The notes under the pieces were generated by a model. That model did not search any database and was not told where the DNA came from. It saw nothing but the letters and a program-made list of their open reading frames with translations. This document shows, piece after piece, positions 1-64,000 of a DNA stretch of 64,000 nt (positions are counted from its first letter, which is position 1; each line of letters starts with the position of its first letter). This stretch comes from Melioribacteraceae bacterium (GTDB lineage Bacteria > Bacteroidota > Ignavibacteria > Ignavibacteriales > Melioribacteraceae). The position numbers and the translations under genes are program-made. The DNA lies in the NCBI GenBank assembly GCA_030584085.1, contig CP129490.1, positions 2,699,511 through 2,763,510 on the forward strand. The letters are read 5' to 3'.

Positions 1-2
1 AC

Positions 3-677
3 GGTTACATAGTTCATCCGGATTCACCATCTGAATTAATTGCAAATGTTTTTAAAACACGTTTGCAAAACAAAGGTATTGAAGTTTTAGGAAGTGCAGT
101 TTCCGGTGCTACACCATTATCGGTAATTGAATTAGCTACATCAAGAAATTCCTTTGCAATTTTGGTTGATCGAGTTAACAAAAGAAGCGATAATTATCTT
201 GCAGAAAATTTATTCAAAATCATTGGTGCGGAATTTAGCAACAAACAGGGTAATTCATTTTATGCTACACAAGCAATTCTGTCATTCCTAGATGAAAATG
301 ATATTTATAATGAAGGCACTGTATTGGTTGATGGTTCGGGGATCTCAAGATTCAATAAAACATCAACAGCATCGATTGTAAGTTTGCTTGAGTTCATGTA
401 CCTAGACATCAACAATTTTGATTTCTACTTTAACTCGTTAGCAATTTCCGGAAGAGACGGAACTTTGGAAAATCGAATGTATGAATCAAACGCCTACTTA
501 AACTTTAGAGGTAAAACCGGTTCATTGAATGGCGTATCTTCTTTGTCCGGATATTTAACAACAAAATCGAACCGTGATTTAATCATAAGCATAATTATTA
601 ACTTTAAGTCAAAAGGTGGAAATTACTACAAATCACTTCAGGATAGAATTATTTCTTATTTGGCGGAGAGTTTATAA
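3..677 (+). CDS. dacB: D-alanyl-D-alanine carboxypeptidase/endopeptidase (PBP4, peptidase S13), C-terminal part
   Basis: The reading frame is open from the window edge (frame starting at base 3), so the N-terminal part with the SxxK nucleophile lies outside. The visible 224 codons hold the later S13 active-site motifs: SDN in RSDNYLAENLFKIIG (SxN motif) and KTG in FRGKTGSLNGVSS, with the family-typical DGSGISRFN between them. PBP4 enzymes act in the periplasm, trimming or cross-cleaving peptidoglycan stem peptides. A TTG at 63 could open a shorter frame but would cut into the domain, so it is not used. The gene ends at TAA 675-677 and faces secG across a shared terminator. Family assignment is firm; the endopeptidase/carboxypeptidase balance cannot be told. 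Confidence 0.88.
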   Translation, partial: GYIVHPDSPSELIANVFKTRLQNKGIEVLGSAVSGATPLSVIELATSRNSFAILVDRVNKRSDNYLAENLFKIIGAEFSNKQGNSFYATQAILSFLDENDIYNEGTVLVDGSGISRFNKTSTASIVSLLEFMYLDINNFDFYFNSLAISGRDGTLENRMYESNAYLNFRGKTGSLNGVSSLSGYLTTKSNRDLIISIIINFKSKGGNYYKSLQDRIISYLAESL

Positions 678-679
678 AA

Positions 680-699
680 AATCCCGCCTAAGCGGGATT
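680..699. terminator. Bidirectional rho-independent terminator between dacB and secG
   Basis: A perfect 8-bp stem AATCCCGC/GCGGGATT closes a CTAA loop. T-rich sequence follows on the plus strand and A-rich sequence precedes it, giving a U-tract on the minus strand too. It sits between the convergent stop codons, so it can end both transcripts. Confidence 0.85.
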
Positions 700-704
700 A
701 ATTT

Positions 705-1070
705 TTATTGATTATCCGGTTGTTCTTGTTGAGTTTCGGTTGATGGAGCTGTTGGAGGAGGTAAAGCCGGAGTTGTAGGAACCGATTGTTGTTGTGAACT
801 TTGAATAATACTTTCTCTTTGCTGATCAACTGAAGACGGTAAGAAAAATAAATTGATCAAAATTGCAAGCACAAGCATTGAACCACCCAACCACCAAGTT
901 GCTTTACTTAAAAAGTCAGCCGTTCTTCTAGTACCGAACATTTGACCCATATTTCCAACACCGCCGCCAATTGCACCGGATAAACCTTCACCCTTACCGG
1001 ATTGAAGTAAAACAATAATTATCAGCATCGCTGCAATAATTACCGATAAAACTACTAATAAAGTGTACAT
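705..1070 (-). CDS. secG: Preprotein translocase subunit SecG
   Basis: A 121-aa inner-membrane protein of the SecYEG channel. It starts MYTLLVVLSVIIAAMLIIIV, has the SecG signature VLLQSGKGEGLSGAIGG with the glycine-rich GNMGQMFGTRRTADFLSKAT segment, then a second membrane span and a Q/P/T-rich tail. The start is the ATG at 1070, preceded by AGGAGA about 5 nt upstream. The frame can be extended to 1121 but would run into the tRNA gene, so the longer version is rejected. It lies 21 nt downstream of the tRNA on the same strand and may share its transcript. The disordered tail is longer than in enteric SecG. Confidence 0.95.
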   Translation of the reverse strand: MYTLLVVLSVIIAAMLIIIVLLQSGKGEGLSGAIGGGVGNMGQMFGTRRTADFLSKATWWLGGSMLVLAILINLFFLPSSVDQQRESIIQSSQQQSVPTTPALPPPTAPSTETQQEQPDNQ

Positions 1071-1091
1071 TTTTTCTCCTAATCGTTTCTG

Positions 1092-1165
1092 TAGCGGGGG
1101 AGGGATTCGAACCCCCGACACGTGGATTATGATTCCACTGCTCTAACCTACTGAGCTACCCCGCC
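1092..1165 (-). tRNA. tRNA-Met (anticodon CAU), elongator type
   Basis: The minus strand folds as a 74-nt tRNA. The acceptor arm is GGCGGGG against CCCCGCT with a G1-U72 pair and discriminator A73. The D arm contains TAGCTCAG and GGTTAGAGC. The anticodon stem GTGGA/TCCAC holds the loop ATCATAA (anticodon CAT). The T arm contains GGTTCGAATCC. CCA is not encoded. A paired position 1-72 and no GGG/CCC anticodon stem argue against initiator tRNA. A lysidine-modified tRNA-Ile2, which also carries CAU, is less likely but cannot be fully excluded from sequence alone. Confidence 0.93.
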
Positions 1166-1184
1166 TCAAAAAACACAGATTGTA

Positions 1185-1213
1185 AATATATTACTATGAG
1201 TCGGAAACTTCAA
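1185..1213 (-). promoter_or_regulatory. Candidate promoter for tRNA-Met/secG
   Basis: On the minus strand TTGAAG (1208-1213) is followed after 17 nt by TATATT (1185-1190), 19 nt before the tRNA 5' end. The -10 region also reads TATATTTA, near the Bacteroidota TAnnTTTG box. Position and spacing support it; no experimental support. Confidence 0.4.
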
Positions 1214-1227
1214 GTATTTGATTTTCC

Positions 1228-2064
1228 TTAAATCTTCGTTTTGATATTCTTCTGATATTCCTCTCTGAATATTCCCGGGTGCTCATTATCGGTATAAGAG
1301 CGGATTTCCAATCCACTTTCCTTCAATCTTTGCTCTGTTGTATTGATTCTATCGACCGGATCCGGATGAGTTGAGAGAAACGTAGCTATTCCCCCACCAC
1401 CGGATGACACTTTTCCGTCATCTCTTAATTTTTCGAAAAAGAATTTTACTCCGCCGGGATAATATCTTGTCGATTGCAGATAAATCACAGCATATTTATC
1501 AGATTCATCTTCTGCTGATCGGCTGTTTGCAAGTAATGTTAATCCGGAAAATAGATTTGCCACGATTACACTAATTTGTGAGGGATTGTTACCCAAAGCT
1601 AAATTTGCTAATAATTGCAGACCATATGCGTTCGTAATTCTTTGTGTAGCATGTCTTCTTTCAACATGCGCAATTTCATGTGCGATAACTCCGGCTAAAG
1701 CAGCTTCCGAATCCAGATAATTTATTAATCCAGTATAAAGGTAAACATAACCACCCGGCACCGCAAAAGCATTTAGTGTTGAATCGTTTTCAATTATTTC
1801 CAATTGGTAATTGTAAACTGTCTCTTTTTGTACTTCCGGAGATTGTAAAACATGATCAAATATTCTTTCCTTTATATACTTTTTTACCTGAGGATTTTTA
1901 TTGTAGATAGGATATTCTTTAGGATTAGCTTTTATCTCGGAATCAAATTGTTGACCTAAAGCAACTTCATCCTGATCGGAAAAAAGATTCACTCCGGTAC
2001 CACATGCCACTAAAAATATCAACAGCCACAAGACGCTATATTTTTTTGAAAAATATTTTCTCAT
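1228..2064 (-). CDS. M48-family zinc metalloprotease, lipoprotein (BepA/LoiP-like)
   Basis: A 278-aa protein with an N-terminal lipobox (LVAC, Cys21), so probably membrane-anchored in the periplasm. The zinc motif HEIAH is at residues 129-133 and the third ligand Glu is near 185 in SRSAEDESDKYA. The C-terminal STHPDPVDRI matches the M48 family. Family members perform quality control of envelope proteins. The ATG at 2064 has AAGAGG just upstream. It is the last gene of a likely operon with the permease (12-nt gap), obgE and the acidic protein. There is no TPR extension, so the protein is shorter than BepA. Confidence 0.88.
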   Translation of the reverse strand: MRKYFSKKYSVLWLLIFLVACGTGVNLFSDQDEVALGQQFDSEIKANPKEYPIYNKNPQVKKYIKERIFDHVLQSPEVQKETVYNYQLEIIENDSTLNAFAVPGGYVYLYTGLINYLDSEAALAGVIAHEIAHVERRHATQRITNAYGLQLLANLALGNNPSQISVIVANLFSGLTLLANSRSAEDESDKYAVIYLQSTRYYPGGVKFFFEKLRDDGKVSSGGGGIATFLSTHPDPVDRINTTEQRLKESGLEIRSYTDNEHPGIFREEYQKNIKTKI

Positions 2065-2076
2065 TTTTTCCTCTTC

Positions 2077-3087
2077 TCAATTAAATAAACTAAATCTTTT
2101 TCTAAGCAAATATATGAAAACAGGTGCTCCGATTAGAGCAGTTATAGCACCTACCGGAAGTTCTGATGGAGCCATCAGACTTCTAGCAAAAAGATCAGCA
2201 AGAATTAAATAAGATGCCCCTAATAAGAAAGATGCCGGAATAACAATTCGATTATCAATTCCAAAAATCAGTCGCACAATATGTGGAACAAGTAACCCTA
2301 CAAATCCAATTATTCCACTAACGGACACAGCGGCTCCTACAATTATACTAGCAATTATATATGAAAAATTTTTAACAAACGGTGCGTTTATGCCCAATTG
2401 CTGGGCTGTCTTTGAACCCAATGCCAGTGTATTGTATTTCTGAGAGAAAAAAAACAGAACAACCGATCCAATCAATACAATTGGAAGTACAATCAGCACC
2501 TCATTCATTCCGCTAAAACTCAAATTTCCGATCAACCAAAATACTGCAGTACGTAGCGAGTCTTCCAGAATTGTCAGCATTAACAAAATTAACGCGGAGA
2601 AAAATGCACCTATTACAACACCTGTTAACAATAATATATTTGGTTCAAGTTCACCAAAACGTTGACCTAAATAAAAAACTAAAAATACGACGAGCATAGC
2701 TCCGGCGAATGCAAAAATTTGAGTATAGAAAAAAGCCAAGCCGAGAACTAATGATAAAATTGCTCCAAATGTACCTCCGCTGGATATTCCCAAGATATAT
2801 GGTTCTGCAAGTGGATTCATCAACAATGCTTGAAAAACCGCACCGGAAATAGCTAATCCACCGCCTACAGTAACCGCTAACAGAACTCGAGGTAATCTTA
2901 TATCAATAATGATGCTTTTAATTCCTTGATCAACATCACCACCAAAGAATGAACGAATTAATTGATCGAATGAAACATCAACAGAACCTATCGATAGTCC
3001 TAAAAAAATCGATAAGAGTAATAGAATTTTTAGTGAGCCAATGATTAATAAAAATTTGGCGGGAGTTAACTGTTGATCTGATGCCAT
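2077..3087 (-). CDS. FecCD/BtuC-family ABC transporter permease (iron-chelate or cobalamin)
   Basis: A 336-aa, very hydrophobic inner-membrane protein with the family hallmarks IRLPRVLLA, GAVFQALLMNPLAEPYILG and the cytoplasmic-loop/helix segment GIIGFVGLLVPHIVRLIFG. About ten membrane helices are expected. BtuC/FhuB/FepD permeases form the pore of type II ABC importers for corrinoids, heme or siderophores. No binding protein or ATPase gene is adjacent, so the substrate is open. The first 22 nt overlap the 3' end of obgE, so translation is probably coupled. The cobalamin riboswitch seven kb away makes corrinoid transport attractive but does not prove it. Confidence 0.85.
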   Translation of the reverse strand: MASDQQLTPAKFLLIIGSLKILLLLSIFLGLSIGSVDVSFDQLIRSFFGGDVDQGIKSIIIDIRLPRVLLAVTVGGGLAISGAVFQALLMNPLAEPYILGISSGGTFGAILSLVLGLAFFYTQIFAFAGAMLVVFLVFYLGQRFGELEPNILLLTGVVIGAFFSALILLMLTILEDSLRTAVFWLIGNLSFSGMNEVLIVLPIVLIGSVVLFFFSQKYNTLALGSKTAQQLGINAPFVKNFSYIIASIIVGAAVSVSGIIGFVGLLVPHIVRLIFGIDNRIVIPASFLLGASYLILADLFARSLMAPSELPVGAITALIGAPVFIYLLRKRFSLFN

Positions 3088-4052
3088 AGGTAATCCAATA
3101 ATTTTGGAATTCCCTTTCCGGAAACTGATGAGATAAAGAAAACTTTTTTATCGGCTTCGGGAAATTTGATTTTACTCAATTCTTTGATTTCTTCGTCACC
3201 AAGCAGATCACATTTTGAAATCGCAACAATTTTTTTCTTCTCACTTAAAACTTCAGAATACTCATTCAACTCATTTAGCAGAATTTCATATTCTTTGTGA
3301 TAATCTTCTGCAGCAATATCAATTAATATCAAAAGAATTTTTGTTCTCTCGATATGCTGTAAGAATTTATGCCCAAGACCTTTTCCTTGATGCGCGCCTT
3401 CAATTATTCCCGGAATATCTGCTACTACAAATGTGTTAAAATCCTTATGTTTAACAATTCCGAGGTTCGGCTCCAAAGTAGTGAAAGGATAATCCGCAAT
3501 TTTAGGTTTAGCAGCAGAAACTGAAGAAATAAAAGTTGATTTACCGGCATTCGGGAAACCCACTAAACCAACATCTGCAATCAGTTTAAGCTCAAGTTCA
3601 ACATAAAATTCTTCTCCGGGCTTACCGCTTTCGGCTTTACGCGGCGCTTGATTTGTTGATGTTGCAAAGTTGCTGTTACCTTTACCACCTTTACCGCCGA
3701 ATGCAATAATTACAGTTTGCTGATCTTCAGTTAAATCGGCTAGAACTTCATCCGTCTGATCATCTTTTATTAATGTTCCAACAGGCACTTTGACAATTAT
3801 ATCTTGTCCATTTTTCCCATCTTTTAGTGCGCTGCCACCGGGTGCACCGTCTTCGGCAATACATTTCTTTTTATACTTGAAGTCAAGTAAAGTATGAAGA
3901 TTCCTATCGGCAATAAAGATTACATCGCCGCCTTTACCGCCATTTCCACCGGAAGGTCCACCTTTGGGTACAAATTTTTCGCGACGAAACGCGACTGCTC
4001 CGTTGCCGCCTTTACCGGATTTTACAAATATTTTCGCTGTATCTATAAACAT
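3066..4052 (-). CDS. obgE: GTPase Obg (ribosome-assembly/stress GTPase)
   Basis: A 328-aa protein with the glycine-rich Obg fold at residues 1-158 (KSGKGGNGAVAFRREKF, GGPSGGNGGKGG), then a G domain: G1 GFPNAGKST (165-173), G2 around the TT at 191-192, G3 DIPG (212-215), and G4 as SKCD instead of NKxD, as in many Obg proteins. It ends soon after the G domain with no C-terminal OCT domain. Obg binds the 50S subunit and supports late ribosome assembly. The start ATG lies 2 nt after the stop of the upstream acidic-protein gene, with no separate Shine-Dalgarno, pointing to translational coupling. The 3' end overlaps the permease gene. Confidence 0.96.
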   Translation of the reverse strand: MFIDTAKIFVKSGKGGNGAVAFRREKFVPKGGPSGGNGGKGGDVIFIADRNLHTLLDFKYKKKCIAEDGAPGGSALKDGKNGQDIIVKVPVGTLIKDDQTDEVLADLTEDQQTVIIAFGGKGGKGNSNFATSTNQAPRKAESGKPGEEFYVELELKLIADVGLVGFPNAGKSTFISSVSAAKPKIADYPFTTLEPNLGIVKHKDFNTFVVADIPGIIEGAHQGKGLGHKFLQHIERTKILLILIDIAAEDYHKEYEILLNELNEYSEVLSEKKKIVAISKCDLLGDEEIKELSKIKFPEADKKVFFISSVSGKGIPKLLDYLWHQINS

Positions 4053-4054
4053 GT

Positions 4055-5947
4055 TTAATTCTGATCAAAGTATTCTGAAATGATATCTCTAAATGTCTGT
4101 GCTTCTTTAGAGGAAGGATTAACTTGGTTAACTTCAAAAATTTCTTGCAAGGTACCGAATGCTTCTTGTCTGCTTGAAGAATCACAAATTCTTTCTATTG
4201 CATTTGCGAATTCCTCCATATCGTAATCAAATATTACTTCAATTATTCTTGTCATATTTCTATTTTCTAAAAGATCGGCAATATCAATTCTTTTTGAAAA
4301 ACTTTGTGTACCGAAATCTTTTATAAATTCGTCCTCTATACCTGAATCTTTTTTAGGAATAAGTGTATCGTCAAATAAGTTTTGTTGAGCAATTTCTTCA
4401 TCTGACCCAACTTCATCTTCATCCGTTTCATTTTCTATATCAACCTCAAGTTCATCTTCACTATCTTCTAATTCTTCCTCGGGTAAATCTTCATCGGTAA
4501 TATATTCTTCATCAGCTTCATCTTTGATTTCAGTATCGCTAATTGGAAAGCTATAATCATCATCTACTTCAGCAGGCATATCGTATGATTTCGGCTCCTC
4601 AATTATGAGATCCGGTTCATCTTCTTCAAGTTCGTTATCATCTTTCTGCTCTTCATCTTCTACAAACTCGGATTTTTCCTCTTCATCCGTGTATTCTAAA
4701 ATATCATGTTCATTGGGTTCCTCTTCGTTTTCAGAGATTACCTCAGGAATTACATTATCATCCCTATCGTTATCTTCATAATCGTCAACTGATAATATCA
4801 CCTCTGTATTTTCTTCAGCTTGATCCAATAGATACTCTGCAGGATCATCTGCTTCTGCTAATTCGCTGATTTCTTCACTTTGATTTTCTTCTTCTAAGAT
4901 TTCATCATCTTGAATTTGATCATCCAACTCAACTTCCTCTTCTTCGAAATTAGAGACTTCTTTTTCTTTGTTCGATCTGAGTTTAATTTCTACATCATCT
5001 TCAAAAGTCTTCCGTTCAATTAAATCATCATGTGATTCAGTAAATTCTTCTCTTTCCTCAATCTCTTCATCATGTTCTTCGGGTTGAATTTCTTCCTCTT
5101 TAGTTTCGAATACTTCTTCAGTTTGTTGTTCTTGAACTTTCTCTACTTTAATCTCATCTTTCCTCTCGATTTCAATAATTTCTGTTTTCGGAATAGCCAA
5201 GCCAAGTAAAATATTTCTTAAATCATTCGCATCAATTTTATTCTTTGTTTCCCCCGCCAGTTTATTTTGTAATAAATCTATGTGAGATTCAAGATTTTTT
5301 TCCTTTAGAAAAACCGCTATCGCTTGCAGAGGTATTGCTTTTTGATTCATTGAACCGATATTAAAAAACGAAGACATTGATTTAACTGCTGATTCAAGGA
5401 TATCATTTCCATAAGATTGCAAACTTACATTATCGAATTTTACAAGCAAATTGCTAAATTCGTCTTTACCAAGTGTGATTAATTTTTTCTTATCAAAATA
5501 ATTTCTAATTACTTTTATAAGATGTTTATAAAAATAAGCGTAGTTAAGAATTTGATTGATCTCGGCAACACTTGTGGACTCAGCATTATCAAAAATTAAT
5601 TTTTTAAGCGACCAGTTTGGTCTAATCAAGTAATTAACATTGAATGAAGTTGCGTGAAGTATAACTTTACTTAAAAAGTCCGTTGAAAATTTCTTCTCTT
5701 TCTTTATTTCATCGGCAATCTTGTGAAAATGCTTTGAAATCTGTGGTCCGGAATAATCGAACATAGAATGCTTTAAAAGAGTTTGTCTATCCTCAAAAAT
5801 TCTATATTCAATTTCGGCTGATATATATTGTAGAATTGCCGGATGAATTCCTAGTGGAAGTAATTCAGAAAAAGTAGCAGTTGAACCAAGTTTCTTTACT
5901 TTATTAGAATTAAAATCGTAAATAAATTTTACTTCGCGTTCAAGCAT
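4055..5947 (-). CDS. Uncharacterised protein with a long acidic central region, coupled to obgE
   Basis: I do not recognise a family. The 630-aa product has no signal peptide or membrane span, so it is probably cytoplasmic. Residues 1 to about 265 look globular and mostly helical. Residues about 265-530 are almost only Glu/Asp with scattered hydrophobics, likely disordered. A conserved-looking helical end of about 90 residues follows (DLLENRNMTRIIEVIFDYD). The ATG at 5947 has no clear Shine-Dalgarno. The stop is 2 nt before obgE, making it the first gene of the operon. Such a polyanionic protein next to a ribosome-assembly GTPase could bind ribosomal proteins or act as a scaffold; that is speculation from context. 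Confidence 0.8.
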   Translation of the reverse strand: MLEREVKFIYDFNSNKVKKLGSTATFSELLPLGIHPAILQYISAEIEYRIFEDRQTLLKHSMFDYSGPQISKHFHKIADEIKKEKKFSTDFLSKVILHATSFNVNYLIRPNWSLKKLIFDNAESTSVAEINQILNYAYFYKHLIKVIRNYFDKKKLITLGKDEFSNLLVKFDNVSLQSYGNDILESAVKSMSSFFNIGSMNQKAIPLQAIAVFLKEKNLESHIDLLQNKLAGETKNKIDANDLRNILLGLAIPKTEIIEIERKDEIKVEKVQEQQTEEVFETKEEEIQPEEHDEEIEEREEFTESHDDLIERKTFEDDVEIKLRSNKEKEVSNFEEEEVELDDQIQDDEILEEENQSEEISELAEADDPAEYLLDQAEENTEVILSVDDYEDNDRDDNVIPEVISENEEEPNEHDILEYTDEEEKSEFVEDEEQKDDNELEEDEPDLIIEEPKSYDMPAEVDDDYSFPISDTEIKDEADEEYITDEDLPEEELEDSEDELEVDIENETDEDEVGSDEEIAQQNLFDDTLIPKKDSGIEDEFIKDFGTQSFSKRIDIADLLENRNMTRIIEVIFDYDMEEFANAIERICDSSSRQEAFGTLQEIFEVNQVNPSSKEAQTFRDIISEYFDQN

Positions 5948-6002
5948 GGCAATCTTTAGTTTTATGGATAGATCAAAGATATATTATAGTAAAACTAAAA
6001 GA

Positions 6003-6032
6003 AAAAATCCCGATTAAATTAACCGGGATTTT
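6003..6032 (-). terminator. Terminator of the sdhCAB operon
   Basis: On the minus strand, just after the sdhB stop, AAAATCCCG and CGGGATTTT form a 9-bp stem around an 11-nt loop, followed by a T-run. It separates sdhB from the acidic-protein operon on the same strand. Confidence 0.85.
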
Positions 6033-6056
6033 AATTTTGTGATTTCTTAACTAAAA

Positions 6057-6827
6057 CTATGCTTCAACTTCTTTTGATTTTATTTTAGAAACAAGATAAT
6101 CTCTATTCATTCTGGCTATATTAATTACAGAAATTCCTTTTGGACATTCAGCTTCACACGCATAGGTATTTGTGCAAGAACCAAAACCCGCTTCATCCAT
6201 AGCGGCAACCATATTTTGAACTCGCTCGTATCTTTCAGGTTGACCTTGCGGTAAGAGCGAAAATTGCGAAACTTTTGCACCAACAAATAACATTGCGGAA
6301 GCATTCTTACAAGCCGCAACACAAGCACCGCAACCAATGCACTCTGCTGCATCCAATGCTAATGATGCAATCTCTTTAGGAATTAAAATTGCATTTGCAT
6401 CGGGGGCACTCCCTGTATTAAATGAAGTATAACCACCTGCCTGCTGAATTAAATCAAAACCTGATCGATCAACGACAAGATCTTTAATAATTGGAAATGC
6501 TTTCGCACGGAACGGTTCAATGTAAATTGTTTCTCCGTCTTTAAATGTCCTCATATGTACTTGGCATGTAGCTGTTTTGGGTTTTTCGCCATGCGGATGT
6601 CCATTAATAACCAAACCACAAGTGCCACATATACCTTCGCGGCAGTCACTTTCAAATGCGATTGGAATCTTACCTTCCTTTTCAAGTTTATTGTTTAACT
6701 CATCAAGCATTTCAAGAATTGAAGAGTGAGGTGAAACCGAAACTTTAAATATTTCAAAACGACCTTTAACCTTCGGAGATTCTTGTCGCCATATATGTAA
6801 TGTCAAATTAATGTGTTTTTCGCTCAT
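6057..6827 (-). CDS. sdhB: Succinate dehydrogenase / fumarate reductase iron-sulfur subunit
   Basis: A 256-aa subunit carrying three Fe-S clusters that move electrons from the flavoprotein to the membrane subunit. The [2Fe-2S] ligands are Cys62, 67, 70 and 88 (DCREGICGTC). The second domain has CIGCGACVAAC (Cys163, 166, 169, 173) and CTNTYACEAECP (Cys218, 224, 228), supplying the [4Fe-4S] and [3Fe-4S] sites. The start ATG shares its A with the sdhA stop (TAATG at 6825-6829), so it is translationally coupled. It is the last gene of sdhCAB and is followed by a strong terminator. Direction of catalysis (oxidation or fumarate reduction) cannot be told from sequence. Confidence 0.96.
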   Translation of the reverse strand: MSEKHINLTLHIWRQESPKVKGRFEIFKVSVSPHSSILEMLDELNNKLEKEGKIPIAFESDCREGICGTCGLVINGHPHGEKPKTATCQVHMRTFKDGETIYIEPFRAKAFPIIKDLVVDRSGFDLIQQAGGYTSFNTGSAPDANAILIPKEIASLALDAAECIGCGACVAACKNASAMLFVGAKVSQFSLLPQGQPERYERVQNMVAAMDEAGFGSCTNTYACEAECPKGISVINIARMNRDYLVSKIKSKEVEA

Positions 6828-8737
6828 TACTTATAACTCCTTGTAGCTAATTCAACATATTCAAAGTTTAGGTCTTCTTTGTGAAGATTCCATTTACCTG
6901 CTTCGACATATTCCCACGCTGCAACGTATGAAAATTCTTCGTCGTTACGAACGGCTTCGCCGTCTTCTGTTTGATGTTCTTCACGGAAATGTGCACCGCA
7001 AGATTCATCTCTGTTAAGTGCATCAACAGCCATAAGTTCGCCTAGTTCGAGGAAGTCAGCTACTCTACCAGCACGTTCTAAGTTCTGGTTAAGTTCTTCC
7101 GCTTTTCCTGTAACCTTAACATCCTTCCAGAATTCCTCACGAAGATTTTTAATATCTTGTATTACTTTTTTCAAACCGGCATCGTCTCGTGACATACCAA
7201 CTTTATCTATTAGTAAATCACCTAGTTTTCTGTGAATTTCATCTACAGTCTGCGAACCGTTAATTGAAAGCAGCTTGTTTGTCATTTCTTCAACACTCTT
7301 TTCGACTTCCTTAAATTCCTGTCGGTTTACATCAACCTTCTCCGGTTTTGTGGATCCAAAATAATTGCCTATCGAGTAAGGAATAACGAAGTATCCATCG
7401 GCTAAGCCTTGCATAAGTGCACTTGCTCCCAGTCTGTTTGCCCCGTGATCGGAGAAATTGGCTTCACCGGCAACAAACAATCCGGGTATGTTGCTCATCA
7501 AATTATAATCAACCCATAAGCCGCCCATAGTGTAGTGAGGAGCTGGGTAAATCTGCATCGGTACCTTGTATGGATTTTCACCGGTTATGTTTTCATACAT
7601 TTCGAACAAGTTACCGTATTTTTCTCGAACCGCGTCAACACCAATTCTCTTAATTGCATCTGCAAAATCTAGATAAACAGCTCTTCCTCCATTCACTCCT
7701 TTTCCTTCATCGCAGACATATTTTGCACTTCGAGATGAAATATCTCTCGGTGCTAAATTACCGAATGAAGGATATCTTCTTTCGAGATAATAATCTCTTT
7801 CCTCTTCGGGAATTTGATCAGGCGGTCTGTGATCTCCGGGTTTAGCCGGGACCCAAATTCGTCCATCGTTTCTGAGACTTTCGCTCATCAAAACTAATTT
7901 GGATTGACCTTCACCGTGAACCGGCAATGCGGTTGGATGAATTTGAGTAAAACATGGATTTGCAAACACTGCACCTTTTTTGTGTACACGCCAAATTGCC
8001 GTTGCGTTGCAGTTCATTGCACTTGTTGAAAGAAAGAAAACATTTGAGTAACCGCCTGTTGCAAGAATAACTGCTTGCGCAGAAAAACTTTCGACTTTAC
8101 CGGTAACCAAATCACGTACCGTTATACCTACTGCTCTTCCATCCGCAATTACAACATCGAGCATTTCTTTTCTGTGATAAACTTGAACGTTACCTCGTTT
8201 GATTTCTTTATTTAGTGAACTGTAGGCACCGAGAAGTAATTGCTGTCCGGTTTCACCGCGAGCATAAAATGTTCTGGAAACTTGAGCTCCACCAAATGAA
8301 CGGTTTGCTAAAGTACCGCCGTATTCTCTTGCGAATGGAACTCCTTGTGCAACGCATTGATCAATAATATTATTACTTACTTCGGCTAATCTATGAACGT
8401 TTGCTTCGCGAGATCGAAAATCGCCGCCTTTTACCGTATCATAAAATAATCTATAAACCGAGTCGCCGTCATTTTGATAATTTTTTGCAGCATTGATTCC
8501 ACCTTGGGCTGCGATGGAGTGAGCACGTCTACTGGAATCATGATAAGTAAATGCTTTTACTTTATATCCCAATTCTCCCAAAGTTGCTGCTGCCGCTGCA
8601 CCGGCTAGACCAGTACCCACAACAATCACATCAAACTTTCTTTTATTAGCGGGATTGACCAACTTCATATTGAACTTATGGTTAGTCCACTTTTCCGAGA
8701 TATGTCCTTCCGGTATTTTCGAATCAAGTTTAACCAT
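6827..8737 (-). CDS. sdhA: Succinate dehydrogenase / fumarate reductase flavoprotein subunit
   Basis: A 636-aa catalytic subunit that interconverts succinate and fumarate. The dinucleotide-binding motif [14 protein letters not shown] lies near residue 41. [15 protein letters not shown] places the covalent FAD histidine at His73. The active-site segments are [14 protein letters not shown] and, later, [11 protein letters not shown] and [15 protein letters not shown]. The C-terminal flavoprotein cap helices contain [18 protein letters not shown]. It starts with ATG overlapping the sdhC stop (TAATG), preceded by GGAGG. Length and motif set match the menaquinone-linked SdhCAB type found in Bacteroidota. 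Confidence 0.97.
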
Positions 8738-9405
8738 TAGTTACCTCCGTAAAAAAATAAAAAATAAATTGGGATCGAAGCGAATCCTATTGTCATAACA
8801 GCTGCATAAATTAATCCGATTTTTTCTATCAGTGGAAAATATTTTTTATGATTCCATCCAAAAGTTTGGAATGCACTTTGAAAACCATGATTAAGATGAA
8901 ATCCAAGCAAAATCATAACCAAAATATAGAATACCGAATAGAAGATGCTGTTGGCAAAAGTATCCGCAACAAAATAATAGTAACTTTGATTTGCATGTGC
9001 CTCACCAAAATTAAATGAGTACCACATGGTGTTCAGATGTATTACTAAGAAAATAAAAATAATTGATCCGGTCTGGACCATAGTTCTGGAATACAAACTA
9101 CTATTTTTTGAAGAAGCATTTACAGCATAATTAATTGGTTTTGCTTTTTTGTTTTCATACCACAGTTTTATTCCGTTAAAAATATGCAGAATAAAAATTA
9201 GGGCTAAAATAACTTCAATAACTCTAATAAGCGGTTTGATACCGTCTAAACCTGCTACAACATTGGTGTAAAATTCAGGGCCAAGATACATTGATAAATT
9301 ATTGAGAAGATGAATAATCAAAAACAAGATTAAACAAATTCCTGTGACGGCCATAATAAATTTTTTACCAATAGAAGAACTGAGTGCTTCCGAGAGCCAG
9401 CCCAT
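8737..9405 (-). CDS. sdhC: Succinate dehydrogenase cytochrome b subunit (b558 type)
   Basis: A 222-aa membrane anchor with five predicted helices. Histidines suited to heme ligation lie in [34 protein letters not shown] and [21 protein letters not shown], fitting a di-heme single-chain anchor rather than the SdhC/SdhD pair. It passes electrons to (mena)quinone in the cytoplasmic membrane. This is the first gene of the operon. The ATG at 9405 is preceded by an unusually strong AAGGAGGAG, which fixes the start. Confidence 0.95.
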
Positions 9406-9714
9406 TAATCTCCTCCTTATGAATCTGCTGTTAATGGATTTATTAAAAAAAGGTATAACATACTTTGGGAAACTGCATTTACTAAATATTTCTTGCTTAG
9501 GTGAGTCACAAAATTCCGATTGTTGGAGTCAAATATCTAATTGCAAAATAATGCTAATCGAAATTAATTTCAAAGAAAAGTTAATTCCGGATACAATATC
9601 CAGCATAAAATATAATTGGGAGATAAAAAATGATTCGATAGCATTTCTAACATGAAAAACAACTTGCTCGCAAGAAATTTCTTCCTTAAGTTACGAGCAG
9701 TTCTTAATTAATTC

Positions 9715-9860
9715 TTACGGTGTTAGGGAAACCGGTTAAATTCCGGTGCTGCCCCGCAACTGTAAAGGACTTATAAAAGTCTTCAGCAAAATGCCACTGT
9801 CCCGAAAAATAGGGATGGGAAGGCGCTGAATGATGTCCTAAGCCAGGAGACCTGCCGTAA
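9715..9860 (+). ncRNA. Cobalamin riboswitch aptamer
   Basis: The outer P1 helix is TTACGG (9715-9720) with CCGTAA (9855-9860). Inside are the conserved core blocks GGGAAACCGG, the GCCCCGCAACTG segment (9751-9762) and the B12 box AGCCAGGAGACCTGCC (9841-9856). All blocks are in canonical order. The element lies about 110 nt upstream of a BtuB-like gene. Known riboswitches of this class lower expression of transport genes when cobalamin is bound. From 9406 to about 9714 I see only the divergent sdhC leader and no gene. Confidence 0.96.
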
Positions 9861-9880
9861 GCATTCAATCACTAATTAAC

Positions 9881-9965
9881 CTTCGCGGGTGAGGTTATGA
9901 ACGTAATTTTCAATTCAATCGTTACATCACGCCCACGAAGTTACATCTCATAAGGAGGTAACTTC
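9881..9965 (+). promoter_or_regulatory. Translational expression platform of the cobalamin riboswitch
   Basis: Two mutually exclusive helices are visible. GAAGTTAC (9937-9944) pairs perfectly with GTAACTTC (9958-9965), placing the Shine-Dalgarno AAGGAGG (9952-9958) in the loop and stem base. Alternatively CTTCGCGGGTG (9881-9891) pairs with CGCCCACGAAG (9930-9940) with one C-A mismatch, which takes away the left arm of the first helix and frees the ribosome site. No T-run follows, so control is probably at translation. Confidence 0.65.
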
Positions 9966-9966
9966 A

Positions 9967-11883
9967 ATGAAATATTTACATTCTTTTTTGTTCGTATTAC
10001 TTTTTTCGTTTTCACTATTTGCACAAACCGATACACTAAAAACACAACTCGATGACATTTTGGTAACTGCCACAAAATTTCCAACAGAGATACAAAATAT
10101 TTCGAGTTCTTATTCGGTCATTGGCAACTCTTACATTCAAAAAACACATTATTCAACTGTACTGCATTTGTTGAGACAAGTTCCCGGAATTTCGATTGCA
10201 CAACAAGGCGGACTTGGAAAACTGAATAGTTTGTTTATGAGAGGTGCAAACGCAAATCATACATTAGTATTAATAGATGGGGTCGAAGTAAACGATCCGA
10301 GTTCACCAAGTAATGCATTCGATTTATCAAATTTACAAACCGGTAATATTGAAAGAATTGAAATTGTACGCGGTCCCCAAAGTACTCTTTACGGTTCCGA
10401 TGCTCTTGCGGGCATAATTAATATTTTTACCGAACAAGGGAGGGATATTAATAAAATATCTCTTCAGACCGAAGGCGGTTCTGACAGTTATTACAGAGGC
10501 GGCGGACAATTAACCGGAAGTTACAGTTTATTTAATTACTCGATAAATTTTTCACGTCTCGCAACTGAAGGGATATCCGCAGCTAATGAAAAATACGGCA
10601 ATAAAGAGAAGGACGGATATTCGAACAATTCATTCTCATCTTTTCTTTCGGCACAAGTTTTTGATAATTTGAAATTTAGCTTGAATTATCGACATACAAA
10701 TTCTTCAACTGATTTGGATCACGGAACACAATTCGGAGATGACCCAAACTACACTTATGATATTGAAGAAAATATTTTTAATGCTGCGGTTAATTATGGT
10801 TTATTCGATAACAAATGGAAACAAAAATTTAGCGGTTCGGTTCTTAGAAGAATAAGCAAATCAATCGACGAACCGGATAATAATAATCCCGGTTCGGCTA
10901 CAAATTTTACAAATGCAACTAGAACCAAATTTGAATGGCTTAATAATCTTACATTCATCCCTTACAACATCGTAACAATAGGATTAGAAACCGAGTCAGA
11001 AAAAGCCAACACAGAATATTTTTCTATGAGTGAATGGGGACCTTTCGAAAGTGTTTTCCCATCGCAAGAGATGCGTACTAATTCTGCATTTTTACAAAAC
11101 CAGTTAATACTTGACGGCGGTTTTTCTGCAATAGCCGGATTTAGAATTGACCACAATGAAAAGTTTGGTAATCATTCAACTTATAAATTTGGCGCTAGTT
11201 ATTTTTATGATGCGACCGGAACAAAATTAAAAGCAAATTATGGAACCGGCTTCAAAGCACCTTCACTCTTTTATTTATTTGATCCCGCATTCGGAAATCC
11301 AAATCTTAAACCTGAAGAAAATAAAGGCTGGGATATCGGCTTTGAGCAATATTTCTTCGGAAACGGATTTTCTTTTGGTGCAACTTATTTCTCGATGAAG
11401 TTTGAAAACATGTTCGGGTTTGATCAAAATTTTGTAACCATAAATATCAATGAAGCAAAAACAAATGGTGTAGAAACGTTTGCAACATATAGCCATGATG
11501 AATTTTATGTTCACTTGACTTATACATATACAAATGCGATAGATCTAAGCAACGACACAGAGGAACAATTAATTCGTCGACCCAATGATAAGTTAACTTT
11601 ATCTGTTTCTTATTCTCCATTAGAAAAACTAAACTTGAATTCAACCATAAGATACATCGGAAAGCGAACGGATGAAGATTTCTCGGCATTCCCCTCGGCT
11701 ACCGTTGTTTTAAGCGATTACACGATTATGGATTTTACGGTGAATTATAAAATTCTTTCAAATCTTACATTGTTCGGACGAATTGAAAATTTATTTGATA
11801 AAGATTACGAAGAAGTTCTTTATTACGGAACACCGGGAAGAAGTTTTTATGCTGGGTTTTCTTTTGATTTAATCTTTGAGTAA
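9967..11883 (+). CDS. btuB: TonB-dependent receptor, BtuB-like (vitamin B12/corrinoid uptake)
   Basis: A 638-aa outer-membrane receptor. A signal peptide (1 to about 20) is followed by a TonB box-like DDILVTA (29-35), a plug domain with LLRQVPGISIAQQGG, FMRGANANHTLVLIDGV and IERIEIVRGPQSTLYGSDA, then a 22-strand-type barrel ending in FYAGFSFDLIFE. Plug sequence and length fit the BtuB family. The cobalamin riboswitch in its leader makes corrinoid the likely ligand. The ATG at 9967 is placed by AAGGAGG eight nt upstream. It is the only long plus-strand gene between dacB and msrA. No cobalamin-binding protein gene is adjacent. Confidence 0.93.
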   Translation: MKYLHSFLFVLLFSFSLFAQTDTLKTQLDDILVTATKFPTEIQNISSSYSVIGNSYIQKTHYSTVLHLLRQVPGISIAQQGGLGKLNSLFMRGANANHTLVLIDGVEVNDPSSPSNAFDLSNLQTGNIERIEIVRGPQSTLYGSDALAGIINIFTEQGRDINKISLQTEGGSDSYYRGGGQLTGSYSLFNYSINFSRLATEGISAANEKYGNKEKDGYSNNSFSSFLSAQVFDNLKFSLNYRHTNSSTDLDHGTQFGDDPNYTYDIEENIFNAAVNYGLFDNKWKQKFSGSVLRRISKSIDEPDNNNPGSATNFTNATRTKFEWLNNLTFIPYNIVTIGLETESEKANTEYFSMSEWGPFESVFPSQEMRTNSAFLQNQLILDGGFSAIAGFRIDHNEKFGNHSTYKFGASYFYDATGTKLKANYGTGFKAPSLFYLFDPAFGNPNLKPEENKGWDIGFEQYFFGNGFSFGATYFSMKFENMFGFDQNFVTININEAKTNGVETFATYSHDEFYVHLTYTYTNAIDLSNDTEEQLIRRPNDKLTLSVSYSPLEKLNLNSTIRYIGKRTDEDFSAFPSATVVLSDYTIMDFTVNYKILSNLTLFGRIENLFDKDYEEVLYYGTPGRSFYAGFSFDLIFE

Positions 11884-11891
11884 AAAAAATC

Positions 11892-11914
11892 CCCGCAATT
11901 TTAATAATTGCGGG
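11892..11914. terminator. Bidirectional terminator after btuB
   Basis: A perfect 9-bp stem CCCGCAATT/AATTGCGGG with loop TTAAT, an A-run before it and AAATTTTT after it, lies between the convergent btuB and the cargo pseudogene. Confidence 0.85.
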
Positions 11915-11928
11915 AAATTTTTAGCTAT

Positions 11929-13614
11929 CTATCGAATTAAAAGCATTTTTTGTGAAGAAGTATAATCAGAAGCTATTAACCTGTAAATGTAAATTCCACT
12001 TGGTAAGTTTTCTGCATCAAAATCAAATGAATATTTACCACTTGTCAGATTTTCTTCAACAAGTGATGCAACCTTTTCACCTAATGAATTATAAACTATT
12101 AAACTGACATACCCATCTTTTGGAATTTGAAATTGTATTTTTGTCGATGGGTTAAACGGGTTTGGGTAATTCTGAAACAGTTCATATGTAAAATCAAGTT
12201 CATCATTGTTTGAAATTTTATCTAACGGCGGTCCTTCAACTCGAACTGTTAACATATCGGAATATGAAGAATAGTTATTACTTTGGTCTACCTCTCTAAC
12301 TGCATAATAAACATTTTTTTCATTAGCAATTGGTGGACCTGTTACTATTGTTTCTGTTTGATCTTCGTAGTAGTTATTTGTAGTTGTTGCAATTAGTGTC
12401 CAACTTCCCGTTGTTGGATGATTTCGTTTATATACATTGTACTCTTTGAAATCGGCACAAATACTTGCATCCCAAATAATATAAGGATGATCATTTGCAC
12501 TTGCAGATGCAGATAAATTTATCGGTTTGGGCGGATTTGCATCATACTGTCTAATCTTCAGATAGTCATTATATTCACCCCAAATAACAAAAAGATCATT
12601 TGATGTTGATGAAATCCTTGGTGAAATATAACTGCTGCCAAAGGTAGTTTCAGAAGTCCAAGATGAACCATTATAATTTCTGTATGCTACACTTGAAGGA
12701 CCTTCATAAACTATATGTGTTTTCCCGTCGTTAGTGTTTGCTGCCGAAACAATATTATAAACTGAAGCGTACTGCTGTAATAATGTAGAGGAAGACCAGG
12801 AGGTTGAACCCAAACTTCTTTCCCGTACATACAGATCCGAATGATATCCAGCTTCAAGCTTGTAATAAAACTCAAATAATTTTGAGCTGCCTGCATGTAC
12901 TCTTTCGCGCATTGATGAATTAGAGAATAAAAGCTGAGGTGTCTGCCACGTTGTATTATATTTATCTCTAGTTTTTGCCGTACCTTGATTTGATGAAGCT
13001 GAACTTGAATTGCCGCTATTATAAGAAACATGAACTCTACTTGGAGAAACAGAAACAGTTGGAAAACCACCTACCTCACTGCCGTAATCTGTTACTTGTT
13101 TTGATTCCTCGAGTGTACCATCAGAATTGTACTTTTTATAATAAGTTTCATAATTGTTACCATTGTCTTTCTGGTCATAAACAATGTGTAATCTGTTATT
13201 CATATTATCAACGACAGCATCAATATTGCGACATTCATACCCGTCAAGACTTATATCAGATACGAATGTATCCCAACTTTGACCAGCGTTTGTTGACTTT
13301 TTAGTTCTGATGCTATTACCTATCTTATAAACGGCATAAAGAATTTGGTTATTACCTGTAATATTTGCATAATCAACCTATGAGTTTTCCAATTGATAAC
13401 TTCGTATTACAGAACCGGAACTATTTATTAAGTAATATTTAAGGTACGTTGTAGGGTATTCATTATCTATGAGAATGTGAATTCCGCTTGAATTACTGAA
13501 CTGATCGATTACTGTTGTAATTGCAGGTGTAGGAATAGTAGTTTCAATTATGCTGTTCCAACTTTGTGCGCTGATTGATAAGATTGCTACTAAAAGAATT
13601 AAGTACTTTTTCAT
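11929..13614 (-). pseudogene. T9SS-secreted BNR/fibronectin-type protein interrupted by an in-frame amber codon
   Basis: An ATG at 13614 (AGGAG upstream) opens a signal peptide (MKKYLILLVAILSISAQ) and runs 78 codons to TAG at 13378-13380. The same frame then continues without another stop to 11929, giving a 562-codon gene. The part after the stop reads sialidase-like (TNAGQSWDTFVSD, LHIVYDQKDNGN), then a fibronectin-III-like module (KPINLSASASANDHPYIIWD), then a T9SS type A sorting domain with LFQNYPNPFNPSTKIQF and an LIR end. No good start with signal peptide exists after the stop. It is either a nonsense-mutated gene, a sequencing error, or a rare readthrough. The intact protein would be a secreted surface beta-propeller. 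Confidence 0.8.
13378..13380 (-). other. In-frame TAG splitting the cargo gene
   Basis: The codon order is AAC TCA TAG GTT GAT TAT. Codons on both sides stay in the same frame and the downstream 58 codons before the next ATG translate to plausible protein (VDYANITGNNQILYAVYK). A single base change (for example from CAG, AAG or TGG) would explain it. Confidence 0.85.
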
Positions 13615-13645
13615 TTAGGTATCTCCTAAAATAATAGTAAATTTG

Positions 13646-13750
13646 TTAATCTAGGTCTCCACCCAAAGTTTGCGGATGAAGCCCGATGCTTAATACTTGT
13701 TTACTTGCCTGCCAGGTGTAAATGAATTCTGCTGAAGGTTTTGTCCGCCT
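13646..13750 (-). other. Unexplained open segment upstream of the interrupted cargo gene
   Basis: Thirty-four sense codons without any start codon, between a TAA at 13751-13753 and a TAA at 13646-13648. The translation includes EFIYTWQASKQVLSIGLHP and ends GGDLD. It is more GC-rich than the flanking spacer. It could be a gene fragment or a structured RNA; I cannot assign it. Confidence 0.35.
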
Positions 13751-13822
13751 TTATATTTTTGATAAATAAGGCGCTCTTCCATAAGCTAATAAAAATGGTT
13801 TAGGTACATGTTGCCTCCATGA

Positions 13823-15571
13823 TTATTTGACTACTATACTTTTAATTGATTGATTAAAGCTTCCGGCATTCATGTTTATTATATAGATTCCGGAAGGAAG
13901 TTGTTTTGCATCGAATATTACAGAATAACTACCCGCGGCTTTTTCTTCCCAAATTAAACTCTTTACTACCTCTCCTAACACATTATATACTGTTATATTT
14001 ACCAAGCTTCTTTGGGGTACATTGTATCTGACAGTTGTAGTTGGGTTGAAGGGATTTGGAAAATTTTGGTGCAACTGGTATTCACTTGGGAGTGCAAGAT
14101 CTCTATCTTCAACTTCTACCGTTAAATCAGGTTTGTATAAGTAAGAGAAAAAACGACCTCCGTTTTCAATAATTTCATACATATTTATAATCAATTCTTC
14201 TTTATAATCATCAGTCAAATCATACATTATCGCCCCGATATATCCCGACCATCTTCCATTCAAAGCAAGTTCATTTTGTTTTAGATAAAAGACCTCATAT
14301 GTTTGATAGTTTCTATATCCGCTAAATTTAAGTATCAAGACGTTACCATCGATACAGACAAGAACTTCTTCTTTTCCATCCTTATCCACATCAACCGTTT
14401 GAAAATTACCTGCATCAAATGAAAACACTCCAACTAAATCTATTCTACCTACAGCCAGGTAGCTGTCATTTCCGTCTGCTTCAAACAATGTAATTCTTGT
14501 TGTTCCAATACCGTCATAAGTAGCGTCTCCTCCAGCCCATATCTCTTTTTTTCCGTTACCGTCTAAATCATTTGTTTGTGCAAACAAATAAGCATTATAG
14601 GTCTCTACCATTCCCTCCCAGCTTAATCTATAATCGTTATCACCACTGTTTTCAATAGCAACTATTTTCCCTTTTATACTTCCTGCAAAGAACTCCATCT
14701 TTCCGTCATTATCAAAATCACCTTGCGCAAAACCACGGTAATAAAAGTTCAATAGATCAAAAATATAACTGTAAATTAAATCAAAATTGTTTAACGACGG
14801 GTTATATTCATATATATTTATACTTGAATTTGTCGTTATATTAACAAATATCTGATCGGTATGATTATCACCATCCCAATCGCCGAATACATGGTCTTCT
14901 TGTTGGTCTAATACTTTATCGGGTTCAAAAACAAAAGAAAGAGTGTTTGCAAAAGATGTTGCGGTTGGTTGTTCATAATACAAATGTTGCCACCACGAGT
15001 CTAGCCATTGCGGGTCAGGGGTTTCTTCAGATACTCTTCTCCGCAAATTAACTTCGTACAATCCATTTTTATCAATATCAGATATTGACAGAATTTGTAT
15101 TGTACTATCGTAGAAAAAAATCTTATTGAATTTACCTTGCTCGTTAATTTCCATTACAGTAACATCACTATAATCTCCGTAATACTCTTTTTGTATTCCG
15201 TATATTTCTGCAAATCCGTTTCTATTTATATCCGCTATGATCAATGGGTCAGTATGTTCTCCAATATTTACTTCCTGCCAAAATTTGTATTTGTGATGAT
15301 AGAGTGAGGTGTCTATTGTCGTTAAATCAATTTCCGTTATTGTAAATGTAGCCGACTTGTTGAGGTTTGTTTCCAGCTGAATATAATCGCCGATATATTT
15401 TATTTTGGTTTTACCGCCCGGGTATTCAATTTTAATTATATCCTTTTCTATTTCTGTTATTTTTAATTCAGATTGTTGTTTTAGATATTCTACTTTCTCT
15501 TTTACAATTACTTGTGAGAATGTGAGATGCATCAACGAAATAAAAATGATTACTGCTATTAGATGTTTCAT
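13823..15571 (-). CDS. T9SS-secreted FG-GAP/VCBS beta-propeller protein
   Basis: A 582-aa protein with a signal peptide (about 1-19). At least six Asp-rich calcium-type FG-GAP loops are visible: DINRNGFAEI, DIDKNGLYEV, DWDGDNHTDQ, DFDNDGKMEF, DLDGNGKKEI and DVDKDGKEEV, spaced as in integrin-like propellers. The last 80 or so residues are a type A sorting domain (HQNFPNPFNPTTTVRY, LPSGIYIINM, final KSIVVK). It is probably anchored or released at the cell surface; the ligand is unknown. ATG at 15571 with AAGGT upstream. Its own spacer on each side suggests a single transcription unit. Confidence 0.9.
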   Translation of the reverse strand: MKHLIAVIIFISLMHLTFSQVIVKEKVEYLKQQSELKITEIEKDIIKIEYPGGKTKIKYIGDYIQLETNLNKSATFTITEIDLTTIDTSLYHHKYKFWQEVNIGEHTDPLIIADINRNGFAEIYGIQKEYYGDYSDVTVMEINEQGKFNKIFFYDSTIQILSISDIDKNGLYEVNLRRRVSEETPDPQWLDSWWQHLYYEQPTATSFANTLSFVFEPDKVLDQQEDHVFGDWDGDNHTDQIFVNITTNSSINIYEYNPSLNNFDLIYSYIFDLLNFYYRGFAQGDFDNDGKMEFFAGSIKGKIVAIENSGDNDYRLSWEGMVETYNAYLFAQTNDLDGNGKKEIWAGGDATYDGIGTTRITLFEADGNDSYLAVGRIDLVGVFSFDAGNFQTVDVDKDGKEEVLVCIDGNVLILKFSGYRNYQTYEVFYLKQNELALNGRWSGYIGAIMYDLTDDYKEELIINMYEIIENGGRFFSYLYKPDLTVEVEDRDLALPSEYQLHQNFPNPFNPTTTVRYNVPQRSLVNITVYNVLGEVVKSLIWEEKAAGSYSVIFDAKQLPSGIYIINMNAGSFNQSIKSIVVK

Positions 15572-15935
15572 ATTCTATTACCTTTTTTTGTGAATGGTTT
15601 TGGTTAATAAAATATGTAGAGAAGTTTCATCATTCCTCCTAAAATGATCTGGATTGAAAGAATTTACTTTACTATATTAGTTAGAATCCAATCAAGAAAT
15701 TTGCTTCATAAATCAATAGGAAAACACAAAATACAATAAATATAAATGAACCTTAAACAAGAGGTTAACATCTACCATTCAAATATAATCAAAGACATTT
15801 AAATTCCAATATCAAAAAAAAAAAATACTATATTCTAAATTAACAACTATGAATAATTCAAAATGATCATGGAGTCTTAAATATTACATTCAAATAATGA
15901 AAAATTGTCTTTTAACATATTTGAAGTATGTCTTT

Positions 15936-15998
15936 AGCTATAGTGAAATCATTAGAATTCTTTATGCTGGACTTACATTTGATCTAAGTTTTGAGTAA
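15936..15998 (+). pseudogene. Decayed C-terminus of a TonB-dependent receptor
   Basis: The frame ending at TAA 15996-15998 reads RILYAGLTFDLSFE, which aligns with the BtuB-like C-terminus RSFYAGFSFDLIFE encoded at 11883. The preceding SYSEI resembles its DYEEV with about seven residues deleted. No barrel sequence is found further upstream, so only the last strand remains. The rest of the 15572-15935 spacer is AT-rich with a 12-nt A-run near 15815 and no gene that I can see. Confidence 0.6.
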
Positions 15999-16005
15999 AG
16001 ATTAG

Positions 16006-16086
16006 AAATCCCCGGGATTTATCAACTGATTTGATGGACAAGAAATTTTTTGCCATCATTTTATTTCTGAAAAATCCCGGGGATTT
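16006..16086 (-). terminator. Long inverted repeat / terminator after the octaheme cytochrome gene
   Basis: AAATCCCCGGGATTT (16006-16020) and its exact complement (16072-16086) form a 15-bp stem around a 51-nt loop. Each arm can also fold alone: on the minus strand AAATCC/GGATTT with a CCG loop is followed by T's directly after the cytochrome stop. Confidence 0.65.
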
Positions 16087-16089
16087 GTT

Positions 16090-17460
16090 TTACTTAATTA
16101 AACCACTTTTAAATCTGCCACCGGTTTTCATTGGATCTTCCGAATAACCGAGAGATTTTAAGTCGAGACGTTTTCCTTCTTTCACACCATGACATTCAAT
16201 ACATTTTACTGCTTCATCAGCTGGTGCAACCATATGGTTTAACGGCCAATACATTTCCGTTTCGATAAATTCAACTTCACCGGAAAATTCTAATCCAACT
16301 TTTTCCATTCCTATTTTTGAAGCGTTAACCCAATCGTAAGTTTTCCAGTAACCTTCCTTACCAAACAAATGAGGTACTATTAAATATTTATTTACCGGGT
16401 CAAATGGTTGTTTTCCTTTCATAACTTTAAATGGATATATCTTCGCATTCTGATCACTAATATCACCATTAGTTTTATTCAGCTTCACAATTTTACTATC
16501 TACTGCATCACCTATCAAATGTAGATCGGCGCTGCCATTGTACCATGAATAAACGGGAGTTACATTTTTCTCCCAGATAAATTCGCCTTTCATTTTTGAA
16601 TAAGTCTCTTTACCGTTTTCGTCTAATGATTTTTCTCTTTCTTCTCCGGCTTTTGACCAGTCCCACCAAGTTTTAGTCGGTTCAACTTTTGCAAACTGGG
16701 GAATGTGACAGGTTTCGCATGCGACAGTTTTTAAATGTCTATTTAGAATTTCTTTTTCATGAACTTCACCTTTGTGGCAATTTTCACATGAAAGATTATG
16801 AGTTCCGCTCGCCATTGAAGCATGTGACGATCCTAAAATATTATGATCTCCTTTGCTGTGGCAATCTTCGCAAGTGAATCCTAATCCGCCCATGTGTACA
16901 TCTATATCCGGTGAAGGATCGTATAAACTATCATCTAGATCACCATGTTTAACTCCGGCACCACCGCCGCCGTCAAAGTGACAGCTTCCACAATTTTGTC
17001 GGTTTGGAGTTCCAACACTTTTTGCCGATGCTAATAGATCAACATTTTTGGCGGGCATTCCGGCAGCAGTTGGTTCTTTCTTATAATTACCGGTTTGATC
17101 GTGACAAACAAGGCAGTCAATATTGTCTGCTTTTGTGAAATCGAATGATTCGTCTTCCCAGCCATAACCGATATGACAGCTTGTGCATCTAGGTTCATTT
17201 GATGCAACCGCTATGCAAAAATTATTAATGATATTTTTCTTACCAAGCTGCTGTCCTTCATATTTACCGGACTCAATTTTATCTCCCATCCATAACCAGT
17301 GTCGGCTGTTCATGATTTCATTAGATACATCATGACATTCAAGACATCGAATCGTCACATCTTGCGGTCTTTCGAATGGTCCTCTGATAAATTTGGAATG
17401 ATCTTGAGCAAAAACAAAAGTTGTGGCTAAAAGTAAAATTATAACGGGAAAATTCTTCAT
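16090..17460 (-). CDS. Octaheme c-type cytochrome, tetrathionate-reductase (OTR) family
   Basis: A 456-aa periplasmic protein with a signal peptide (1-19) and exactly eight CXXCH motifs: CLECH (39), CTSCH (92), CLVCH (116), CGSCH (157), CEDCH (197), CENCH (225), CETCH (248) and CIECH (420). The segment NNFCIAVASNEPRCTSCHIG and then GWEDESFDFTKADNIDCLVCH is characteristic of the OTR family. The Shewanella relative reduces tetrathionate, nitrite and hydroxylamine in vitro; the physiological substrate here is unknown. No quinol oxidase or partner cytochrome gene is adjacent. There is no T9SS domain, so it should remain periplasmic although it sits within the cargo island. Confidence 0.92.
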   Translation of the reverse strand: MKNFPVIILLLATTFVFAQDHSKFIRGPFERPQDVTIRCLECHDVSNEIMNSRHWLWMGDKIESGKYEGQQLGKKNIINNFCIAVASNEPRCTSCHIGYGWEDESFDFTKADNIDCLVCHDQTGNYKKEPTAAGMPAKNVDLLASAKSVGTPNRQNCGSCHFDGGGGAGVKHGDLDDSLYDPSPDIDVHMGGLGFTCEDCHSKGDHNILGSSHASMASGTHNLSCENCHKGEVHEKEILNRHLKTVACETCHIPQFAKVEPTKTWWDWSKAGEEREKSLDENGKETYSKMKGEFIWEKNVTPVYSWYNGSADLHLIGDAVDSKIVKLNKTNGDISDQNAKIYPFKVMKGKQPFDPVNKYLIVPHLFGKEGYWKTYDWVNASKIGMEKVGLEFSGEVEFIETEMYWPLNHMVAPADEAVKCIECHGVKEGKRLDLKSLGYSEDPMKTGGRFKSGLIK

Positions 17461-17552
17461 TGCTACCTCAATAAATTAAAATCGGACATGATCAACTTAG
17501 TTAATCCACCGCTAAAATTCTACTTTGTCTCTGATATTTTCTGCGTGATGTA

Positions 17553-17580
17553 GTAGGGACAAGTCGCGACTTGTCCCTAC
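17553..17580. repeat. Perfect 28-nt palindrome with GTAG...CTAC ends
   Basis: GTAGGGACAAGTCG followed directly by its exact reverse complement. It lies upstream of the octaheme cytochrome gene and just after a T9SS cargo gene. There is no T-run, so it is more likely a REP/MITE-type palindromic repeat than a terminator. Similar ends occur in the repeats at 19739 and 25097. Confidence 0.75.
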
Positions 17581-17605
17581 AAATAAAAATGGAGAGATTA
17601 AAAAC

Positions 17606-19360
17606 TTATTTTACGAGCAACATTTTCTTTGTCTGTGTAAAATTTCCGACAGTTATTTTATAAAAATATGTACCACTAGATAAATCCGAACCATTAAATT
17701 TGACTTCGTATGTGCCAGGTGATTTAACCTCATTTACTAATATCTTCACTTCTCTTCCGAGAATATCATACACTTTTAGAGTTGCGAATTGAGAACCGGG
17801 AATTGAGAATTGAATTGTTGTAGTGGGGTTAAATGGATTTGGGTAGTTTTGTAAGAGTGCAAACTCATTAATCAATTCTTGTTCTTGATCAACACCAGTA
17901 ACAGAATTTCCTATTTTCATATAACTCCAATATGTGTTTTCACTTCCGGAATTTTCTCCCAAGATTGAACAACCTGGTATGGCATCTTTCATGTACATAA
18001 ATGACCATCCGTAATAATCATAAGATCCATGCGGTGGAAACTGACCATCATAAATAATTAAATCATGTGCTATTGGGAAAACTTCTGATTCCCCCACGTC
18101 GCCTATTACAGGTAACGGATAAAAAGGGTAGAATGTAAACCCTCCATCCTCTGATATAGTCATTTTAATATCTGTATAATAACATTCATACTCATCAGTT
18201 GAATTTTCATCTCGGAAAACATTCAGGTTATCATCTACGAATTCTGGGGCTTGATAAACCACGGACACAATCAAACCATCCTTCGATACCATTGGTGTTG
18301 GATATGCATTTCCAATTCCATTTCCGGGATATAAACCGTTGAGATCTTCTCCTTCTTCATCCGGGTCGGAAACAGCAAGCCATTCATTATTTCTACTGTT
18401 CCAATAAATAGCCGGATAAGCATAAGTTGTGTCCTCATTTTCAATATGGATCCCGTAACCATTCATTCCAACATGAACAATACCATTATTATCAAGCACA
18501 TAGGACGCTTGGGCAAAATTAGTGAACAATGGAAATGTATTTGGTCTATTTACAATTTCATTCTCTAAGTTCTTGCCAATTATCTCTTCGGACCAAGTCT
18601 CACCTGAGTTATCGGAAGTATAAAGAATTACTTCATCATTTTCTGTAAACGCCATTGCTGCAAGATACTGACCATTAAATGATCTCTTGATTGGGTTTAT
18701 CGATGCTGAATTATAAAAACTGATTCCGGTTTGAGTCGAACTTTCAGGATTGGATGTTTGAATCTTGTGCAGGTTGCCATCACTATCTATTAACAAAATT
18801 GTTCCATCATCTAAGTAACAAAAATTTGGACCTGATACTGATATACCTAATTCATATTCATAAATAGGGTTATTAAAATCAACTAAATCAAAAAGGGATA
18901 AGATCCATATATTATTTCTATTATACATTACTGCGGCTTTGTCTTTCCATGGACCTTGTGTAATAGTTTGAATTGATCCGAAACCTGAATTTGATTGAGG
19001 GTCATGTAATTGAAAAGTTGTAAAATCACTATTCATCCCAACAAATAGAACTTCATTTCTTGAGGCGTTGCCTGAAACTTGAAATCGCTCCATGTACACA
19101 CCAACAGCATCAAGTGTATCGTTTTTTCCAAGGTCAAAAAGTGACAGTTGATTTTGCACTCCTCCATTACCTACATAATCATAATCTGTATAGCCAATGA
19201 TATTATCTTCCGTTGGAATAAAATTAGTTCTTGGAACAACACTTGTATTCTTAATCTTCTCCGGCATTGTTTTAGCTTTTTCTGCTAACTCAATTTTGCT
19301 TTGTGCTGATATAAAGATTTGGAATGACAAAATACAAATAAGAAGTATTAACTTTTTCAT
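17606..19360 (-). CDS. T9SS-secreted sialidase-like beta-propeller protein
   Basis: A 584-aa protein with a signal peptide (1-19) and a body lacking catalytic motifs I recognise. It has Asp-box-like segments (SDNSGETWSEEI, SEDGGFTFYPF) typical of six-bladed BNR propellers. The C-terminal 80 residues are a type A sorting domain (LLQNYPNPFNPTTTIQF, LSSGTYFYK, final MLLVK). It starts at ATG 19360 behind a strong GAGGAGG. The loop after the first sorting-domain strand contains a duplicated GAATTGAGA at DNA level. Function beyond extracellular location is unknown. Confidence 0.87.
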   Translation of the reverse strand: MKKLILLICILSFQIFISAQSKIELAEKAKTMPEKIKNTSVVPRTNFIPTEDNIIGYTDYDYVGNGGVQNQLSLFDLGKNDTLDAVGVYMERFQVSGNASRNEVLFVGMNSDFTTFQLHDPQSNSGFGSIQTITQGPWKDKAAVMYNRNNIWILSLFDLVDFNNPIYEYELGISVSGPNFCYLDDGTILLIDSDGNLHKIQTSNPESSTQTGISFYNSASINPIKRSFNGQYLAAMAFTENDEVILYTSDNSGETWSEEIIGKNLENEIVNRPNTFPLFTNFAQASYVLDNNGIVHVGMNGYGIHIENEDTTYAYPAIYWNSRNNEWLAVSDPDEEGEDLNGLYPGNGIGNAYPTPMVSKDGLIVSVVYQAPEFVDDNLNVFRDENSTDEYECYYTDIKMTISEDGGFTFYPFYPLPVIGDVGESEVFPIAHDLIIYDGQFPPHGSYDYYGWSFMYMKDAIPGCSILGENSGSENTYWSYMKIGNSVTGVDQEQELINEFALLQNYPNPFNPTTTIQFSIPGSQFATLKVYDILGREVKILVNEVKSPGTYEVKFNGSDLSSGTYFYKITVGNFTQTKKMLLVK

Positions 19361-19528
19361 ATTGACCTCCTCAATAACTCTTTCGATTGCTAATTACTGC
19401 AATGCTTGATACTAACGCTTAAGAAAAACAATAGTATCAAAACTGCAATTAGTTAGATTTTGACTTTAATGTAAGTATTAGAATTGTAATTAGCAATACT
19501 AAAACTAATTAATATGCAAACAAGAAGT

Positions 19529-19547
19529 GAGCCGGCATATCCGGCTC
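19529..19547 (-). terminator. Weak hairpin after the first M28 peptidase gene
   Basis: A 7-bp perfect stem GAGCCGG/CCGGCTC with loop CATAT directly downstream of the minus-strand stop at 19557. No U-tract follows, so termination is uncertain. Confidence 0.4.
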
Positions 19548-19556
19548 TGAATGAAA

Positions 19557-22079
19557 TTATTTAAGTAACATTAGTTTCTTAACTGAAGAAAAATTCGCGG
19601 ATTGTAATCTATACAGATAAACTCCGCTCGGTAAATCAGAGGCATCAAATTCTACTTCGTATGTCCCGGATGATTTGACTTCGTTGACTAGAGTCTTTAC
19701 TTCCCTTCCGAGAATGTCGTACACGATTAACTTTGTTTGTAGGAGACGAATATATTCGTGCCCTACGTTTGGAATTGTGAATTTAATAGTTGTGGTTGGG
19801 TTAAATGGGTTTGGATAGTTTTGTGATAAATAAAATTCAGTCGGAATTTTTTCATCATCTGATTCATCTTTAACACCGGTTGGAGTATCAAATTTATTTT
19901 TCAAAACATAATTTAAAAATTCTTGAGCTTGAGTCTCTTCAATATAATACAACGGAAATGTGAGTAAAACAATATTATAATCATTCGATAAATATTCTAA
20001 ACCAATTGGCTTTCCTTTTAGTGAACCTTTTATGTTTGATGAATCATATTCACTTTGATAAGAGTAGATAATATTGCTTCCTTCAACCGGGAATATTGCT
20101 TCGATAGTTTTGATATGTCCGTCGGCTGAGTTAATCTTTTCCGGATCGAGCTCTAAATCTGGATAAACGTTACTTTCACTCTTTGCACCTTTGTTAAGTG
20201 CAAGTAATGAGTTCTCTGAGCTAGAAATTTTAAGATAATCATATATAAATGAGCCTTCTTGATATTCATTGATCATGCTCGTAGAGTTAGCAAAAGCTTT
20301 TGATGGCTTGTATCCGGTGAACAATAAATTCCCACCATAATCAAGATATTCTTTTATAACATCAATGTATTGATAAGTATTAACATCTGCTGATTTATCA
20401 ATATGCCAAATTACTGTCTGATGTGCGCCTAAGTGTGCCAAATTAAAATCAACTTCATCCCACACATCCATGTAATCCATTTCATAATTCGATTCCGGAA
20501 GCGACAAATAAAAATCACTTAGCTGCTCTAACGAAGGATTACCGGGTGAGCCATCACTACCAAGTGTTTCATTAACAAAAAGAATTCCTTTATCCAATGT
20601 AACTGCGCGCGATGTCACGGAGGATGCTTCGATACTGTAGTTTGAATCCGCATCAAACGCATAAACAAAATATTCATACCACATTCCGCTGACAATATCT
20701 TCATCTATGAATGAGGTATCTGCTGTATAAAAAGTTAAAGGCGGAAAATAGTCAAATGTTGTTACCGGCACTTTATAAATTCTGTAACCAAGCAAATCAA
20801 GCTCGGTATTTGCATCCCAACTAAGTTCTATTGCATTTAATTTTGGTTCGGCTTTCAATGCAGCCGGTGTAAGCGGCAATGAATTCGGAACAGCAGAGAT
20901 ATTTCTTGTGATACTTTCATTTCCGTCTTGATCAACACTACTTACTCCAAAATAATACTGATTACCTTCCTCTAAACCTGATACTATTTGAAACGTTGTA
21001 TCGGAAGTTGCATAGTAATTCAATTCACTTTCACTATTACCTACATAAATTTTATAGTCAGTTAAGTATGTAGATTCATCTGCCGACCAGCTTAATTGAA
21101 TAGATGCACCGTCTCCAACATCATAAGCATTTAAGTTATTTACAATCCCGGGTGCTTCAATGCTATAAATTAACATTGCAGAAGAAGCTTTTATAATTTC
21201 GGTACAATATTCCATATCGCAATTTGCAATTACATCATTCGATGTATGGTAGTTGGGACTAAAATCATATTCATCGTAATATATTGCCGGGAAACCTTCT
21301 TCGTGAAAAGATCGGCTGTCCGTCCATGTATCTCTTCCTCCATCCATTGGAGTTACTACCGTATATTCTTCTACAAGTTGTTTTGCTATATCTTTTAAAT
21401 ATTCATTACCTGTATAATAATTTACGCTAACCATACTTTCATTCAACGGTCTCGGATTATTAGCTATCATATCATTATTTATCATCAATTTTAAATTGAT
21501 GTCTTGTTCACGATATTTTGCAGCCATATACTCCGAACCGGAATTTCCGGAAAGCATTAATTCCTCAGCAGCAAAGCATACAAATTTAATAGTTGCCGAA
21601 GGTTGGTATCCCGCTAATTTTATAGCTCTCGCAGTTTCTAATGCGGAAGCCGTTCCGCTTGCATTATCATCCGCTCCCGGTGCAAATACATGAGGATCGC
21701 CGGTTTGATTGAAGGAATCATAATGACCGCCAATTATATAGATATCATTTGGTTTGGTTGTACCGGTGAGAGTTGCAACAACATTATACTGCATTACAGG
21801 AACATTATCATTCCATCTGGTTGATACTAAAAAAGAATCAAGCTCAACTTGTTCATATCCCATACCGGTAAACTGATCTTTCAACCAATTTGCAATTTCT
21901 TTTCTGTTCTCGTTGTACTGAAAACGCGAACCATAATTTTCAAGTGATTGAACGAAGTAAGTAACGCTGTCAACGTTCATATAGCTGTGAACTTGTGAAA
22001 TTTTATCACTTAAGGATTGTGTAAAGAGAGTACTCGCAAAAATATTTACGAGTACAAGAAATGGAATATATTTTTTCAT
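19557..22079 (-). CDS. T9SS-secreted M28 metallopeptidase with fibronectin-like modules
   Basis: An 840-aa secreted aminopeptidase-type enzyme. After the signal peptide, the M28 domain (about 40-300) shows the zinc ligands in IIGGHYDS (His119), GADDNASG (Asp137), AAEE (Glu172-173), NNDM (Asp203) and YHTSND (near 283). Two fibronectin-III-like modules follow, then a Rossmann-like region (GILFVNETLG, YGGNLLFTGYKPSKA), then a sorting domain (LSQNYPNPFNPTTTIKF, final MLLLK). The gene follows its paralogue with only 8 nt between, ATG behind AGGGGGGA. The sorting domain is about eight residues longer than its neighbours because a palindromic repeat is translated within it (see 19739). Confidence 0.92.
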   Translation of the reverse strand: MKKYIPFLVLVNIFASTLFTQSLSDKISQVHSYMNVDSVTYFVQSLENYGSRFQYNENRKEIANWLKDQFTGMGYEQVELDSFLVSTRWNDNVPVMQYNVVATLTGTTKPNDIYIIGGHYDSFNQTGDPHVFAPGADDNASGTASALETARAIKLAGYQPSATIKFVCFAAEELMLSGNSGSEYMAAKYREQDINLKLMINNDMIANNPRPLNESMVSVNYYTGNEYLKDIAKQLVEEYTVVTPMDGGRDTWTDSRSFHEEGFPAIYYDEYDFSPNYHTSNDVIANCDMEYCTEIIKASSAMLIYSIEAPGIVNNLNAYDVGDGASIQLSWSADESTYLTDYKIYVGNSESELNYYATSDTTFQIVSGLEEGNQYYFGVSSVDQDGNESITRNISAVPNSLPLTPAALKAEPKLNAIELSWDANTELDLLGYRIYKVPVTTFDYFPPLTFYTADTSFIDEDIVSGMWYEYFVYAFDADSNYSIEASSVTSRAVTLDKGILFVNETLGSDGSPGNPSLEQLSDFYLSLPESNYEMDYMDVWDEVDFNLAHLGAHQTVIWHIDKSADVNTYQYIDVIKEYLDYGGNLLFTGYKPSKAFANSTSMINEYQEGSFIYDYLKISSSENSLLALNKGAKSESNVYPDLELDPEKINSADGHIKTIEAIFPVEGSNIIYSYQSEYDSSNIKGSLKGKPIGLEYLSNDYNIVLLTFPLYYIEETQAQEFLNYVLKNKFDTPTGVKDESDDEKIPTEFYLSQNYPNPFNPTTTIKFTIPNVGHEYIRLLQTKLIVYDILGREVKTLVNEVKSSGTYEVEFDASDLPSGVYLYRLQSANFSSVKKLMLLK
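19739..19766. repeat. Imperfect palindromic repeat inside a coding sequence
   Basis: A 28-nt near-palindrome with GTAGG/CCTAC ends and a perfect ACGAATATATTCGT core; two symmetric positions mismatch. On the coding strand it encodes VGHEYIRLL inside the sorting domain of the M28 peptidase, at a loop where neighbours have only five residues. Confidence 0.75.
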
Positions 22080-22087
22080 ATTCCCCC

Positions 22088-24967
22088 CTATTTCAGATGC
22101 ATTAATTTTTTAACTGCCGAAAATTCTCCCGCTTGTATTGAATAAAAATATATGCCACTTGCAAGATCCGCTGCGTTAAATTCTACTTCATATGTACCGG
22201 GTGATTGTACTCTATTTACAAGTAACGCAACTTCTCTACCTAGTATGTCATATACTTTCAGTGTCACTTTCTCGATACTCGCTACTTGATACTTTATTCT
22301 AGTTACTGGATTAAACGGATTTGGGTAGTTTTGTGATAAATAAAATTCAGACGGCATATTTTCTTCATCAGTTTCTACATCAGTGGTTAAACCAAATTTT
22401 TCAGTTAGAACATAGTTAAAGAAATTTGATACGCTTTGTTCGTCAATGTAGAAAAGTGGAAAACTCAATATTACAGTTGAGAAATCTTCTCCGTAGTAAG
22501 CCGTTCCAACCGTCTGACCGCCCAATGAACCTTGCGCTACAGTTGGAGCAAAATCAGTTTGATAACCATAAATTCCAGTTTCAGAGTCAACCAAAGCGAA
22601 TGTTTCAATTCCGTTTATGTGACCATCACTACCGGTTCCAATTTTATCTGAGTCTAAAAATAGATTAGGATATGATTCAACTTGACTTCCACCACCACTA
22701 AATTTTGCAAGCAAACTGTAATTCACCCCGTCTATTTTGAAATAGTCATAAAGAAACTCACCCGGTGAGAAAGTCTTGGTCAAACTTGTTACATTCGCAA
22801 ATGTCTTGGAAGGTCTATAACCCGAGTAAATAATTTTGCCGCCAAAATCCAAATACTTTTGAATTTCCGGAACGAATGACGAAGACGATTGATCTGTTTT
22901 ATCATCACCATACCAAATAATTACATTGTAAGCACCAAGATCAGATAAATCAATTTTTGTTTTGGTTTTCAAATCAAATTCGGAATGAATGAAAGAACTG
23001 ATTGCATTTTTATAAAATTCATCAACTTCTTCATCTGTCGGAGAGAACAAAGAACCGTCTCCGTCAGCAGTCTCATCCACTAACAAAATGCCTTGATCTA
23101 ATGTTACTCCTCGAGAAATTATTTCTTCCGTGTTTTGACTCTCATTCAACTCATTATCTACCGCTCTTACAAAATATTTATAATAAACTCCGCTTAATAA
23201 ATTATCATCTAAAAATGAAATCGATTGAATGATTTCTTCATTTAGTTTAGCAAAATCATCTGATTCTTCAGTAGCTCGATAAATATTGTAACCGATTATA
23301 TCGAGTTCTTCATTTTCAATCCAATTCAATTCAACTGAATGCCATCGTGGTTCTACAGTAAATTCTTTCGGTGACATAGGAAATGAATTCGGAATTTTCG
23401 TCCGTTCAACTATAAATGATTCATAACCTTCGGCATCAAGAGCAGAAACACCGATATGATAAAGCACTCCCTCAGTTAGTCCTGTAACTTTATAAGATGT
23501 ATTGTTTGTCTGGAATTCTGAATCGTAATTTCCTTCAGAAGTCCCGACATAAATTTTATAACCGATAACATCGGGATCGGTATTTGCATTCCAATTTAAC
23601 ACCAGAGTAGAACCATCACCCGAATCTGCGATAACAAAGTTATCAACTAAAGAAGGTGCGACCGAAGCCGAAATTAAAGTTGCAACCGAAGCTTTAATAA
23701 CTTCTGTGCAAAAAGGCATACTGTAATGATGAATCAAATCTTCGGATGTATGATAATAACTGCTGAAATCACTTTCCTCAAAATAGACCGCGTTGAAACC
23801 ATTTGACCAAAATGCATAACTATCGGACCCGGAACTATTTGATTGTCCAAGCTGAGAATTAATACCAGTAAATTTCCCTACACTTTGTAATGCAATCTGC
23901 GCAAATGCTTCAGAACCACTATAGTGATTAATATCTACAACACTCGACTCTAATGATCTTCTTGTACTGCTTATCATATCATGGTTTATCATTAACTTAA
24001 TATCAATTCCGGAATTAGCAGCTTTTTCAGCATAGTCGAATGCACCATAAAGCCCAAGTTCTTCCGCGGCAAAAGTCACAAATTTAATGTTCACTTCTGA
24101 AGGAAAACTATTTTCCATTAAAACTCTTGCACTTTCTAAAGCTGCGGTTGTTCCGCTCGCATTATCATCGGCTCCCGGTGCCGGTGCAGATGTATTACTT
24201 AGACTTTGCTGAGTTATTGAATCATGATGACCACCAACGACAATCACTTTATCTGTCGGAACCGAAGCCGGATATGTTGCAACAACATTGTATTGTCTAT
24301 AACTGCCAACCATAAATGAGTCCAACACTACATCATTATATCCCATAGATTCAAACTTATCTTTTATCCAAAGTGCTACTTCTTTTCTGTTTGGATGACG
24401 AAGAAAACGTGTGCCGAAATCTTGTAATCCTTGGATATAATTTCTAACACTTGCCGTATCTACATCGGTTGTGATAGATGTTATAAGTGAATCAAGTTTG
24501 TTTGACTGGACGGTATTATATATTGTCTTTATGTTTTTGAATGTACGCTTAATCTCGGTTAAAGGAATTTTTTTGAGTTTCTCATTTTCAATATTCTCTT
24601 TCGTTTCAGAATGAATAATAACCTTATCGAAGAGTTTTACAATTTCATTATTCCCAAAATTTATTTGCGATACTTTTTGATTTTTTTCCCCGGTAATTAG
24701 ATAAAGTTTATTCAAATCGATAGACCTGCTTAATTGCTTTTCAAAAATTGAGAGGGATTTTAAATATGCTAATTTATCATCAGTTACATATGTGATAAGT
24801 GAATTCTCATTTAGATCAATCACCGGCAGATTCATTTGCTCAAGCGAATTTAATTTTGATTGATCACTTAAGTCAACGGAAATAATCTTTACAATATTTT
24901 CCTGTGCAAAAAGTGAAGTAAAAACAAAAAGCATAATTATGAGATACAAAGGTATTTTTTTGAACAT
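22088..24967 (-). CDS. T9SS-secreted M28 metallopeptidase, paralogue with N-terminal extension
   Basis: A 959-aa protein, first gene of a two-gene unit. A signal peptide (1 to about 21) is followed by a 130-residue extension not found in the paralogue, possibly a propeptide. The M28 domain then shows VVGGHHDS, GADDNASGTTAALESARV, AAEE, NHDM and YYHTSED, all metal ligands intact. Two fibronectin-III-like modules, a Rossmann-like domain (YNVIIWYGDDKTD, FGGKIIYSGYRPSK) and a sorting domain (SQNYPNPFNPVTRIKY, final KLMHLK) complete it. Start ATG 24967 behind AGGAAG. Likely role is extracellular or surface-bound peptide hydrolysis together with its neighbour. Confidence 0.92.
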   Translation of the reverse strand: MFKKIPLYLIIMLFVFTSLFAQENIVKIISVDLSDQSKLNSLEQMNLPVIDLNENSLITYVTDDKLAYLKSLSIFEKQLSRSIDLNKLYLITGEKNQKVSQINFGNNEIVKLFDKVIIHSETKENIENEKLKKIPLTEIKRTFKNIKTIYNTVQSNKLDSLITSITTDVDTASVRNYIQGLQDFGTRFLRHPNRKEVALWIKDKFESMGYNDVVLDSFMVGSYRQYNVVATYPASVPTDKVIVVGGHHDSITQQSLSNTSAPAPGADDNASGTTAALESARVLMENSFPSEVNIKFVTFAAEELGLYGAFDYAEKAANSGIDIKLMINHDMISSTRRSLESSVVDINHYSGSEAFAQIALQSVGKFTGINSQLGQSNSSGSDSYAFWSNGFNAVYFEESDFSSYYHTSEDLIHHYSMPFCTEVIKASVATLISASVAPSLVDNFVIADSGDGSTLVLNWNANTDPDVIGYKIYVGTSEGNYDSEFQTNNTSYKVTGLTEGVLYHIGVSALDAEGYESFIVERTKIPNSFPMSPKEFTVEPRWHSVELNWIENEELDIIGYNIYRATEESDDFAKLNEEIIQSISFLDDNLLSGVYYKYFVRAVDNELNESQNTEEIISRGVTLDQGILLVDETADGDGSLFSPTDEEVDEFYKNAISSFIHSEFDLKTKTKIDLSDLGAYNVIIWYGDDKTDQSSSSFVPEIQKYLDFGGKIIYSGYRPSKTFANVTSLTKTFSPGEFLYDYFKIDGVNYSLLAKFSGGGSQVESYPNLFLDSDKIGTGSDGHINGIETFALVDSETGIYGYQTDFAPTVAQGSLGGQTVGTAYYGEDFSTVILSFPLFYIDEQSVSNFFNYVLTEKFGLTTDVETDEENMPSEFYLSQNYPNPFNPVTRIKYQVASIEKVTLKVYDILGREVALLVNRVQSPGTYEVEFNAADLASGIYFYSIQAGEFSAVKKLMHLK

Positions 24968-25063
24968 GACGACTTCCTATATTTTCTAAATTTGTAAGGT
25001 GTGCAATATACAGCCAACCTTTCTACATTTCAATACCAAAAAGTCTTATTTGTTGATATAAAA

Positions 25064-25084
25064 AGAGCCGCAAATTGCGGCTCT
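25064..25084 (-). terminator. Terminator downstream of the Ycf48-like cargo gene
   Basis: AGAGCCGC/GCGGCTCT form an 8-bp stem with loop AAATT. On the minus strand it is followed by TTTTT. It lies about 50 nt after the stop of the gene ending at 25133. Confidence 0.75.
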
Positions 25085-25096
25085 CATAAAATATCC

Positions 25097-25130
25097 TTCG
25101 TAGAGATTTGATTAATCAAATCTCTACGAA
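25097..25130. repeat. Perfect 34-nt palindrome with GTAGAGA...TCTCTAC ends
   Basis: TTCGTAGAGATTTGATT followed by its exact reverse complement, between the gene end at 25133 and the terminator at 25064-25084. The ends match the GTAG...CTAC type seen at 17553 and 19739. Confidence 0.75.
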
Positions 25131-25132
25131 AA

Positions 25133-27265
25133 TTACTTGATCACCATAATTTTTTTAGTTGAAGTAAAATTTTGTGATGTCATTCTCACAAAATAAATTC
25201 CACTTGATAAATTGTTAGCATTGAAGACAACTTCATGTATTCCGGAATTCAAATTATCGTTTACTAAAGTTGTCACTTCCCTTCCAATGATATCATAAAC
25301 TTTTACAGTAACTATTCCTGCTTGAGGAATAGCAAATTTAATCTGCGTACTCGGGTTAAACGGGTTTGGATAGTTTTGGAATAGTTTATATTCGTTAACA
25401 AGTTGATCAAATCTTTCATCCGCAACACTAACGATATTTGAAGTTCCTAAAACCAATCCACCGTTTCCTGTTATCCAACCCGTCTCTTCAGAAAGCATGA
25501 AAATAGAACTAACTTCTCTCGAACATAAATTAATCTCCTCCCAGTTTTCACCATAATCATCAGAGTAGGCTAATATACCACCATTAGAATTAGAGCCAAT
25601 TAACCAAATGTTACTGCCGATGACAAAGCTATCCTTGATAATGTAAGAAGGGACTTCAACGGAAGGCAACCAAGTAACTCCACCATCATTTGTCTTATAA
25701 AACTGCTGATCTACTCTCAACCATCCGTTGTTCTTGTCAATAAAATTTATTTCTCTCATTCTTTTAATGCTTGGTACACTTATCTTATGCCAGGTTAAAC
25801 CGCTATCAGTTGTTTTCCAAATTATACTATCGAGTTCACAAAGATATCCGGTGCTATTATCAATAAAATCAACTGCTGTGAAAGTGCCGTCCATTTTGGT
25901 TACATCGTTCCATGTTTGTCCGCCATCCGTTGTTTGATATATTAGATTGTAACCTATTAACCAACCATTTTGGTCATCAATAAATTTGATGTCATTCCAA
26001 ACTTTAGCAATCCCAAAATCAACCTGTTCCCAGCTATATCCATTGTTATTGGTTTTATATATAAAGTTACCAACAATCCACCCATCATTCTCTGATGTGA
26101 AATATAATTTCTGATTGTGACTGCCGAGTGAATCAATTTTTGTCCATTGATAACCGCCATTTTCAGTTTTATACACTCCTTCCCATGAAATTGCCAAGCC
26201 GTTTTCATTATCAAAAAAGTGAATATCCGAAAATGTTTCATTCGTAATATCAAAAAAACTGTCTAATAAAACTGTATCATTTTGTAAATCATATCTTAAA
26301 TCAATAACATCACTTCCCCCTAATAATACACCCCTATTCTGATCATAGTAACCAAGTTCATAAACATTATTAGTATTAATCTGATATTTTATCCATTCGA
26401 TGGAATCACCATGAGTTATTGCAACAAAAGGGTAATTCTTGAAAAATGCACTTTGCCAATAACCGACCGAAATAAATAAATTATTATCAATGTCAATAAG
26501 ATGTGTATAAGAATCTCCATAGCTTGCGGAAGGATTATTTTGAAAAGACCAAGATTCTCCGCCATCTTGTGTTGAACCAATTGATCCATCTGCTGTTAGT
26601 ATTTTACCGTTATGCTCATTTTCAAACTTGACATAATTAATAGATTCATATTCATTAAATGTAGTATCCTTCCATGTTATTCCCCCATCAGTTGTTTTTA
26701 TTAAGACCGCTTCAAAACCTTTCGATCCCGATATCCATCCAATTGATTCATTAACGAAAAATATGTCCTCTGGGAAAGCTTCAACAATATTTTCCATATT
26801 AATTTCATTCCAATTTTCACCACCATCGGTTGTTTTTTCAAGTCTAGTTCTTGTCGATACTAAAAAACCTGTCAGTTCATTAACAAATAGAATTTTTTGG
26901 TATGATTTTGACCAATCATTTTCCGACTGAACTACCCAAGAATTGCCACCATCAGTTGAACGACTAAGAAACTTAGCAGATCCACAAGCCCAGCCAATGT
27001 TTTCATTAATGAAAAAGAGGTCATCTGCACCACCACCAACATCAGAGACAATCCAGGATTTTCCGCCATCGCTTGTTTTGTAGCATTCATTTGAGAATTC
27101 GTCAATTGCCCATCCAATTTCTGAGTTTATAAAATAGGGGGATTTCAAATTCATAGGTGAAAAACTTAATATTTGCCAGTCAGTTTGTGCAATGCTTATT
27201 TGATTAATTAATAAAAACAAAGATAGTAGCATCCATTTTAAAATTGTACTTTGGTGTTTTTTCAT
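25133..27265 (-). CDS. T9SS-secreted Ycf48/BNR-repeat beta-propeller protein
   Basis: A 710-aa protein with signal peptide and about ten repeats of the TTDGG-x-x-W type (STDGGNSW, TTDGGENW, TTDGGITW, TQDGGESW, TENGGYQW, TTDGGQTW, TNDGGVTW, SDDYGENW), many followed by a GWI/GWL strand, as in photosystem-stability/BNR propellers. The C-terminus is a sorting domain (LFQNYPNPFNPSTQIKF, final KIMVIK). The ATG at 27265 has GAGGA at the right distance; a TTG four codons upstream is rejected. Its sorting domain shares 89 identical nucleotides with the next gene. Binding role is unknown. Confidence 0.9.
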   Translation of the reverse strand: MKKHQSTILKWMLLSLFLLINQISIAQTDWQILSFSPMNLKSPYFINSEIGWAIDEFSNECYKTSDGGKSWIVSDVGGGADDLFFINENIGWACGSAKFLSRSTDGGNSWVVQSENDWSKSYQKILFVNELTGFLVSTRTRLEKTTDGGENWNEINMENIVEAFPEDIFFVNESIGWISGSKGFEAVLIKTTDGGITWKDTTFNEYESINYVKFENEHNGKILTADGSIGSTQDGGESWSFQNNPSASYGDSYTHLIDIDNNLFISVGYWQSAFFKNYPFVAITHGDSIEWIKYQINTNNVYELGYYDQNRGVLLGGSDVIDLRYDLQNDTVLLDSFFDITNETFSDIHFFDNENGLAISWEGVYKTENGGYQWTKIDSLGSHNQKLYFTSENDGWIVGNFIYKTNNNGYSWEQVDFGIAKVWNDIKFIDDQNGWLIGYNLIYQTTDGGQTWNDVTKMDGTFTAVDFIDNSTGYLCELDSIIWKTTDSGLTWHKISVPSIKRMREINFIDKNNGWLRVDQQFYKTNDGGVTWLPSVEVPSYIIKDSFVIGSNIWLIGSNSNGGILAYSDDYGENWEEINLCSREVSSIFMLSEETGWITGNGGLVLGTSNIVSVADERFDQLVNEYKLFQNYPNPFNPSTQIKFAIPQAGIVTVKVYDIIGREVTTLVNDNLNSGIHEVVFNANNLSSGIYFVRMTSQNFTSTKKIMVIK
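25291..25379 (-). repeat. 89-nt block identical to 27584-27672
   Basis: Base-by-base comparison of the two sorting-domain regions gives 89 identical positions, flanked by differences on both sides. It covers the NYPNPFNPSTQIKFAIPQAG part of the sorting domain through KVYD. Confidence 0.9.
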
Positions 27266-27360
27266 GGGTTTCCTCAATTATTTTTGTTTCTATTTAAATT
27301 TATAACAAAAAAAAACGAATAATCAAGTATAATCGGTATGCCTATTTAAGAAAAGATTAA

Positions 27361-27404
27361 TAGGAAAAAAAATCCTCGAAATAAAAAATTAGATCGAGGA
27401 TTTT
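27361..27404 (-). terminator. Terminator of the MXAN_6640-like protease gene
   Basis: On the minus strand AAAATCCTCGA pairs with TCGAGGATTTT (11 bp, 14-nt loop), followed by a run of eight T's, shortly after the stop at 27426. Confidence 0.88.
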
Positions 27405-27425
27405 AAGAATTTTCAAAATATTATT

Positions 27426-30269
27426 TTACTTGAGCAGTAAAAGTTTCTTGGTTTGTGAAAACCCGTTTGAAGTAAGTTGATAAAAATAGACTCCACTCGA
27501 GAAGTTTGAAGCGTTAAAATTAATTTCATGCGTACCACTATTTATTAAACCATCAAATAATATGGCTACTTCATTGCCAAGTGTATCATAAACTTTTACA
27601 GTAACTATTCCTGCTTGAGGAATAGCAAATTTAATCTGCGTACTCGGGTTAAACGGGTTTGGATAGTTTTGGTAAAGCTGATATTCTTTCACAAGAATTT
27701 CGTTTTCATCTTCAACATTAGTTGTACCTTCACCTTTTATAATCAATCCCCATTCGAGCCAGTTGCCAACTATTGAATTCATGCCTTTGTCATAAACTCT
27801 CAATCTCCAATCGCCTAAAGTTGATGTGCCATAAAGTTGAGTTAAGTCAGCATCTACCGGAGCAAAACTTCCCTTCGCCGAGTCTAAGTCAATTAACAAA
27901 GTTTCGCCGAAGTTAAAATAAGCTTCTTGATCAAATATTATTGAAGGTGAACCGGCATTTTCATTTTCTGTTTCAAACCAATCCCTATTAACTAAATCAT
28001 ATTCATTACCTAGCGGATCATAAAGTCTAATATGCAAATCGCTAAACTTTGGGTGATCGGATTTAAAGTAAACATTTATATCTTCAATATTTATTTCGTC
28101 AGTGATACTCAACGTATCATTTGTTGATGCAAGTATATGTTCGCGAATTTCAATATTTGGTTTATTGCTGTAGTAAAAACCATTTGTTACATCAATTCTA
28201 AAAAAATTATTTTCCGGCAGAATTGTTTTGTTATTGTTTGATGAATTATCGACTGCCGTAATTTTGTAATCAACCAAATCACCTGTTGACAAATCATCCG
28301 GAACAAATTGTAAAAGAGAGACATAATAATTATTACCTAAAGAAATCATTTCTTCTTTTACCCACTCATCTTCATTCAATCTATATTCGATGTAAACAGA
28401 ATCAAGTCCGATGTTATCCGAAACCTCGGCATAAACATAAAGCGGGAAATTATATTTCGGAGTTCCGTTTAATGAATTATGAACAATTTGAGGGAACTGA
28501 TTATCAGCACCGATATAAAATGAAAAAGTTGAATCGGGTGCGGATTCCGGTAAGTGTACTTTTTGATCAAGTTGATCGGCAATTCTAAAATAATAATCAA
28601 TTTGAACATCATCCCCTGGATTTAATAAAATTGCAGAATACTCATTTAAATTTCCTGTGGGTAATAATTGCATTGATTCAAAGCCGATGTTGTTTATTTG
28701 ATAGAAAACTTTTAATGAATCAACATAAGCTAAGTTTTGAGGTGTTTCCAAATTAACTATGAATTCTATATCACCCGAATTCTCAGTATCTAGAAATGGC
28801 GTATGCTGAATTACTGCTGTTTGAAAAGCATCTAAAGAATACGAATATGCGAAGCTTGAACCCGTCGTCGATGTAACAACCGGGATTATAATCAACTGAT
28901 CAATCTCTGAAAGTTTTGGCTGTACAAATAAATCAAACTGTGTGTTGTTATTTAACTCATAAAATTCTGTCTCTGCAGTTTGGTCAGTATAAATTTTTAT
29001 AACAGCAAGCTGATTATTTCCTGATGGTGTATCCATTAGTAATTGCAAATACTGATTCTGATTTTGACTATTGTAAACAATAAAACTTCCTGATAACGCA
29101 CCTCTCGTACATCCAGAGTTTTCGGCAGGAAGAGATAAAATATTCGAACATAAAGATGGATTCGGATAACTTTCTGCTTCACCGAAACCGGGTAAGTTTG
29201 GATTGTATCTGTTTCCTGTATTATATAACCAAGTATAGTATTCTAAAAATGCTTCGTCAAAAAAAGCACCGTAATTTTGAAGCATATTACCCACACTGCT
29301 GTAAACAGATTCGTTAAACTGTTCACGTCTTTCCCAAATTTCTCTATTGGTATCATCGCCATATTTTTCTGTAAAGAAATGGAAATAAAGATTATCTTCA
29401 TAACCATCGCCTTGGGCAAGTCCTCTGCCCGGTGAAGTAATTTGAGATGAGCCTAAATAATTATAATAATCGTTCGTCTGATCGAAACCTATATCTTCCG
29501 ACCAAGTTGCATCGGCTTCAATGAACCAACCGGGTTCTCCCCAATTATTATAAATGAATTGTATAGCATGTTTAAATTCATGAACAGCAGTCACTTTTGC
29601 AGCGCCTAAAACATTTCCGTCGGGATCACTATTCGGCGGAAAACCATTATAATTATTGTGCATTACAATTTCAGTTCCGGCTGACGTACCAGTATAACTT
29701 GTGTAACCATAATACGGCATATCTTCAAAACTAATCTGATAATATTCCCCGGGATTAAGTGGAATGGGTTTGAATCCAAGTGTATCAATTAAAACTTTCC
29801 ATGAGTGATCAAAATAGTTTGCCACAAATTCAACATAATCGGGAATTCCGTTATTATCTAAATCTTCTGCCGGTACACGGTGCGTACCTGATGTTGAATA
29901 TGTCAATTCAAACTTGCCATAAGGTGAAATGTATGTTTCTGCAGTAACACTATTATTTTTCTTTCTAACGGCAGGTGTTATCATTTCAGTTATGATATCT
30001 ACTGTTTCATTGGAGAGTTTATCTAAATTATTTCTAAACTCGGCAATTAAATGAGTTGCACATTTTTGCGGAGATGAACTTGTAGTAAAAAATTTATCAT
30101 CCAGTTTTGATTGATTAAAACCGGAGTAAAATTTTTGAAGTAATGCTTGCTCATAATTTATTTGTCCGGATTGAAATGCATCTTCAATCTTTTTAATAGT
30201 TTCATTTTCATGAGCAACTGTTGTTAGGATAAATAATAGTCCGATGAAGAGATAATGGAATCTTTTCAT
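27426..30269 (-). CDS. T9SS-secreted putative metalloprotease (MXAN_6640-like) with P-domain
   Basis: A 947-aa protein. After a signal peptide, a metalloprotease domain shows HEFKH (His230, Glu231, His234) and a downstream Glu251 in GEPGWFIEADATWSED, as in the MXAN_6640-type gluzincin-like family. A DLDNNGIPDYVEFV calcium-type loop precedes it. Near residues 720-850 lies a proprotein-convertase P-domain-like beta-sandwich (LHIRLYDPLGNEYDL, GDWRLRVYDKG). It ends in a sorting domain (LYQNYPNPFNPSTQIKF, final KLLLLK). The ATG at 30269 has AAGGAA upstream; a start 25 codons earlier would precede the signal peptide and is rejected. Family name is from memory of the motif layout. Confidence 0.87.
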   Translation of the reverse strand: MKRFHYLFIGLLFILTTVAHENETIKKIEDAFQSGQINYEQALLQKFYSGFNQSKLDDKFFTTSSSPQKCATHLIAEFRNNLDKLSNETVDIITEMITPAVRKKNNSVTAETYISPYGKFELTYSTSGTHRVPAEDLDNNGIPDYVEFVANYFDHSWKVLIDTLGFKPIPLNPGEYYQISFEDMPYYGYTSYTGTSAGTEIVMHNNYNGFPPNSDPDGNVLGAAKVTAVHEFKHAIQFIYNNWGEPGWFIEADATWSEDIGFDQTNDYYNYLGSSQITSPGRGLAQGDGYEDNLYFHFFTEKYGDDTNREIWERREQFNESVYSSVGNMLQNYGAFFDEAFLEYYTWLYNTGNRYNPNLPGFGEAESYPNPSLCSNILSLPAENSGCTRGALSGSFIVYNSQNQNQYLQLLMDTPSGNNQLAVIKIYTDQTAETEFYELNNNTQFDLFVQPKLSEIDQLIIIPVVTSTTGSSFAYSYSLDAFQTAVIQHTPFLDTENSGDIEFIVNLETPQNLAYVDSLKVFYQINNIGFESMQLLPTGNLNEYSAILLNPGDDVQIDYYFRIADQLDQKVHLPESAPDSTFSFYIGADNQFPQIVHNSLNGTPKYNFPLYVYAEVSDNIGLDSVYIEYRLNEDEWVKEEMISLGNNYYVSLLQFVPDDLSTGDLVDYKITAVDNSSNNNKTILPENNFFRIDVTNGFYYSNKPNIEIREHILASTNDTLSITDEINIEDINVYFKSDHPKFSDLHIRLYDPLGNEYDLVNRDWFETENENAGSPSIIFDQEAYFNFGETLLIDLDSAKGSFAPVDADLTQLYGTSTLGDWRLRVYDKGMNSIVGNWLEWGLIIKGEGTTNVEDENEILVKEYQLYQNYPNPFNPSTQIKFAIPQAGIVTVKVYDTLGNEVAILFDGLINSGTHEINFNASNFSSGVYFYQLTSNGFSQTKKLLLLK
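27584..27672 (-). repeat. 89-nt block identical to 25291-25379
   Basis: Second copy of the identical block, inside the sorting domain of the metalloprotease gene. Confidence 0.9.
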
Positions 30270-30472
30270 AAATGTTCCTTGTAATTTTAGGATATTAGGT
30301 AATAATTGATCGGCAATATTAAGTTTAATTGGTGAGATTAACAAGATGAGGGAAATCCTAATATCGAAGCACTAATTTCTAAACGAATTATAAAAGATAA
30401 ATTCGAATGTTAGAAACAAATTAATGCAAGTTAGAGCTAGGCGATTGGGATCAACTTTCACTACCGATTAAC

Positions 30473-30497
30473 AACCGCAGACGTATTGTCTGCGGTT
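30473..30497. terminator. Hairpin downstream of the PQQ-propeller gene
   Basis: AACCGCAGAC/GTCTGCGGTT, a perfect 10-bp stem with loop GTATT. The T-run (ACTTTTT) is on the plus-strand side; on the minus strand only a short GTT follows. It may be a terminator or a palindromic repeat. Confidence 0.5.
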
Positions 30498-30542
30498 ACT
30501 TTTTAATCTCATTGCTCAAATTTTGTGACTAGATACTTGAAT

Positions 30543-32108
30543 CTATTTAAGGAGTAAAAGTTTCTTTGAATCCGTAAAATCACCAGCAGTAATTCTATAA
30601 ATATAAGTTCCGCTTGCAAGATCGCTTCCGTCAAAAGTTAACTCATAATTACCTGCTTGGAGGTGTTTTTGAGTAAGTACTTTTATTTCTCTGCCAAGCA
30701 TATCGTATATTTTTATTGTTACATAGCTTGCTTGAGGAAGCTGGTATTTTATTTTAGTTGACGGATTAAATGGGTTTGGATAGTTTTGCTCCAATCTAAA
30801 CTCTTTAGGAAGTTCGTTTTCTTCTACCGAACTTGGTTCATCTCTTATAGCTATCAGACTATTTTTATGGTCTTGAAATGATGAACTTTGATGTGTGCCT
30901 ATGTACAGTGTACCATCAGAACCGATTGCCGGTGAATTATCGAATTCATTCCCATCAAGAGGAATCTTCCACATAAGTTCCCCTTGATTATTCAAGGCCC
31001 AAAAGTAAACACCACCTGTTGAACCGAAGTAAATATTACCTTCGTCATCGGAGACTAAACCATGATCAGGACGATAGTCTCCCATATAACCCTCATGTTC
31101 AATTATGTATATCCAATTTTCCTCACCCACTTTGTTCAAAGATATAATTTCATGAAAGTTTACGCCATTTTCTTTTTTAATTGCTGGGAATACAATATCT
31201 CCACTTTTCGTTATTGAAGCAGCAGAATATTGACCAAATCCTGAAATTACATTATACTTCCAGTTTAATTGTCCATTTGATGAATATGACAATAGATACT
31301 GAACATTGGCTTGAACACTATCAGTTCCGAAAAAATATACATTCCCTTCATTATCTATTGCGGGATGTTCATAGTTGGGGCTTAGGCTATTTACCTTCCA
31401 AAGAACATTCCCTTCTAAATCTGTACAATAAAAATCAGATGGTTCGTCTGGACGAAAAAGTTTGCCTGTACTGAAATATATTTGTTCTCCGTCAGGTGAA
31501 AAAGAAATCCTTCCAAATAATTCAGTAAAGTTGTTATTAATAAGTTTTATTTCTCCATCGGGACTTACCACTTTTAAATTGCCTGCACTTATGTATAAAT
31601 CACCACCTTTATGAATAGCCATCTGAAATCTGTGGGTATCTGCAACTTCTGTTTTCCATTTTAAATTACCCCAATAGTCTAAGGCATATAACATTCCAGT
31701 ATCAGAACCAAAGTAGATCGTACTGTCTTTTGCTGCAATTGGAGCATTTTCATTTGCCCACCAGTACTCATTGTTATATCTCCAGAATTCTGTGCCATCA
31801 GAATTATATGCATATAAAAAATTACCGGGGGATTGTGTATTTATTGCAAATGTCCCAAAATATAGCATGTCGTTATAGCCTATTGTCGGTCCGTAAATAA
31901 TTCCATAAGGCATATCAGCAGTCCAAACAATGTTTGGTGTTTTGGGTCCAACATACTCGCTTCGTCCGGTTCCTTGTGCATCTCCTCTTAAGACCGGCCA
32001 TGGGGAATCCGCCAATGATGGCCATTCAATCCGTTCTTGTGTTTGTGAATATAGACCGGCTGTTAACACATATAAAACCATAAAAGTAGTTTTTAGACTA
32101 ATTTTCAT
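30543..32108 (-). CDS. T9SS-secreted PQQ-like beta-propeller protein
   Basis: A 521-aa protein with a signal peptide (MKISLKTTFMVLYVLTAGLY). It opens with SPWPVLRGDAQGTGRSEYVG, the usual entry of PQQ-type eight-bladed propellers, and has repeated blade strands (YALDYWGNLKWK, YSSNGQLNWKY, WALNNQGELMWKI). No PQQ-binding or catalytic residues are recognised, so it is likely a structural or binding propeller. Sorting domain: LEQNYPNPFNPSTKIKY, final KLLLLK. The ATG at 32108 is chosen over a TTG two codons upstream. There is no clear Shine-Dalgarno, and a palindrome sits just upstream in the leader. Confidence 0.88.
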   Translation of the reverse strand: MKISLKTTFMVLYVLTAGLYSQTQERIEWPSLADSPWPVLRGDAQGTGRSEYVGPKTPNIVWTADMPYGIIYGPTIGYNDMLYFGTFAINTQSPGNFLYAYNSDGTEFWRYNNEYWWANENAPIAAKDSTIYFGSDTGMLYALDYWGNLKWKTEVADTHRFQMAIHKGGDLYISAGNLKVVSPDGEIKLINNNFTELFGRISFSPDGEQIYFSTGKLFRPDEPSDFYCTDLEGNVLWKVNSLSPNYEHPAIDNEGNVYFFGTDSVQANVQYLLSYSSNGQLNWKYNVISGFGQYSAASITKSGDIVFPAIKKENGVNFHEIISLNKVGEENWIYIIEHEGYMGDYRPDHGLVSDDEGNIYFGSTGGVYFWALNNQGELMWKIPLDGNEFDNSPAIGSDGTLYIGTHQSSSFQDHKNSLIAIRDEPSSVEENELPKEFRLEQNYPNPFNPSTKIKYQLPQASYVTIKIYDMLGREIKVLTQKHLQAGNYELTFDGSDLASGTYIYRITAGDFTDSKKLLLLK

Positions 32109-32117
32109 ATTCAACCG

Positions 32118-32141
32118 GCGGGCTATTATTATATAGCCCGC
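32118..32141. repeat. Palindromic element in the leader of the PQQ-propeller gene
   Basis: GCGGGCTAT (32118-32126) pairs with ATAGCCCGC (32133-32141) around a 6-nt AT loop, 10 nt upstream of the ATG at 32108 and 10 nt from the sorting-domain remnant. It is GC-rich against an AT-rich background. Confidence 0.6.
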
Positions 32142-32151
32142 GCTCCTATTT

Positions 32152-32277
32152 TTATTTCATTAAAATTAATTTTTTGGAATCAGAATACTCTCCGCTGACA
32201 ATGGAATAAATATAGACACCGATAGACATGTTTTCAGAGATTAACTTCAAAGGATAAATATCTCTTCTTCTAAAGTA
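32152..32277 (-). pseudogene. Remnant of a T9SS sorting domain
   Basis: A 41-codon open frame without a start ends LISENMSIGVYIYSIVSGEY, then SDSKKLILMK and TAA. This is the last two strands of a type A sorting domain (LSSGVYFYR...KKLLLLK). An in-frame TGA lies at 32278-32280 and the NYPNPFNP part is missing. The rest of the 332-nt spacer (32109-32440) holds a palindrome, a nine-G run at 32338-32346 and a terminator. Confidence 0.72.
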
Positions 32278-32337
32278 TCAAACTAATTTTAAAAAGCAAA
32301 TTAAATTTTTATAAACTCATACTTTCTAAAATTAGAT

Positions 32338-32346
32338 GGGGGGGGG
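32338..32346. repeat. Homopolymeric G tract (nine G)
   Basis: Nine consecutive G's in an AT-rich spacer, about 95 nt downstream of the stop of the TonB receptor gene at 32441. Tracts of this kind are prone to slippage or sequencing error. Confidence 0.9.
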
Positions 32347-32401
32347 AGAGATAACTGTTTGATATTAAACTTAGATGAGCAGTAACTAAATTCTAATATT
32401 A

Positions 32402-32435
32402 AAATTCTAATCCGTTAGTTAACAGATTAGAATTT
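32402..32435 (-). terminator. Terminator after the TonB receptor operon
   Basis: AAATTCTAATC/GATTAGAATTT, an 11-bp AT-rich stem with a 12-nt loop, immediately after the stop at 32441. A further copy of AAATTCTAAT lies next to it. Confidence 0.6.
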
Positions 32436-32440
32436 AGGTT

Positions 32441-34609
32441 TCAAAAATAAGCATCTAACCGAAATGAAAAGTTTCTAAGCGGTTGAAGATTGCCGAGAAA
32501 TTCCACATAATTATAATTTAGCAAGTTATAAACATTAGCAGAAATTTTTAGAGGCGTATCAAATAAATTAAAATTGTAGCCGGCACTTAAATCCCAAACA
32601 TAAACTTCAACTCGTAGATCACCATCAACAATTAGTTCGATCGGCGGTTGGACAATTGTTTCGTCAATTTCTTCAATTCTGCTCCAATATCTATAATAAA
32701 CTCCAAACTCGAACGGGTAAGGCGTATAATTAAGTGATGCATAAACTCTATGTCGTGGGCGGTATTTCAAGGATTTTTTTGTTTCAAGATCCTGCGACCA
32801 TAAGTATGTATAGCCGATGTTAAAATCCAGTAAACCGGGAATAATTTTATAATCCGATACAAGTTCGGCGCCTTGTATTCTTGCTTTAGGAAGATTAATA
32901 AATTTTATAGCAAGACCGTCTTCGTCATTAATAAAATTCGGTTCCACAAAATTGTTGTATTCGGTTTGAAAGAATGCAGCATCAAAATATAAATTTGGAA
33001 GTGGCTTATAGATTGCGCCTATTTCGAAAGACAAGCTTGTTTCATAGGTTAAATCAGTATTCTTCTTTATGTCGACCCCACCGATACTGACTGTAGTAAA
33101 AACTTCAGCCGGTGTCGGAGCCCTGAATCCCGTGCCAATCGAACCACGAAGAATAACATCATCCAATAACTTATAGTTTAATCCAAGCTTCGGCGTGATT
33201 GCATTTGCGGCATCAACCGAATCAATTTTGATGTAGTCATACCGAGCACCCAAAGTAGTGGTCAGTTTTGGTATTCCTCTAAATTCCGTATGGAGATAAC
33301 CAGAACCGGTAAAAAATTTAGGACTCGAAAATACATTCGAACTTACATTTGCATAAGTCTGTTCAGTACCAGCGATAAATGTCCAATCTTTATGTGGTGA
33401 ATAGTTAGTTATAATTTCATTTCTTAACAAGAGCGCATTTGATTCGGTAATCTCAACTCCTCGTCCTTCAAAATCGGAAGAGTACACACCGGGTTTAACT
33501 TGAATAGAAAACTTATCACTGAATTTATGCTTGAATAAAAGAGTTCCAAAATATCTATCCGAGACTACAATTTGATCTCTATCGGCATCCGGTGGACGAA
33601 GCACATTACGCGAATCTTTCCAAAAATTAAACTGTCCGCGATTCATCGCCAAATAATTGCCAATAAATGTAACCGACGTATTATCATTGAAATCATAACT
33701 TAGTTTTGTGTAAAATAAATGCCGCTTGTTGTGATCATTTTCACGGTGACCATCATTGTTTGTTCTTCTGTATGAAATTGAGTATCCAAAATTTCCTAAA
33801 GAGTTCGAGTGAGTTAATGAATAACCGTAAAAAGTTCGAGTAGTTTTAGACCACTCCCAAAGATCAACAGATGGATTGTCATAAAATCCACCATGAGAAC
33901 TAAAATGAACGATAGATTTCTTAGGAGCTTTTTTAGTTATAATATTTACAACACCACCGATTGCAGTTGAACCGTAAAGCGAACTTGCCGGACCTTTAAT
34001 TACCTCAATTTGTTCAACATCGGTTAAAGGAATAAATTCCCAAACAATTTCACCGGTATCGCCCGTGTACATCGGTACACCGTCTATTGCTACAAGAACA
34101 CGCGAACCTGCACCCAAACTATATCCTGCCGAACCGCGAATACTCGGTTGTTCATCAGCCATACTGAAACCCGATACATATCGTAACACATCACCCAAAT
34201 TTGTAAAATTTCTATCGTCAATAACATCCGGCGGAACAACAGTAGTACTAACTGTTAGATCCTCTACACTTTGTTCATATTTTCCGGCGGAAACAATTAT
34301 TTGTCCGGTTTGAATTGCTTCTTCTATCAAAGTAATTCGAATTGGTTGATAACTTTCATTGAAATCAATGTTTACATTTTGCTTTTGATATCCTACGAAA
34401 CTGACTTCCAACACATATTTACCGTAATTAATATTATCTATCTCAAAGGCACCATCAACGTCGGTTGCGGAACCGATTGATAGTTCTGAAATCATAACAT
34501 TCGCTCCGACAAGAGGATTACCGGATTGATCAACAATATAGCCGGACAATTTTCCTGTCTGTGCAAGTGTTGTTGTAAATAATATTAATATGTAAAAAAT
34601 ATTTTTCAT
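32441..34609 (-). CDS. TonB-dependent receptor with CarboxypepD_reg-like N-terminal domain
   Basis: A 722-aa outer-membrane receptor. A signal peptide is followed by an 85-residue carboxypeptidase-regulatory-like domain (GKLSGYIVDQSGNPLVGANV, GSATDVDGAFEIDNI), typical of SusC-type and other Bacteroidota receptors, then the plug (VLRYVSGFSMADEQPSIRGS, VEQIEVIKGPASSLYGSTA) and a barrel ending NFSFRLDAYF. Start: ATG 34609, 7 nt after the lipoprotein stop; a GTG at 34657 would overlap that gene and is rejected. The ligand is unknown. It is the last gene of a three-gene unit with the lipoprotein and the Wzi-like barrel. Confidence 0.9.
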   Translation of the reverse strand: MKNIFYILILFTTTLAQTGKLSGYIVDQSGNPLVGANVMISELSIGSATDVDGAFEIDNINYGKYVLEVSFVGYQKQNVNIDFNESYQPIRITLIEEAIQTGQIIVSAGKYEQSVEDLTVSTTVVPPDVIDDRNFTNLGDVLRYVSGFSMADEQPSIRGSAGYSLGAGSRVLVAIDGVPMYTGDTGEIVWEFIPLTDVEQIEVIKGPASSLYGSTAIGGVVNIITKKAPKKSIVHFSSHGGFYDNPSVDLWEWSKTTRTFYGYSLTHSNSLGNFGYSISYRRTNNDGHRENDHNKRHLFYTKLSYDFNDNTSVTFIGNYLAMNRGQFNFWKDSRNVLRPPDADRDQIVVSDRYFGTLLFKHKFSDKFSIQVKPGVYSSDFEGRGVEITESNALLLRNEIITNYSPHKDWTFIAGTEQTYANVSSNVFSSPKFFTGSGYLHTEFRGIPKLTTTLGARYDYIKIDSVDAANAITPKLGLNYKLLDDVILRGSIGTGFRAPTPAEVFTTVSIGGVDIKKNTDLTYETSLSFEIGAIYKPLPNLYFDAAFFQTEYNNFVEPNFINDEDGLAIKFINLPKARIQGAELVSDYKIIPGLLDFNIGYTYLWSQDLETKKSLKYRPRHRVYASLNYTPYPFEFGVYYRYWSRIEEIDETIVQPPIELIVDGDLRVEVYVWDLSAGYNFNLFDTPLKISANVYNLLNYNYVEFLGNLQPLRNFSFRLDAYF

Positions 34610-34616
34610 ATATAAT

Positions 34617-35129
34617 CTACCCACCCGGCGGCTGCGGAGGTGGATTATTAAAATCACAAGTGATATTTACATTCTCCGTCATTCTTCCTTCATTAACAAT
34701 AATACTTCCCGGTTTAGAATTGTCATTTAGAGCGTAATAAACACCGACAACAAACCAATCTTTTCTATCTAACGATAAAGCTTCCTTTGTTGATTGCGCA
34801 ACAACAATATATTTATAAGTTCCCGGAGCAATATTTACATCTAATAAATTATTTGTCCTGGAATCATAGTCTAAAATTACGGTGCCGCTATCAATTTCAT
34901 TACTCACATAACTTAAATTCGGTGGGAAGAAATCAGCTTCGGAAAGAATTTCATTTTTGAATAATACAATGTGAGTTCTTGCTACTCCGGAAGGCCAATC
35001 ACCTAAAAAATTAACCGTACCTGCAATGCCCGTATTTTCGGGATCAACCGGTTCGGGATTTGGTTCAATTCCCTTATCACAGCTAACTATAAGAAACAAC
35101 AACGATATTATTGCAACTATTTTTTTCAT
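34617..35129 (-). CDS. Lipoprotein of the TonB receptor locus
   Basis: A 170-aa protein with signal peptide and lipobox IVSC (Cys17), then a predicted all-beta body (TGIAGTVNFLGDWPSG, LLDVNIAPGTYKYIVVAQ) and a Pro-rich end (NNPPPQPPGG). I know no named family; it resembles the small Ig-like surface lipoproteins encoded with TonB receptors. The ATG overlaps the stop of the upstream barrel gene (TAATG), so it is translationally coupled. It may help capture ligand for the receptor, by analogy only. Confidence 0.8.
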   Translation of the reverse strand: MKKIVAIISLLFLIVSCDKGIEPNPEPVDPENTGIAGTVNFLGDWPSGVARTHIVLFKNEILSEADFFPPNLSYVSNEIDSGTVILDYDSRTNNLLDVNIAPGTYKYIVVAQSTKEALSLDRKDWFVVGVYYALNDNSKPGSIIVNEGRMTENVNITCDFNNPPPQPPGG

Positions 35130-36796
35130 TAGAATTGAAGTTTCATAATAAGTTGTGCATAACTTAAGTTCTCAGAAAATTTCTCGGTTACATGATCCTG
35201 ATAAATATAGTTATAAGAAATATCAAAAATAATATCCCGGAACGGTTCGATTTTTAGATTAGCAATTATTTCTGTTATATTAACCCGGTTACCATCGAGG
35301 AAAGGAGCATCAAAGGGATCTACTCCATCTCTGTAAGGTTGAAAGGCATCACCACCCACATTTTTAATAATAATACCATTCTCACCAACTATATTATTGC
35401 CCGATCTTCCATAACTGTAGGCTATAGAAGGTCTGATCCACTCATTAAAATTATAAGCCGCTCTAATAAAAATTTCATCTGCATTAGGACCAATTCTATG
35501 TCCGAGAATTTGATCAAATGCAGTAAATGTATTTTTATTGTTAGTGTGAGAATATGTATATGGTCGAATTTTTGTGTACTCGGCAAAGAGCGAAAGATCG
35601 CATAGTCCAAACGGTTGATACCACATTGCACCAAGCTGATATCCGGTTTTATTTGAGAATCTAGAAAGGTGCTGCAAATGTCCGAGTAAATTTTCATCGA
35701 GAAAAAAAGTGCCGTGGAATTCCAAATTCTTTATAAAATTAGTCTTTGCATCAAGAAATAATAAACCATTATCACGGTCTTGAAGAGACATCTCTGCAAA
35801 CTTATAAAATAACAGCGGATTAAAATAAGCTAGGTCAATTCCCCTATCGGAATAAACAATCATTTCACCAATTCCGAAATCCATAAAGTCCGGGAAGCTA
35901 AACTTAAACCGATTCATTGCAATATATTTTGTATAGAGTTTGGTTCTATCGAAATCAAAATCGCCAACGGTGGAGGCGTGTATTGATGTAAAATTCACAA
36001 ATCCATATTTGATATTGAACTTGAAAAAATCCATCGTGGGATGATCGCCCGAAATTGCAAGTTTACTATTATACCCATAACCGAAAGTAAATTTTTCTCT
36101 GCCAAGTTGAACGGTTATATCCATATTATCTGTCGGTTGAGCATTATACTGAAGATAGCCTTCAACAAAATCATAATTAATAATATTTTCAATGTCTTCG
36201 ATAAACTTAAAATTATAATTCAATCGGGGATCAAGAATTGCCGAGAAATCTTTATTACCGCTTACTCCGCCTTTTACAATTGTTAAATTATAACCAAGTT
36301 TTGAAAACAATGTACCGCGGAATCTAAAGCCAATATCATACAACTCAGAATTATTTACCGAAGGTTTAATTCTGTGTCCATAATTAAAAGTGCCCATCAT
36401 TTCAACAAAGAGATTATTATCACCATCTTTATAAGTGTAGAGATATTTTTGTTTATCATCGAAAAGAGAAAAAGGTGATGTAAAAATATTCGGCGATGAC
36501 CCGAATAAATTCCATGTGTTTTCTTCACTTATCTCATTAGGATAAAACTCAATTCTATATTTTTCAAACAATTTCATTTCGGTTGTGCTTAATTCATTTT
36601 TGCGAGCTTCAATTTTTTCCAAAAATTCTCTTACTTCACCGAACCTTAAATTCGGGACATCTTCATCGATTCCGTAGATTATTTTTTTTATTTCCATTTC
36701 TTTTAGAAATGTATAAACTCCGTGATCTAAAGGAACATTTTCTACTTGCGATAGTAATAATAGAGATATGAGAAAGAATAGTGATATTTTTTTCAT
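35129..36796 (-). CDS. Outer-membrane beta-barrel, capsule-assembly Wzi-like
   Basis: A 555-aa protein with signal peptide, an N-terminal helical part of about 60 residues (FGEVREFLEKIEARKNEL), and then alternating amphipathic strands (YNLTIVKGGVSGNKDF, MDITVQLGREKFTFGYG, LSLFAEYTKIRPYTY) to a terminal aromatic MKLQF, the BAM signal of outer-membrane barrels. The strand pattern, with GREKFTFGYGYN and YFNPLLFYKF, recalls Wzi-family proteins that bind capsule or exopolysaccharide. First gene of the unit with the lipoprotein and TonB receptor. The Wzi assignment is moderate; barrel nature is firm. Confidence 0.78.
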   Translation of the reverse strand: MKKISLFFLISLLLLSQVENVPLDHGVYTFLKEMEIKKIIYGIDEDVPNLRFGEVREFLEKIEARKNELSTTEMKLFEKYRIEFYPNEISEENTWNLFGSSPNIFTSPFSLFDDKQKYLYTYKDGDNNLFVEMMGTFNYGHRIKPSVNNSELYDIGFRFRGTLFSKLGYNLTIVKGGVSGNKDFSAILDPRLNYNFKFIEDIENIINYDFVEGYLQYNAQPTDNMDITVQLGREKFTFGYGYNSKLAISGDHPTMDFFKFNIKYGFVNFTSIHASTVGDFDFDRTKLYTKYIAMNRFKFSFPDFMDFGIGEMIVYSDRGIDLAYFNPLLFYKFAEMSLQDRDNGLLFLDAKTNFIKNLEFHGTFFLDENLLGHLQHLSRFSNKTGYQLGAMWYQPFGLCDLSLFAEYTKIRPYTYSHTNNKNTFTAFDQILGHRIGPNADEIFIRAAYNFNEWIRPSIAYSYGRSGNNIVGENGIIIKNVGGDAFQPYRDGVDPFDAPFLDGNRVNITEIIANLKIEPFRDIIFDISYNYIYQDHVTEKFSENLSYAQLIMKLQF

Positions 36797-36885
36797 AATT
36801 ATAAAAATTGATTGAATTAATGCGTTATAATATCAAAAAAAAAGAAAAGAAACGAGAAAAGAGAAGTTTAGCTGGGGTTAAAAAA

Positions 36886-39084
36886 CTACTTTAAAAGAAC
36901 AATTTTTCTTGAGTAGATTTGATCATTTACCGCAAGAACAGCAAAATAAATACCACTACTTAAACGGGCACCGCTCATTCGATATTCATAAGCTCCAGGA
37001 AGCTGATTTTCACTTAAAAGCATATCCACTTGCTGCCCTAATGTATTGTAAATAGTCAGCTGAACTTTTGAACGCTCAAACAACTTGTAACCTATCAAGG
37101 TTTCATTATTAGCAGGATTAGGATAAGCAGTAAGCTGAATTACATCCTTATCTTGTTGATTTACTGTCTCATTAGACAATTTTTTAACAATGTGCGCATT
37201 GTGATCAACTTTATTTAGTCGTTTATGAGAGCGATAGAGACCATCGTTTCCTCCTATATACAAATAATTATTTATATATGAGAGTGTTATGAGGCGAAAA
37301 GGGGTCATACTAAGATCTCTTGATCTGGGGAGAGTGAATACTTCCGAAAATAGAAAATCAATTAATGAAAGAGAAATCACTTTTCTTATATAATCTCTAC
37401 TCTTTTTTTTAATTACAGAAAAATAGAGCGTATCTTCTAATATGAGAAAATCTATAAAATAACCTTCATTTTGCGCGATATGGTTGAATGAATAGTTTTG
37501 AAAATCCAAGTGATCTGTAGATGAGATATAAATTGAATTACTACAAAAAACAAAAATTTTGTTGTTATCATCAAAAAAAAGTCGGTATGCTTTTTCTTTA
37601 AAACTATATACTAAATCCCAAGATCGTTTGCTTTTACTATATTTGAATAAATCTCCATTATGACTGGCAACCCAAATATTTCCCTCTGAATCGAATTGTG
37701 GAAAGAATATATCTTTGTATGGCAATTCTTTGTGAATGTATTCAAAACTGCTAAAATCATTATAAATAAATATCACAGTACTATCGCTATTCCACGAGAT
37801 CATATTTTTTGTATTGACGTGATAATCATAGAAATAAGGCATTGAGTGGATGATGGTTGCTAATGATTCCCAAGATTTTCCATCGTCATCCGAAAAGGAA
37901 AGACCGGGCATAGAAATATATCGGTTATCAGAATATCTATTTAAATAATAACCGGGTATTGGACTTCCCGAACTCGTTATAAATTCTTTCCAAATAATTC
38001 CGCTATCATCGGAGCTAAGCAGACCCCCAATCGTTGTACCTAAAATTAGATGGCTCGAGGCTTGTACAGGTGCAGAAACACTTGCGTAATTATTGATAGT
38101 GAAGAGATTAGCCATTTGTATATTGCTTACGTAAAAATCATCATAATAAACCTGTTGTTTTCCTGTATAATCCATATCATCAGTTATAATTACAGTAGAT
38201 CCTATGAGTTTAGAATAAAATGAATCTGTCAAATCTTGTATGGAAAAAGACCATGTTTTGCCCTTATCCATAGAAACATAGATTTTATCAGCGTATACTA
38301 TTATTCTCTCTTCATTGTCAAGCTCAACTCTACTATATGATTTAACTGGCAAATCTATAGGTGTAATTTTTGAGACGGATTCTACGACGTAGACGAGTTT
38401 ATCATTAGTTATTAGAAAAAAATTAGAATAAAAATTATCTGCTATCTGAAAACTTGTCATTCCTGATATAGTCTTGACCTCAACTGCATTTCTAAAATTT
38501 GCATCAGTCCAATAAAATGATTTATCGGTAGAGTAAAAGATTTTTTCATCAACTATTGTTAGGTCAAAAACATTAGGTTTAACTTTTGGTAAAAGAAATT
38601 TTTCTTCTTTTCCTCCATTTGTGACTTTTATAACTCCTTTATTTGAGGCAAACAAAAAACTACCATCTTTTAATCTTACAAAATCCCTAACTTCAGTACC
38701 TGTTGCAAATTCATAAATGGTTTCCCATATAAATCCATTATCACTTGATCTCTGCGCTTTACATCTACCATCGGAGAATGTTAATAGAGTAACTTCGTCT
38801 AAATTTGTTTGCTTAAGTTTAATAACTTCGACTTCGTTTAAGATTGGATTTGTCGAGTACCAATTTCTTCCTCCATCAAATGATCTCATTAAAAAATATT
38901 CTGTCACTCCTAAAAGCATCTCCGCATCATCCAAGTAAATAACTGAACGTAACCCAAGGCTAGGTTCAAATTCATATTTAAAGTTATTATTGGGAATGTG
39001 AACTCTACTAAATTCAATAATTTGTGAAATTAAATTAACATGAGTAGAAAATAAAAAGACAATTAATACTATTAAGTTCTTCAT
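36886..39084 (-). CDS. T9SS-secreted BNR-repeat protein
   Basis: A 732-aa protein with a signal peptide (1-20) and several Asp-box repeats (SFDGGRNWYS, SSDNGFIWET, SMDKGKTWSF, SSDDSGIIWKE, FSDDDGKSWES). The sorting domain is atypical: it lacks NYPNPFNP and reads AYPNPANNETLIGYK, then LTIYNTLGQQVDML, LSSGIYFAVLAV and final KIVLLK. Composition is somewhat richer in Lys/Phe/Tyr than the cargo genes before it. ATG 39084 has no strong Shine-Dalgarno. It is located between the Wzi locus and a metal transporter and appears to be a separate transcription unit. Confidence 0.85.
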   Translation of the reverse strand: MKNLIVLIVFLFSTHVNLISQIIEFSRVHIPNNNFKYEFEPSLGLRSVIYLDDAEMLLGVTEYFLMRSFDGGRNWYSTNPILNEVEVIKLKQTNLDEVTLLTFSDGRCKAQRSSDNGFIWETIYEFATGTEVRDFVRLKDGSFLFASNKGVIKVTNGGKEEKFLLPKVKPNVFDLTIVDEKIFYSTDKSFYWTDANFRNAVEVKTISGMTSFQIADNFYSNFFLITNDKLVYVVESVSKITPIDLPVKSYSRVELDNEERIIVYADKIYVSMDKGKTWSFSIQDLTDSFYSKLIGSTVIITDDMDYTGKQQVYYDDFYVSNIQMANLFTINNYASVSAPVQASSHLILGTTIGGLLSSDDSGIIWKEFITSSGSPIPGYYLNRYSDNRYISMPGLSFSDDDGKSWESLATIIHSMPYFYDYHVNTKNMISWNSDSTVIFIYNDFSSFEYIHKELPYKDIFFPQFDSEGNIWVASHNGDLFKYSKSKRSWDLVYSFKEKAYRLFFDDNNKIFVFCSNSIYISSTDHLDFQNYSFNHIAQNEGYFIDFLILEDTLYFSVIKKKSRDYIRKVISLSLIDFLFSEVFTLPRSRDLSMTPFRLITLSYINNYLYIGGNDGLYRSHKRLNKVDHNAHIVKKLSNETVNQQDKDVIQLTAYPNPANNETLIGYKLFERSKVQLTIYNTLGQQVDMLLSENQLPGAYEYRMSGARLSSGIYFAVLAVNDQIYSRKIVLLK

Positions 39085-39151
39085 AACAAAGACTTTATTC
39101 TATTAAGACTTATTTAAGTTAGGGAATTCCTTAAGCTGAGTCAACTCATTT

Positions 39152-40378
39152 TTATTGTAATGCGGTCGCTATGAAGAAAATGATAATAAGAACTAAAACT
39201 ATTTGTGTAGAGATTTTATTTCTCAATTGAGCAGTAGAAATGAATTTTTTTGAATTAAGCAAAACAAGTCCAAGTGCTATCAATGGAATTACAAAAGAAC
39301 CAAGGAACGCATAAATTTTTTGAATAATAACAAAGTTAAACGACAAACTAATCATCGGTAAAAATGCCAGAGCAATTAAGTAGTATTGGTAAGGTTTAGA
39401 TTTTGTATTAACTTCTACTTGATCATTCTTTGAAACCATATTCCAAAAATCAGTGAACATGTAAGGTACTGACTGCCAAACTCCCAGCAGACTTGAAAAT
39501 ACAGCTGCCCACGCTCCAATTAGAAATATTGATGAAATAGTTTTTCCAAGAATTGAATCCAATTTTTCAGTAAGTACAATAATTAATCGAGCACTACTTT
39601 GGTTATCGAGTTCTATTTGAGAAGCAATGACAACCATCGCAATCCCGAATAGTGCAGTTACAATATATGCTGCAGCTAAATCAATTCTACAAATCTTCAA
39701 AAAATCTTTTCCTTTTCTCCCTTTTTCCTTTATCCAATAACCGTAACTTAAGATTGTAAGTGTTCCGCCAACTCCGCCCATTAATGCCAACGTCCAAACC
39801 ACACCTTGTTCATTTCCATCCGGATTAATATACGATGGAACATTCGGGACTAATCCTTTCACAACATCACCGAGATCGGGTTTAATAAAAATTGCGGTAA
39901 GAACTACGGTTACAAACATTAGTCCAACCATAACATTCATTAGTTTTTCAAATGAAGTGTAAGTACCAATCCATACTAAAAGAAATCCTATTAAGCTGTG
40001 TAAAACTCCCCAAAAGATTTTTCCATGTTCGGGAGAATCAAAGATTGGAAATACTGCATGCCCGGCAACTCCACAAGCACTTATCATTGCAGAGCCAACA
40101 GCATAAGACCAAATTATTAGATAGATGAAAAAAATGATTTCAGCAGGTCTGCCGAAATTCAGAAATAAACCTTCAAGAAAAGTTTTTTCCGTTGCTAATT
40201 GATACCTTGCAAGTCCTTCTGTTAAAACATACTTAAAGAATGCACCAAGAATTACAGCCCAAACGACCAACATACCAAGTTTACTTCCGGCAAAAGCACC
40301 GCCGGCAAGATCACCGGCACCAACTCCTGTAGCTGCGATTAATAATCCGGGAGCAATTATTTTAAGGAAGTTTTTCAA
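39152..40378 (-). CDS. Nramp-family metal-ion transporter, divergent subgroup
   Basis: A 408-aa inner-membrane protein with about 11 helices and LeuT-type layout. Helix 1 reads LIAATGVGAGDLAGGAFAGS, so the canonical DPGN metal-binding motif is replaced by GAGD. In helix 6 the usual MPH motif is absent (ALMGGVGGTLTILSYGYW). This marks a divergent Nramp branch whose ion may not be Mn2+/Fe2+. The only possible start in frame is TTG at 40378, two nt after the rlmI stop; there is no ATG before the next upstream stop, so coupled reinitiation is likely. Homology to Nramp is clear; the substrate is not. Confidence 0.85.
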   Translation of the reverse strand: MKNFLKIIAPGLLIAATGVGAGDLAGGAFAGSKLGMLVVWAVILGAFFKYVLTEGLARYQLATEKTFLEGLFLNFGRPAEIIFFIYLIIWSYAVGSAMISACGVAGHAVFPIFDSPEHGKIFWGVLHSLIGFLLVWIGTYTSFEKLMNVMVGLMFVTVVLTAIFIKPDLGDVVKGLVPNVPSYINPDGNEQGVVWTLALMGGVGGTLTILSYGYWIKEKGRKGKDFLKICRIDLAAAYIVTALFGIAMVVIASQIELDNQSSARLIIVLTEKLDSILGKTISSIFLIGAWAAVFSSLLGVWQSVPYMFTDFWNMVSKNDQVEVNTKSKPYQYYLIALAFLPMISLSFNFVIIQKIYAFLGSFVIPLIALGLVLLNSKKFISTAQLRNKISTQIVLVLIIIFFIATALQ

Positions 40379-40380
40379 TA

Positions 40381-41565
40381 TTAATTACGTTTTATTAGTA
40401 ATCCTTTCAAGTAAAGCGATTCAGGAAAATTTGTAGTTACTCTATGATCAACCGATTGCCAAAGTCTATTTATAATTGAAAAATTAATTCCGGCATCAAT
40501 TGCTGCATCTGCAATAATTTTATTAAATAGTTCGGGTGTCATAAGTCCGGAACAAGAAAATGTGAAAAGTAATCCGTCTTCATTCAACAATTGCATTGCA
40601 AGCATATTAATATCTTTATAACCTCTGCCGGCTTTATTAAGACTATTTTTTCCTTCGACAAATTTTGGCGGATCGAGAATTATTAAATCAAATTTTCGGT
40701 CTTCAGATTTTAACTTTCTTAATTCACTAAAAACATCTGCTTTTAAGTTCGTGAATTTGCTAGTAGGAATTTTGTTTAATTGAAAATTTTTTTCGGCGAT
40801 CAAGAGCATTTCATCCGAAGTGTCAATATTTACAACATGTTTTGCCCCATTTAAAGCAGCAGCAACTCCAAATCCACCGGTATAAGAAAAACAATTGAGA
40901 ACATTTTTTCCTTTTGAGTATTCAGAAATAATTTCTCGATTTTCTCTTTGATCAAGATAGAAACCGGTTTTATGTCCGGTAAAAATATTTACAATAAATG
41001 AGAGATTATCTTCCTGAATTATTACTTCACCGGAGTCAATCTTTCCGTAAAGCATTCCTTTGTTTGATTTCAATCCTTCCTTTTGACGAACATCGGCATC
41101 CGATCTTTCATAGACAGCCGTTGGTTCTAATTTTTCAACCAGGATTTCTACAATTGTTTGTTTCCATTTTTCTGCACCGGCTGATATAAATTGGCAAACA
41201 AGAATATCATTATATCGATCAACTATCACTCCGGGCAAACCATCGGATTCTGAGTTGATTAATCGATATGCATTATACTTTTTGCTGTCAATTGTAAATT
41301 TGCGGAAGTTTAATGCGGATGCAATTCTTTCTTCGAAGAAATTTTTATCAATCTCTGATTGATTAAAATCCCAAACTCTTACACGAATTTGAGAATGAGG
41401 TGAGTAAGCGCCAACACAAATAAAATTATTATTTGAAGAAAAAATGTGAACGGTTTCGCCCAATTCTATATTATCATCTGTTGAAGCAATTGCTCCGGAG
41501 AAAATCCAAGGATGTTTTCTAAATAAAGATTTCTCTCTTCCCTTTTGCAGAATTACTTTTTTCAT
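40381..41565 (-). CDS. rlmI: 23S rRNA m5C1962 methyltransferase (RlmI family)
   Basis: A 394-aa SAM-dependent methyltransferase. A PUA-like N-terminus (KGREKSLFRKHPWIFSGAI) is followed by the EEHEA-type linker and a Rossmann domain: KTGFYLDQRENR, SAM-binding VLNCFSYTGGFGVAAA, IDTSDEMLLIAEKN, catalytic motif IV DPPKF and the cysteine in FTFSCSG. RlmI methylates cytidine in 23S rRNA. The start is ATG 41565 with AGGG upstream; a frame extension to 41634 reads into a terminator and is rejected. The downstream transporter is coupled by a 2-nt gap. Confidence 0.9.
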   Translation of the reverse strand: MKKVILQKGREKSLFRKHPWIFSGAIASTDDNIELGETVHIFSSNNNFICVGAYSPHSQIRVRVWDFNQSEIDKNFFEERIASALNFRKFTIDSKKYNAYRLINSESDGLPGVIVDRYNDILVCQFISAGAEKWKQTIVEILVEKLEPTAVYERSDADVRQKEGLKSNKGMLYGKIDSGEVIIQEDNLSFIVNIFTGHKTGFYLDQRENREIISEYSKGKNVLNCFSYTGGFGVAAALNGAKHVVNIDTSDEMLLIAEKNFQLNKIPTSKFTNLKADVFSELRKLKSEDRKFDLIILDPPKFVEGKNSLNKAGRGYKDINMLAMQLLNEDGLLFTFSCSGLMTPELFNKIIADAAIDAGINFSIINRLWQSVDHRVTTNFPESLYLKGLLIKRN

Positions 41566-41617
41566 ATTGCCCTGATTAGATTTAGGTAAAGATAAGCAAA
41601 GAGATATGAATAATAAA

Positions 41618-41642
41618 AGGCGGAGCCATGTCATCTCCGCCT
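41618..41642 (-). terminator. Terminator of the kinase/sigma54 operon
   Basis: AGGCGGAG/CTCCGCCT form an 8-bp stem with a 9-nt loop. On the minus strand TTTTATTATT follows. It lies directly after the receiver-stub gene. Confidence 0.82.
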
Positions 41643-41675
41643 AAGAGGAGATATAGAAACCGAAAGGGTTAACTA

Positions 41676-41876
41676 TCAGACTTTATTTTCTTCATCGATT
41701 CTTCCAAGTTCATTGGGTGAACCAATAATCAAACGTATCGGGAGCTGTTTGCATAAATTTAATGCTTCTTGTTTGTCTGTGACAGTCATTATGCTAAAGC
41801 CCTCTCTTGTTAACAGCTCCCTTAATTTTCTTAAAATTACTTTATCGGAATCAATAATTAGAATATGATCATTCAT
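41676..41876 (-). CDS. Truncated, degenerate response-regulator receiver domain
   Basis: A 66-aa product starting MNDHILIIDSDKVILRKL, matching the first strand, acidic pocket and helix 1 of a receiver domain. It runs through helix 2 and strand 3 (IRLIIGSPNELG). The position where strand 3 should end in the phospho-acceptor Asp has Gly/Ser, and the protein stops there, lacking the conserved Thr and Lys. It therefore cannot be phosphorylated conventionally. It lies about 130 nt downstream of the sigma54 activator, before a good terminator. It could be an adaptor or a relic. The ATG at 41876 is chosen over a TTG two codons upstream. Confidence 0.65.
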   Translation of the reverse strand: MNDHILIIDSDKVILRKLRELLTREGFSIMTVTDKQEALNLCKQLPIRLIIGSPNELGRIDEENKV

Positions 41877-42007
41877 CGGCAATTATTTTAAGACATATGG
41901 TACAATTAAAGTGCCATCATAAAGCGGAATGAAAACATAATTAATAGCTTAACTTAGTGGTAAAGGGGCGACAGGTGATTGATTAAACTGTTGCATAACT
42001 GCAACAA

Positions 42008-43741
42008 CTAAATATTTATATCGAGTTGAGTCAGCAGTTTATGAAGATGGCTTCTGTTGATTCCCAATATTTTGGCAGCTTCCGATTTAGATTCGGTCTT
42101 ACGAAGAACTCTCATAATAAATCTTTTACGAAATTCGCTTTCGGCTTCGGATAAAGTTCGGTATTCAGTTCTTTTTGAATCAATTTCACTATCATCAACT
42201 ATTTCTGCCGGTAAATTTTTAGATGAAATTTCCTTATCGGGACACAAAATAACCGCTCGTTGAATGACATTTTCCAGTTCACGTATATTTCCCGGCCAGT
42301 TGTATGATTCAAGAATCTCAATTGCTTCGTCTGCTATTGAATGTGCTTTGTTCTCTTTAGCATACTTATTCAAAAAATATTGAACTAGGTCTTCAACATC
42401 TTCCTTTCTTTCACGCAGAGGTGGGATATAAATCTCAATTACTTTTAACCTGTAGTAAAGATCTTCGCGAAATCTTTTTTCTTCAATCATTTTAGAGATA
42501 TCTTGATTTGTTGCTGCAATAAAGCGAACATCAATTTTTTTCGAATTAACCGAGCCTAATCTTTCAATCTCTCTTGTTTGAATAACTCTTAAAAGTTTTG
42601 CTTGAAGATTGACACTCATTTCTCCGATTTCATCAAGAAAAACAGTACCACCGTCAGCAGATTCTAATCTTCCCGGTTTACTCTTATTAGCACCGGTAAA
42701 TGCACCGCTTTCAAAACCGAACAATTCAGACTCTAAAAGATCGGATGGAATTGCGCCGCAATTAACTGCAACAAATGGTTTATCTCTACGTTTACTGTTG
42801 TTATGAATTGCTTGTGCTAACAAATCTTTACCTGTGCCATTTTCGCCAAGCAACAAAATGGAAACATCAGTATCGCTTACTTTTGATGCAAGATTCAGGA
42901 CGTCATATAATTTTCTGCTGGAACCAATAATATTATCAGATTTAAATTCTTCGCGCAATTCCTTGAAACTGGTAGATGGAACGTTTGCTAATTTCTCTTC
43001 GAGTGTATCAATCTCTTTAGATACTTCAATTCCCTTCACAATTTGGTTCGCGAAAGATAATAGAAATGTAAGATCAGATTCTTTGAATGGCATTTCCGCG
43101 TTTCTTCTATCAAGATAGACTGCCCCCATAACTTTAGAGTTGGAAACTAGAGGAACACATAATGCTGCTTTAAGTCCGAGCGAAACAATACTATGTTTGC
43201 TGCCAAAACTTGAATTTACTTGAAGTTCACTCAATTGAGATGGTCTTAAATTTTTAATTGTGTCATTAATAATTGTTGTACTAAGTTCTTTTGCTTCCGG
43301 TTCGTTTTCGGGTTCCATGTTTTTTGCAACTATTGTATCGATGCTTAATTTTTCATCTACCAAAACTATAAATCCTTCATCGGCATTTAATTCTGTTACA
43401 ACCGTATCGATTGCTTTTTCCATTAAACGTTTCATCTCCGTTTCAGATTGGAATAAAATTCCGGATGCATATAATCTTTCTAACTTTTTCTTTTCCGAAG
43501 ATAATTTCTCTAACTTGTTTTCAAGTTTATCGTATTGATAAAATAAGCCGTCAAGTTCCTTCGTAAGAACACGATTGAATTCTAATATTGACTTGAAAGT
43601 TTTATCGATCTGTTTTAACAACTCGGGATCATTCGCAGCCTTTTTTATATCTGAGGATAGATTTAAAAAACGAGTTGAAGATTGACTAACAAATTCGGAT
43701 AAGAGTTTATTTACATTATGTCTTTGTTCGGAAATTTCCAT
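42008..43741 (-). CDS. Sigma54-dependent transcriptional activator with GAF sensor domain
   Basis: A 577-aa regulator. A coiled coil (about 1-95, [19 protein letters not shown]) leads to a GAF domain (about 95-250, [20 protein letters not shown]). The AAA+ core (about 272-500) has Walker A GENGTGKD, intact GAFTGA (sigma54 contact), Walker B FLDEIGE and arginine fingers near REDLYYRL. A Fis-type helix-turn-helix ends the protein ([19 protein letters not shown]). There is no receiver domain, so input comes through GAF/coiled coil or kinase contact. The ATG at 43741 lies 2 nt after the stop of the receptor-kinase gene, so the two are almost certainly co-translated. Target promoters were not identified. 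Confidence 0.95.
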
Positions 43742-43743
43742 AA

Positions 43744-46700
43744 TTAAATTTTGAGTAGATCTTCCATAATTTGTGAAGCGGAATTATATCTTTTATCTAT
43801 GTCTTTCTCAATACATTTCATAACAATATTATCGATTGTCTTTTCAACTGAATTATTTAACTCAGATGGATAAGGTGGTATCGTGTTAAAGATTGAATGG
43901 ATCAACGCCATTTCATTTTCGCCTGTGAAAGGGAGTTTCTTCGTGAGCATTTGGTAGAGAATAACACCAAAGGAAAAAATATCAGTTCTCTGATCAATTT
44001 GAATATTTGTTATTTGTTCAGGCGCAACATAACCGAGTGTTCCCACAACAGTACCGAGCGATGTCATTGTTGAAACAAGAGGAGATTTCGATAAACCAAA
44101 ATCCATTATTCTAATACTATTGTTTTCATCAAACATTATGTTTTGAGACTTCAAATCACGATGCAGTACATTGTTTTCATGAATGATAATTAAGCCTTCG
44201 CAAATCTCAATCGCAATTTTTTTGAAAGTTCCTTTATCTAACGGAAAGTTATTTGCAACAAATTCTTCAAGCGTCCCGCCGGATAAATATTCCATTGCAA
44301 TATAACTGTGTTCTTCGGTTTCACCGAATTCAAATACTTTTACAATGTTCTTATGATCAATTGATGAGAGCAGTCGTCCTTCACTGATTAATCTTCGCTT
44401 GTTCTCCTCATCTTTTAATAAAGTTGGGTTAATAATTTTAATCGCGACGAGCTTATTGTTTTTCGAATCGAGTGCTTTGAAAACTTTCCCCATTCCCCCG
44501 ACGCCAAGTATTTCCATCAACTTGAAATGTGAGATATATTTACTTTCACGTTCTTCAATATAACGTTTGGAATAATAAGCAAATGCAAACATAAAAAGTG
44601 ACGGTAAAACAATCGGCAGAATCCATTCAAAATAAAAATTAGTTTTAAGTGTAAAGTGGATCAACAGTAAAAAGAAAACAATTATTGTCAGGATAAAATA
44701 CCATTGCTTAATAATTCTAGTTGACTTCCAATGTTTTGTTTGCTGATAAAGCAGCATTGAAACAAAGATCAACAGAGATAATTTGGCTGCTGATAATTTC
44801 CAATCTACCAAGTTGATACTTCTCTGAATTGAATCTCTTATCCTCGTTATATAGTGATTAACCAATGATGATTCGGTTACAGTATAAGTTTTATTCGGCT
44901 CAATATTATTTATTTCTATTTTTATCCCGGACGGATATTCCACCTCAATTAAATAATTCAATGTATCTATTAAACCAAAATGAAGTTCGCTTATATTTTG
45001 CTGCGATAAAGGAGATTCTCCGAAACCAAAATATTTAGTATTACGATATGCTTCTTCGCTATTCTTATTTTTTCCAACAAGAGAAACTTTTGTACCGATC
45101 GCCGTCCTGTTACTTTTGTCGGCATTGAACTTTATTTTGATTGAATTTCCTTCGGATAAATTATTTCGATATAACTTTGCAGTTTCACCGGCTGGGGCTG
45201 AGTTTTTACTGATTCCTATAAATAAATCTAGATCACCGTCATTGTCTATATCACCGAATGAAGGATTACCGGTAAATGATAAACCGATTTGTTCGCTTAC
45301 TTCTGTAAATTTTAAACCGGGAGAGTTAAGATATAGTTTTGAACTAATATATATATCTATATAACCATCATTATTTACATCAGCAGCGTTAAGTATTCCG
45401 CCGGTTGGTTCAGGGTGTTGAATTGCTTCAATAAATCCGGCTTCGGTTGAATAATTAGTAAAATTAGCATCACCGTCATTTAACAACAGCATAGGAGTTT
45501 TACCGCCGTTAAACAAAAATATATCTTGTGTGCCATCATTATTAAAGTCTGCTGAAATTGCAGACATCGAAATTAAATTTTGATTTGACCTAAATACTTC
45601 CGATTCTTTCTCTTCGAATGTAAAATTACCTTTATTCAGATATAATTCGAGAAACTTATTATTCTCGGCAAATCGATAAACAATAAGAATATCGGCAAGC
45701 ATATCATTATTAAAATCATTTATGACAACACCGTAAGCTTGTCTATTTAATTTTTTGTCGATGCCGGTTTGATTGTAAATGTTTGTGAAATTTCCATAAC
45801 CGTCATTTTCAAATAACATATCTTCGCGACTAAAATTAGATATATAAATATCCAGATTACCATCATTGTTGAAGTCAATAAATTTAGCTGAAGTCAGGGC
45901 TAACGTGGCATCAATTATTTCAAGTTCAAGTTTGCTTCTTTCAGCATCTTCGGCAAAATTAAATTCTCCTTTACCAAATGCCAGGTTGTAGTTTAAGTCA
46001 TCTAAAATTTCCAGAAGATCAAACTTATTATCTTTATCCAAATCACCAAGAACTAATGATTGGTTTAAGCTTGCATTGGTAATGCCAATTTGTTCACGTG
46101 AGATTTCCGAGAAAACATTATTTCCGAGGTTTTTATAAACGAGATTTGGTCCACCATCGGAAATTATTGCAAGATCATTAAAGCCATCACTATTACCATC
46201 AAAGAAAGTAGCGGCTCTTCCCTCTTTTCTTATTGATGACGCAGTTGTAATATCCGTAAACGAAAAGCCGAGATTCTGTGAAGTTGTATAAATTCCCGCT
46301 TGTCCGATAACCCAAATTTTATAATCATCGTTTGCGTCTTTAATAAAATCTACATCTTCAAAAATGTCTTCGAATGATTTTATACTTTCAATTTCTTTCC
46401 ACTCTAGCCCATCCCATTCTAATAAAGTTGAACGCGTTCCTGTAATCCATGCTTTTTTTAATCCATCTGAAATTACTGAGGTGAATGAAACTCGGTAATT
46501 ATTTTCAAAATACTGCCATTTACCATTTTCAAATTTTAGAATTGTTCCTCTATCACCGACTATCCAACCGTTGCTAGCGTCAATCATTGAAATTTTACGA
46601 AGATCAGTTTCAACCGGGGAATCAATTCTATTCCATTTTCCATTTTCAAATTTAATAATTACACCTTCGCGTCCGACCGCCCAGCCTAAATCTTTTGAAA

Positions 46701-47289
46701 CCATTTCTATATCGTTTAAGTCACCGAAGTAAATCGATGTTCTCTCAACATTTTTTAACGGACTTTCGAATTCACTCCAAACTTTTCCGTCGTAAAATAA
46801 AATATTTCCGAGTTGACCGATCATCCATGCTGTTCCGTCTTCAAGAATTTCGATTCCATTCCACATCGAGTAATCGGTTGCATCCCACATAACTTTCGGA
46901 AGAATTATTTCATTAAATTTTGAGCCGTCGTATTCAAAAAACCGGGGATGCCAAAAGTTATGATGTGTTTCGTGATGTATAAACCAAATCTTTTCTTCGT
47001 TATACGCAATCTGTGGATTATCGGAATAATCAAATTTAAAGACGGACTCCCATTTGCCATGTTTTAATTGGTACAAATTTCCTTTGATATCATATCCCGC
47101 TCCGCGTGAAATTGCAATTCCTTCATTAATCGATTGCATAATAATTCTTGAACCATGATCAACATTAGCTTGTTTATACCATATTGCATCGCTTTGTAAC
47201 TTTTGATTAAAATCTTTTCGATCTGAACAAGAAGTTAATAGAAGTATAGTAATTACAAATGCCAGTATTTTATTCAGTGTTGGTACCAT
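43744..47289 (-). CDS. Transmembrane Ser/Thr protein kinase with FG-GAP/ASPIC extracytoplasmic sensor
   Basis: An 1181-aa lipoprotein-receptor kinase. The N-terminus has a lipobox LLTSC (Cys21). Residues about 30-335 contain BNR/Ycf48-like repeats (GWAVGREGVIIKFENGKW). FG-GAP/VCBS loops follow to about 690 (DLDKDNKFDLL, DFNNDGNLDIY, DVNNDGYIDIY, DIDNDGDLDLF), then an ASPIC/UnbV domain near 700-810 (NRTAIGTKVSLVG, ELHFGL, VEYPSG). Three membrane helices (about 833-850, 863-882, 887-906) place the kinase (922-1181) in the cytoplasm. All Hanks motifs are intact: GVGGMGKVF, VAIK (Lys951), HRDLKSQN (Asp1045), DFG (1063), APE. The ATG at 47289 is chosen over a TTG five codons upstream. The sigma54 activator gene follows after 2 nt. 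Confidence 0.93.
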   Translation of the reverse strand: MVPTLNKILAFVITILLLTSCSDRKDFNQKLQSDAIWYKQANVDHGSRIIMQSINEGIAISRGAGYDIKGNLYQLKHGKWESVFKFDYSDNPQIAYNEEKIWFIHHETHHNFWHPRFFEYDGSKFNEIILPKVMWDATDYSMWNGIEILEDGTAWMIGQLGNILFYDGKVWSEFESPLKNVERTSIYFGDLNDIEMVSKDLGWAVGREGVIIKFENGKWNRIDSPVETDLRKISMIDASNGWIVGDRGTILKFENGKWQYFENNYRVSFTSVISDGLKKAWITGTRSTLLEWDGLEWKEIESIKSFEDIFEDVDFIKDANDDYKIWVIGQAGIYTTSQNLGFSFTDITTASSIRKEGRAATFFDGNSDGFNDLAIISDGGPNLVYKNLGNNVFSEISREQIGITNASLNQSLVLGDLDKDNKFDLLEILDDLNYNLAFGKGEFNFAEDAERSKLELEIIDATLALTSAKFIDFNNDGNLDIYISNFSREDMLFENDGYGNFTNIYNQTGIDKKLNRQAYGVVINDFNNDMLADILIVYRFAENNKFLELYLNKGNFTFEEKESEVFRSNQNLISMSAISADFNNDGTQDIFLFNGGKTPMLLLNDGDANFTNYSTEAGFIEAIQHPEPTGGILNAADVNNDGYIDIYISSKLYLNSPGLKFTEVSEQIGLSFTGNPSFGDIDNDGDLDLFIGISKNSAPAGETAKLYRNNLSEGNSIKIKFNADKSNRTAIGTKVSLVGKNKNSEEAYRNTKYFGFGESPLSQQNISELHFGLIDTLNYLIEVEYPSGIKIEINNIEPNKTYTVTESSLVNHYITRIRDSIQRSINLVDWKLSAAKLSLLIFVSMLLYQQTKHWKSTRIIKQWYFILTIIVFFLLLIHFTLKTNFYFEWILPIVLPSLFMFAFAYYSKRYIEERESKYISHFKLMEILGVGGMGKVFKALDSKNNKLVAIKIINPTLLKDEENKRRLISEGRLLSSIDHKNIVKVFEFGETEEHSYIAMEYLSGGTLEEFVANNFPLDKGTFKKIAIEICEGLIIIHENNVLHRDLKSQNIMFDENNSIRIMDFGLSKSPLVSTMTSLGTVVGTLGYVAPEQITNIQIDQRTDIFSFGVILYQMLTKKLPFTGENEMALIHSIFNTIPPYPSELNNSVEKTIDNIVMKCIEKDIDKRYNSASQIMEDLLKI

Positions 47290-47362
47290 GAAATAGGATA
47301 ACAAGTTAATAACTCTTTTTTGTAAATTGTCGGACTTAATTTATAAAAATCAGCGAATAATT

Positions 47363-47902
47363 ATGAAAGAATATAAAACAGCTACATTCGGATCCGGTTG
47401 TTTTTGGTGTACCGAAGCAATCTTCCAAAAATTAAAGGGTGTTCTAAGTGTGACCCCGGGTTATTCAGGTGGTAAACGAGAGAATCCAACTTATGATCAA
47501 GTTTGTTCCGGTGCGACCGGTCACGCTGAAGTAGTTCACATTCAGTACGATTCTGAGATAATAAGTTTTGAGGAATTACTTGAAGTATTTTGGAAAACAC
47601 ACGATCCCACTACTTTAAATCGACAGGGGGCTGATATAGGTACTCAGTATCGTTCGGTAATTTTTTATCATGATGAAGAACAAAAAGAACTTGCGGAAAA
47701 GTATAAAGATAAATTAGATAATTCGGACATTTTTGATAAACCGATTGTGACCGAGATTAGCCAATTCCAAAAATTTTATCCGGCTGAAAAATATCATCAC
47801 GATTATTATAATAATAATTCCGCTCAGCCATATTGCAGTTTTGTAATTACACCGAAACTTGAAAAGTTTGAAAAAATATTTGCTGATAATTTGAAAAGAT
47901 GA
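47363..47902 (+). CDS. msrA: Peptide-methionine (S)-S-oxide reductase MsrA
   Basis: A 179-aa repair enzyme that reduces methionine-S-sulfoxide. The catalytic motif GSGCFWCTEAIF is at residues 8-19, followed by VTPGYSGG and GHAEVV. The C-terminal resolving Cys is probably in AQPYCSFV. There is no signal peptide, so it is cytoplasmic. The ATG at 47363 is used; a TTG 12 codons upstream gives a non-conserved extension. It is transcribed divergently from the receptor kinase, with 73 nt between starts that must hold both promoters. Confidence 0.95.
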   Translation: MKEYKTATFGSGCFWCTEAIFQKLKGVLSVTPGYSGGKRENPTYDQVCSGATGHAEVVHIQYDSEIISFEELLEVFWKTHDPTTLNRQGADIGTQYRSVIFYHDEEQKELAEKYKDKLDNSDIFDKPIVTEISQFQKFYPAEKYHHDYYNNNSAQPYCSFVITPKLEKFEKIFADNLKR

Positions 47903-47913
47903 TTGAAGTAATT

Positions 47914-47952
47914 AAATACTCTCCGAGAATAATCAAATCTCGGAGAGTATTT
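47914..47952. terminator. Bidirectional terminator between msrA and the OMP gene
   Basis: AAATACTCTCCGAGA and its exact complement form a 15-bp stem with a 9-nt loop, A/T-rich on both sides, between convergent genes. Confidence 0.9.
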
Positions 47953-47957
47953 ATAAA

Positions 47958-48428
47958 TCAGAAGGCGAGACCAAATCCAATATATCCACCAAAAATTGAT
48001 TCATCCGAATCGAGAAAAATCATTGTTCCACCGGCTCGAAAAAGAAATCCTCCGTCGTGGGGATGATATCTATAACCAAATTCTGCTTGGTTAAACGATG
48101 CATCGGAAATAAAAGTTCTTCCGATACTCAACTCAAGATTGTGATCCGAACCATATAACAACCCGACAGAAATCGGAGTTAACGCATTAATGCTTCTCGA
48201 ACTGGAAGATGCTTCTAATAATATCCCGAAACCAATTCTTCCGAAGAGGGATAAATTATAATTTGAATAAAATATCCTACTATAATTTACACTCGTTCCG
48301 GCAATACCTGAACCGGCAAATAACTCAATATCAACCGAATTAGGCGCAATTTTATTTTCATTAGCATGTATCGATAAATTAGCTAAAAATAATATGATTA
48401 TCGAAAAACTTATTACACTCTTAATCAT
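47958..48428 (-). CDS. Small outer-membrane beta-barrel protein
   Basis: A 156-aa protein with a signal peptide (1 to about 22) and alternating strands (SVDIELFAGSGIAGTSVNYS, LSLFGRIGFGILLEAS, FRAGGTMIFLD) ending IGFGLAF, the C-terminal aromatic of BAM substrates. This predicts an eight-stranded barrel of the OmpW/OmpA-membrane-domain size class; no specific family is recognised. It follows the propeptide-like lipoprotein gene by 49 nt on the same strand and may be part of that unit. Confidence 0.75.
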   Translation of the reverse strand: MIKSVISFSIIILFLANLSIHANENKIAPNSVDIELFAGSGIAGTSVNYSRIFYSNYNLSLFGRIGFGILLEASSSSRSINALTPISVGLLYGSDHNLELSIGRTFISDASFNQAEFGYRYHPHDGGFLFRAGGTMIFLDSDESIFGGYIGFGLAF

Positions 48429-48477
48429 CTACAATTTTCCCCCATAGTAAAAATAATGGATTGTCTTAATAATACTC

Positions 48478-48828
48478 TCAATTCACCTTATTCATAGGGT
48501 AATTCATCTGAGATTTTTCCAGACGAATTACCGATTCGAGTTTAGCTAATTCAATAATCTGTTTTCTTGTTCCGGTTGCAGTGAAAATATCTTTTATTAC
48601 TGATTCTACTGAAACTCCGGTTTCTTCAAGTTCGGTTCTCATTTTATCCGTTATTTCAGTATTGCATTTCCCAAGAAACTGAATTTTTTGCTCCGAATCT
48701 TTATTACCGGAATCACTTAATTCCATTCTCAAGCTTTGATCTAATTTATTTTGATAGTCATCATTCATGGTGCTGCATCCAATTAGTAAAAGTATAGGTA
48801 ATAAAACAAACAAAAACTTTTTTTTCAT
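48478..48828 (-). CDS. Lipoprotein resembling the subtilisin propeptide (candidate I9-type inhibitor)
   Basis: A 116-aa protein with a lipobox LLIGC (Cys18). Residues about 48-106 resemble the N-terminal propeptide of the protease encoded 15 nt upstream: VESVIKDIFTATGTRKQII here against VSNIIKDILIAEIPVNKLT there, with a matching beta-alpha-beta layout and the closing VIRLEKSQ against IVEAETAK. Stand-alone propeptide-like proteins of the I9 class are known to inhibit subtilisins. The likely role is a membrane-anchored inhibitor or folding chaperone for the adjacent protease; this is inference from similarity and gene order. ATG 48828 behind AAGGAA. Confidence 0.7.
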   Translation of the reverse strand: MKKKFLFVLLPILLLIGCSTMNDDYQNKLDQSLRMELSDSGNKDSEQKIQFLGKCNTEITDKMRTELEETGVSVESVIKDIFTATGTRKQIIELAKLESVIRLEKSQMNYPMNKVN

Positions 48829-48843
48829 GTAAGTTCCTTTTCA

Positions 48844-51099
48844 TTATTTAATGAACATCATTTTACGAACTTCTTGAAAACTTCCGGCAGTAATACGGTA
48901 AAAATACACACCCGATGATAAACTCTTACCGTCTAATTCCGCTCTGTAAGTTCCCGGAGATTTTAATTCATTCACTAAAGTTTCGATCTCGTTTCCAAGA
49001 ATATCATAGACTTTTATTTTTACTAATTCATTGGAAGGAACACTGTACTCAATAGTAGTAGATGGATTAAATGGGTTTGGGTAGTTTTGCGATAAGCTAA
49101 ATTCAACCGGTACTGAATTATCATCTACCGAAGTAATAATAGATTGTAATGCGGCATAAGCATCTATTCTTCCATATCCAAATTCATTGTTAGGTACGGC
49201 TCCGGTTATTCCATCTACAACCGCTGAATTTTGAAGAGTTGTAAATACTTCTTCGTAAGTAAGGTTTGGATTTTGTTCCAACAACAATGCAACTACACCT
49301 GTGAAATGTGGTGCTGCCATACTGGTTCCTTGAAGATGTACGGTTAGCAGATTTAGTACGAGATCTTGAGGATAAAATGAATCTTGCGAATAACCTGCGG
49401 CAATCCAATGCCCAGGAGCGGAAAAATCAGGTTTAATTCTGCCATCTCTAGTTGGACCGATACTTGAAAAATATGCTCGATCAGTAAAAGTGCCATCAAA
49501 CTGGATTGGACTTCCCCAGATATTTGTCCAAGAAAGTTTTGTAGTAAATGCTCCGACACTAAAAACATTGTATGCTGTCGAAGGAGAACCAATAGTCATA
49601 ACATTGTCACCTGGGAAAATTTTATTGCCCGGATCAGAATCAGCAGTAAATTCTCCGTTAACTATCCAAGCATTTAGTGTTGATGAACCATATGTGTATA
49701 ACGAAAAAACATAATTACTAAAATCAGCATCAGGTTCATAAATAAATTGCATTCCAAATAAAAATGGCTCACCTGTTAGAGATTGGTCTACAAAATTAGG
49801 GTGTCCGCTCATATTCAAAGTGCCGATGCTATTATCATCAACTACTACATCAACATTCTGTTGAATCTGATTAAAACTTACAGCCGGTGAAGTGTAAAGA
49901 ACTGTTGATAAATCTGCAGAATAAATTTTTATACCGAAAGTGTAATTATCACTTTGCGGGTAACCGACTAAAAATGTTTGTTCATCATCAACATTTTCGA
50001 CCTCCCAATAAGTTTCGGAAGCTTCTTCAATAGAGCTACCGCTCATTTCATATTGAAGATGATAATAATTACTTCCTTCATTTCCCGCCGCCGCAACAAT
50101 TAACTTTCCGGGTCCAACTAAATTTGTCAACGCTTGTTCATATAAAGTTGTACCGGTGTTACCATAAAGCCCGCCTAAGCTCAAATTAATTACGGCAGGC
50201 TTTCCTAATTGATCAGCTCTTTTGAAAATATAATCACAACCATTTACAATATCTGTATCAGCAAAACCAGGTCCGAGCCTATAACCTTTTACGAAAACAA
50301 TATCGGCTTCGGGAGCAACTCCATCAAGCGTGTAATCATTTCCCCCGGCATTACCGGCGGCTGTACTTGCAACATGAGTACCGTGACCATCGTCATCAAT
50401 TTGATTTGAATTCTGCTGATCTAAATCTTCTTTTGTGTATTCCGTACCATAGTCAAATTCTGCCGGCGGATTTGTATTATCGGACATATCCCATAAATAT
50501 AAAATCCGGTTTCCGTTTGCATTACTAAATGATGGATGTTTCCAATCAATTCCACTATCTAATACACCAACAACTACATCTTTTCCTTTATAAGCTTTGG
50601 GTAAATTTTCTCCAGCGTGAATTTTATCAACGTTAATGTATGTTAAGCTTTCATCCAGAAATGATTCTGAATATTTGGCTGTTTCTGCTTCAACAATATC
50701 TTCAGTGAAGACAATGTTAGTTAATTTATTAACAGGAATTTCAGCAATTAAGATATCCTTAATAATATTGCTAACATTTCCACCTTCTGATTCGATTAGA
50801 GATTGTGTTTTATAGGGAGAAATTGATTTAATAAATACGGAAACAAATAGCATTTCATCTATCTTTTTAATAACCGGATTTCCAGCGAACAGTTTTGACT
50901 CTTTAATGTTATCTATATTATATGCCAGTTGATTGTACACCAAGTTTTGAATGGTAAAATCTACCTTAGATAAATTCGCACTTGTGATTCCAGCATTTTC
51001 ATAAACCTTTTTTGTTTCTGAAATGCTTTGTGCATTTATGCTAAACGTGATCACCAAAAATATCATTATGATAGTAGTGATCCATTTTTTCGAATCCAT
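48844..51099 (-). CDS. T9SS-secreted subtilisin-like serine protease (S8)
   Basis: A 751-aa secreted protease. A signal peptide (1 to about 23) is followed by an I9-like propeptide (about 80-142, NVSNIIKDILIAEIPVNKL), then the S8 catalytic domain: Asp181 in VVGVLDSGIDW, His239 in DDDGHGTHVAS, Ser near 593 in GTSMAAPHFTGV, with the oxyanion Asn in IVAAAGNEGS. An insert of about 200 residues between His and Ser regions probably forms a PA/beta-sandwich module. It ends in a sorting domain (LSQNYPNPFNPSTTIEY, final KMMFIK). ATG 51099 has GAGGGAGA upstream; a start 15 codons earlier is rejected. It shares an operon with the propeptide-like lipoprotein. Confidence 0.95.
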   Translation of the reverse strand: MDSKKWITTIIMIFLVITFSINAQSISETKKVYENAGITSANLSKVDFTIQNLVYNQLAYNIDNIKESKLFAGNPVIKKIDEMLFVSVFIKSISPYKTQSLIESEGGNVSNIIKDILIAEIPVNKLTNIVFTEDIVEAETAKYSESFLDESLTYINVDKIHAGENLPKAYKGKDVVVGVLDSGIDWKHPSFSNANGNRILYLWDMSDNTNPPAEFDYGTEYTKEDLDQQNSNQIDDDGHGTHVASTAAGNAGGNDYTLDGVAPEADIVFVKGYRLGPGFADTDIVNGCDYIFKRADQLGKPAVINLSLGGLYGNTGTTLYEQALTNLVGPGKLIVAAAGNEGSNYYHLQYEMSGSSIEEASETYWEVENVDDEQTFLVGYPQSDNYTFGIKIYSADLSTVLYTSPAVSFNQIQQNVDVVVDDNSIGTLNMSGHPNFVDQSLTGEPFLFGMQFIYEPDADFSNYVFSLYTYGSSTLNAWIVNGEFTADSDPGNKIFPGDNVMTIGSPSTAYNVFSVGAFTTKLSWTNIWGSPIQFDGTFTDRAYFSSIGPTRDGRIKPDFSAPGHWIAAGYSQDSFYPQDLVLNLLTVHLQGTSMAAPHFTGVVALLLEQNPNLTYEEVFTTLQNSAVVDGITGAVPNNEFGYGRIDAYAALQSIITSVDDNSVPVEFSLSQNYPNPFNPSTTIEYSVPSNELVKIKVYDILGNEIETLVNELKSPGTYRAELDGKSLSSGVYFYRITAGSFQEVRKMMFIK

Positions 51100-51177
51100 A
51101 ACAGATTCTCCCTCAATAATTATTAAACTAATTGATTGCTTCAACCTTCTTAACGGTAGTAACGGACAAACCAGGTT

Positions 51178-51204
51178 GATAATAGGATAAAATATACTAT
51201 TATC
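51178..51204. promoter_or_regulatory. Dyad symmetry upstream of the first subtilisin gene
   Basis: GATAATAG and CTATTATC, an 8-bp perfect dyad with an 11-nt AT spacer, 79 nt before the ATG at 51099. It could be an operator or a weak terminator of the upstream paralogue. Confidence 0.3.
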
Positions 51205-51321
51205 ATTTCAAACACAATCAATTTTATTTACCTTTATGGCAATCACAATTATATAAAATCATTTCCATCTTTTATTTGATTATTCATCCACTGCTTGGAG
51301 AAAATTCTTAAAGATATATTT

Positions 51322-53559
51322 TTATCTAAGTAAAATCATCTTACGAACGTCTTGAAATCTACCAGCAGTAATTTGGTAAAAATATACTCCGGATGATAAA
51401 TGACTTGAATTAAATGTAACACTATATTTTCCGGCTGATTTGACCTCATTTACCAGTGTTGTGATTTCCTTCCCTAACACGTCATAAACTTTAATTTTTA
51501 CTAATTCATTTCCGGGCAAACTGTACTCAATCGTAGTAGAAGGATTAAATGGATTCGGGTAGTTTTGTTTTAGACTATAGTCAACGGGTATATCATCTAT
51601 TTGTTCCAAACTAGTAATAAGATTTTTCAATGCCGCATGCACATCAATTCTTCCGTAACCGAATTCATTGTTTGGAACTACTCCAGTTATATCATCTGTT
51701 ATTGCTGTATTTTTTAATACTTCGAATACCTCATCATAAGTAAGATTTGGATTTTGTTCCAAAAGCAATGCGACAACTCCTGTAAAATGTGGTGCGGACA
51801 TACTTGTCCCTTGCATTAGAACTGTCTTTTCATCCAATATAGTAACCGGATTTAAGTTAGCATCTTTTGAATAACCTGCCGCAATCCAATGACCGGGAGC
51901 CGAAAAATCAGGTTTAATTCTGCCATCTCTGGTCGGACCAATACTCGAGAAATATGCTCTATCTGTAAGAGTTCCGTTTACAGAATATGGTGTACCATCA
52001 AGATTTACCCATGACGTTTTTGTTGTGAAGGCACCAATCGAAAAAACATTAAATGCAGTTGAAGGTGATCCGACTGTCATTAAATTATCACCTCCAATGT
52101 GATTCCGCTCGGGTTCGGTATTTGTATTAAAACTTCCATTAAATAACCACGCATTGAAAATTGCTGTACCGAATGTGAACAAATTAAAATCATATTGTTT
52201 CACGCCCGATTCAGAATTAAAAAGCATAATTACCGAGAAGAAATATGGATCCACTCCATTTGTTTTAGCGGACAAAGACAATGAAGCTAATGTGTCTCCT
52301 TCAATTACGATTGCTTGCGTAACACTCTCGTCATAGGCTAAAGTTGAACTTAGAAATTTTGAGTTTCCTTGCTTATCCAATACTTGAATACCAAAATTAA
52401 AATCTTCACTTTGAGGATAACCGTAAATCAGTGCTACTCCTCTTGTGCTGTCCGATACTCTCCACTCAGTATTAGAACGACTTTCGAAATCAGATCCGGA
52501 CATTTGATACTGTAGATGAATATTTGATGAGCCGCTATTTCCAGCTGAAGCTACGATTAGTTTACCAGGTTCAACTAGGTTTGTTAATGCTTCTTCATAC
52601 AATGAATATCCTGTGTTACCAAGCACTGAGCCAAGACTTAAATTTACAACAACTGGTTTACCCAAGAGGGCAGCTCTTTTCATAATATAGTCGCAACCGT
52701 TTATAATATCATTCGTTGCAAAGGATTGAGCGTTTGCTCTGAACCCCTTTACAAAAACAATATCAGCTTCTGGAGCTACTCCCACCAAGGGATAATCCTC
52801 TCCTCCGTAATTCCCCGCAGCTGTGCTCGCCACATGAGTACCGTGACCATTATCATCAATCTGGTTTGAATTTTGTTGATCCAAATGTTCTTTTGTGTAT
52901 TCCGTACCGTAATCAAATTCAGCAGGCGGATTCGAATCATCTGCCATGTCCCATAGATATTGAATACGGTTTCCGTTCTCGTTTATAAACGCAGGATGCG
53001 TCCAATCAATACCGCTATCGAGTACACCAACAATGACGCCGTTGCCTTTGAATGCTTTTGGCAAATCCTCTCCAGCGTGAACTTTATGAGCATTTATAAA
53101 ATACAAACTAGTATCCAGAAGTGAACTTTGATAAACCGCGGCTTCTGCTCGAATTATTTTTTCATCAAAAAGTGTGTTTGATAATTTTTCTACCGGCAGC
53201 TCAACAACTAGAATATTATCAATAATATTTGTGACTTTTCCACCGTTATATTCAATGTGATTTTTTGTTTGTTGCGGCGAGCTTGATTTAACAAAACCAG
53301 CAACATAAAATTGGCTGTTTACTTCTTTAACAACGGGCGTTCCATCCCCCGGTTTAATTGATTTTAATGAGCGTACATTATTTGTTAATGCACGATATGT
53401 AAAATTTTGAATTATGTGATCAACTTTTGATAGTTGTTCTGTTGTAATGCCGGCTTGTTGAAAAACCTTGGTAGGATTTAATGCCTCTTGTGAAAATATA
53501 CCTAATGTAAAAAAGAAAACTAAAGAGATTGTTTTTATATATGTTGCGAATTTTCTCAT
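51322..53559 (-). CDS. T9SS-secreted subtilisin-like serine protease, paralogue
   Basis: A 745-aa paralogue of the downstream protease with the same order: signal peptide, I9-like propeptide (KVTNIIDNILVVELPVEKL), Asp in VIVGVLDSGIDWTHPAF, His in DDNGHGTHVAS, Asn in IVASAGNSGSS, Ser in GTSMSAPHFTGV, and a sorting domain (LKQNYPNPFNPSTTIEY, final KMILLR). The catalytic triad is complete. Divergence is strongest in the insert between the Asn and Ser regions, suggesting different substrates. ATG 53559 has AAGGG upstream. No separate inhibitor-like gene follows this copy. Confidence 0.95.
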   Translation of the reverse strand: MRKFATYIKTISLVFFFTLGIFSQEALNPTKVFQQAGITTEQLSKVDHIIQNFTYRALTNNVRSLKSIKPGDGTPVVKEVNSQFYVAGFVKSSSPQQTKNHIEYNGGKVTNIIDNILVVELPVEKLSNTLFDEKIIRAEAAVYQSSLLDTSLYFINAHKVHAGEDLPKAFKGNGVIVGVLDSGIDWTHPAFINENGNRIQYLWDMADDSNPPAEFDYGTEYTKEHLDQQNSNQIDDNGHGTHVASTAAGNYGGEDYPLVGVAPEADIVFVKGFRANAQSFATNDIINGCDYIMKRAALLGKPVVVNLSLGSVLGNTGYSLYEEALTNLVEPGKLIVASAGNSGSSNIHLQYQMSGSDFESRSNTEWRVSDSTRGVALIYGYPQSEDFNFGIQVLDKQGNSKFLSSTLAYDESVTQAIVIEGDTLASLSLSAKTNGVDPYFFSVIMLFNSESGVKQYDFNLFTFGTAIFNAWLFNGSFNTNTEPERNHIGGDNLMTVGSPSTAFNVFSIGAFTTKTSWVNLDGTPYSVNGTLTDRAYFSSIGPTRDGRIKPDFSAPGHWIAAGYSKDANLNPVTILDEKTVLMQGTSMSAPHFTGVVALLLEQNPNLTYDEVFEVLKNTAITDDITGVVPNNEFGYGRIDVHAALKNLITSLEQIDDIPVDYSLKQNYPNPFNPSTTIEYSLPGNELVKIKVYDVLGKEITTLVNEVKSAGKYSVTFNSSHLSSGVYFYQITAGRFQDVRKMILLR

Positions 53560-53588
53560 GTTAGACCCTTAGATTAGTGATTATTGAT

Positions 53589-54965
53589 TTACTTAATCAA
53601 CACCATTTTGCGCGATATAATGGAATGTTTTGTCTTAAGTGCATAAATGTAAATTCCGCTCGATAGAATAGAAGCATCAAAATCAAGTTGGTAGGAACCT
53701 GATGACATTTCTTCATTAACTAATACTGCAATTTCCTTTCCGAGTACATCATAAATTTTTAATGAAACATATGTTTGTTCAGGGATAGAAAAATTTATTG
53801 TTGTGCTTGGGTTAAATGGGTTTGGATAATTTTGTGAAAGTGAAAATTCATTTAATAAATTTTCTTCTTCAATCGAGGTTATTATTTCATTAAATGCCAG
53901 TTCAGTTATTTCTTGACCAACACCATATATATCAGCAAAAGTTAAATTCATTATTAAAGCAACACTCAATTTTGATATTGGTTCGTAAGCCGAAAAGCTT
54001 AAGTATCCAATATATTGTCCGGTGTGACCGTAATAAGGCTTATCGAAAATTTTATACTTAATAAGACCAAGACCATAATCATAAGTTGAACGTGCCGGAA
54101 CGGTTGTAATCATTTCATCCAAAGAGGATTGACCAATGACTTCTTTTGAAAATAATTTATTAAGAAACATAGCAAGATCTACAGGTGTGGAGTAAATATA
54201 TCCTGCTGACCCACCGCTTGTATGCATTGCCATCATTGAGTATTGATCTAAATTATCCTGTTCGCCGTCATCATCCATATCAAACCAAGGAGTCATTACC
54301 GGACCGGTCGGTTCATCTTCAATTGGAGTATACATTGTTGATAATTCCAAAGGATCAAAAATTCTCTCGTGAAGAACTTCTCTGTATGATTTGTTCTCAA
54401 CTTTTTCAATAATGCTTCCAAGTAACAAATAACCGGTATTAGAATAATTCCATGATTCACCGGGTTGGAAATCCGGTTCTCCGACTAGCACATCTATCAT
54501 TTCATTCATGTTCCATATTTTTGCGGGATTTGTTTTGAATGAATCAACCCATGCTTCAGTTGTATAATTTGCAATACCACTTGTATGATTCAGTAATTGT
54601 CTCACAGTGATTTTGCCATTAATTTTTGATGAGGGAGTAAACCACTTATCGATTGTATCATCCAAGGAAAGTTTGCCTTCTTCCACAAGCTGAAGAATTA
54701 TTACGGACGTCATCATTTTTGTATTACTTCCAATAGATCCATTCATATCAATTGTGACGGTATCTTTCGTCTGAGGATTTGAATAGCCAGCAGTTCCGCT
54801 CCAAATTAATTCATCCCCTAATAATACGGCTGCTGAGATACCAAAAAGTGATTTTTCCACCTGAAGAGATTCAAGTTTATCTTGTAATTTCTCCGGCAAG
54901 GTTTGCGCAATGATCGTGAAAGCAGTCACTGCGATAAGTATAATTTTTTGAGTGAATTTCAACAC
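53589..54965 (-). CDS. T9SS-secreted serine hydrolase, beta-lactamase class C/DD-peptidase fold
   Basis: A 458-aa protein with signal peptide and a serine beta-lactamase-like domain: SxxK as SNTK (Ser80, Lys83) in GSIGSNTKMM, YSN in SWNYSNTGYLLLG, and HTG in YGHTGQYIGYL in place of KTG. This set is typical of esterase/D-aminopeptidase/LACTB-like members rather than true beta-lactamases. A sorting domain follows (LSQNYPNPFNPSTTINF, final KMVLIK). The start must be GTG 54965 (or TTG 54962): no ATG lies before an upstream in-frame stop, and AAAGGT sits about 10 nt before the GTG. Confidence 0.9.
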   Translation of the reverse strand: MLKFTQKIILIAVTAFTIIAQTLPEKLQDKLESLQVEKSLFGISAAVLLGDELIWSGTAGYSNPQTKDTVTIDMNGSIGSNTKMMTSVIILQLVEEGKLSLDDTIDKWFTPSSKINGKITVRQLLNHTSGIANYTTEAWVDSFKTNPAKIWNMNEMIDVLVGEPDFQPGESWNYSNTGYLLLGSIIEKVENKSYREVLHERIFDPLELSTMYTPIEDEPTGPVMTPWFDMDDDGEQDNLDQYSMMAMHTSGGSAGYIYSTPVDLAMFLNKLFSKEVIGQSSLDEMITTVPARSTYDYGLGLIKYKIFDKPYYGHTGQYIGYLSFSAYEPISKLSVALIMNLTFADIYGVGQEITELAFNEIITSIEEENLLNEFSLSQNYPNPFNPSTTINFSIPEQTYVSLKIYDVLGKEIAVLVNEEMSSGSYQLDFDASILSSGIYIYALKTKHSIISRKMVLIK

Positions 54966-55215
54966 AGTATATTTACCTTTAATTGTTCATTAACAACTTA
55001 TTATTTTCAAAAAAAAATTAATTGATCCTCTAGTTTATTTTGGGATCATCAAAACTAACAACAAGAAATTGGGATGCGATCTCTTCATAAACCAATTCAA
55101 CAAATTCTGAGATCAATGAATTCCAAATCTTAAACAGTACATTCAACTAAGAGGACAAAGATTTTACTAAGCAAAAATTTAATCTTCGAACCCAGCTATT
55201 TAATAAATCAATATG

Positions 55216-55587
55216 TTACGGAATTGTTATCACAAAGTTTATTGTCATATTACTATTCAATTTATCGATGGTCTTACTATCATCCGGGTTCAAGTGATCG
55301 GTATAAAAAACTCGAATATCGTAATTCCCACCCTCATCTAATTGGAAAGAGTATGAACCATCCGAACTTGTGGTGACTGAAGCTGCCGGAGCAATGCCAA
55401 TACTATTATTATCTTTAGCACTCACATTTGCATCAGCAAGAGCCGTCCCATTCTGATCAGTTACTTTTCCGCTAATTGTATATTTCGCAAGTTCTCCTCC
55501 TTCACTGTATTCAGTAGTACTTTCCTCTGAGCAAGCTGAAAATACAAGTAATACTAAAGGAATTATCAAAAATTTTATTTTTTGCAT
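55216..55587 (-). CDS. Small lipoprotein with carboxypeptidase-regulatory-like domain
   Basis: A 123-aa protein with a lipobox FSAC (Cys19) and a single transthyretin-like beta-sandwich (YTISGKVTDQNGTALADANV, TSSDGSYSFQLDEGG, YDIRVFYTDH). Such modules serve as stalks or adhesion domains on the surface. ATG 55587 is preceded by AGAGGG. It lies between the serine hydrolase and a T9SS propeller on the same strand. The 250-nt spacer 54966-55215 shows no gene. Function unknown. Confidence 0.85.
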   Translation of the reverse strand: MQKIKFLIIPLVLLVFSACSEESTTEYSEGGELAKYTISGKVTDQNGTALADANVSAKDNNSIGIAPAASVTTSSDGSYSFQLDEGGNYDIRVFYTDHLNPDDSKTIDKLNSNMTINFVITIP

Positions 55588-55678
55588 GGTGCCCTCTTTT
55601 TTTAAGTGATAGCGATATTGCTTAATTTTACTTTCTTCGTTTATGAGGCTTAAAAGTCAGATTACTTCATTTAATCTT

Positions 55679-56938
55679 CTACTTCATTAAAATCATTTTT
55701 CTTGTTTGAATCTGGTTGTTGGTTTTGAGTGTATAGAAATAAATTCCACTAGAAAGATTTGCTGCATCAAAATCAACTTTATATGAACCGGACGACATTT
55801 CTTCATTTACTAATTCTGCAACTTCCTTTCCGAGTACATCATAAATTTTTAATGAAACATTAGTCTGTTCTGGCATTGAGAAATTTATTGTGGTGCTTGG
55901 GTTAAATGGGTTGGGAAAATTTTGGTTAAGCACAAATTTATTGGGAAGATCAGTTATTTCATCAGATACATCTGTTACTAAATTGAAATCACTTAATGGT
56001 CTTCTACTAATATAGTTGTGACTTGAGCTGTGGGTACAATATAGGTAAGTATCATCACTTTGAATATTGTAAACAATAGTGGTTTCTAAATTATCTTTCG
56101 CGGTATACCAAGTCCCACCAGCGCCACGGTAAGACAAACCGGGACCTATTGCCCCAACAAAAAGATTATCACCTAGACTATTAATACTAAGTGTGTTTTT
56201 CTCGAATAAATCTTCGTAATCAGTAAACATATTAAAATTATCTCCGTTATCTGTCGATACATAAAAACCTTTCCCGGGGTCAGTACCTACGGCCATATAA
56301 ACTTCATTATCATTTAGCGCATGAACTGTTCTAAATTGCTGCTGACTGCTAATAATACTCCAAGTTTCTCCATTGTCACCTGATCTGTACAAATATCTCG
56401 ATTCAAAGCTCAATGAGGCGTGTGCAAACATGTAATTGTTGTTACTTGTAAATGAGTTAAAAGTCATAAAGGTAAATTCGTCAGACCTAGTCCAGTTTTC
56501 TCCTTTATCGGTTGAACGATAAATGAACTGATCTGTACCCGCCAATAAAACATTATTACTTTCATAAATTGTATAAACTCTATGTTCAGCGTCAAGTCCA
56601 TTGTTTTTTTCTTGCCATGATTGTCCATTATCGACTGAAATGAATACGCCACCATCGGTACCGATATAAATTGAATTATCGTATTCTATTAAATCATAAA
56701 CTCTGGAAACTGAGTTGGGTAAATTAGGGGTTATATTCGTCCATGATTCGCCGTGGTTAGATGAAACAAGTAAATCACTAAAAACAAGGCTGGTATCTAA
56801 CTCAACAAAAAGATGATTATTAGCTACATAAATCTTGTTAACATTTGCAGTAGTATCTACAGTTACTTTTTCCCATTGCGCATTAATCTGTAAAAAGGAA
56901 AGAAAAATAAAAATACAAATGTAAAAGTACTTCTTCAT
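55679..56938 (-). CDS. T9SS-secreted BNR/Ycf48-type propeller protein
   Basis: A 419-aa protein with signal peptide and five clear Asp-box repeats (SSNHGESWTNI, SVDNGQSWQEK, STDKGENWTRS, SGDNGETWSII, STDNGDNFNMF), enough for one six- or seven-bladed propeller. Sorting domain: LNQNFPNPFNPSTTINF, LSSGIYFYTL, final KMILMK. The ATG at 56938 is fixed by AGGAGG. Its sorting-domain DNA is nearly identical over about 35 nt to that of the serine hydrolase gene nearby. It lies next to the two-component genes, which may control it. Confidence 0.9.
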   Translation of the reverse strand: MKKYFYICIFIFLSFLQINAQWEKVTVDTTANVNKIYVANNHLFVELDTSLVFSDLLVSSNHGESWTNITPNLPNSVSRVYDLIEYDNSIYIGTDGGVFISVDNGQSWQEKNNGLDAEHRVYTIYESNNVLLAGTDQFIYRSTDKGENWTRSDEFTFMTFNSFTSNNNYMFAHASLSFESRYLYRSGDNGETWSIISSQQQFRTVHALNDNEVYMAVGTDPGKGFYVSTDNGDNFNMFTDYEDLFEKNTLSINSLGDNLFVGAIGPGLSYRGAGGTWYTAKDNLETTIVYNIQSDDTYLYCTHSSSHNYISRRPLSDFNLVTDVSDEITDLPNKFVLNQNFPNPFNPSTTINFSMPEQTNVSLKIYDVLGKEVAELVNEEMSSGSYKVDFDAANLSSGIYFYTLKTNNQIQTRKMILMK

Positions 56939-57044
56939 AGCACCCTCCTTTTGTTGTTTGTAGAAATCTACACGACATTATATCCGATTAACGAATTCAT
57001 TTCAATAGCATCTTAATGCGATATGGAGTCTTTTTGTTTGGGAA

Positions 57045-57668
57045 TTAAATTTCGCCGCGGAGTTTTTTAGTTATTACTTCAGCCTTGGAGTTGACATTTA
57101 ATTTGCGGTAAACACTTCTAATGTGCTGTCGAACAGTATCAATCGAAATATGATATTTATCGGCAATCATTTTGTAGCTTAATCCTTCCACTAGGCCAAC
57201 TACAATATCATATTCTCTTTCAGTAAGTTGTTTTTCTAGTTTTTGCTTTGGCTGGAAGTATTCAATTACTTTCCTTGCTATGCGCGGCGACATTGGCGAT
57301 CCGCCATCTGCCAAGATTGTTAAGTACTTTTTTATTTCTTCGAGCGGAGAATTTTTTAATAGATAACCGGAGGCTCCGCCTTGCAAACATTTAAATATTT
57401 TTTCAGGGTCATCGTGCACGGTAAGCATAACGATTTCGGTTTCGGGTAATTTTTCTTTAATCGCCCTTAGAGATTCGTCACCTTGTTTACCGGGTAATCC
57501 TATATCTGATAAAATTATTTCGGGTTTGTTTTCATCGGATAGTTCCGTGAAAAAATCTTCCATAGAATTCACACTAATAGTGCATTTGAATTCCTTTTGA
57601 TGACTTAAATATCTATATAGTAATTCTCTTAATTCAATATCATCTTCTATAATTGCAATGCTTTTCAT
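57045..57668 (-). CDS. NarL/FixJ-family response regulator
   Basis: A 207-aa regulator. The receiver domain has the acidic pair in AIIEDDIEL, phospho-acceptor Asp in EIILSDIGLPG, Thr in VMLTVHDD and Lys in SGYLLKNSP. A LuxR-type HTH follows (LTEREYDIVVGLVEGLSYK, DTVRQHIRSVYRKLNV). The ATG at 57668 fits the family, but the only good Shine-Dalgarno (AGGAGA) is 4 nt before an in-frame TTG at 57683, which would add MILVN; either is possible. It lies 48-63 nt downstream of the histidine kinase, its likely partner. Confidence 0.93.
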   Translation of the reverse strand: MKSIAIIEDDIELRELLYRYLSHQKEFKCTISVNSMEDFFTELSDENKPEIILSDIGLPGKQGDESLRAIKEKLPETEIVMLTVHDDPEKIFKCLQGGASGYLLKNSPLEEIKKYLTILADGGSPMSPRIARKVIEYFQPKQKLEKQLTEREYDIVVGLVEGLSYKMIADKYHISIDTVRQHIRSVYRKLNVNSKAEVITKKLRGEI

Positions 57669-57731
57669 ATTGACCAAAATCAACTTTTCTCCTAAAAATT
57701 ACAATCGCATGAAAATGCGATGCAGTCTATT

Positions 57732-60700
57732 TTATGAAATTGGAGGTGCTTTAACAATTACGATGAATCCATTTTCATTCTTAAATTCACAAATAGCTTT
57801 TATTTTTTTTGCACGCATTTCAATGTTTCGAAGACCTTGCCCTGTATGGTGTTCTTTTTGTTCATATCTTTTTCCATTATCGGCTATAATCATGGTTAGA
57901 AACTTATCCGTATTGGTTATTGATATATTAACTTCGGTTGCATCGGAGTGTTTCATAATATTATGTACAGATTCTTTTAAGATTAAGTACAGATTTTGCC
58001 GGGTTTCTAGATTTAGTTTTTCATCCGAATCTAAACCTGATACAGAGAAATTTACTTTTATGTTTTTCTCAGTCAAAACCGAAAATGCAATGTCTTTCAT
58101 CTTGTATATTAAATTATTCAGACCATCATTTCGAGAATCAATTGCCCACACAATATCCTGCATAGTTGAAACCGCTTCACGGGCTTGTTCTGCAATGCGT
58201 TTAAGATTTTTTGATTCTTTCTCTCCGTTAATCTGCATTTCAAGCATTTGTGCACGCATCGAAACTTTAGTTAATGTTGAACCAACCTCATCATGTAAAT
58301 CGCTTGCTATTTTTACGCGAAGACGTTCTAACTCTAAAATCCTATTAATCCTATACTTGTAAATTGAGAAAAGACCTAATGCTATTAAACTTCCAACAAC
58401 TAAATTGAACCACCATGTAAGCCAAAACGGTGGGGAGATTGTTAAGAAAATTGAGGCTTCATTATTGCTGAAGTTTCCCGAACGGTCAACAACTTTTACT
58501 TTAAAATTATATTCTCCGGGATCAAGATTAGTGTATGTTGCAAATCGTTTATCCGGGGTTGTAATAATCCAGTTGTCGTCAAAGTTTTCCAATTTATAAG
58601 CGTATTTAAGGGAACGCTGCATATCAAAGTTTAATGCTGCAAATTCAAATTCAAAAACATTATCCAGGTAATTTAAGCTCAGTTTATCTGCAACAATTAT
58701 ATTTTTTTCTAGCTTTGAATCGTTTCCAATGGGAACAGGTTTATTTCCTATTGTAAAACCGGTTGTAACAATTTTATAATCAATATTTCTGTCGGAAAAT
58801 TTTGCTGGATCAAAACTAATAAACCCGTTTATGCTTCCGAAAATTATCTCGCCTGCAATAGTTTTATAAGCTGCATTCTGTACAAATTCTTTATAAGCCA
58901 AGCCGTCCTGTGTTGAAAAGTTTGTAAAGATTTCTTTTACGGGATTGAATCGTGAAATACCGTTGTTTGTGCTTATCCAAAGTTCCCCGGAATTGTCTTC
59001 TTCAATTGCATAAACTGTATTATTGGGCAAACCTTCATTTGTGGTATAAAAAGTAAAGGTTTCCGTTTCATAATTAAACTTGTTTAATCCGCCGCCGTAT
59101 GTTCCCAACCATAAATTGTTTTTGGAATCCTCTTTTATTGTCGTGACATAATTATGACTTAATCCGTTTTCGTTATTGTTGGAATAGTTAATAAATCTTC
59201 CTCTCTTTGTATCTATTTTATCTATTCCTTTCGAATCAGTTGCAATCCATAAATTTCCGCGGCTGTTGTTATAAATACATGTTATACCCTTTGCACTTAT
59301 TTGATAACCGAGCTCGTCATTATTGTTTGTATTTGCAAAGTCATCAGTTTCTTTATTATACTTAAATAATCCCACACCATGTGTTCCCGCCCATATGTTT
59401 TTTTCTTTATCTTGGTATAAATAACTGATGCCTCTTGAATTCAGTTTGGAGTTTTGAGTATTGTAGGCTGTAGTTGTTTTAGTTTTCTTATCATATTTAA
59501 ATAACCCGTTTAATACAGTACCGTACCATATATTTCCCTCGTTATCTTCCATAAGGCAGTAAACATATATCTTTTTAGAGCGATCGATTTGATGAAAGGC
59601 TTTTATTATATTTTTATTAGAATCAAGCCGGAATAAACCGCTGCCGAAAGTGCCTGCCCAAAAGTATCCTTCTTTATCCTCCAGTATTGCCATGCCCGGT
59701 GCAGTGACACCAATATGAGAGTCATTTAGAAAGTTGTAAAATCTAGATTGTGAAAGATCGATTTTATATGCGCCGTCGCTTATTGAACCTACCCAGAGTA
59801 TATTTTGATCATTAGAGAAATAGAGGGTTCTTAAAATAGATTTGGCGAAAATGTTTACATTATCAATTTCGAAAGGTAAAAACTCGTCTTTTGCAGAATC
59901 ATATTTTAGCAAATTACCTGAAGCCGCCGCCCAAATAGTTTTTCTTATTGTATCTGCGTAAACATAATGAACTGTGCCCGGTTTTAACTTCTCATCAACT
60001 TTTTCAAAATAGGAATAAGTTTTTACAACACCGAATTTAGGATTTAATTTTTTTATTTCGTTTGGAGTTGAAATCCATGCAGAACCATCAGAATCAATTG
60101 TTGCGCTGAATATTTGTGTTTTTTCAAAGTAATTATAAATATCCGGGAATTTGTTTTCTACATTTGAAAATTTAAACAAACCTTCATTGCTTGTTCCAAC
60201 CCAAATATTTCCGTTGTGATCGCTACAAATATTAGTAACAAAATTTGTTTTTAGTCCGTTGCTGCTGTTAATATAGTTTTCAACTTTTTCTGTTTCCAAA
60301 TTAAGTTTTACTATTCCGCCTTCGCGTGTGCCTATCCATAAATATTTTCCTTTGGAATAAAGAGTATAAACCAAATCCGTATTTTTGCTCACACCGGCGG
60401 AATCAAGATCGAAGAAAATAAATTTATCTTTTTCACGGTTGTATTTATATAAACCGCCGCCTTGAGTACCAACCCAAAGGTTTTTATAACCGTCTTCACA
60501 AATTGATGTAATAAGGTTGTTTTGTATTCCGTTTGTGTCATTGGGGTTGTAACTGTAGACCTTACAGCTATATCCGTCAAACCTGTTTAATCCGTCGTCT
60601 GTGCAGAACCACATAAATCCCTGATAATCCTGTACAATACTTTTAACAGATAACTGGGATAAACCCTGCGCGGTGGCTACTTGTTCATAATGAAGATCGT

Positions 60701-60770
60701 TGCTTTGAGCAAAACAATCGGCAAATGCAAAAAACAATATAAATGGAATTATTTTACTTATCGATTTCAT
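57732..60770 (-). CDS. Reg_prop (two-component regulator propeller) sensor histidine kinase
   Basis: A 1012-aa sensor. A signal peptide is followed by about 14 Reg_prop repeats forming two propellers in the periplasm (GFMWFCTDDGLNRFDGY, NLWVGTQGGGLYKY, NIWAGTHGVGLFKYN, ELWISTNNGISRFN), a Y_Y_Y domain (YTNLDPGEYNFKVKVVDRSG), one membrane helix (about 785-803), HisKA_3 with His826 in SDLHDEVGSTLTKVS and a HATPase domain (ESVHNIMKHSDA, DNGKRY, GQGLRNIEMRA). Unlike Bacteroides hybrid sensors it has no fused receiver/AraC; the regulator is the next gene. Such sensors often detect polymer breakdown products; the ligand here is unknown. Confidence 0.95.
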   Translation of the reverse strand: MKSISKIIPFILFFAFADCFAQSNDLHYEQVATAQGLSQLSVKSIVQDYQGFMWFCTDDGLNRFDGYSCKVYSYNPNDTNGIQNNLITSICEDGYKNLWVGTQGGGLYKYNREKDKFIFFDLDSAGVSKNTDLVYTLYSKGKYLWIGTREGGIVKLNLETEKVENYINSSNGLKTNFVTNICSDHNGNIWVGTSNEGLFKFSNVENKFPDIYNYFEKTQIFSATIDSDGSAWISTPNEIKKLNPKFGVVKTYSYFEKVDEKLKPGTVHYVYADTIRKTIWAAASGNLLKYDSAKDEFLPFEIDNVNIFAKSILRTLYFSNDQNILWVGSISDGAYKIDLSQSRFYNFLNDSHIGVTAPGMAILEDKEGYFWAGTFGSGLFRLDSNKNIIKAFHQIDRSKKIYVYCLMEDNEGNIWYGTVLNGLFKYDKKTKTTTAYNTQNSKLNSRGISYLYQDKEKNIWAGTHGVGLFKYNKETDDFANTNNNDELGYQISAKGITCIYNNSRGNLWIATDSKGIDKIDTKRGRFINYSNNNENGLSHNYVTTIKEDSKNNLWLGTYGGGLNKFNYETETFTFYTTNEGLPNNTVYAIEEDNSGELWISTNNGISRFNPVKEIFTNFSTQDGLAYKEFVQNAAYKTIAGEIIFGSINGFISFDPAKFSDRNIDYKIVTTGFTIGNKPVPIGNDSKLEKNIIVADKLSLNYLDNVFEFEFAALNFDMQRSLKYAYKLENFDDNWIITTPDKRFATYTNLDPGEYNFKVKVVDRSGNFSNNEASIFLTISPPFWLTWWFNLVVGSLIALGLFSIYKYRINRILELERLRVKIASDLHDEVGSTLTKVSMRAQMLEMQINGEKESKNLKRIAEQAREAVSTMQDIVWAIDSRNDGLNNLIYKMKDIAFSVLTEKNIKVNFSVSGLDSDEKLNLETRQNLYLILKESVHNIMKHSDATEVNISITNTDKFLTMIIADNGKRYEQKEHHTGQGLRNIEMRAKKIKAICEFKNENGFIVIVKAPPIS

Positions 60771-61127
60771 TTATGAAAATAATTGAGCGTTAACTTGAGA
60801 TACAAATTTATTTACGATGTCAAAACAGTTTCCTTAATATTAATTAAGATAACTCATCTTATACTAATTGCCAACTAGAGAATCAAAGAAATAGAACAAG
60901 TTGAAAGGTTCAGAGAAATGAGAGACCAAAGACTGGGGTTGAATAAAGTGGAACGATCAAGAAAGGGAAAAAACTTCCTGTAATTAACTGATCGGTATGA
61001 CGTAGATAAACAGACCGGCTCACCTCTTTGTTTCAATCTGCGGTATTACCGGTCAACTATTAAATTTTTCTTAATCCTAATCTTACTCTTAATCGCTTTT
61101 CAGTTCTATGATAAAAAAAGAGTAAGA
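60771..61127. other. Intergenic spacer with an inverted repeat
   Basis: No gene is seen in these 357 nt. AATCTTACTCTT (61079-61090) and AAGAGTAAGATT (61118-61129) form a 12-bp inverted repeat with a 27-nt loop that reaches into the stop codon of the gene ending at 61128; no clear U-tract follows. The rest should contain the leader and promoter of the histidine kinase. Confidence 0.55.
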
Positions 61128-62000
61128 TTAAGAATTATTTTTCATCCACTCGTCAAAAACTTCAGCAAATTTTCGAGGTGATTTTGGGTCTAAATTAAAA
61201 TATAAAGAAGGTTCAATCAGTTCCAATTCCATCAACGCGAATTCATTTTCATCTGTTCTAACAAAATCAATACGCGCATAGAGTAAATCGGTTTTAATAG
61301 AATCCAGAATTTTCTCAGCATCTGTTTTCATTTTCGCATTCGGTTGAATTGGTTTAATAATTCCGCCATGTTCTTCCTGCACTCTAAAATCATTTTGCTT
61401 TGGTGTTTTAAGAATTGCATGACTGTATTTGCCACCAAAATAAAACAATGAATATTCGCCTTCGGTAATTATATTTTTTATGAATGGCTGCACTATAAAA
61501 GGACGAGTACCGAATTTAGAATTGAAAGTAGAGAGTTGAGATTTAAAATCATTTTTATTTATTCGGAACGTGTTATCAGCATTTGCACTAATTGTTGGCT
61601 TGATGATTAATTCACCGGTTACAAGTTTATCGAAAAAATTTGAGACTTCATCTTCATTAAATGTATCAAACCATACAGACGGAACAATTTTAATTCCTTT
61701 CTCTTCCATATCACGAAGATAAGTTTTATCCATATTCCATTTAATAATTTCAAGATTATTTTCAAGATGAGTTTGAGAATTGATTTCTTCTAATACTTGT
61801 AAAAATTCATCTGGAGAATGTTGATAATCCCACGTTGACCGGACAATTACTGCATCGTAATTTTTCCAATTTATATTTTTTGCTTTCCATGAGATGGATT
61901 CAACTTTCCAACCTAGCTCCTTAAACGGTTCGACCAGAAGTTCATCATATGTATAAAAACCTACTACTGAATCCATTGTTAGGAATACGACTTTTTTCAT
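61128..62000 (-). CDS. ATP-grasp domain protein (glutathione-synthetase/DcsG-like)
   Basis: A 290-aa protein without signal peptide. It has a pre-ATP-grasp Rossmann part (YDAVIVRSTWDYQHSPDEFL), then nucleotide-binding segments (LIIKPTISANADNTF, RPFIVQPFIKNI, GEYSLFYFGGKYSHAILK) and the metal-binding end FALMELELIEPSLYF. This layout is that of the ATP-grasp group containing the cycloserine-pathway ligase DcsG. Members join a carboxylate to an amine using ATP; no cycloserine genes are nearby, so the substrate is unknown. It follows yjjG by 11 nt and the helicase gene, probably as one transcript. Confidence 0.82.
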   Translation of the reverse strand: MKKVVFLTMDSVVGFYTYDELLVEPFKELGWKVESISWKAKNINWKNYDAVIVRSTWDYQHSPDEFLQVLEEINSQTHLENNLEIIKWNMDKTYLRDMEEKGIKIVPSVWFDTFNEDEVSNFFDKLVTGELIIKPTISANADNTFRINKNDFKSQLSTFNSKFGTRPFIVQPFIKNIITEGEYSLFYFGGKYSHAILKTPKQNDFRVQEEHGGIIKPIQPNAKMKTDAEKILDSIKTDLLYARIDFVRTDENEFALMELELIEPSLYFNLDPKSPRKFAEVFDEWMKNNS

Positions 62001-62011
62001 TATTGTAAGCC

Positions 62012-62710
62012 TTATTCCAAGATCTGTTTTATTTCATCAAATGATCTGACTTCATGGGTAGGTTTTATATTGAAATGATTTTCTTTTTTGGTAGGATTAA
62101 ACCAGCATGTATCAACTTGGTGATTATAACCAAGCTGAATATCCGTCTCAATATTATCGCCGATGATCAATGCAGATTTGTTTTCGAAACCAATTCTAGA
62201 TTTTGCATAATCGAAATATTCTTTACGAGGTTTGGCAAATCCAACTTCTTCCGAGATTATTATGTGTTCAAAATATTTACTAACACCGGAAAGCTTAATT
62301 CTAGAGAGTTGATTTCGTTTAATACCGTTGGTAACAACTGAAGGTTGATACTTATTATCAATTAAGAATTCCAAAAAATCAATTGCTCCATCCAAAAGAA
62401 AAGTTGATTCACTTAAAAAATCTATGAATCTTTCACTTAAAATATGGGGATCAACAACTTTATCCGGGAAATTGACTTCTGTAAATTCTTTGAAGCGTCC
62501 GACTTTTACATCGTCAATTTTAATCTCATCTTTCTGAAATGCAGTCCAATATTTTCTGTTTATTAAGCTATAGCTTTTATAAATATCTTCATTAAACTTA
62601 CCGAAAAACTCACTGCACAAACTTTGCAGCGAGTAATATTCGGTTTTTGCATAATCAAAAAGTGTATCGTCTAAATCGAGGAGAATCCATTTATATTTTC
62701 TATTAATCAT
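62012..62710 (-). CDS. yjjG: HAD-family noncanonical pyrimidine nucleotidase, YjjG-like
   Basis: A 232-aa cytoplasmic HAD hydrolase. Motif I is LLDLDDTLFDY (nucleophile Asp near residue 12), motif II SVVTNGIKRNQL, motif III with Lys in FAKPRKEYFDYA and motif IV IIGDNIETDIQLG. The helical cap between motif I and II has the YjjG length. The E. coli relative dephosphorylates noncanonical pyrimidine nucleotides such as 5-fluoro-dUMP. Gap of 24 nt after the helicase gene. Confidence 0.88.
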   Translation of the reverse strand: MINRKYKWILLDLDDTLFDYAKTEYYSLQSLCSEFFGKFNEDIYKSYSLINRKYWTAFQKDEIKIDDVKVGRFKEFTEVNFPDKVVDPHILSERFIDFLSESTFLLDGAIDFLEFLIDNKYQPSVVTNGIKRNQLSRIKLSGVSKYFEHIIISEEVGFAKPRKEYFDYAKSRIGFENKSALIIGDNIETDIQLGYNHQVDTCWFNPTKKENHFNIKPTHEVRSFDEIKQILE

Positions 62711-62734
62711 AATCAGTAAGATAAGAAACTATGA

Positions 62735-64000
62735 TTAATTTTTTCTTCTACTTCTATTTGGTCTTTTATTTTTATCAAATCTATCCGAGCGTCTTTTGTT
62801 ATCGCGTTTTCCTTTGAATGAATCTCTTCTATCACCGGATCTGCTTCCTTCGGATTTTTTACTTGCGGCAACTTCTACGTTTATCTCTCTGCCTTTGACT
62901 TTTTGCTTGCTGAATCCTTTTAGAATTTCATTTTCGTAATTTCCATCCGCTTCAAAAAATGAAAAATTCTTAAGTATTTCTATCGAACCAATGTCTATTG
63001 ATTTAACTCCGGAATAATCTTTTATCATACCGATAATAGATGTTGGTTTAATATCATCACGAGATCCGACATTAATAAAAAAGCGAGTATAATTGTTTGC
63101 TTTATTTATAGTATCTTTTTCACGTCTACCTTTTTCATTAGGAGAACTGAGCTCAGGTAAATTTTTATAGTAATCTAAAAATCTGTTGAATTCAATTGAA
63201 ACAAATCTTTGTATCAACTCTGTCCGATCCATCCATTCCAATTTCTTGTAAATGGAAGGAAGAAACCCTTCAACGTTTGTGTGATCCACTTCAACTTTTT
63301 CTACTCTATCGATTAAGTGAAATAATTGTTTCTCGCAAATTTCTTTTCCCGAAGGGATCTGAAGTGTTTGAAATTTCTTATTCAACTTTTCTTCTATCAA
63401 TCTGATTTTGTGTTTCTCTTTTAGGTTTGCTATAATTATTGAAGTACCACTCTTCCCTGCTCTACCCGTTCTTCCGCTTCGATGTGTATAAATTTCTAAT
63501 TCATCAGGTAAATTATAATTAATTATGTGTGTTAGATTATCGACATCTAAACCGCGTGCAGCAACATCAGTAGCAACAAGCAGAGTTGTGTGTTTAATTC
63601 TAAACTTGCTCATAACAACTTCACGCTGCTGTTGTGAAAGATCACCGTGAAGTGCTTCTGCGTTATATCCGTCTTGAATTAATTTTTCCGCTACTTCTTT
63701 CGTTTCTTGTCTGGTTCTACAAAAAACTATTCCATAAATATCCGGATGGTAATCAACTATTCTTTTCAAAGCTAAATATCTATCTCTGGCTTGAACGAAA
63801 TAACTAATATGCTGAACATTTTCCGCACCGGTATTTTTCTTACCAATTGTTATCTCAATTGGTTTGTTCATGTACTTATTGGCAATTTTTAGTAATTGAT
63901 CCGGCATAGTTGCCGAGAACATATATGTATTGCGCTGTTTTGGAGTTGCTTCAAGAATTGCTTCAAGATCTTCTTTGAATCCCATATTCAACATTTCATC
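62735..64000 (-). CDS. deaD: DEAD-box RNA helicase (DeaD/CsdA-like), C-terminal part
   Basis: The gene enters from the window edge within motif II; the last codons read DEMLNMGF, so the Q, Walker A and DEAD motifs are upstream. Visible motifs are SATMP (III), GIVFCRTRQET (IV), LVATDVAARGLDVD (V) and YTHRSGRTGRAGKSG (VI). A DbpA-type RNA-binding domain follows (RFFINVGSRDDIKPTSIIGM) and then a basic Arg/Lys/Ser tail of about 45 residues. The protein remodels RNA, likely in ribosome assembly or cold adaptation. Not determinable: the start and full length. Confidence 0.93.
   Translation of the reverse strand, partial: DEMLNMGFKEDLEAILEATPKQRNTYMFSATMPDQLLKIANKYMNKPIEITIGKKNTGAENVQHISYFVQARDRYLALKRIVDYHPDIYGIVFCRTRQETKEVAEKLIQDGYNAEALHGDLSQQQREVVMSKFRIKHTTLLVATDVAARGLDVDNLTHIINYNLPDELEIYTHRSGRTGRAGKSGTSIIIANLKEKHKIRLIEEKLNKKFQTLQIPSGKEICEKQLFHLIDRVEKVEVDHTNVEGFLPSIYKKLEWMDRTELIQRFVSIEFNRFLDYYKNLPELSSPNEKGRREKDTINKANNYTRFFINVGSRDDIKPTSIIGMIKDYSGVKSIDIGSIEILKNFSFFEADGNYENEILKGFSKQKVKGREINVEVAASKKSEGSRSGDRRDSFKGKRDNKRRSDRFDKNKRPNRSRRKN

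Follow-up and report, generated by a model that had tools for sequence, protein, structure and literature searches.

A lipid-anchored propeller receptor with a Ser/Thr kinase domain, encoded beside a GAF-type sigma54 activator with a predicted tandem enhancer and a conserved half-receiver microprotein in Melioribacteraceae

Sigma54 activators (EBPs) classically respond to histidine kinases or to small ligands. For the FHA-domain sigma54 activators of Myxococcus xanthus, reportedly described by Jelsbak, Givskov and Kaiser in 2005, control by Ser/Thr kinases is considered likely, and PknT/EcfP is a Ser/Thr kinase to ECF sigma factor pair. In the Bacteroides hybrid two-component systems (HTCS, e.g. 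BT4663 and BT3049) a large outer sensor built on propellers and closed by an Ig-like domain is joined to a histidine kinase with a receiver, and the output also includes an AraC DNA-binding domain. The NifA/NorR-type activators share a GAF-AAA+-HTH architecture, and the enhancer of NifA is a TGT...ACA-like palindrome. CRTAC1 (cartilage acidic protein 1) combines an FG-GAP propeller with an ASPIC domain, and the CikA-type pseudo-receiver has a receiver fold without the phospho-Asp.

The locus described here, which recalls parts of each of these systems, lies in a window of 64,000 nucleotides from a Melioribacteraceae bacterium (contig CP129490.1), from whose first letter all coordinates are counted. 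Its receptor Ser/Thr kinase gene, delimited by its open reading frame and Pfam matches, begins with an ATG and occupies 43744..47289 (-); an upstream in-frame TTG at 47304 would give an ORF of 1186 aa (43744-47304(-)), and the ATG at 47289, implied already by the preliminary description, is favoured by the alignment of the ortholog L036, which begins at residue 6 (residue numbers follow the 1186-aa reading from the TTG). The chain runs from a lipobox (LTSC, with Cys26) through a YCF48-like propeller, an FG-GAP propeller, an ASPIC-like domain and three membrane helices to a Hanks kinase. The preliminary description, made from the letters alone, had read it as a fusion of lipid-anchored BNR and FG-GAP modules with three helices and a complete Hanks kinase, which Pfam and hydropathy bear out.

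The N-terminal propeller (46273..47187 (-), residues ~40-344) contains a Pfam PSII_BNR match at 155-258 and yields an AF2 model with a mean pLDDT of 89.6; both Foldseek and sequence profile searches recovered YCF48 chains with it, and its VIA-align rows are mostly generic WD40/propeller matches, indicating only 'propeller'. The succeeding FG-GAP propeller and ASPIC-like domain (44866..46272 (-), residues ~345-813) comprise five FG-GAP_3 stretches in Pfam, seven Dx[DN]x[DN]xxxD loops and an UnbV_ASPIC match at 735-808. The ASPIC/UnbV domain that had been claimed for the ectodomain stands in part: its 21.4 bits fall under the curated Pfam cut-off of 23.4 (a histidine-kinase relative, L054, scores 25.7 bits, above it), but this half of the ectodomain adopts the CRTAC1 fold (9etn_A, Z 34.2, 436 residues aligned, rmsd 2.8), and a sequence profile search matches it to CRTAC1 with E 4e-20. 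As modelled, it is thus a CRTAC1/ASPIC fold, i.e. an FG-GAP propeller joined to an ASPIC domain, which differs from CRTAC1 in serving as the external half of a membrane-bound receptor kinase and in having a second propeller in front. A domain resembling the animal protein CRTAC1 is thereby placed on a bacterial receptor kinase.

Hydropathy places the three membrane helices (44569..44802 (-), residues ~835-912) at ~832-855, 861-890 and 890-913, the first being weak in this sequence (1.44). The Hanks kinase domain (43762..44523 (-); Pkinase at 928-1181, E 5e-61 in Pfam) retains K956, E975, HRD 1048-1050, DFG 1068-1070 and PE 1095-1096, all invariant in 15 aligned sequences. By its catalytic Lys and Glu and its HRD, DFG and APE-type motifs the receptor is a Hanks-type Ser/Thr kinase with predicted activity. 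Pfam found neither HisKA/HATPase nor a receiver in the chain, the protein kinase being the sole output domain found, and no PP2C_2 phosphatase was found in this genome. In the Foldseek search the Bacteroides HTCS come second to sixth, though they superpose poorly over the whole chain (TMq 0.39-0.46); the likeness lies in the propeller-based sensor with its terminal Ig-like domain and in the Reg_prop/Y_Y_Y sensors that sister kinases carry on the same kinase domain, whereas here a Hanks Ser/Thr kinase and a sigma54 activator form the output. That the same kinase module also bears other sensor domains had gone unnoticed in the preliminary description; these sensor domains are common to histidine and Ser/Thr kinases. 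Its remark that it was aware of no published kinase with such an ectodomain agrees with the literature searched, subscription papers falling mostly outside its scope, in which neither such a kinase nor a comparable kinase/EBP pair was found; the portions covered of PMC1262709, PMC10482370, PMC12288465, PMC12316311 and PMC3162934 name no such pair.

Two nucleotides beyond the kinase gene begins the EBP gene (42008..43741 (-)), encoding an N-terminal region followed by Pfam GAF, Sigma54_activat and HTH_8 domains. Its GAFTGA loop is conserved in an alignment of 15 sequences, and with an AAA+ domain bearing this loop and a Fis-type HTH it is, by sequence, a bEBP. Consistent with the original reading of a GAF-containing sigma54 activator lacking a receiver domain, Pfam matched no Response_reg, which sets it apart from NtrC-type response regulators, and no FHA domain at E 0.001, which distinguishes it from the Myxococcus activators; GAF and the N-terminal region stand in place of FHA. 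It resembles those activators in its proposed Ser/Thr kinase control and differs further in having one cognate receptor kinase, usually adjacent, a defined predicted enhancer and the half-receiver discussed below. The arrangement likewise resembles PknT/EcfP in that a kinase gene lies beside one for a transcription-initiation protein over which control may be exerted, but the Sigma54_activat match makes the partner an AAA+ sigma54 activator rather than an ECF sigma factor. NifA and NorR, with PrdR, give its best NCBIfam scores, all under cut-off, and it differs from NifA/NorR in an extra N-terminal region of ~90 residues, its kinase partner and a different dyad spacing. The genome has one PF04552 (RpoN) match of 203 bits.

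The fusion is found full length in 16 of 79 genomes of the family (its own included) and in 3 more where contig ends cut it, and it also occurs in records whose titles name Ignavibacteriaceae, Calditrichota and others. Of 33 fusion loci, counted with that of the window, with duplicates merged and without L107 (broken frame, no EBP), 26 have the EBP downstream in the same orientation; the other seven (L076, L108, L090 and L144-L147) have no EBP nearby. The preliminary description had proposed a genome search for the fusion and a following sigma54 activator, and had staked its idea on their recurring in other genomes; as fusion and pair occur in many, that objection is answered. In the genomes tested with a close kinase and no adjacent EBP (L076, L108, L090, L094, L099) a full-length EBP ortholog is encoded elsewhere in 5/5 (626-880 bits). 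For the four distant ones among those seven loci (genomes G088, G093, G084 and G079) the best EBP match reaches only 401-455 bits with the N-terminal region absent, so that the distant fusion occurs without this EBP partner. Where at least 1.5 kb of downstream sequence was available, related kinases without an FG-GAP match had an adjacent EBP in only 6 of 17 loci, and in 3 of 17 family loci other genes separate kinase and EBP. The pair nonetheless holds together at kinase identities of 42-98% and at several loci with a different sensor domain, and the distances of kinase domain and EBP correlate with r 0.87 over 27 pairs, a raw figure for this gene pair alone. A second kinase of this genome, of different architecture, also lies beside a GAF-EBP and is adjacent to it in 19/19 relatives tested. 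Orthologs, synteny and selection together indicate a gene arrangement beyond chance.

Downstream of the EBP gene is a gene for a half-receiver microprotein of 66 aa (41676..41876 (-)), which has only beta1-alpha1-beta2-alpha2-beta3 of the receiver fold and no phospho-Asp, Ser53 being at that site. Of the 111 positions of the receiver model it aligns with no more than 1-47, at 27.8 bits against a Pfam cut-off of 30.2. Among 24 distinct sequences, ranging from Melioribacteraceae to Calditrichota records, the phospho-site is Asp in one and Glu in eight; the core measures 63-78 aa in 20, the remaining four being longer owing to the start codon taken, and is conserved, most strongly in alpha1. Against the congener L084 dN is 0.033 and dS 0.29, and all amino-acid changes fall within the last 8 residues. 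By these comparisons the half-receiver is a conserved family under purifying selection, and its candidature as a pseudogene was rejected on dN/dS and breadth of the family. It has a single distinct copy in this genome (95 bits versus 34 for the next receiver). AF2 models it with only fair confidence (pLDDT 78, pTM 0.57), and its fold matches include CikA (2j48, E 0.03), from which it differs in ending after beta3 and in being free-standing. A regular-expression search for missed half-receivers found none in six loci; a profile search placed those of G064, G067 and G070 away from the locus and that of G045 on a separate contig. In G042, which has kinase and EBP, it recovered none above 41 bits. 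The earlier reading of a receiver stub was correct as to the truncation and missed that this is a conserved gene product and predicted target. The terminator placed after it corresponds to a weak terminator-like hairpin (41618..41642 (-), -13.9 kcal/mol) with a z of only -1.4 and no counterpart in the terminator scan output; the terminator and sigma70-type scans were at shuffle level.

The EBP gene is immediately followed by tandem dyads of consensus TGTYGC-N6-GCRACA and then by a sigma54-like element. Predicted enhancer dyad 1, TGTTGCAGTTATGCAACA (41989..42006 (-)), matches the consensus at 12/12 positions; the degenerate predicted dyad 2 (41956..41973 (-)), 33 nt from it, at 9/12; and the predicted sigma54-type -24/-12 element TGGCAC-N5-TTGTA is at 41901..41916 (-). 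As in NifA, the predicted enhancer is a TGT...ACA-like palindrome. Among 23 half-receiver upstreams, which are related by descent and from which the dyad and promoter patterns were themselves derived, the best dyad site scores at least 10/12 in 19 (shuffles: mean 0.46, maximum 3), the two best dyads are 32-35 nt apart in 19 (shuffles: 0.76, maximum 3), and the promoter element YGGYMY-N5-TTG is present in 18 (shuffles 0.1, opposite strand 0) and missing from 5. Upstream of kinases the corresponding counts are 0/19 for the dyad site and 1/19 for the promoter element. In a later check of four profile-found half-receiver genes, all four had a site of at least 11/12 and a promoter score of 8/9; relocated half-receiver genes retain the enhancer. 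Strict dyads occur in 14/19 kinase genomes versus 4/56 others (Fisher 5e-8), the excess over the 75 genomes being in placement, not number (23 versus 19 for the control).

The count of TGGCAYN5TTG in the genome (33 versus 31 for the control) similarly shows no excess in number; of 30 inspected sites of this pattern itself, 14 lie 11-53 nt upstream of a same-strand ORF start, 13 fall within coding sequence and 3 are in intergenic DNA with no ORF so placed. The -24 GG is present in 19/19 collected sites with fixed spacing, and the -12 TTG is followed mostly by T or A, with C in 2/19. The -24/-12 search suggested at the outset returned the looser YGGYMY-N5-TTG in most half-receiver upstreams but not the textbook TGGCACN5TTGCW, which has 0 matches in this genome (control 2); a scan demanding the -12 GC gave no clear signal. 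The dyad is also found upstream of a BNR protein gene and an outer-membrane barrel gene, the promoter-like element at the former scoring only 7/9. Of 11 regions following other EBP genes, only two (L077, L106) showed a relaxed dyad, and behind five relocated EBPs dyads are present in L220 and L223 and absent from L221, L222 and L224. An ammonium-transporter-like gene (G064/G065/G067) was dropped as a target, no site being tied to it. A sigma54 output, which had been anticipated for the pathway, is supported by this footprint of enhancer and promoter beside the EBP gene.

These observations make it probable, on balance, that the locus encodes a modular one-step receptor pathway, from receptor kinase to GAF-EBP to sigma54 promoter to half-receiver and surface proteins. 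The lipid-anchored three-helix receptor would present its two propellers and Ig-like ASPIC domain outside, where a surface or matrix cue, probably with calcium, might bring the Hanks kinase on the inside into another state. The kinase could then act on the GAF-EBP, most likely by a phosphorylation that lifts GAF/N-terminal repression of the AAA+ ring; we infer this action from the conserved pairing, the lack of a receiver in the EBP and the second, independent kinase/GAF-EBP pair. The footprint argues strongly that the EBP would bind the two dyads ~34 nt apart and open the sigma54 promoter, and points to the phospho-dead half-receiver and surface proteins (a lipoprotein, a T9SS-exported BNR protein or an outer-membrane barrel) as probable targets. 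As a guess, the half-receiver, a product of its own circuit, may be a feedback modulator of kinase or EBP.

The chief alternative for the second step is that the EBP is a one-component regulator whose GAF domain senses a small molecule, while the kinase phosphorylates other proteins, the two sharing a stimulus or operon and not phosphate. In EBPs such as NorR and NifA the GAF domain is known to sense ligands or proteins, a role stated for NorR in PMC2941729; the NCBIfam neighbours, the missing FHA match, the intervening genes in 3/17 family loci and the absence of an adjacent EBP from 11/17 loci of the non-FG-GAP relatives all fit this alternative. We consider it rather unlikely given the persistence of the pair across kinase divergence and sensor exchange, the retention of the EBP ortholog where the genes are separated and the second pair of different architecture. 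It is very unlikely that the dyads and promoter serve another regulator and merely lie beside this EBP gene: the assignment draws on position and co-occurrence in a genome with 17 EBPs scoring over 160 bits, but the dyads directly follow the EBP gene in several families, stay with relocated half-receiver genes and track the kinase genomes.

For the half-receiver itself, a role as a real switch, docking on the kinase, the EBP or a histidine kinase, titrating its partner and joining Ser/Thr to two-component signalling, is possible though somewhat unlikely; its single distinct copy, its conserved alpha1, the frequent Glu at the phospho-site and the enhancer retained on leaving the locus speak for it, while the missing beta4 to alpha5, the fair model and the apparent absence from G042 speak against it. 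That it is what remains of a response regulator in decay, as its truncation and the loss of phospho-Asp in 23/24 might suggest, is already disfavoured and scarcely credible in the face of the low dN, the 24 distinct sequences and its own conserved enhancer and promoter.

If the kinase drives the activator as the preferred one-step pathway has it, the locus would constitute a cell surface-to-gene route bypassing histidine kinases. More tentatively, and with somewhat less than even confidence, a general class may exist in Ignavibacteria and Calditrichota in which propeller-swapping receptor kinases directly switch GAF-EBPs that act via tandem enhancers, with the half-receiver as first target and feedback microprotein. 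The analysis uncovers a family of half-receiver microproteins, genes of a kind that automatic annotation would probably skip, and a conserved receptor kinase with its own sigma54 activator and readable enhancer, promoter and targets, so that what such receptor kinases control can be put directly to the test with just two purified proteins and a single DNA fragment.

The three genes of the locus lie on the minus strand: the receptor kinase (window 43744-47289) is followed after 2 nt by the GAF-type sigma54 activator (EBP; 42008-43741), which is in turn followed after 131 nt by the gene for the 66-aa receiver fragment, the half-receiver (41676-41876). The genome, a single contig of 3.74 Mb, is near Melioribacter roseus, its kinase being 88% identical to that of a MAG so named and 98% identical to that of isolate SURF_28. 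In the kinase chain a lipobox precedes a YCF48-like propeller; next come the FG-GAP repeats, which contain seven Dx[DN]x[DN]xxxD loops, and an ASPIC-like segment that scores below the Pfam cut-off. Three helices then connect to the kinase domain, which is complete. Structural searches with an AlphaFold2 model of the ectodomain (800 residues, 25 sequences; mean pLDDT 89.6) recovered murine CRTAC1 as the best match (Foldseek E 2e-20); it aligns with residues 319-787 of the model over 436 residues (VIA-align Z 34.2, rmsd 2.8), and was also recovered by sequence profile alone (E 4e-20). The first propeller was matched by YCF48 in both Foldseek and sequence profile searches. The HTCS sensor domains of BT4663 and BT3049 occupied Foldseek ranks 2-6, but their whole-chain superposition was poor. 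Elsewhere in the window a cobalamin riboswitch is present at 9701-9873 (105 bits).

The kinase is found end to end in 16 of the 79 family genomes, own genome included, with the other copies 42-98% identical, and in 3 further ones it is cut by contig ends. A same-strand EBP follows it in all 17 family loci holding the kinase 3' end: 14 have it directly behind the kinase, and three genomes (G064, G065 and G067) have a transporter block inserted between the two genes. This block (loci L040, L037 and L039, respectively) comprises divergent genes that by eye are ammonium-transporter-like and outer-membrane-like. When other families and Calditrichota records are included, the EBP is present at 26 of 33 fusion loci (the window and 25 of 32 others), a count that excludes L107, which has a broken frame and no EBP. 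The seven fusion loci without a nearby EBP are L076, L108, L090 and the distant L144-L147. A full-length EBP ortholog was recovered elsewhere in the genome in all five cases tested, namely those of L076, L108 and L090 and the Reg_prop-kinase genomes of L094 and L099. Searches of the four distant genomes (G088, G093, G084 and G079) recovered only weaker EBPs; their loci encode distant YCF48/FG-GAP kinases with no sigma54 activator nearby. Seventeen loci have a related kinase, no FG-GAP match and at least 1.5 kb of downstream sequence; the EBP adjoins the kinase in 6 of them (L091, L093, L102, L103, L105 and L106), and none adjoins it within the fetched stretch of the other 11, the search beyond the locus covering the genome of L094 only.

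The same kinase domain is combined with a Reg_prop/Y_Y_Y ectodomain in genome G005. This ectodomain is present in seven of the eight Pfam-scanned kinase relatives, counting L091, which is cut by a contig end and has Reg_prop just below the cut-off; the eighth, L088, is of the FG-GAP type. In the kinase tree, which has good support for 8 of its 24 inner branches, L091 clusters with the FG-GAP kinases (support 84/84), L093 falls among them at a weakly supported fork, and L102, L103 and L105 form a separate clade. Conversely, G037 encodes a HisKA_3 histidine kinase whose ectodomain is of the FG-GAP/ASPIC type (L054, 6292-10276); a NarL-type regulator is encoded next to it. Given the Reg_prop/Y_Y_Y modules on Ser/Thr kinases and the FG-GAP/ASPIC module on a histidine kinase, these sensors are therefore common to both kinase worlds. 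The window itself also encodes a Reg_prop/Y_Y_Y histidine kinase (57045-60770) with an adjoining LuxR-type response regulator.

Three Hanks kinases score above the cut-off in this genome. One, a PEGA Ser/Thr kinase (L003, C1:3399095-3400790), begins 1 nt after another GAF-EBP. Of its 20 relatives fetched from the kinase search (L200-L219), all 19 with the upstream side present (L217 lacks it) have a sigma54 activator directly upstream, that of L213 being cut by a contig end. As this second pair is thus conserved, coupling between Ser/Thr kinases and GAF-EBPs is a habit of the lineage rather than a single accident. In the third Hanks kinase (L002, C1:1751488), the C-terminal half contains a YCF48/BNR propeller.

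The region between the EBP and half-receiver genes contains two predicted enhancer dyads (window 41989-42006 and 41956-41973) and a predicted sigma54-type promoter element (41901-41916). As both patterns were derived from the same 23 half-receiver upstream regions, themselves related by descent, comparison with shuffled sequences overstates the following case: YGGYMY-N5-TTG occurs within 120 nt upstream in 18 of 23 (against 0.1 in shuffles and none on the opposite strand), a TGTYGC-N6-GCRACA dyad with 10 or more of 12 positions matching in 19 of 23 (against 0.46, at most 3, in shuffles), and a spacing of 32-35 nt, about three DNA turns, between the two best dyads in 19 of 23 (against 0.76, at most 3, in shuffles). 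At the same threshold, no dyad was found upstream of 19 kinase genes. In a later check, all four newly found half-receiver genes, three away from the kinase (G064, G067 and G070) and one past a contig break (G045), displayed a dyad of at least 11/12 and a promoter score of 8/9. L077 and L106, in which no half-receiver was seen, also have a dyad behind the EBP gene, as do L220 and L223; most of the remaining EBP genes examined lack one there (present in 2 of 11 in one set and in 2 of 5 relocated EBPs). In this genome, 14 of the 30 TGGCAY-N5-TTG sites examined (L150-L172) lie 11-53 nt 5' of an ORF start, which suggests that the usual -12 C is missing from sigma54 promoters in this lineage. Some of these ORFs resemble flagellar genes by eye.

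The half-receiver was modeled as beta1-alpha1-beta2-alpha2-beta3 (pLDDT 78), and all 50 fold matches listed are receiver or response-regulator chains, with a best E of 2e-3 and none below 1e-3. Its phospho-site is Asp in only one of 24 distinct sequences collected, the others having Glu (8), Ser (5), Lys (5), Asn (3), Pro (1) or Arg (1). Relative to the congener L084, dN is 0.033 and dS 0.29, with changes confined to the tail. Seven of eight genomes searched possess one half-receiver each (90-98 bits, other receivers at most 41 bits), and none was recovered in the remaining one, G042. It lies inside the fetched stretch at 18 of 33 fusion loci (the window and 17 others).

Scanning 75 genomes recovered 23 strict dyads: the EBP/half-receiver locus accounts for 8, a gene for a BNR-like protein for 5 (that of G060 counted by site identity alone) and a small outer-membrane barrel gene for 4, and the other 6 lie elsewhere. 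In this genome they occur at the half-receiver and at C1:1432906, which precedes the BNR-like gene; a slightly looser pattern adds C1:1509636. At the matching place, the G062 and G042 proteins combine BNR repeats with a T9SS sorting tail. This genome, G061 and G062 have a further dyad there, with a score of 9 and at a distance of 32-33 nt from the first, and G042 retains one clear dyad; the CGGCAY element that follows the BNR-gene dyads scores only 7/9. The barrel-gene dyads (G064, G065, G067 and G068) lie upstream of the gene and accompany a promoter element scoring 8 or 9 of 9. In eight genomes a lipoprotein-like protein of ~255 aa was seen by eye after the half-receiver; the one scanned had no Pfam match, and the gene is absent behind the half-receiver in the window.

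Receptor Ser/Thr kinases linked to transcription were already known in principle. A literature search by titles and abstract openings found no description of such a kinase or kinase/EBP pair among the matches listed, and the terms 'FG-GAP' and 'sigma' are absent from the main text of a survey (PMC1262709) of kinase architectures in bacteria. The parts, their conservation and the predicted enhancer-promoter-target layout are evident from sequence and footprint. A ligand would be bound by the ectodomain, probably in a calcium-dependent manner, upon which the kinase would probably transfer phosphate to the EBP and GAF repression of the latter would be relieved; the half-receiver could feed back on this circuit. 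No PP2C_2 phosphatase, the only PP2C family searched for, was recovered in this genome. The predicted output in the form of surface proteins fits the view of sigma54 as a controller of the bacterial exterior (PMC3162934).

What the first reader, a model, noticed from the sequence alone, without database searches (positions are those of the whole stretch)
48478..51099. Stand-alone lipoprotein that mirrors the propeptide of the subtilisin encoded just upstream
The 116-aa lipoprotein shows the same pattern over about 60 residues as the protease propeptide (VIKDIFTATGT against IIKDILIAEIP, followed by a matching helix and closing strand). Gene order and a 15-nt gap suggest joint expression. Propeptides are autoinhibitors and I9-type single-domain inhibitors are known. 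A membrane-anchored copy could protect the producer's envelope from its own protease before or during T9SS export, a self-immunity arrangement I have not seen described for T9SS cargo.
Basis: partly seen in the sequence, partly recalled or inferred. Interest (0 to 1): 0.72.

Follow-up and report, generated by a model that had tools for sequence, protein, structure and literature searches.

The report
Lipid-anchored propeptide mimic beside its protease
Next to a secreted subtilisin-like protease, this bacterium and many relatives carry a small lipid-anchored protein that is a stand-alone relative of the protease's own inhibitory propeptide, most likely a built-in brake that keeps the exported protease from damaging the cell that makes it.

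Summary
The 116-aa lipoprotein (48478-48828, minus strand) is homologous to the propeptide of the T9SS-tailed S8 subtilase encoded 15 nt upstream. Profile-profile score is 54.8; the best of 200 shuffled controls is 20.9. [quoted passage not shown] The pair is conserved: 26 clean lipoprotein/subtilase pairs across the phylum, on one strand and nearly all 2-50 nt apart, in both gene orders. In 97 relatives, 12 of 13 close homologues of the subtilase have the lipoprotein next door; the 13th is in tandem with the window's pair. Lipoproteins end where the propeptide would be cleaved, and their tails resemble the cognate propeptide's tail. A second, sequence-unrelated pair of the same design lies 10 kb from the window. 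Best explanation: an envelope-anchored, product-like trans-inhibitor of the cognate protease (self-protection). This is untested biochemically; my docking model was inconclusive.

The parts
48478..48828 (-). Lipoprotein gene, 116 aa: lipidated stand-alone propeptide mimic
   Evidence: 12 homologous loci in 97 relatives including own, more across the phylum
48775..48828 (-). Lipoprotein signal peptide and lipobox LIGC, Cys18 lipidation site
   Evidence: Sequence; Cys invariant in the 13-row alignment
48718..48747 (-). N-terminal KLDxxLxxEL segment of the lipoprotein (residues 28-37), mirrored in the protease pro-region as KVDFTIQNLV
   Evidence: K28 and L33 invariant; matching motif found in lipoprotein and protease of most pairs
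48511..48690 (-). [quoted passage not shown]
   Evidence: AlphaFold2 block pLDDT about 88-93; Foldseek top hits mostly subtilisin propeptides; hhalign
48481..48516 (-). C-terminal segment of the lipoprotein after the conserved strand-4 Glu104 (residues 105-116); predicted to lie in the protease active-site cleft
   Evidence: Tail median 9 residues, range 6-12, in 26 homologues against 8 residues to the conserved junction in the propeptides; tail resembles cognate propeptide tail, permutation p 0.0002
48844..51099 (-). S8 subtilase P0002, 751 aa from ATG (766 aa from TTG at 51144), triad Asp181/His239/Ser593 intact
   Evidence: Pfam Peptidase_S8 1.5e-49; triad
50659..50862 (-). Propeptide domain of the subtilase (about residues 80-147); predicted cleavage just before the conserved LDxS motif (Leu148-Asp149)
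   Evidence: Profile matches BPN'/subtilisin E prosegments weakly but as best hits; motif spacing
48859..49083 (-). T9SS C-terminal sorting domain of the subtilase
   Evidence: Por_Secre_tail 3.4e-11; SprA present in the genome; 127 sorting-tail matches in the genome
51322..53559 (-). Tandem paralogous T9SS subtilase P0003 (59% identical), no lipoprotein of its own; possible second target

Best explanation
The lipoprotein is a stand-alone, lipid-anchored relative of the pro-region of its neighbouring T9SS-exported subtilase. It most likely acts in trans as a product-like inhibitor. Its beta-sheet sits on the catalytic domain where the propeptide sits, its strand-4 Glu caps the surface helices, and its C-terminus, which ends about where the propeptide would be cleaved, occupies the S4-S1 subsites without a following peptide bond. 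Being anchored in the envelope and made from the same gene pair, it would silence protease that matures too early in the periplasm or returns to the producer's surface, while protease released to the medium stays active. Shown here: homology, fold, lipobox, pair conservation, intact protease triad, tail length, tail covariation. Inferred: binding, inhibition, outer-membrane location, protective role.
For: Homology to propeptides with controls. Fold: strand-helix-strand-strand-helix-strand, block pLDDT about 88-93; Foldseek best matches are prosubtilisin E, BPN' prosegment, Tk-SP and CspB, probability 0.97-1.00. Pairing: 26 clean pairs, same strand, gaps 2-50 nt except one overlap from an uncertain start, lipoprotein 3' of the protease in 6 and 5' in 20. 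All partner proteases keep the triad; those scanned by Pfam carry S8 plus a T9SS tail, though in one (G100) the sorting-tail match is below Pfam's cut-off. In 97 relatives, 12 of 13 close homologues of P0002 (E below 1e-120) have the lipoprotein adjacent; the other is P0003, in tandem with the window's pair. Lipoprotein and protease distances correlate, r 0.82, best of 5000 permutations 0.39. Capping Glu in 22 of 26, tail median 9 residues. Tail positions +5 to +8 match the cognate propeptide, p 0.0002 with one pair per close clade; the signal is concentrated in strand 2 and the tail and absent around helix 2. A second lipoprotein unrelated in sequence to the first resembles its own neighbouring subtilase's pro-region, BLAST E 1e-25. 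Precedents: Plasmodium SUB1-ProM, a stand-alone propeptide-like inhibitor adjacent to subtilase genes with the same capping Glu (PMC6993865); potempins (PMC7296668).
Against: No binding or inhibition data. The docking attempt was uninformative. The C-terminal tail is disordered in the free model (pLDDT about 41). Four of 26 lack the capping Glu. Most of the genome's other S8 proteases have no such partner, so any need for protection is selective. Tail covariation is partly confounded by shared ancestry; three distant pairs with short tails or unclear alignment were left out, and the near-duplicate SURF_28 was not counted.
Confidence: 0.68

Rival explanations
1. Trans-acting folding factor: the lipoprotein supplies the chaperone function of a propeptide, helping the periplasmic subtilase fold or refold before T9SS export, as Aeromonas ORF2 does for the serine protease ASP.
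For: Propeptide-type domains are folding chaperones by family knowledge. [quoted passage not shown]
Against: ASP lacks a propeptide, whereas the subtilases inspected here keep their own, so a second one is not needed for folding. Most S8 genes of the genome manage without such a partner.
Confidence: 0.15
2. Surface docking or retention factor: the lipoprotein binds the mature protease to hold or present it on the outer membrane rather than to silence it, as PrcB is proposed to do for dentilisin of Treponema.
For: PrcB is a lipoprotein encoded in the operon of the subtilisin-like PrtP, interacts with it, is proposed to help anchor the complex, and PrtP is not detected without it (PMC8167434).
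Against: The domain is specifically propeptide-like and its tail ends at the position of the propeptide cleavage site, which predicts occupation of the active site. T9SS cargo has its own attachment or release route.
Confidence: 0.1
3. Inhibitor of other proteases (tandem paralogue P0003, other subtilases of the cell, or foreign proteases), with adjacency to P0002 incidental.
For: The own lipoprotein scores higher against the propeptide of a distant paralogue (82) than against its neighbour's (50). P0003 is a close tandem paralogue.
Against: Adjacency kept across the phylum in both gene orders, distance correlation and tail covariation with the neighbour.
Confidence: 0.05
4. Chance likeness of unrelated ferredoxin-like lipoproteins.
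For: The fold class is common and the single-pair score is modest.
Against: Shuffle and reversal controls, Foldseek top ranks dominated by propeptides, conserved pairing.
Confidence: 0.02

Closest known systems
Potempins of Tannerella forsythia with the KLIKK peptidases (PMC4404884, PMC7296668)
   Same: Small lipoprotein encoded directly beside a T9SS-exported protease; inhibitor specific for the co-expressed protease; self-protection role.
   Different: From memory of the potempin paper, which I could not read here, potempins are beta-barrels unrelated to propeptides. KLIKK potempin genes precede the protease, whereas the order varies here. Here the inhibitor-like domain is of propeptide type and the pairs occur throughout the phylum.
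Stand-alone propeptide-like inhibitors of subtilisins (MEROPS I9: POIA1, yeast peptidase B inhibitor, Arabidopsis SPI-1; also TgMIC5 and Plasmodium SUB1-ProM; PMC6993865)
   Same: Propeptide fold as a separate gene product; capping Glu; SUB1-ProM lies next to subtilase genes and inhibits one of them.
   Different: All are eukaryotic and, as far as I know, soluble; none lipidated, none paired with a T9SS cargo. This family does not reach Pfam Inhibitor_I9.
ORF2 of Aeromonas sobria serine protease (PMC5638518)
   Same: Separate bacterial gene beside a subtilase; its C-terminus occupies the catalytic site; inhibits and chaperones.
   Different: ASP has no propeptide; ORF2 shares no sequence similarity with propeptides (from memory of its structure paper). 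Here the protease has a propeptide and the partner is related to it.
PrcB of the Treponema dentilisin complex (PMC8167434)
   Same: Lipoprotein encoded in the operon of a subtilisin-like protease.
   Different: Described as unique to oral spirochetes; required for presence of the protease and proposed to anchor the complex, no propeptide likeness reported in the passages read.

Membership tests
Pfam Inhibitor_I9 (PF05922) | Score above the curated cut-off | tested here: not met
   No match for the lipoprotein or homologues; the own-genome search gives one sub-threshold hit elsewhere
[quoted passage not shown]
   AlphaFold2; Foldseek probability 1.00 to prosubtilisin E and BPN' prosegment, TM 0.70-0.74 by propeptide length
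Subtilisin propeptide / I9-type fold | Sequence homology to a subtilase propeptide | tested here: met
   hhalign with shuffled controls
Stand-alone I9-type inhibitor | Separate gene product, C-terminus near the position of the propeptide cleavage site, capping acidic residue | tested here: met
   Separate gene with lipobox; tail 6-12 residues; Glu in 22 of 26
Stand-alone I9-type inhibitor | Inhibits a subtilase | not testable with these tools
   Needs an enzyme assay; fused-chain docking model inconclusive
Potempins | Small lipoprotein gene adjacent to a T9SS protease gene | tested here: met
   26 pairs; S8 plus T9SS tail by Pfam in the partners scanned
Potempins | Potempin beta-barrel fold or sequence | tested here: not met
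   Predicted alpha/beta propeptide fold, not a barrel; potempin folds are from memory and no potempin sequence was compared
T9SS cargo (the protease) | C-terminal sorting domain and a T9SS in the genome | tested here: met
   Por_Secre_tail, SprA
Outer-membrane lipoprotein | Signal peptide II and outer-membrane sorting | tested here: inconclusive
   Lipobox and invariant Cys present; membrane and side cannot be tested here

The most novel reading that the evidence does not exclude
Making a lipid-anchored copy of a protease's own pro-region is a recurrent way for bacteria of this phylum to gain immunity to their T9SS proteases. It has happened at least twice, in two lineages unrelated in sequence. 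In the second lineage the lipidated pro-domain also sits, with an extra C-terminal domain, beside a papain-like T9SS protease.
Probability: 0.5. Interest if true: 0.76.

Novelty: new variant of a known kind. Interest (0 to 1): 0.62.

Why it matters
If true, it shows how a cell can survive exporting broad proteases through the T9SS by anchoring a copy of the propeptide in its own envelope, and it gives a simple origin for immunity proteins: duplication of a domain the enzyme already carries. It predicts cognate protease-inhibitor pairs in many uncharacterised genomes and suggests small, specific subtilase inhibitors. It also provides an annotation for lipoproteins that now match no Pfam family above its cut-off.

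Tried and rejected
Pfam and NCBIfam scans of the lipoprotein gave only chance-level hits. The viral-contig search gave one phage hit (L051) judged a chance match. The PDB sequence search with the lipoprotein profile found nothing relevant; the propeptide profile did. The fused-chain AlphaFold2 job, reading through the two in-frame stops between protease and lipoprotein so that one chain held both, gave lipoprotein pLDDT 27-50, so no docking claim is made. I checked whether the lipoprotein is a recent copy of its own neighbour's propeptide: it is not; it often scores as well or better against other propeptides, and the tree puts most lipoproteins apart from the propeptides, with too few columns to count origins. 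Partner proteases that failed a motif search (L084, L086 and others) looked catalytically dead at first, but the alignment shows intact triads. One weak stand-alone hit (L100) has no S8 neighbour. The promoter and terminator scan was no better than shuffles, so joint transcription rests on gene spacing only.

Full report
What is there. On the minus strand three genes lie in a row: subtilase P0003 (51322-53559), subtilase P0002 (48844-51099) and the 116-aa lipoprotein (48478-48828), 15 nt after P0002. Both subtilases are S8 peptidases with T9SS sorting tails and intact triads. The genome carries SprA and 127 sorting-tail matches. The named contigs holding close homologues are Ignavibacteriales or Melioribacter records.

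Is the likeness real? For the single pair it is modest (z about 4.3). For families it is decisive. Thirteen lipoproteins against their propeptides give hhalign score 54.8, E 6e-10; 200 column shuffles never exceed 20.9 and the reversed alignment gives 9.7. With 26 pairs the E-value is 9e-14. The propeptide profile's best PDB hits, though weak (E 0.07), are the prosegments of subtilisins BPN' and E. Foldseek ranks prosubtilisin E, BPN' prosegment, Tk-SP, CspB and EpiP at the top. The N-terminal KLDxxLxxEL stretch of the lipoprotein is also echoed in the protease pro-regions, so the whole pro-region, not only the core, is mirrored.

Is the pair conserved? Searching by lipoprotein sequence alone, 97 relatives gave 12 confident loci and 395 genomes of the phylum gave more. 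Reading the neighbourhoods gives 26 clean pairs. In each, the lipoprotein is next to an S8 subtilase on the same strand; gaps are 2-50 nt except one overlap from an uncertain start. The lipoprotein is 3' of the protease in six and 5' in twenty, so adjacency outlived rearrangement. One further copy is frameshifted (L094) and one weak hit has no S8 neighbour (L100). All partners keep the triad; those scanned by Pfam are S8 with a T9SS tail, the tail match being below cut-off in one. In the reverse direction, 13 close P0002 homologues (E below 1e-120) exist in the 97 relatives; 12 have the lipoprotein adjacent and the 13th is P0003, in tandem with the window's pair. More distant S8 genes have no hit to this lipoprotein beside them. 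Lipoprotein and protease distances correlate at r 0.82, which shows joint inheritance and not by itself interaction.

A second case. Another subtilase of the same genome, about 10 kb outside the window (L194), has a 172-aa lipoprotein just upstream that is 32% identical to that protease's own pro-region over 155 residues, E 1e-25. It is unrelated in sequence to the first lipoprotein. A homologous pair exists in G034 (L205). In G035 and G048 the same pro-domain lies in a 265-268-aa lipoprotein beside a papain-like protease; in G035 the protease was confirmed as C1 with a T9SS tail. The other S8 genes I inspected have no small lipoprotein of this kind next door.

How it probably works. In solved complexes a propeptide packs its sheet on two surface helices of the enzyme, capped by acidic residues, and threads its C-terminus through the active site (PMC6993865, and general knowledge of these complexes). 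In the propeptides here, eight residues separate the capping acidic residue from a conserved [LMIN]DxS-type motif in nearly all pairs, which I take as the cleavage point. In the lipoproteins the capping Glu is kept in 22 of 26 and the protein ends 6-12 residues later, median 9. Residues +5 to +8, the presumed P4-P1, resemble those of the cognate propeptide more than of others: p 0.0002 with one pair per close clade. Along the domain this cognate signal is strong in strand 2 and the tail and absent around helix 2, as expected if the sheet and tail, not the helices, face the enzyme. Shared ancestry inflates these values, so I treat them as supportive, not decisive. A product-like trans-inhibitor anchored in the envelope explains all of this. 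The chaperone and anchor rivals are weaker because the protease keeps its own propeptide and because the tail stops at the cleavage position.

What failed. Reading through the two in-frame stops between protease and lipoprotein gave a natural single chain for docking, but its model was poor (mean pLDDT 64.5, lipoprotein part 27-50). Inhibition, location and protection remain inferred.

Known or new. Potempins already show lipoprotein inhibitors paired with T9SS proteases (PMC4404884, PMC7296668); their barrel folds are from memory. Stand-alone propeptide inhibitors are known in eukaryotes, once beside the subtilase genes (PMC6993865). ORF2 of Aeromonas is an external chaperone and inhibitor (PMC5638518). 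I found no paper describing lipidated propeptide mimics in this phylum, within a library that lacks most subscription journals. I therefore rate it a new variant of a known kind.

Noticed in passing
L194:4931-5449 (lipoprotein) and L194:2215-4914 (S8); genome position 2686000-2694000, about 10 kb left of the window: Second, sequence-unrelated lipoprotein that resembles the pro-region of its own adjacent T9SS subtilase (BLAST E 1e-25); homologous pair in G034 (L205).
   Followed up: partly
L207:2508-3305 with L207:3333-4991; L208:2717-3523 with L208:3553-5208: Lipoproteins of 265-268 aa combining the second family's pro-domain with an unknown C-terminal domain, directly upstream of a papain-like protease (the L207 one confirmed as C1 with a T9SS tail): possibly an inhibitor of a different protease class.
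   Followed up: partly
window 48640-48840 against L004: Between the window and the near-identical MAG SURF_28 (mostly 98-100% DNA identity around) the signal peptide and N-terminal half of the lipoprotein gene are only 68-80% identical: local allele replacement or strong diversification of the inhibitor.
   Followed up: partly
L041 and L038 (both genome G002): One genome holds two lipoprotein/subtilase pairs with opposite gene order (lipoprotein 5' in L041, 3' in L038).
   Followed up: no
L094 around 5101-5459: Lipoprotein copy next to an intact S8 gene appears frameshifted (match split from its 99-aa ORF): assembly error or decaying copy.
   Followed up: no
L097:1365-2237: A different 290-aa lipoprotein-like protein lies 15 nt upstream of another S8 gene in G070; not related to the families studied as far as inspected.
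   Followed up: no
window 43744-47304: 1186-aa protein with lipoprotein-like N-terminus, FG-GAP-like repeats and a C-terminal serine/threonine kinase-like domain (read by eye, not scanned), in the gene neighbourhood and conserved in L004 and L038.
   Followed up: no
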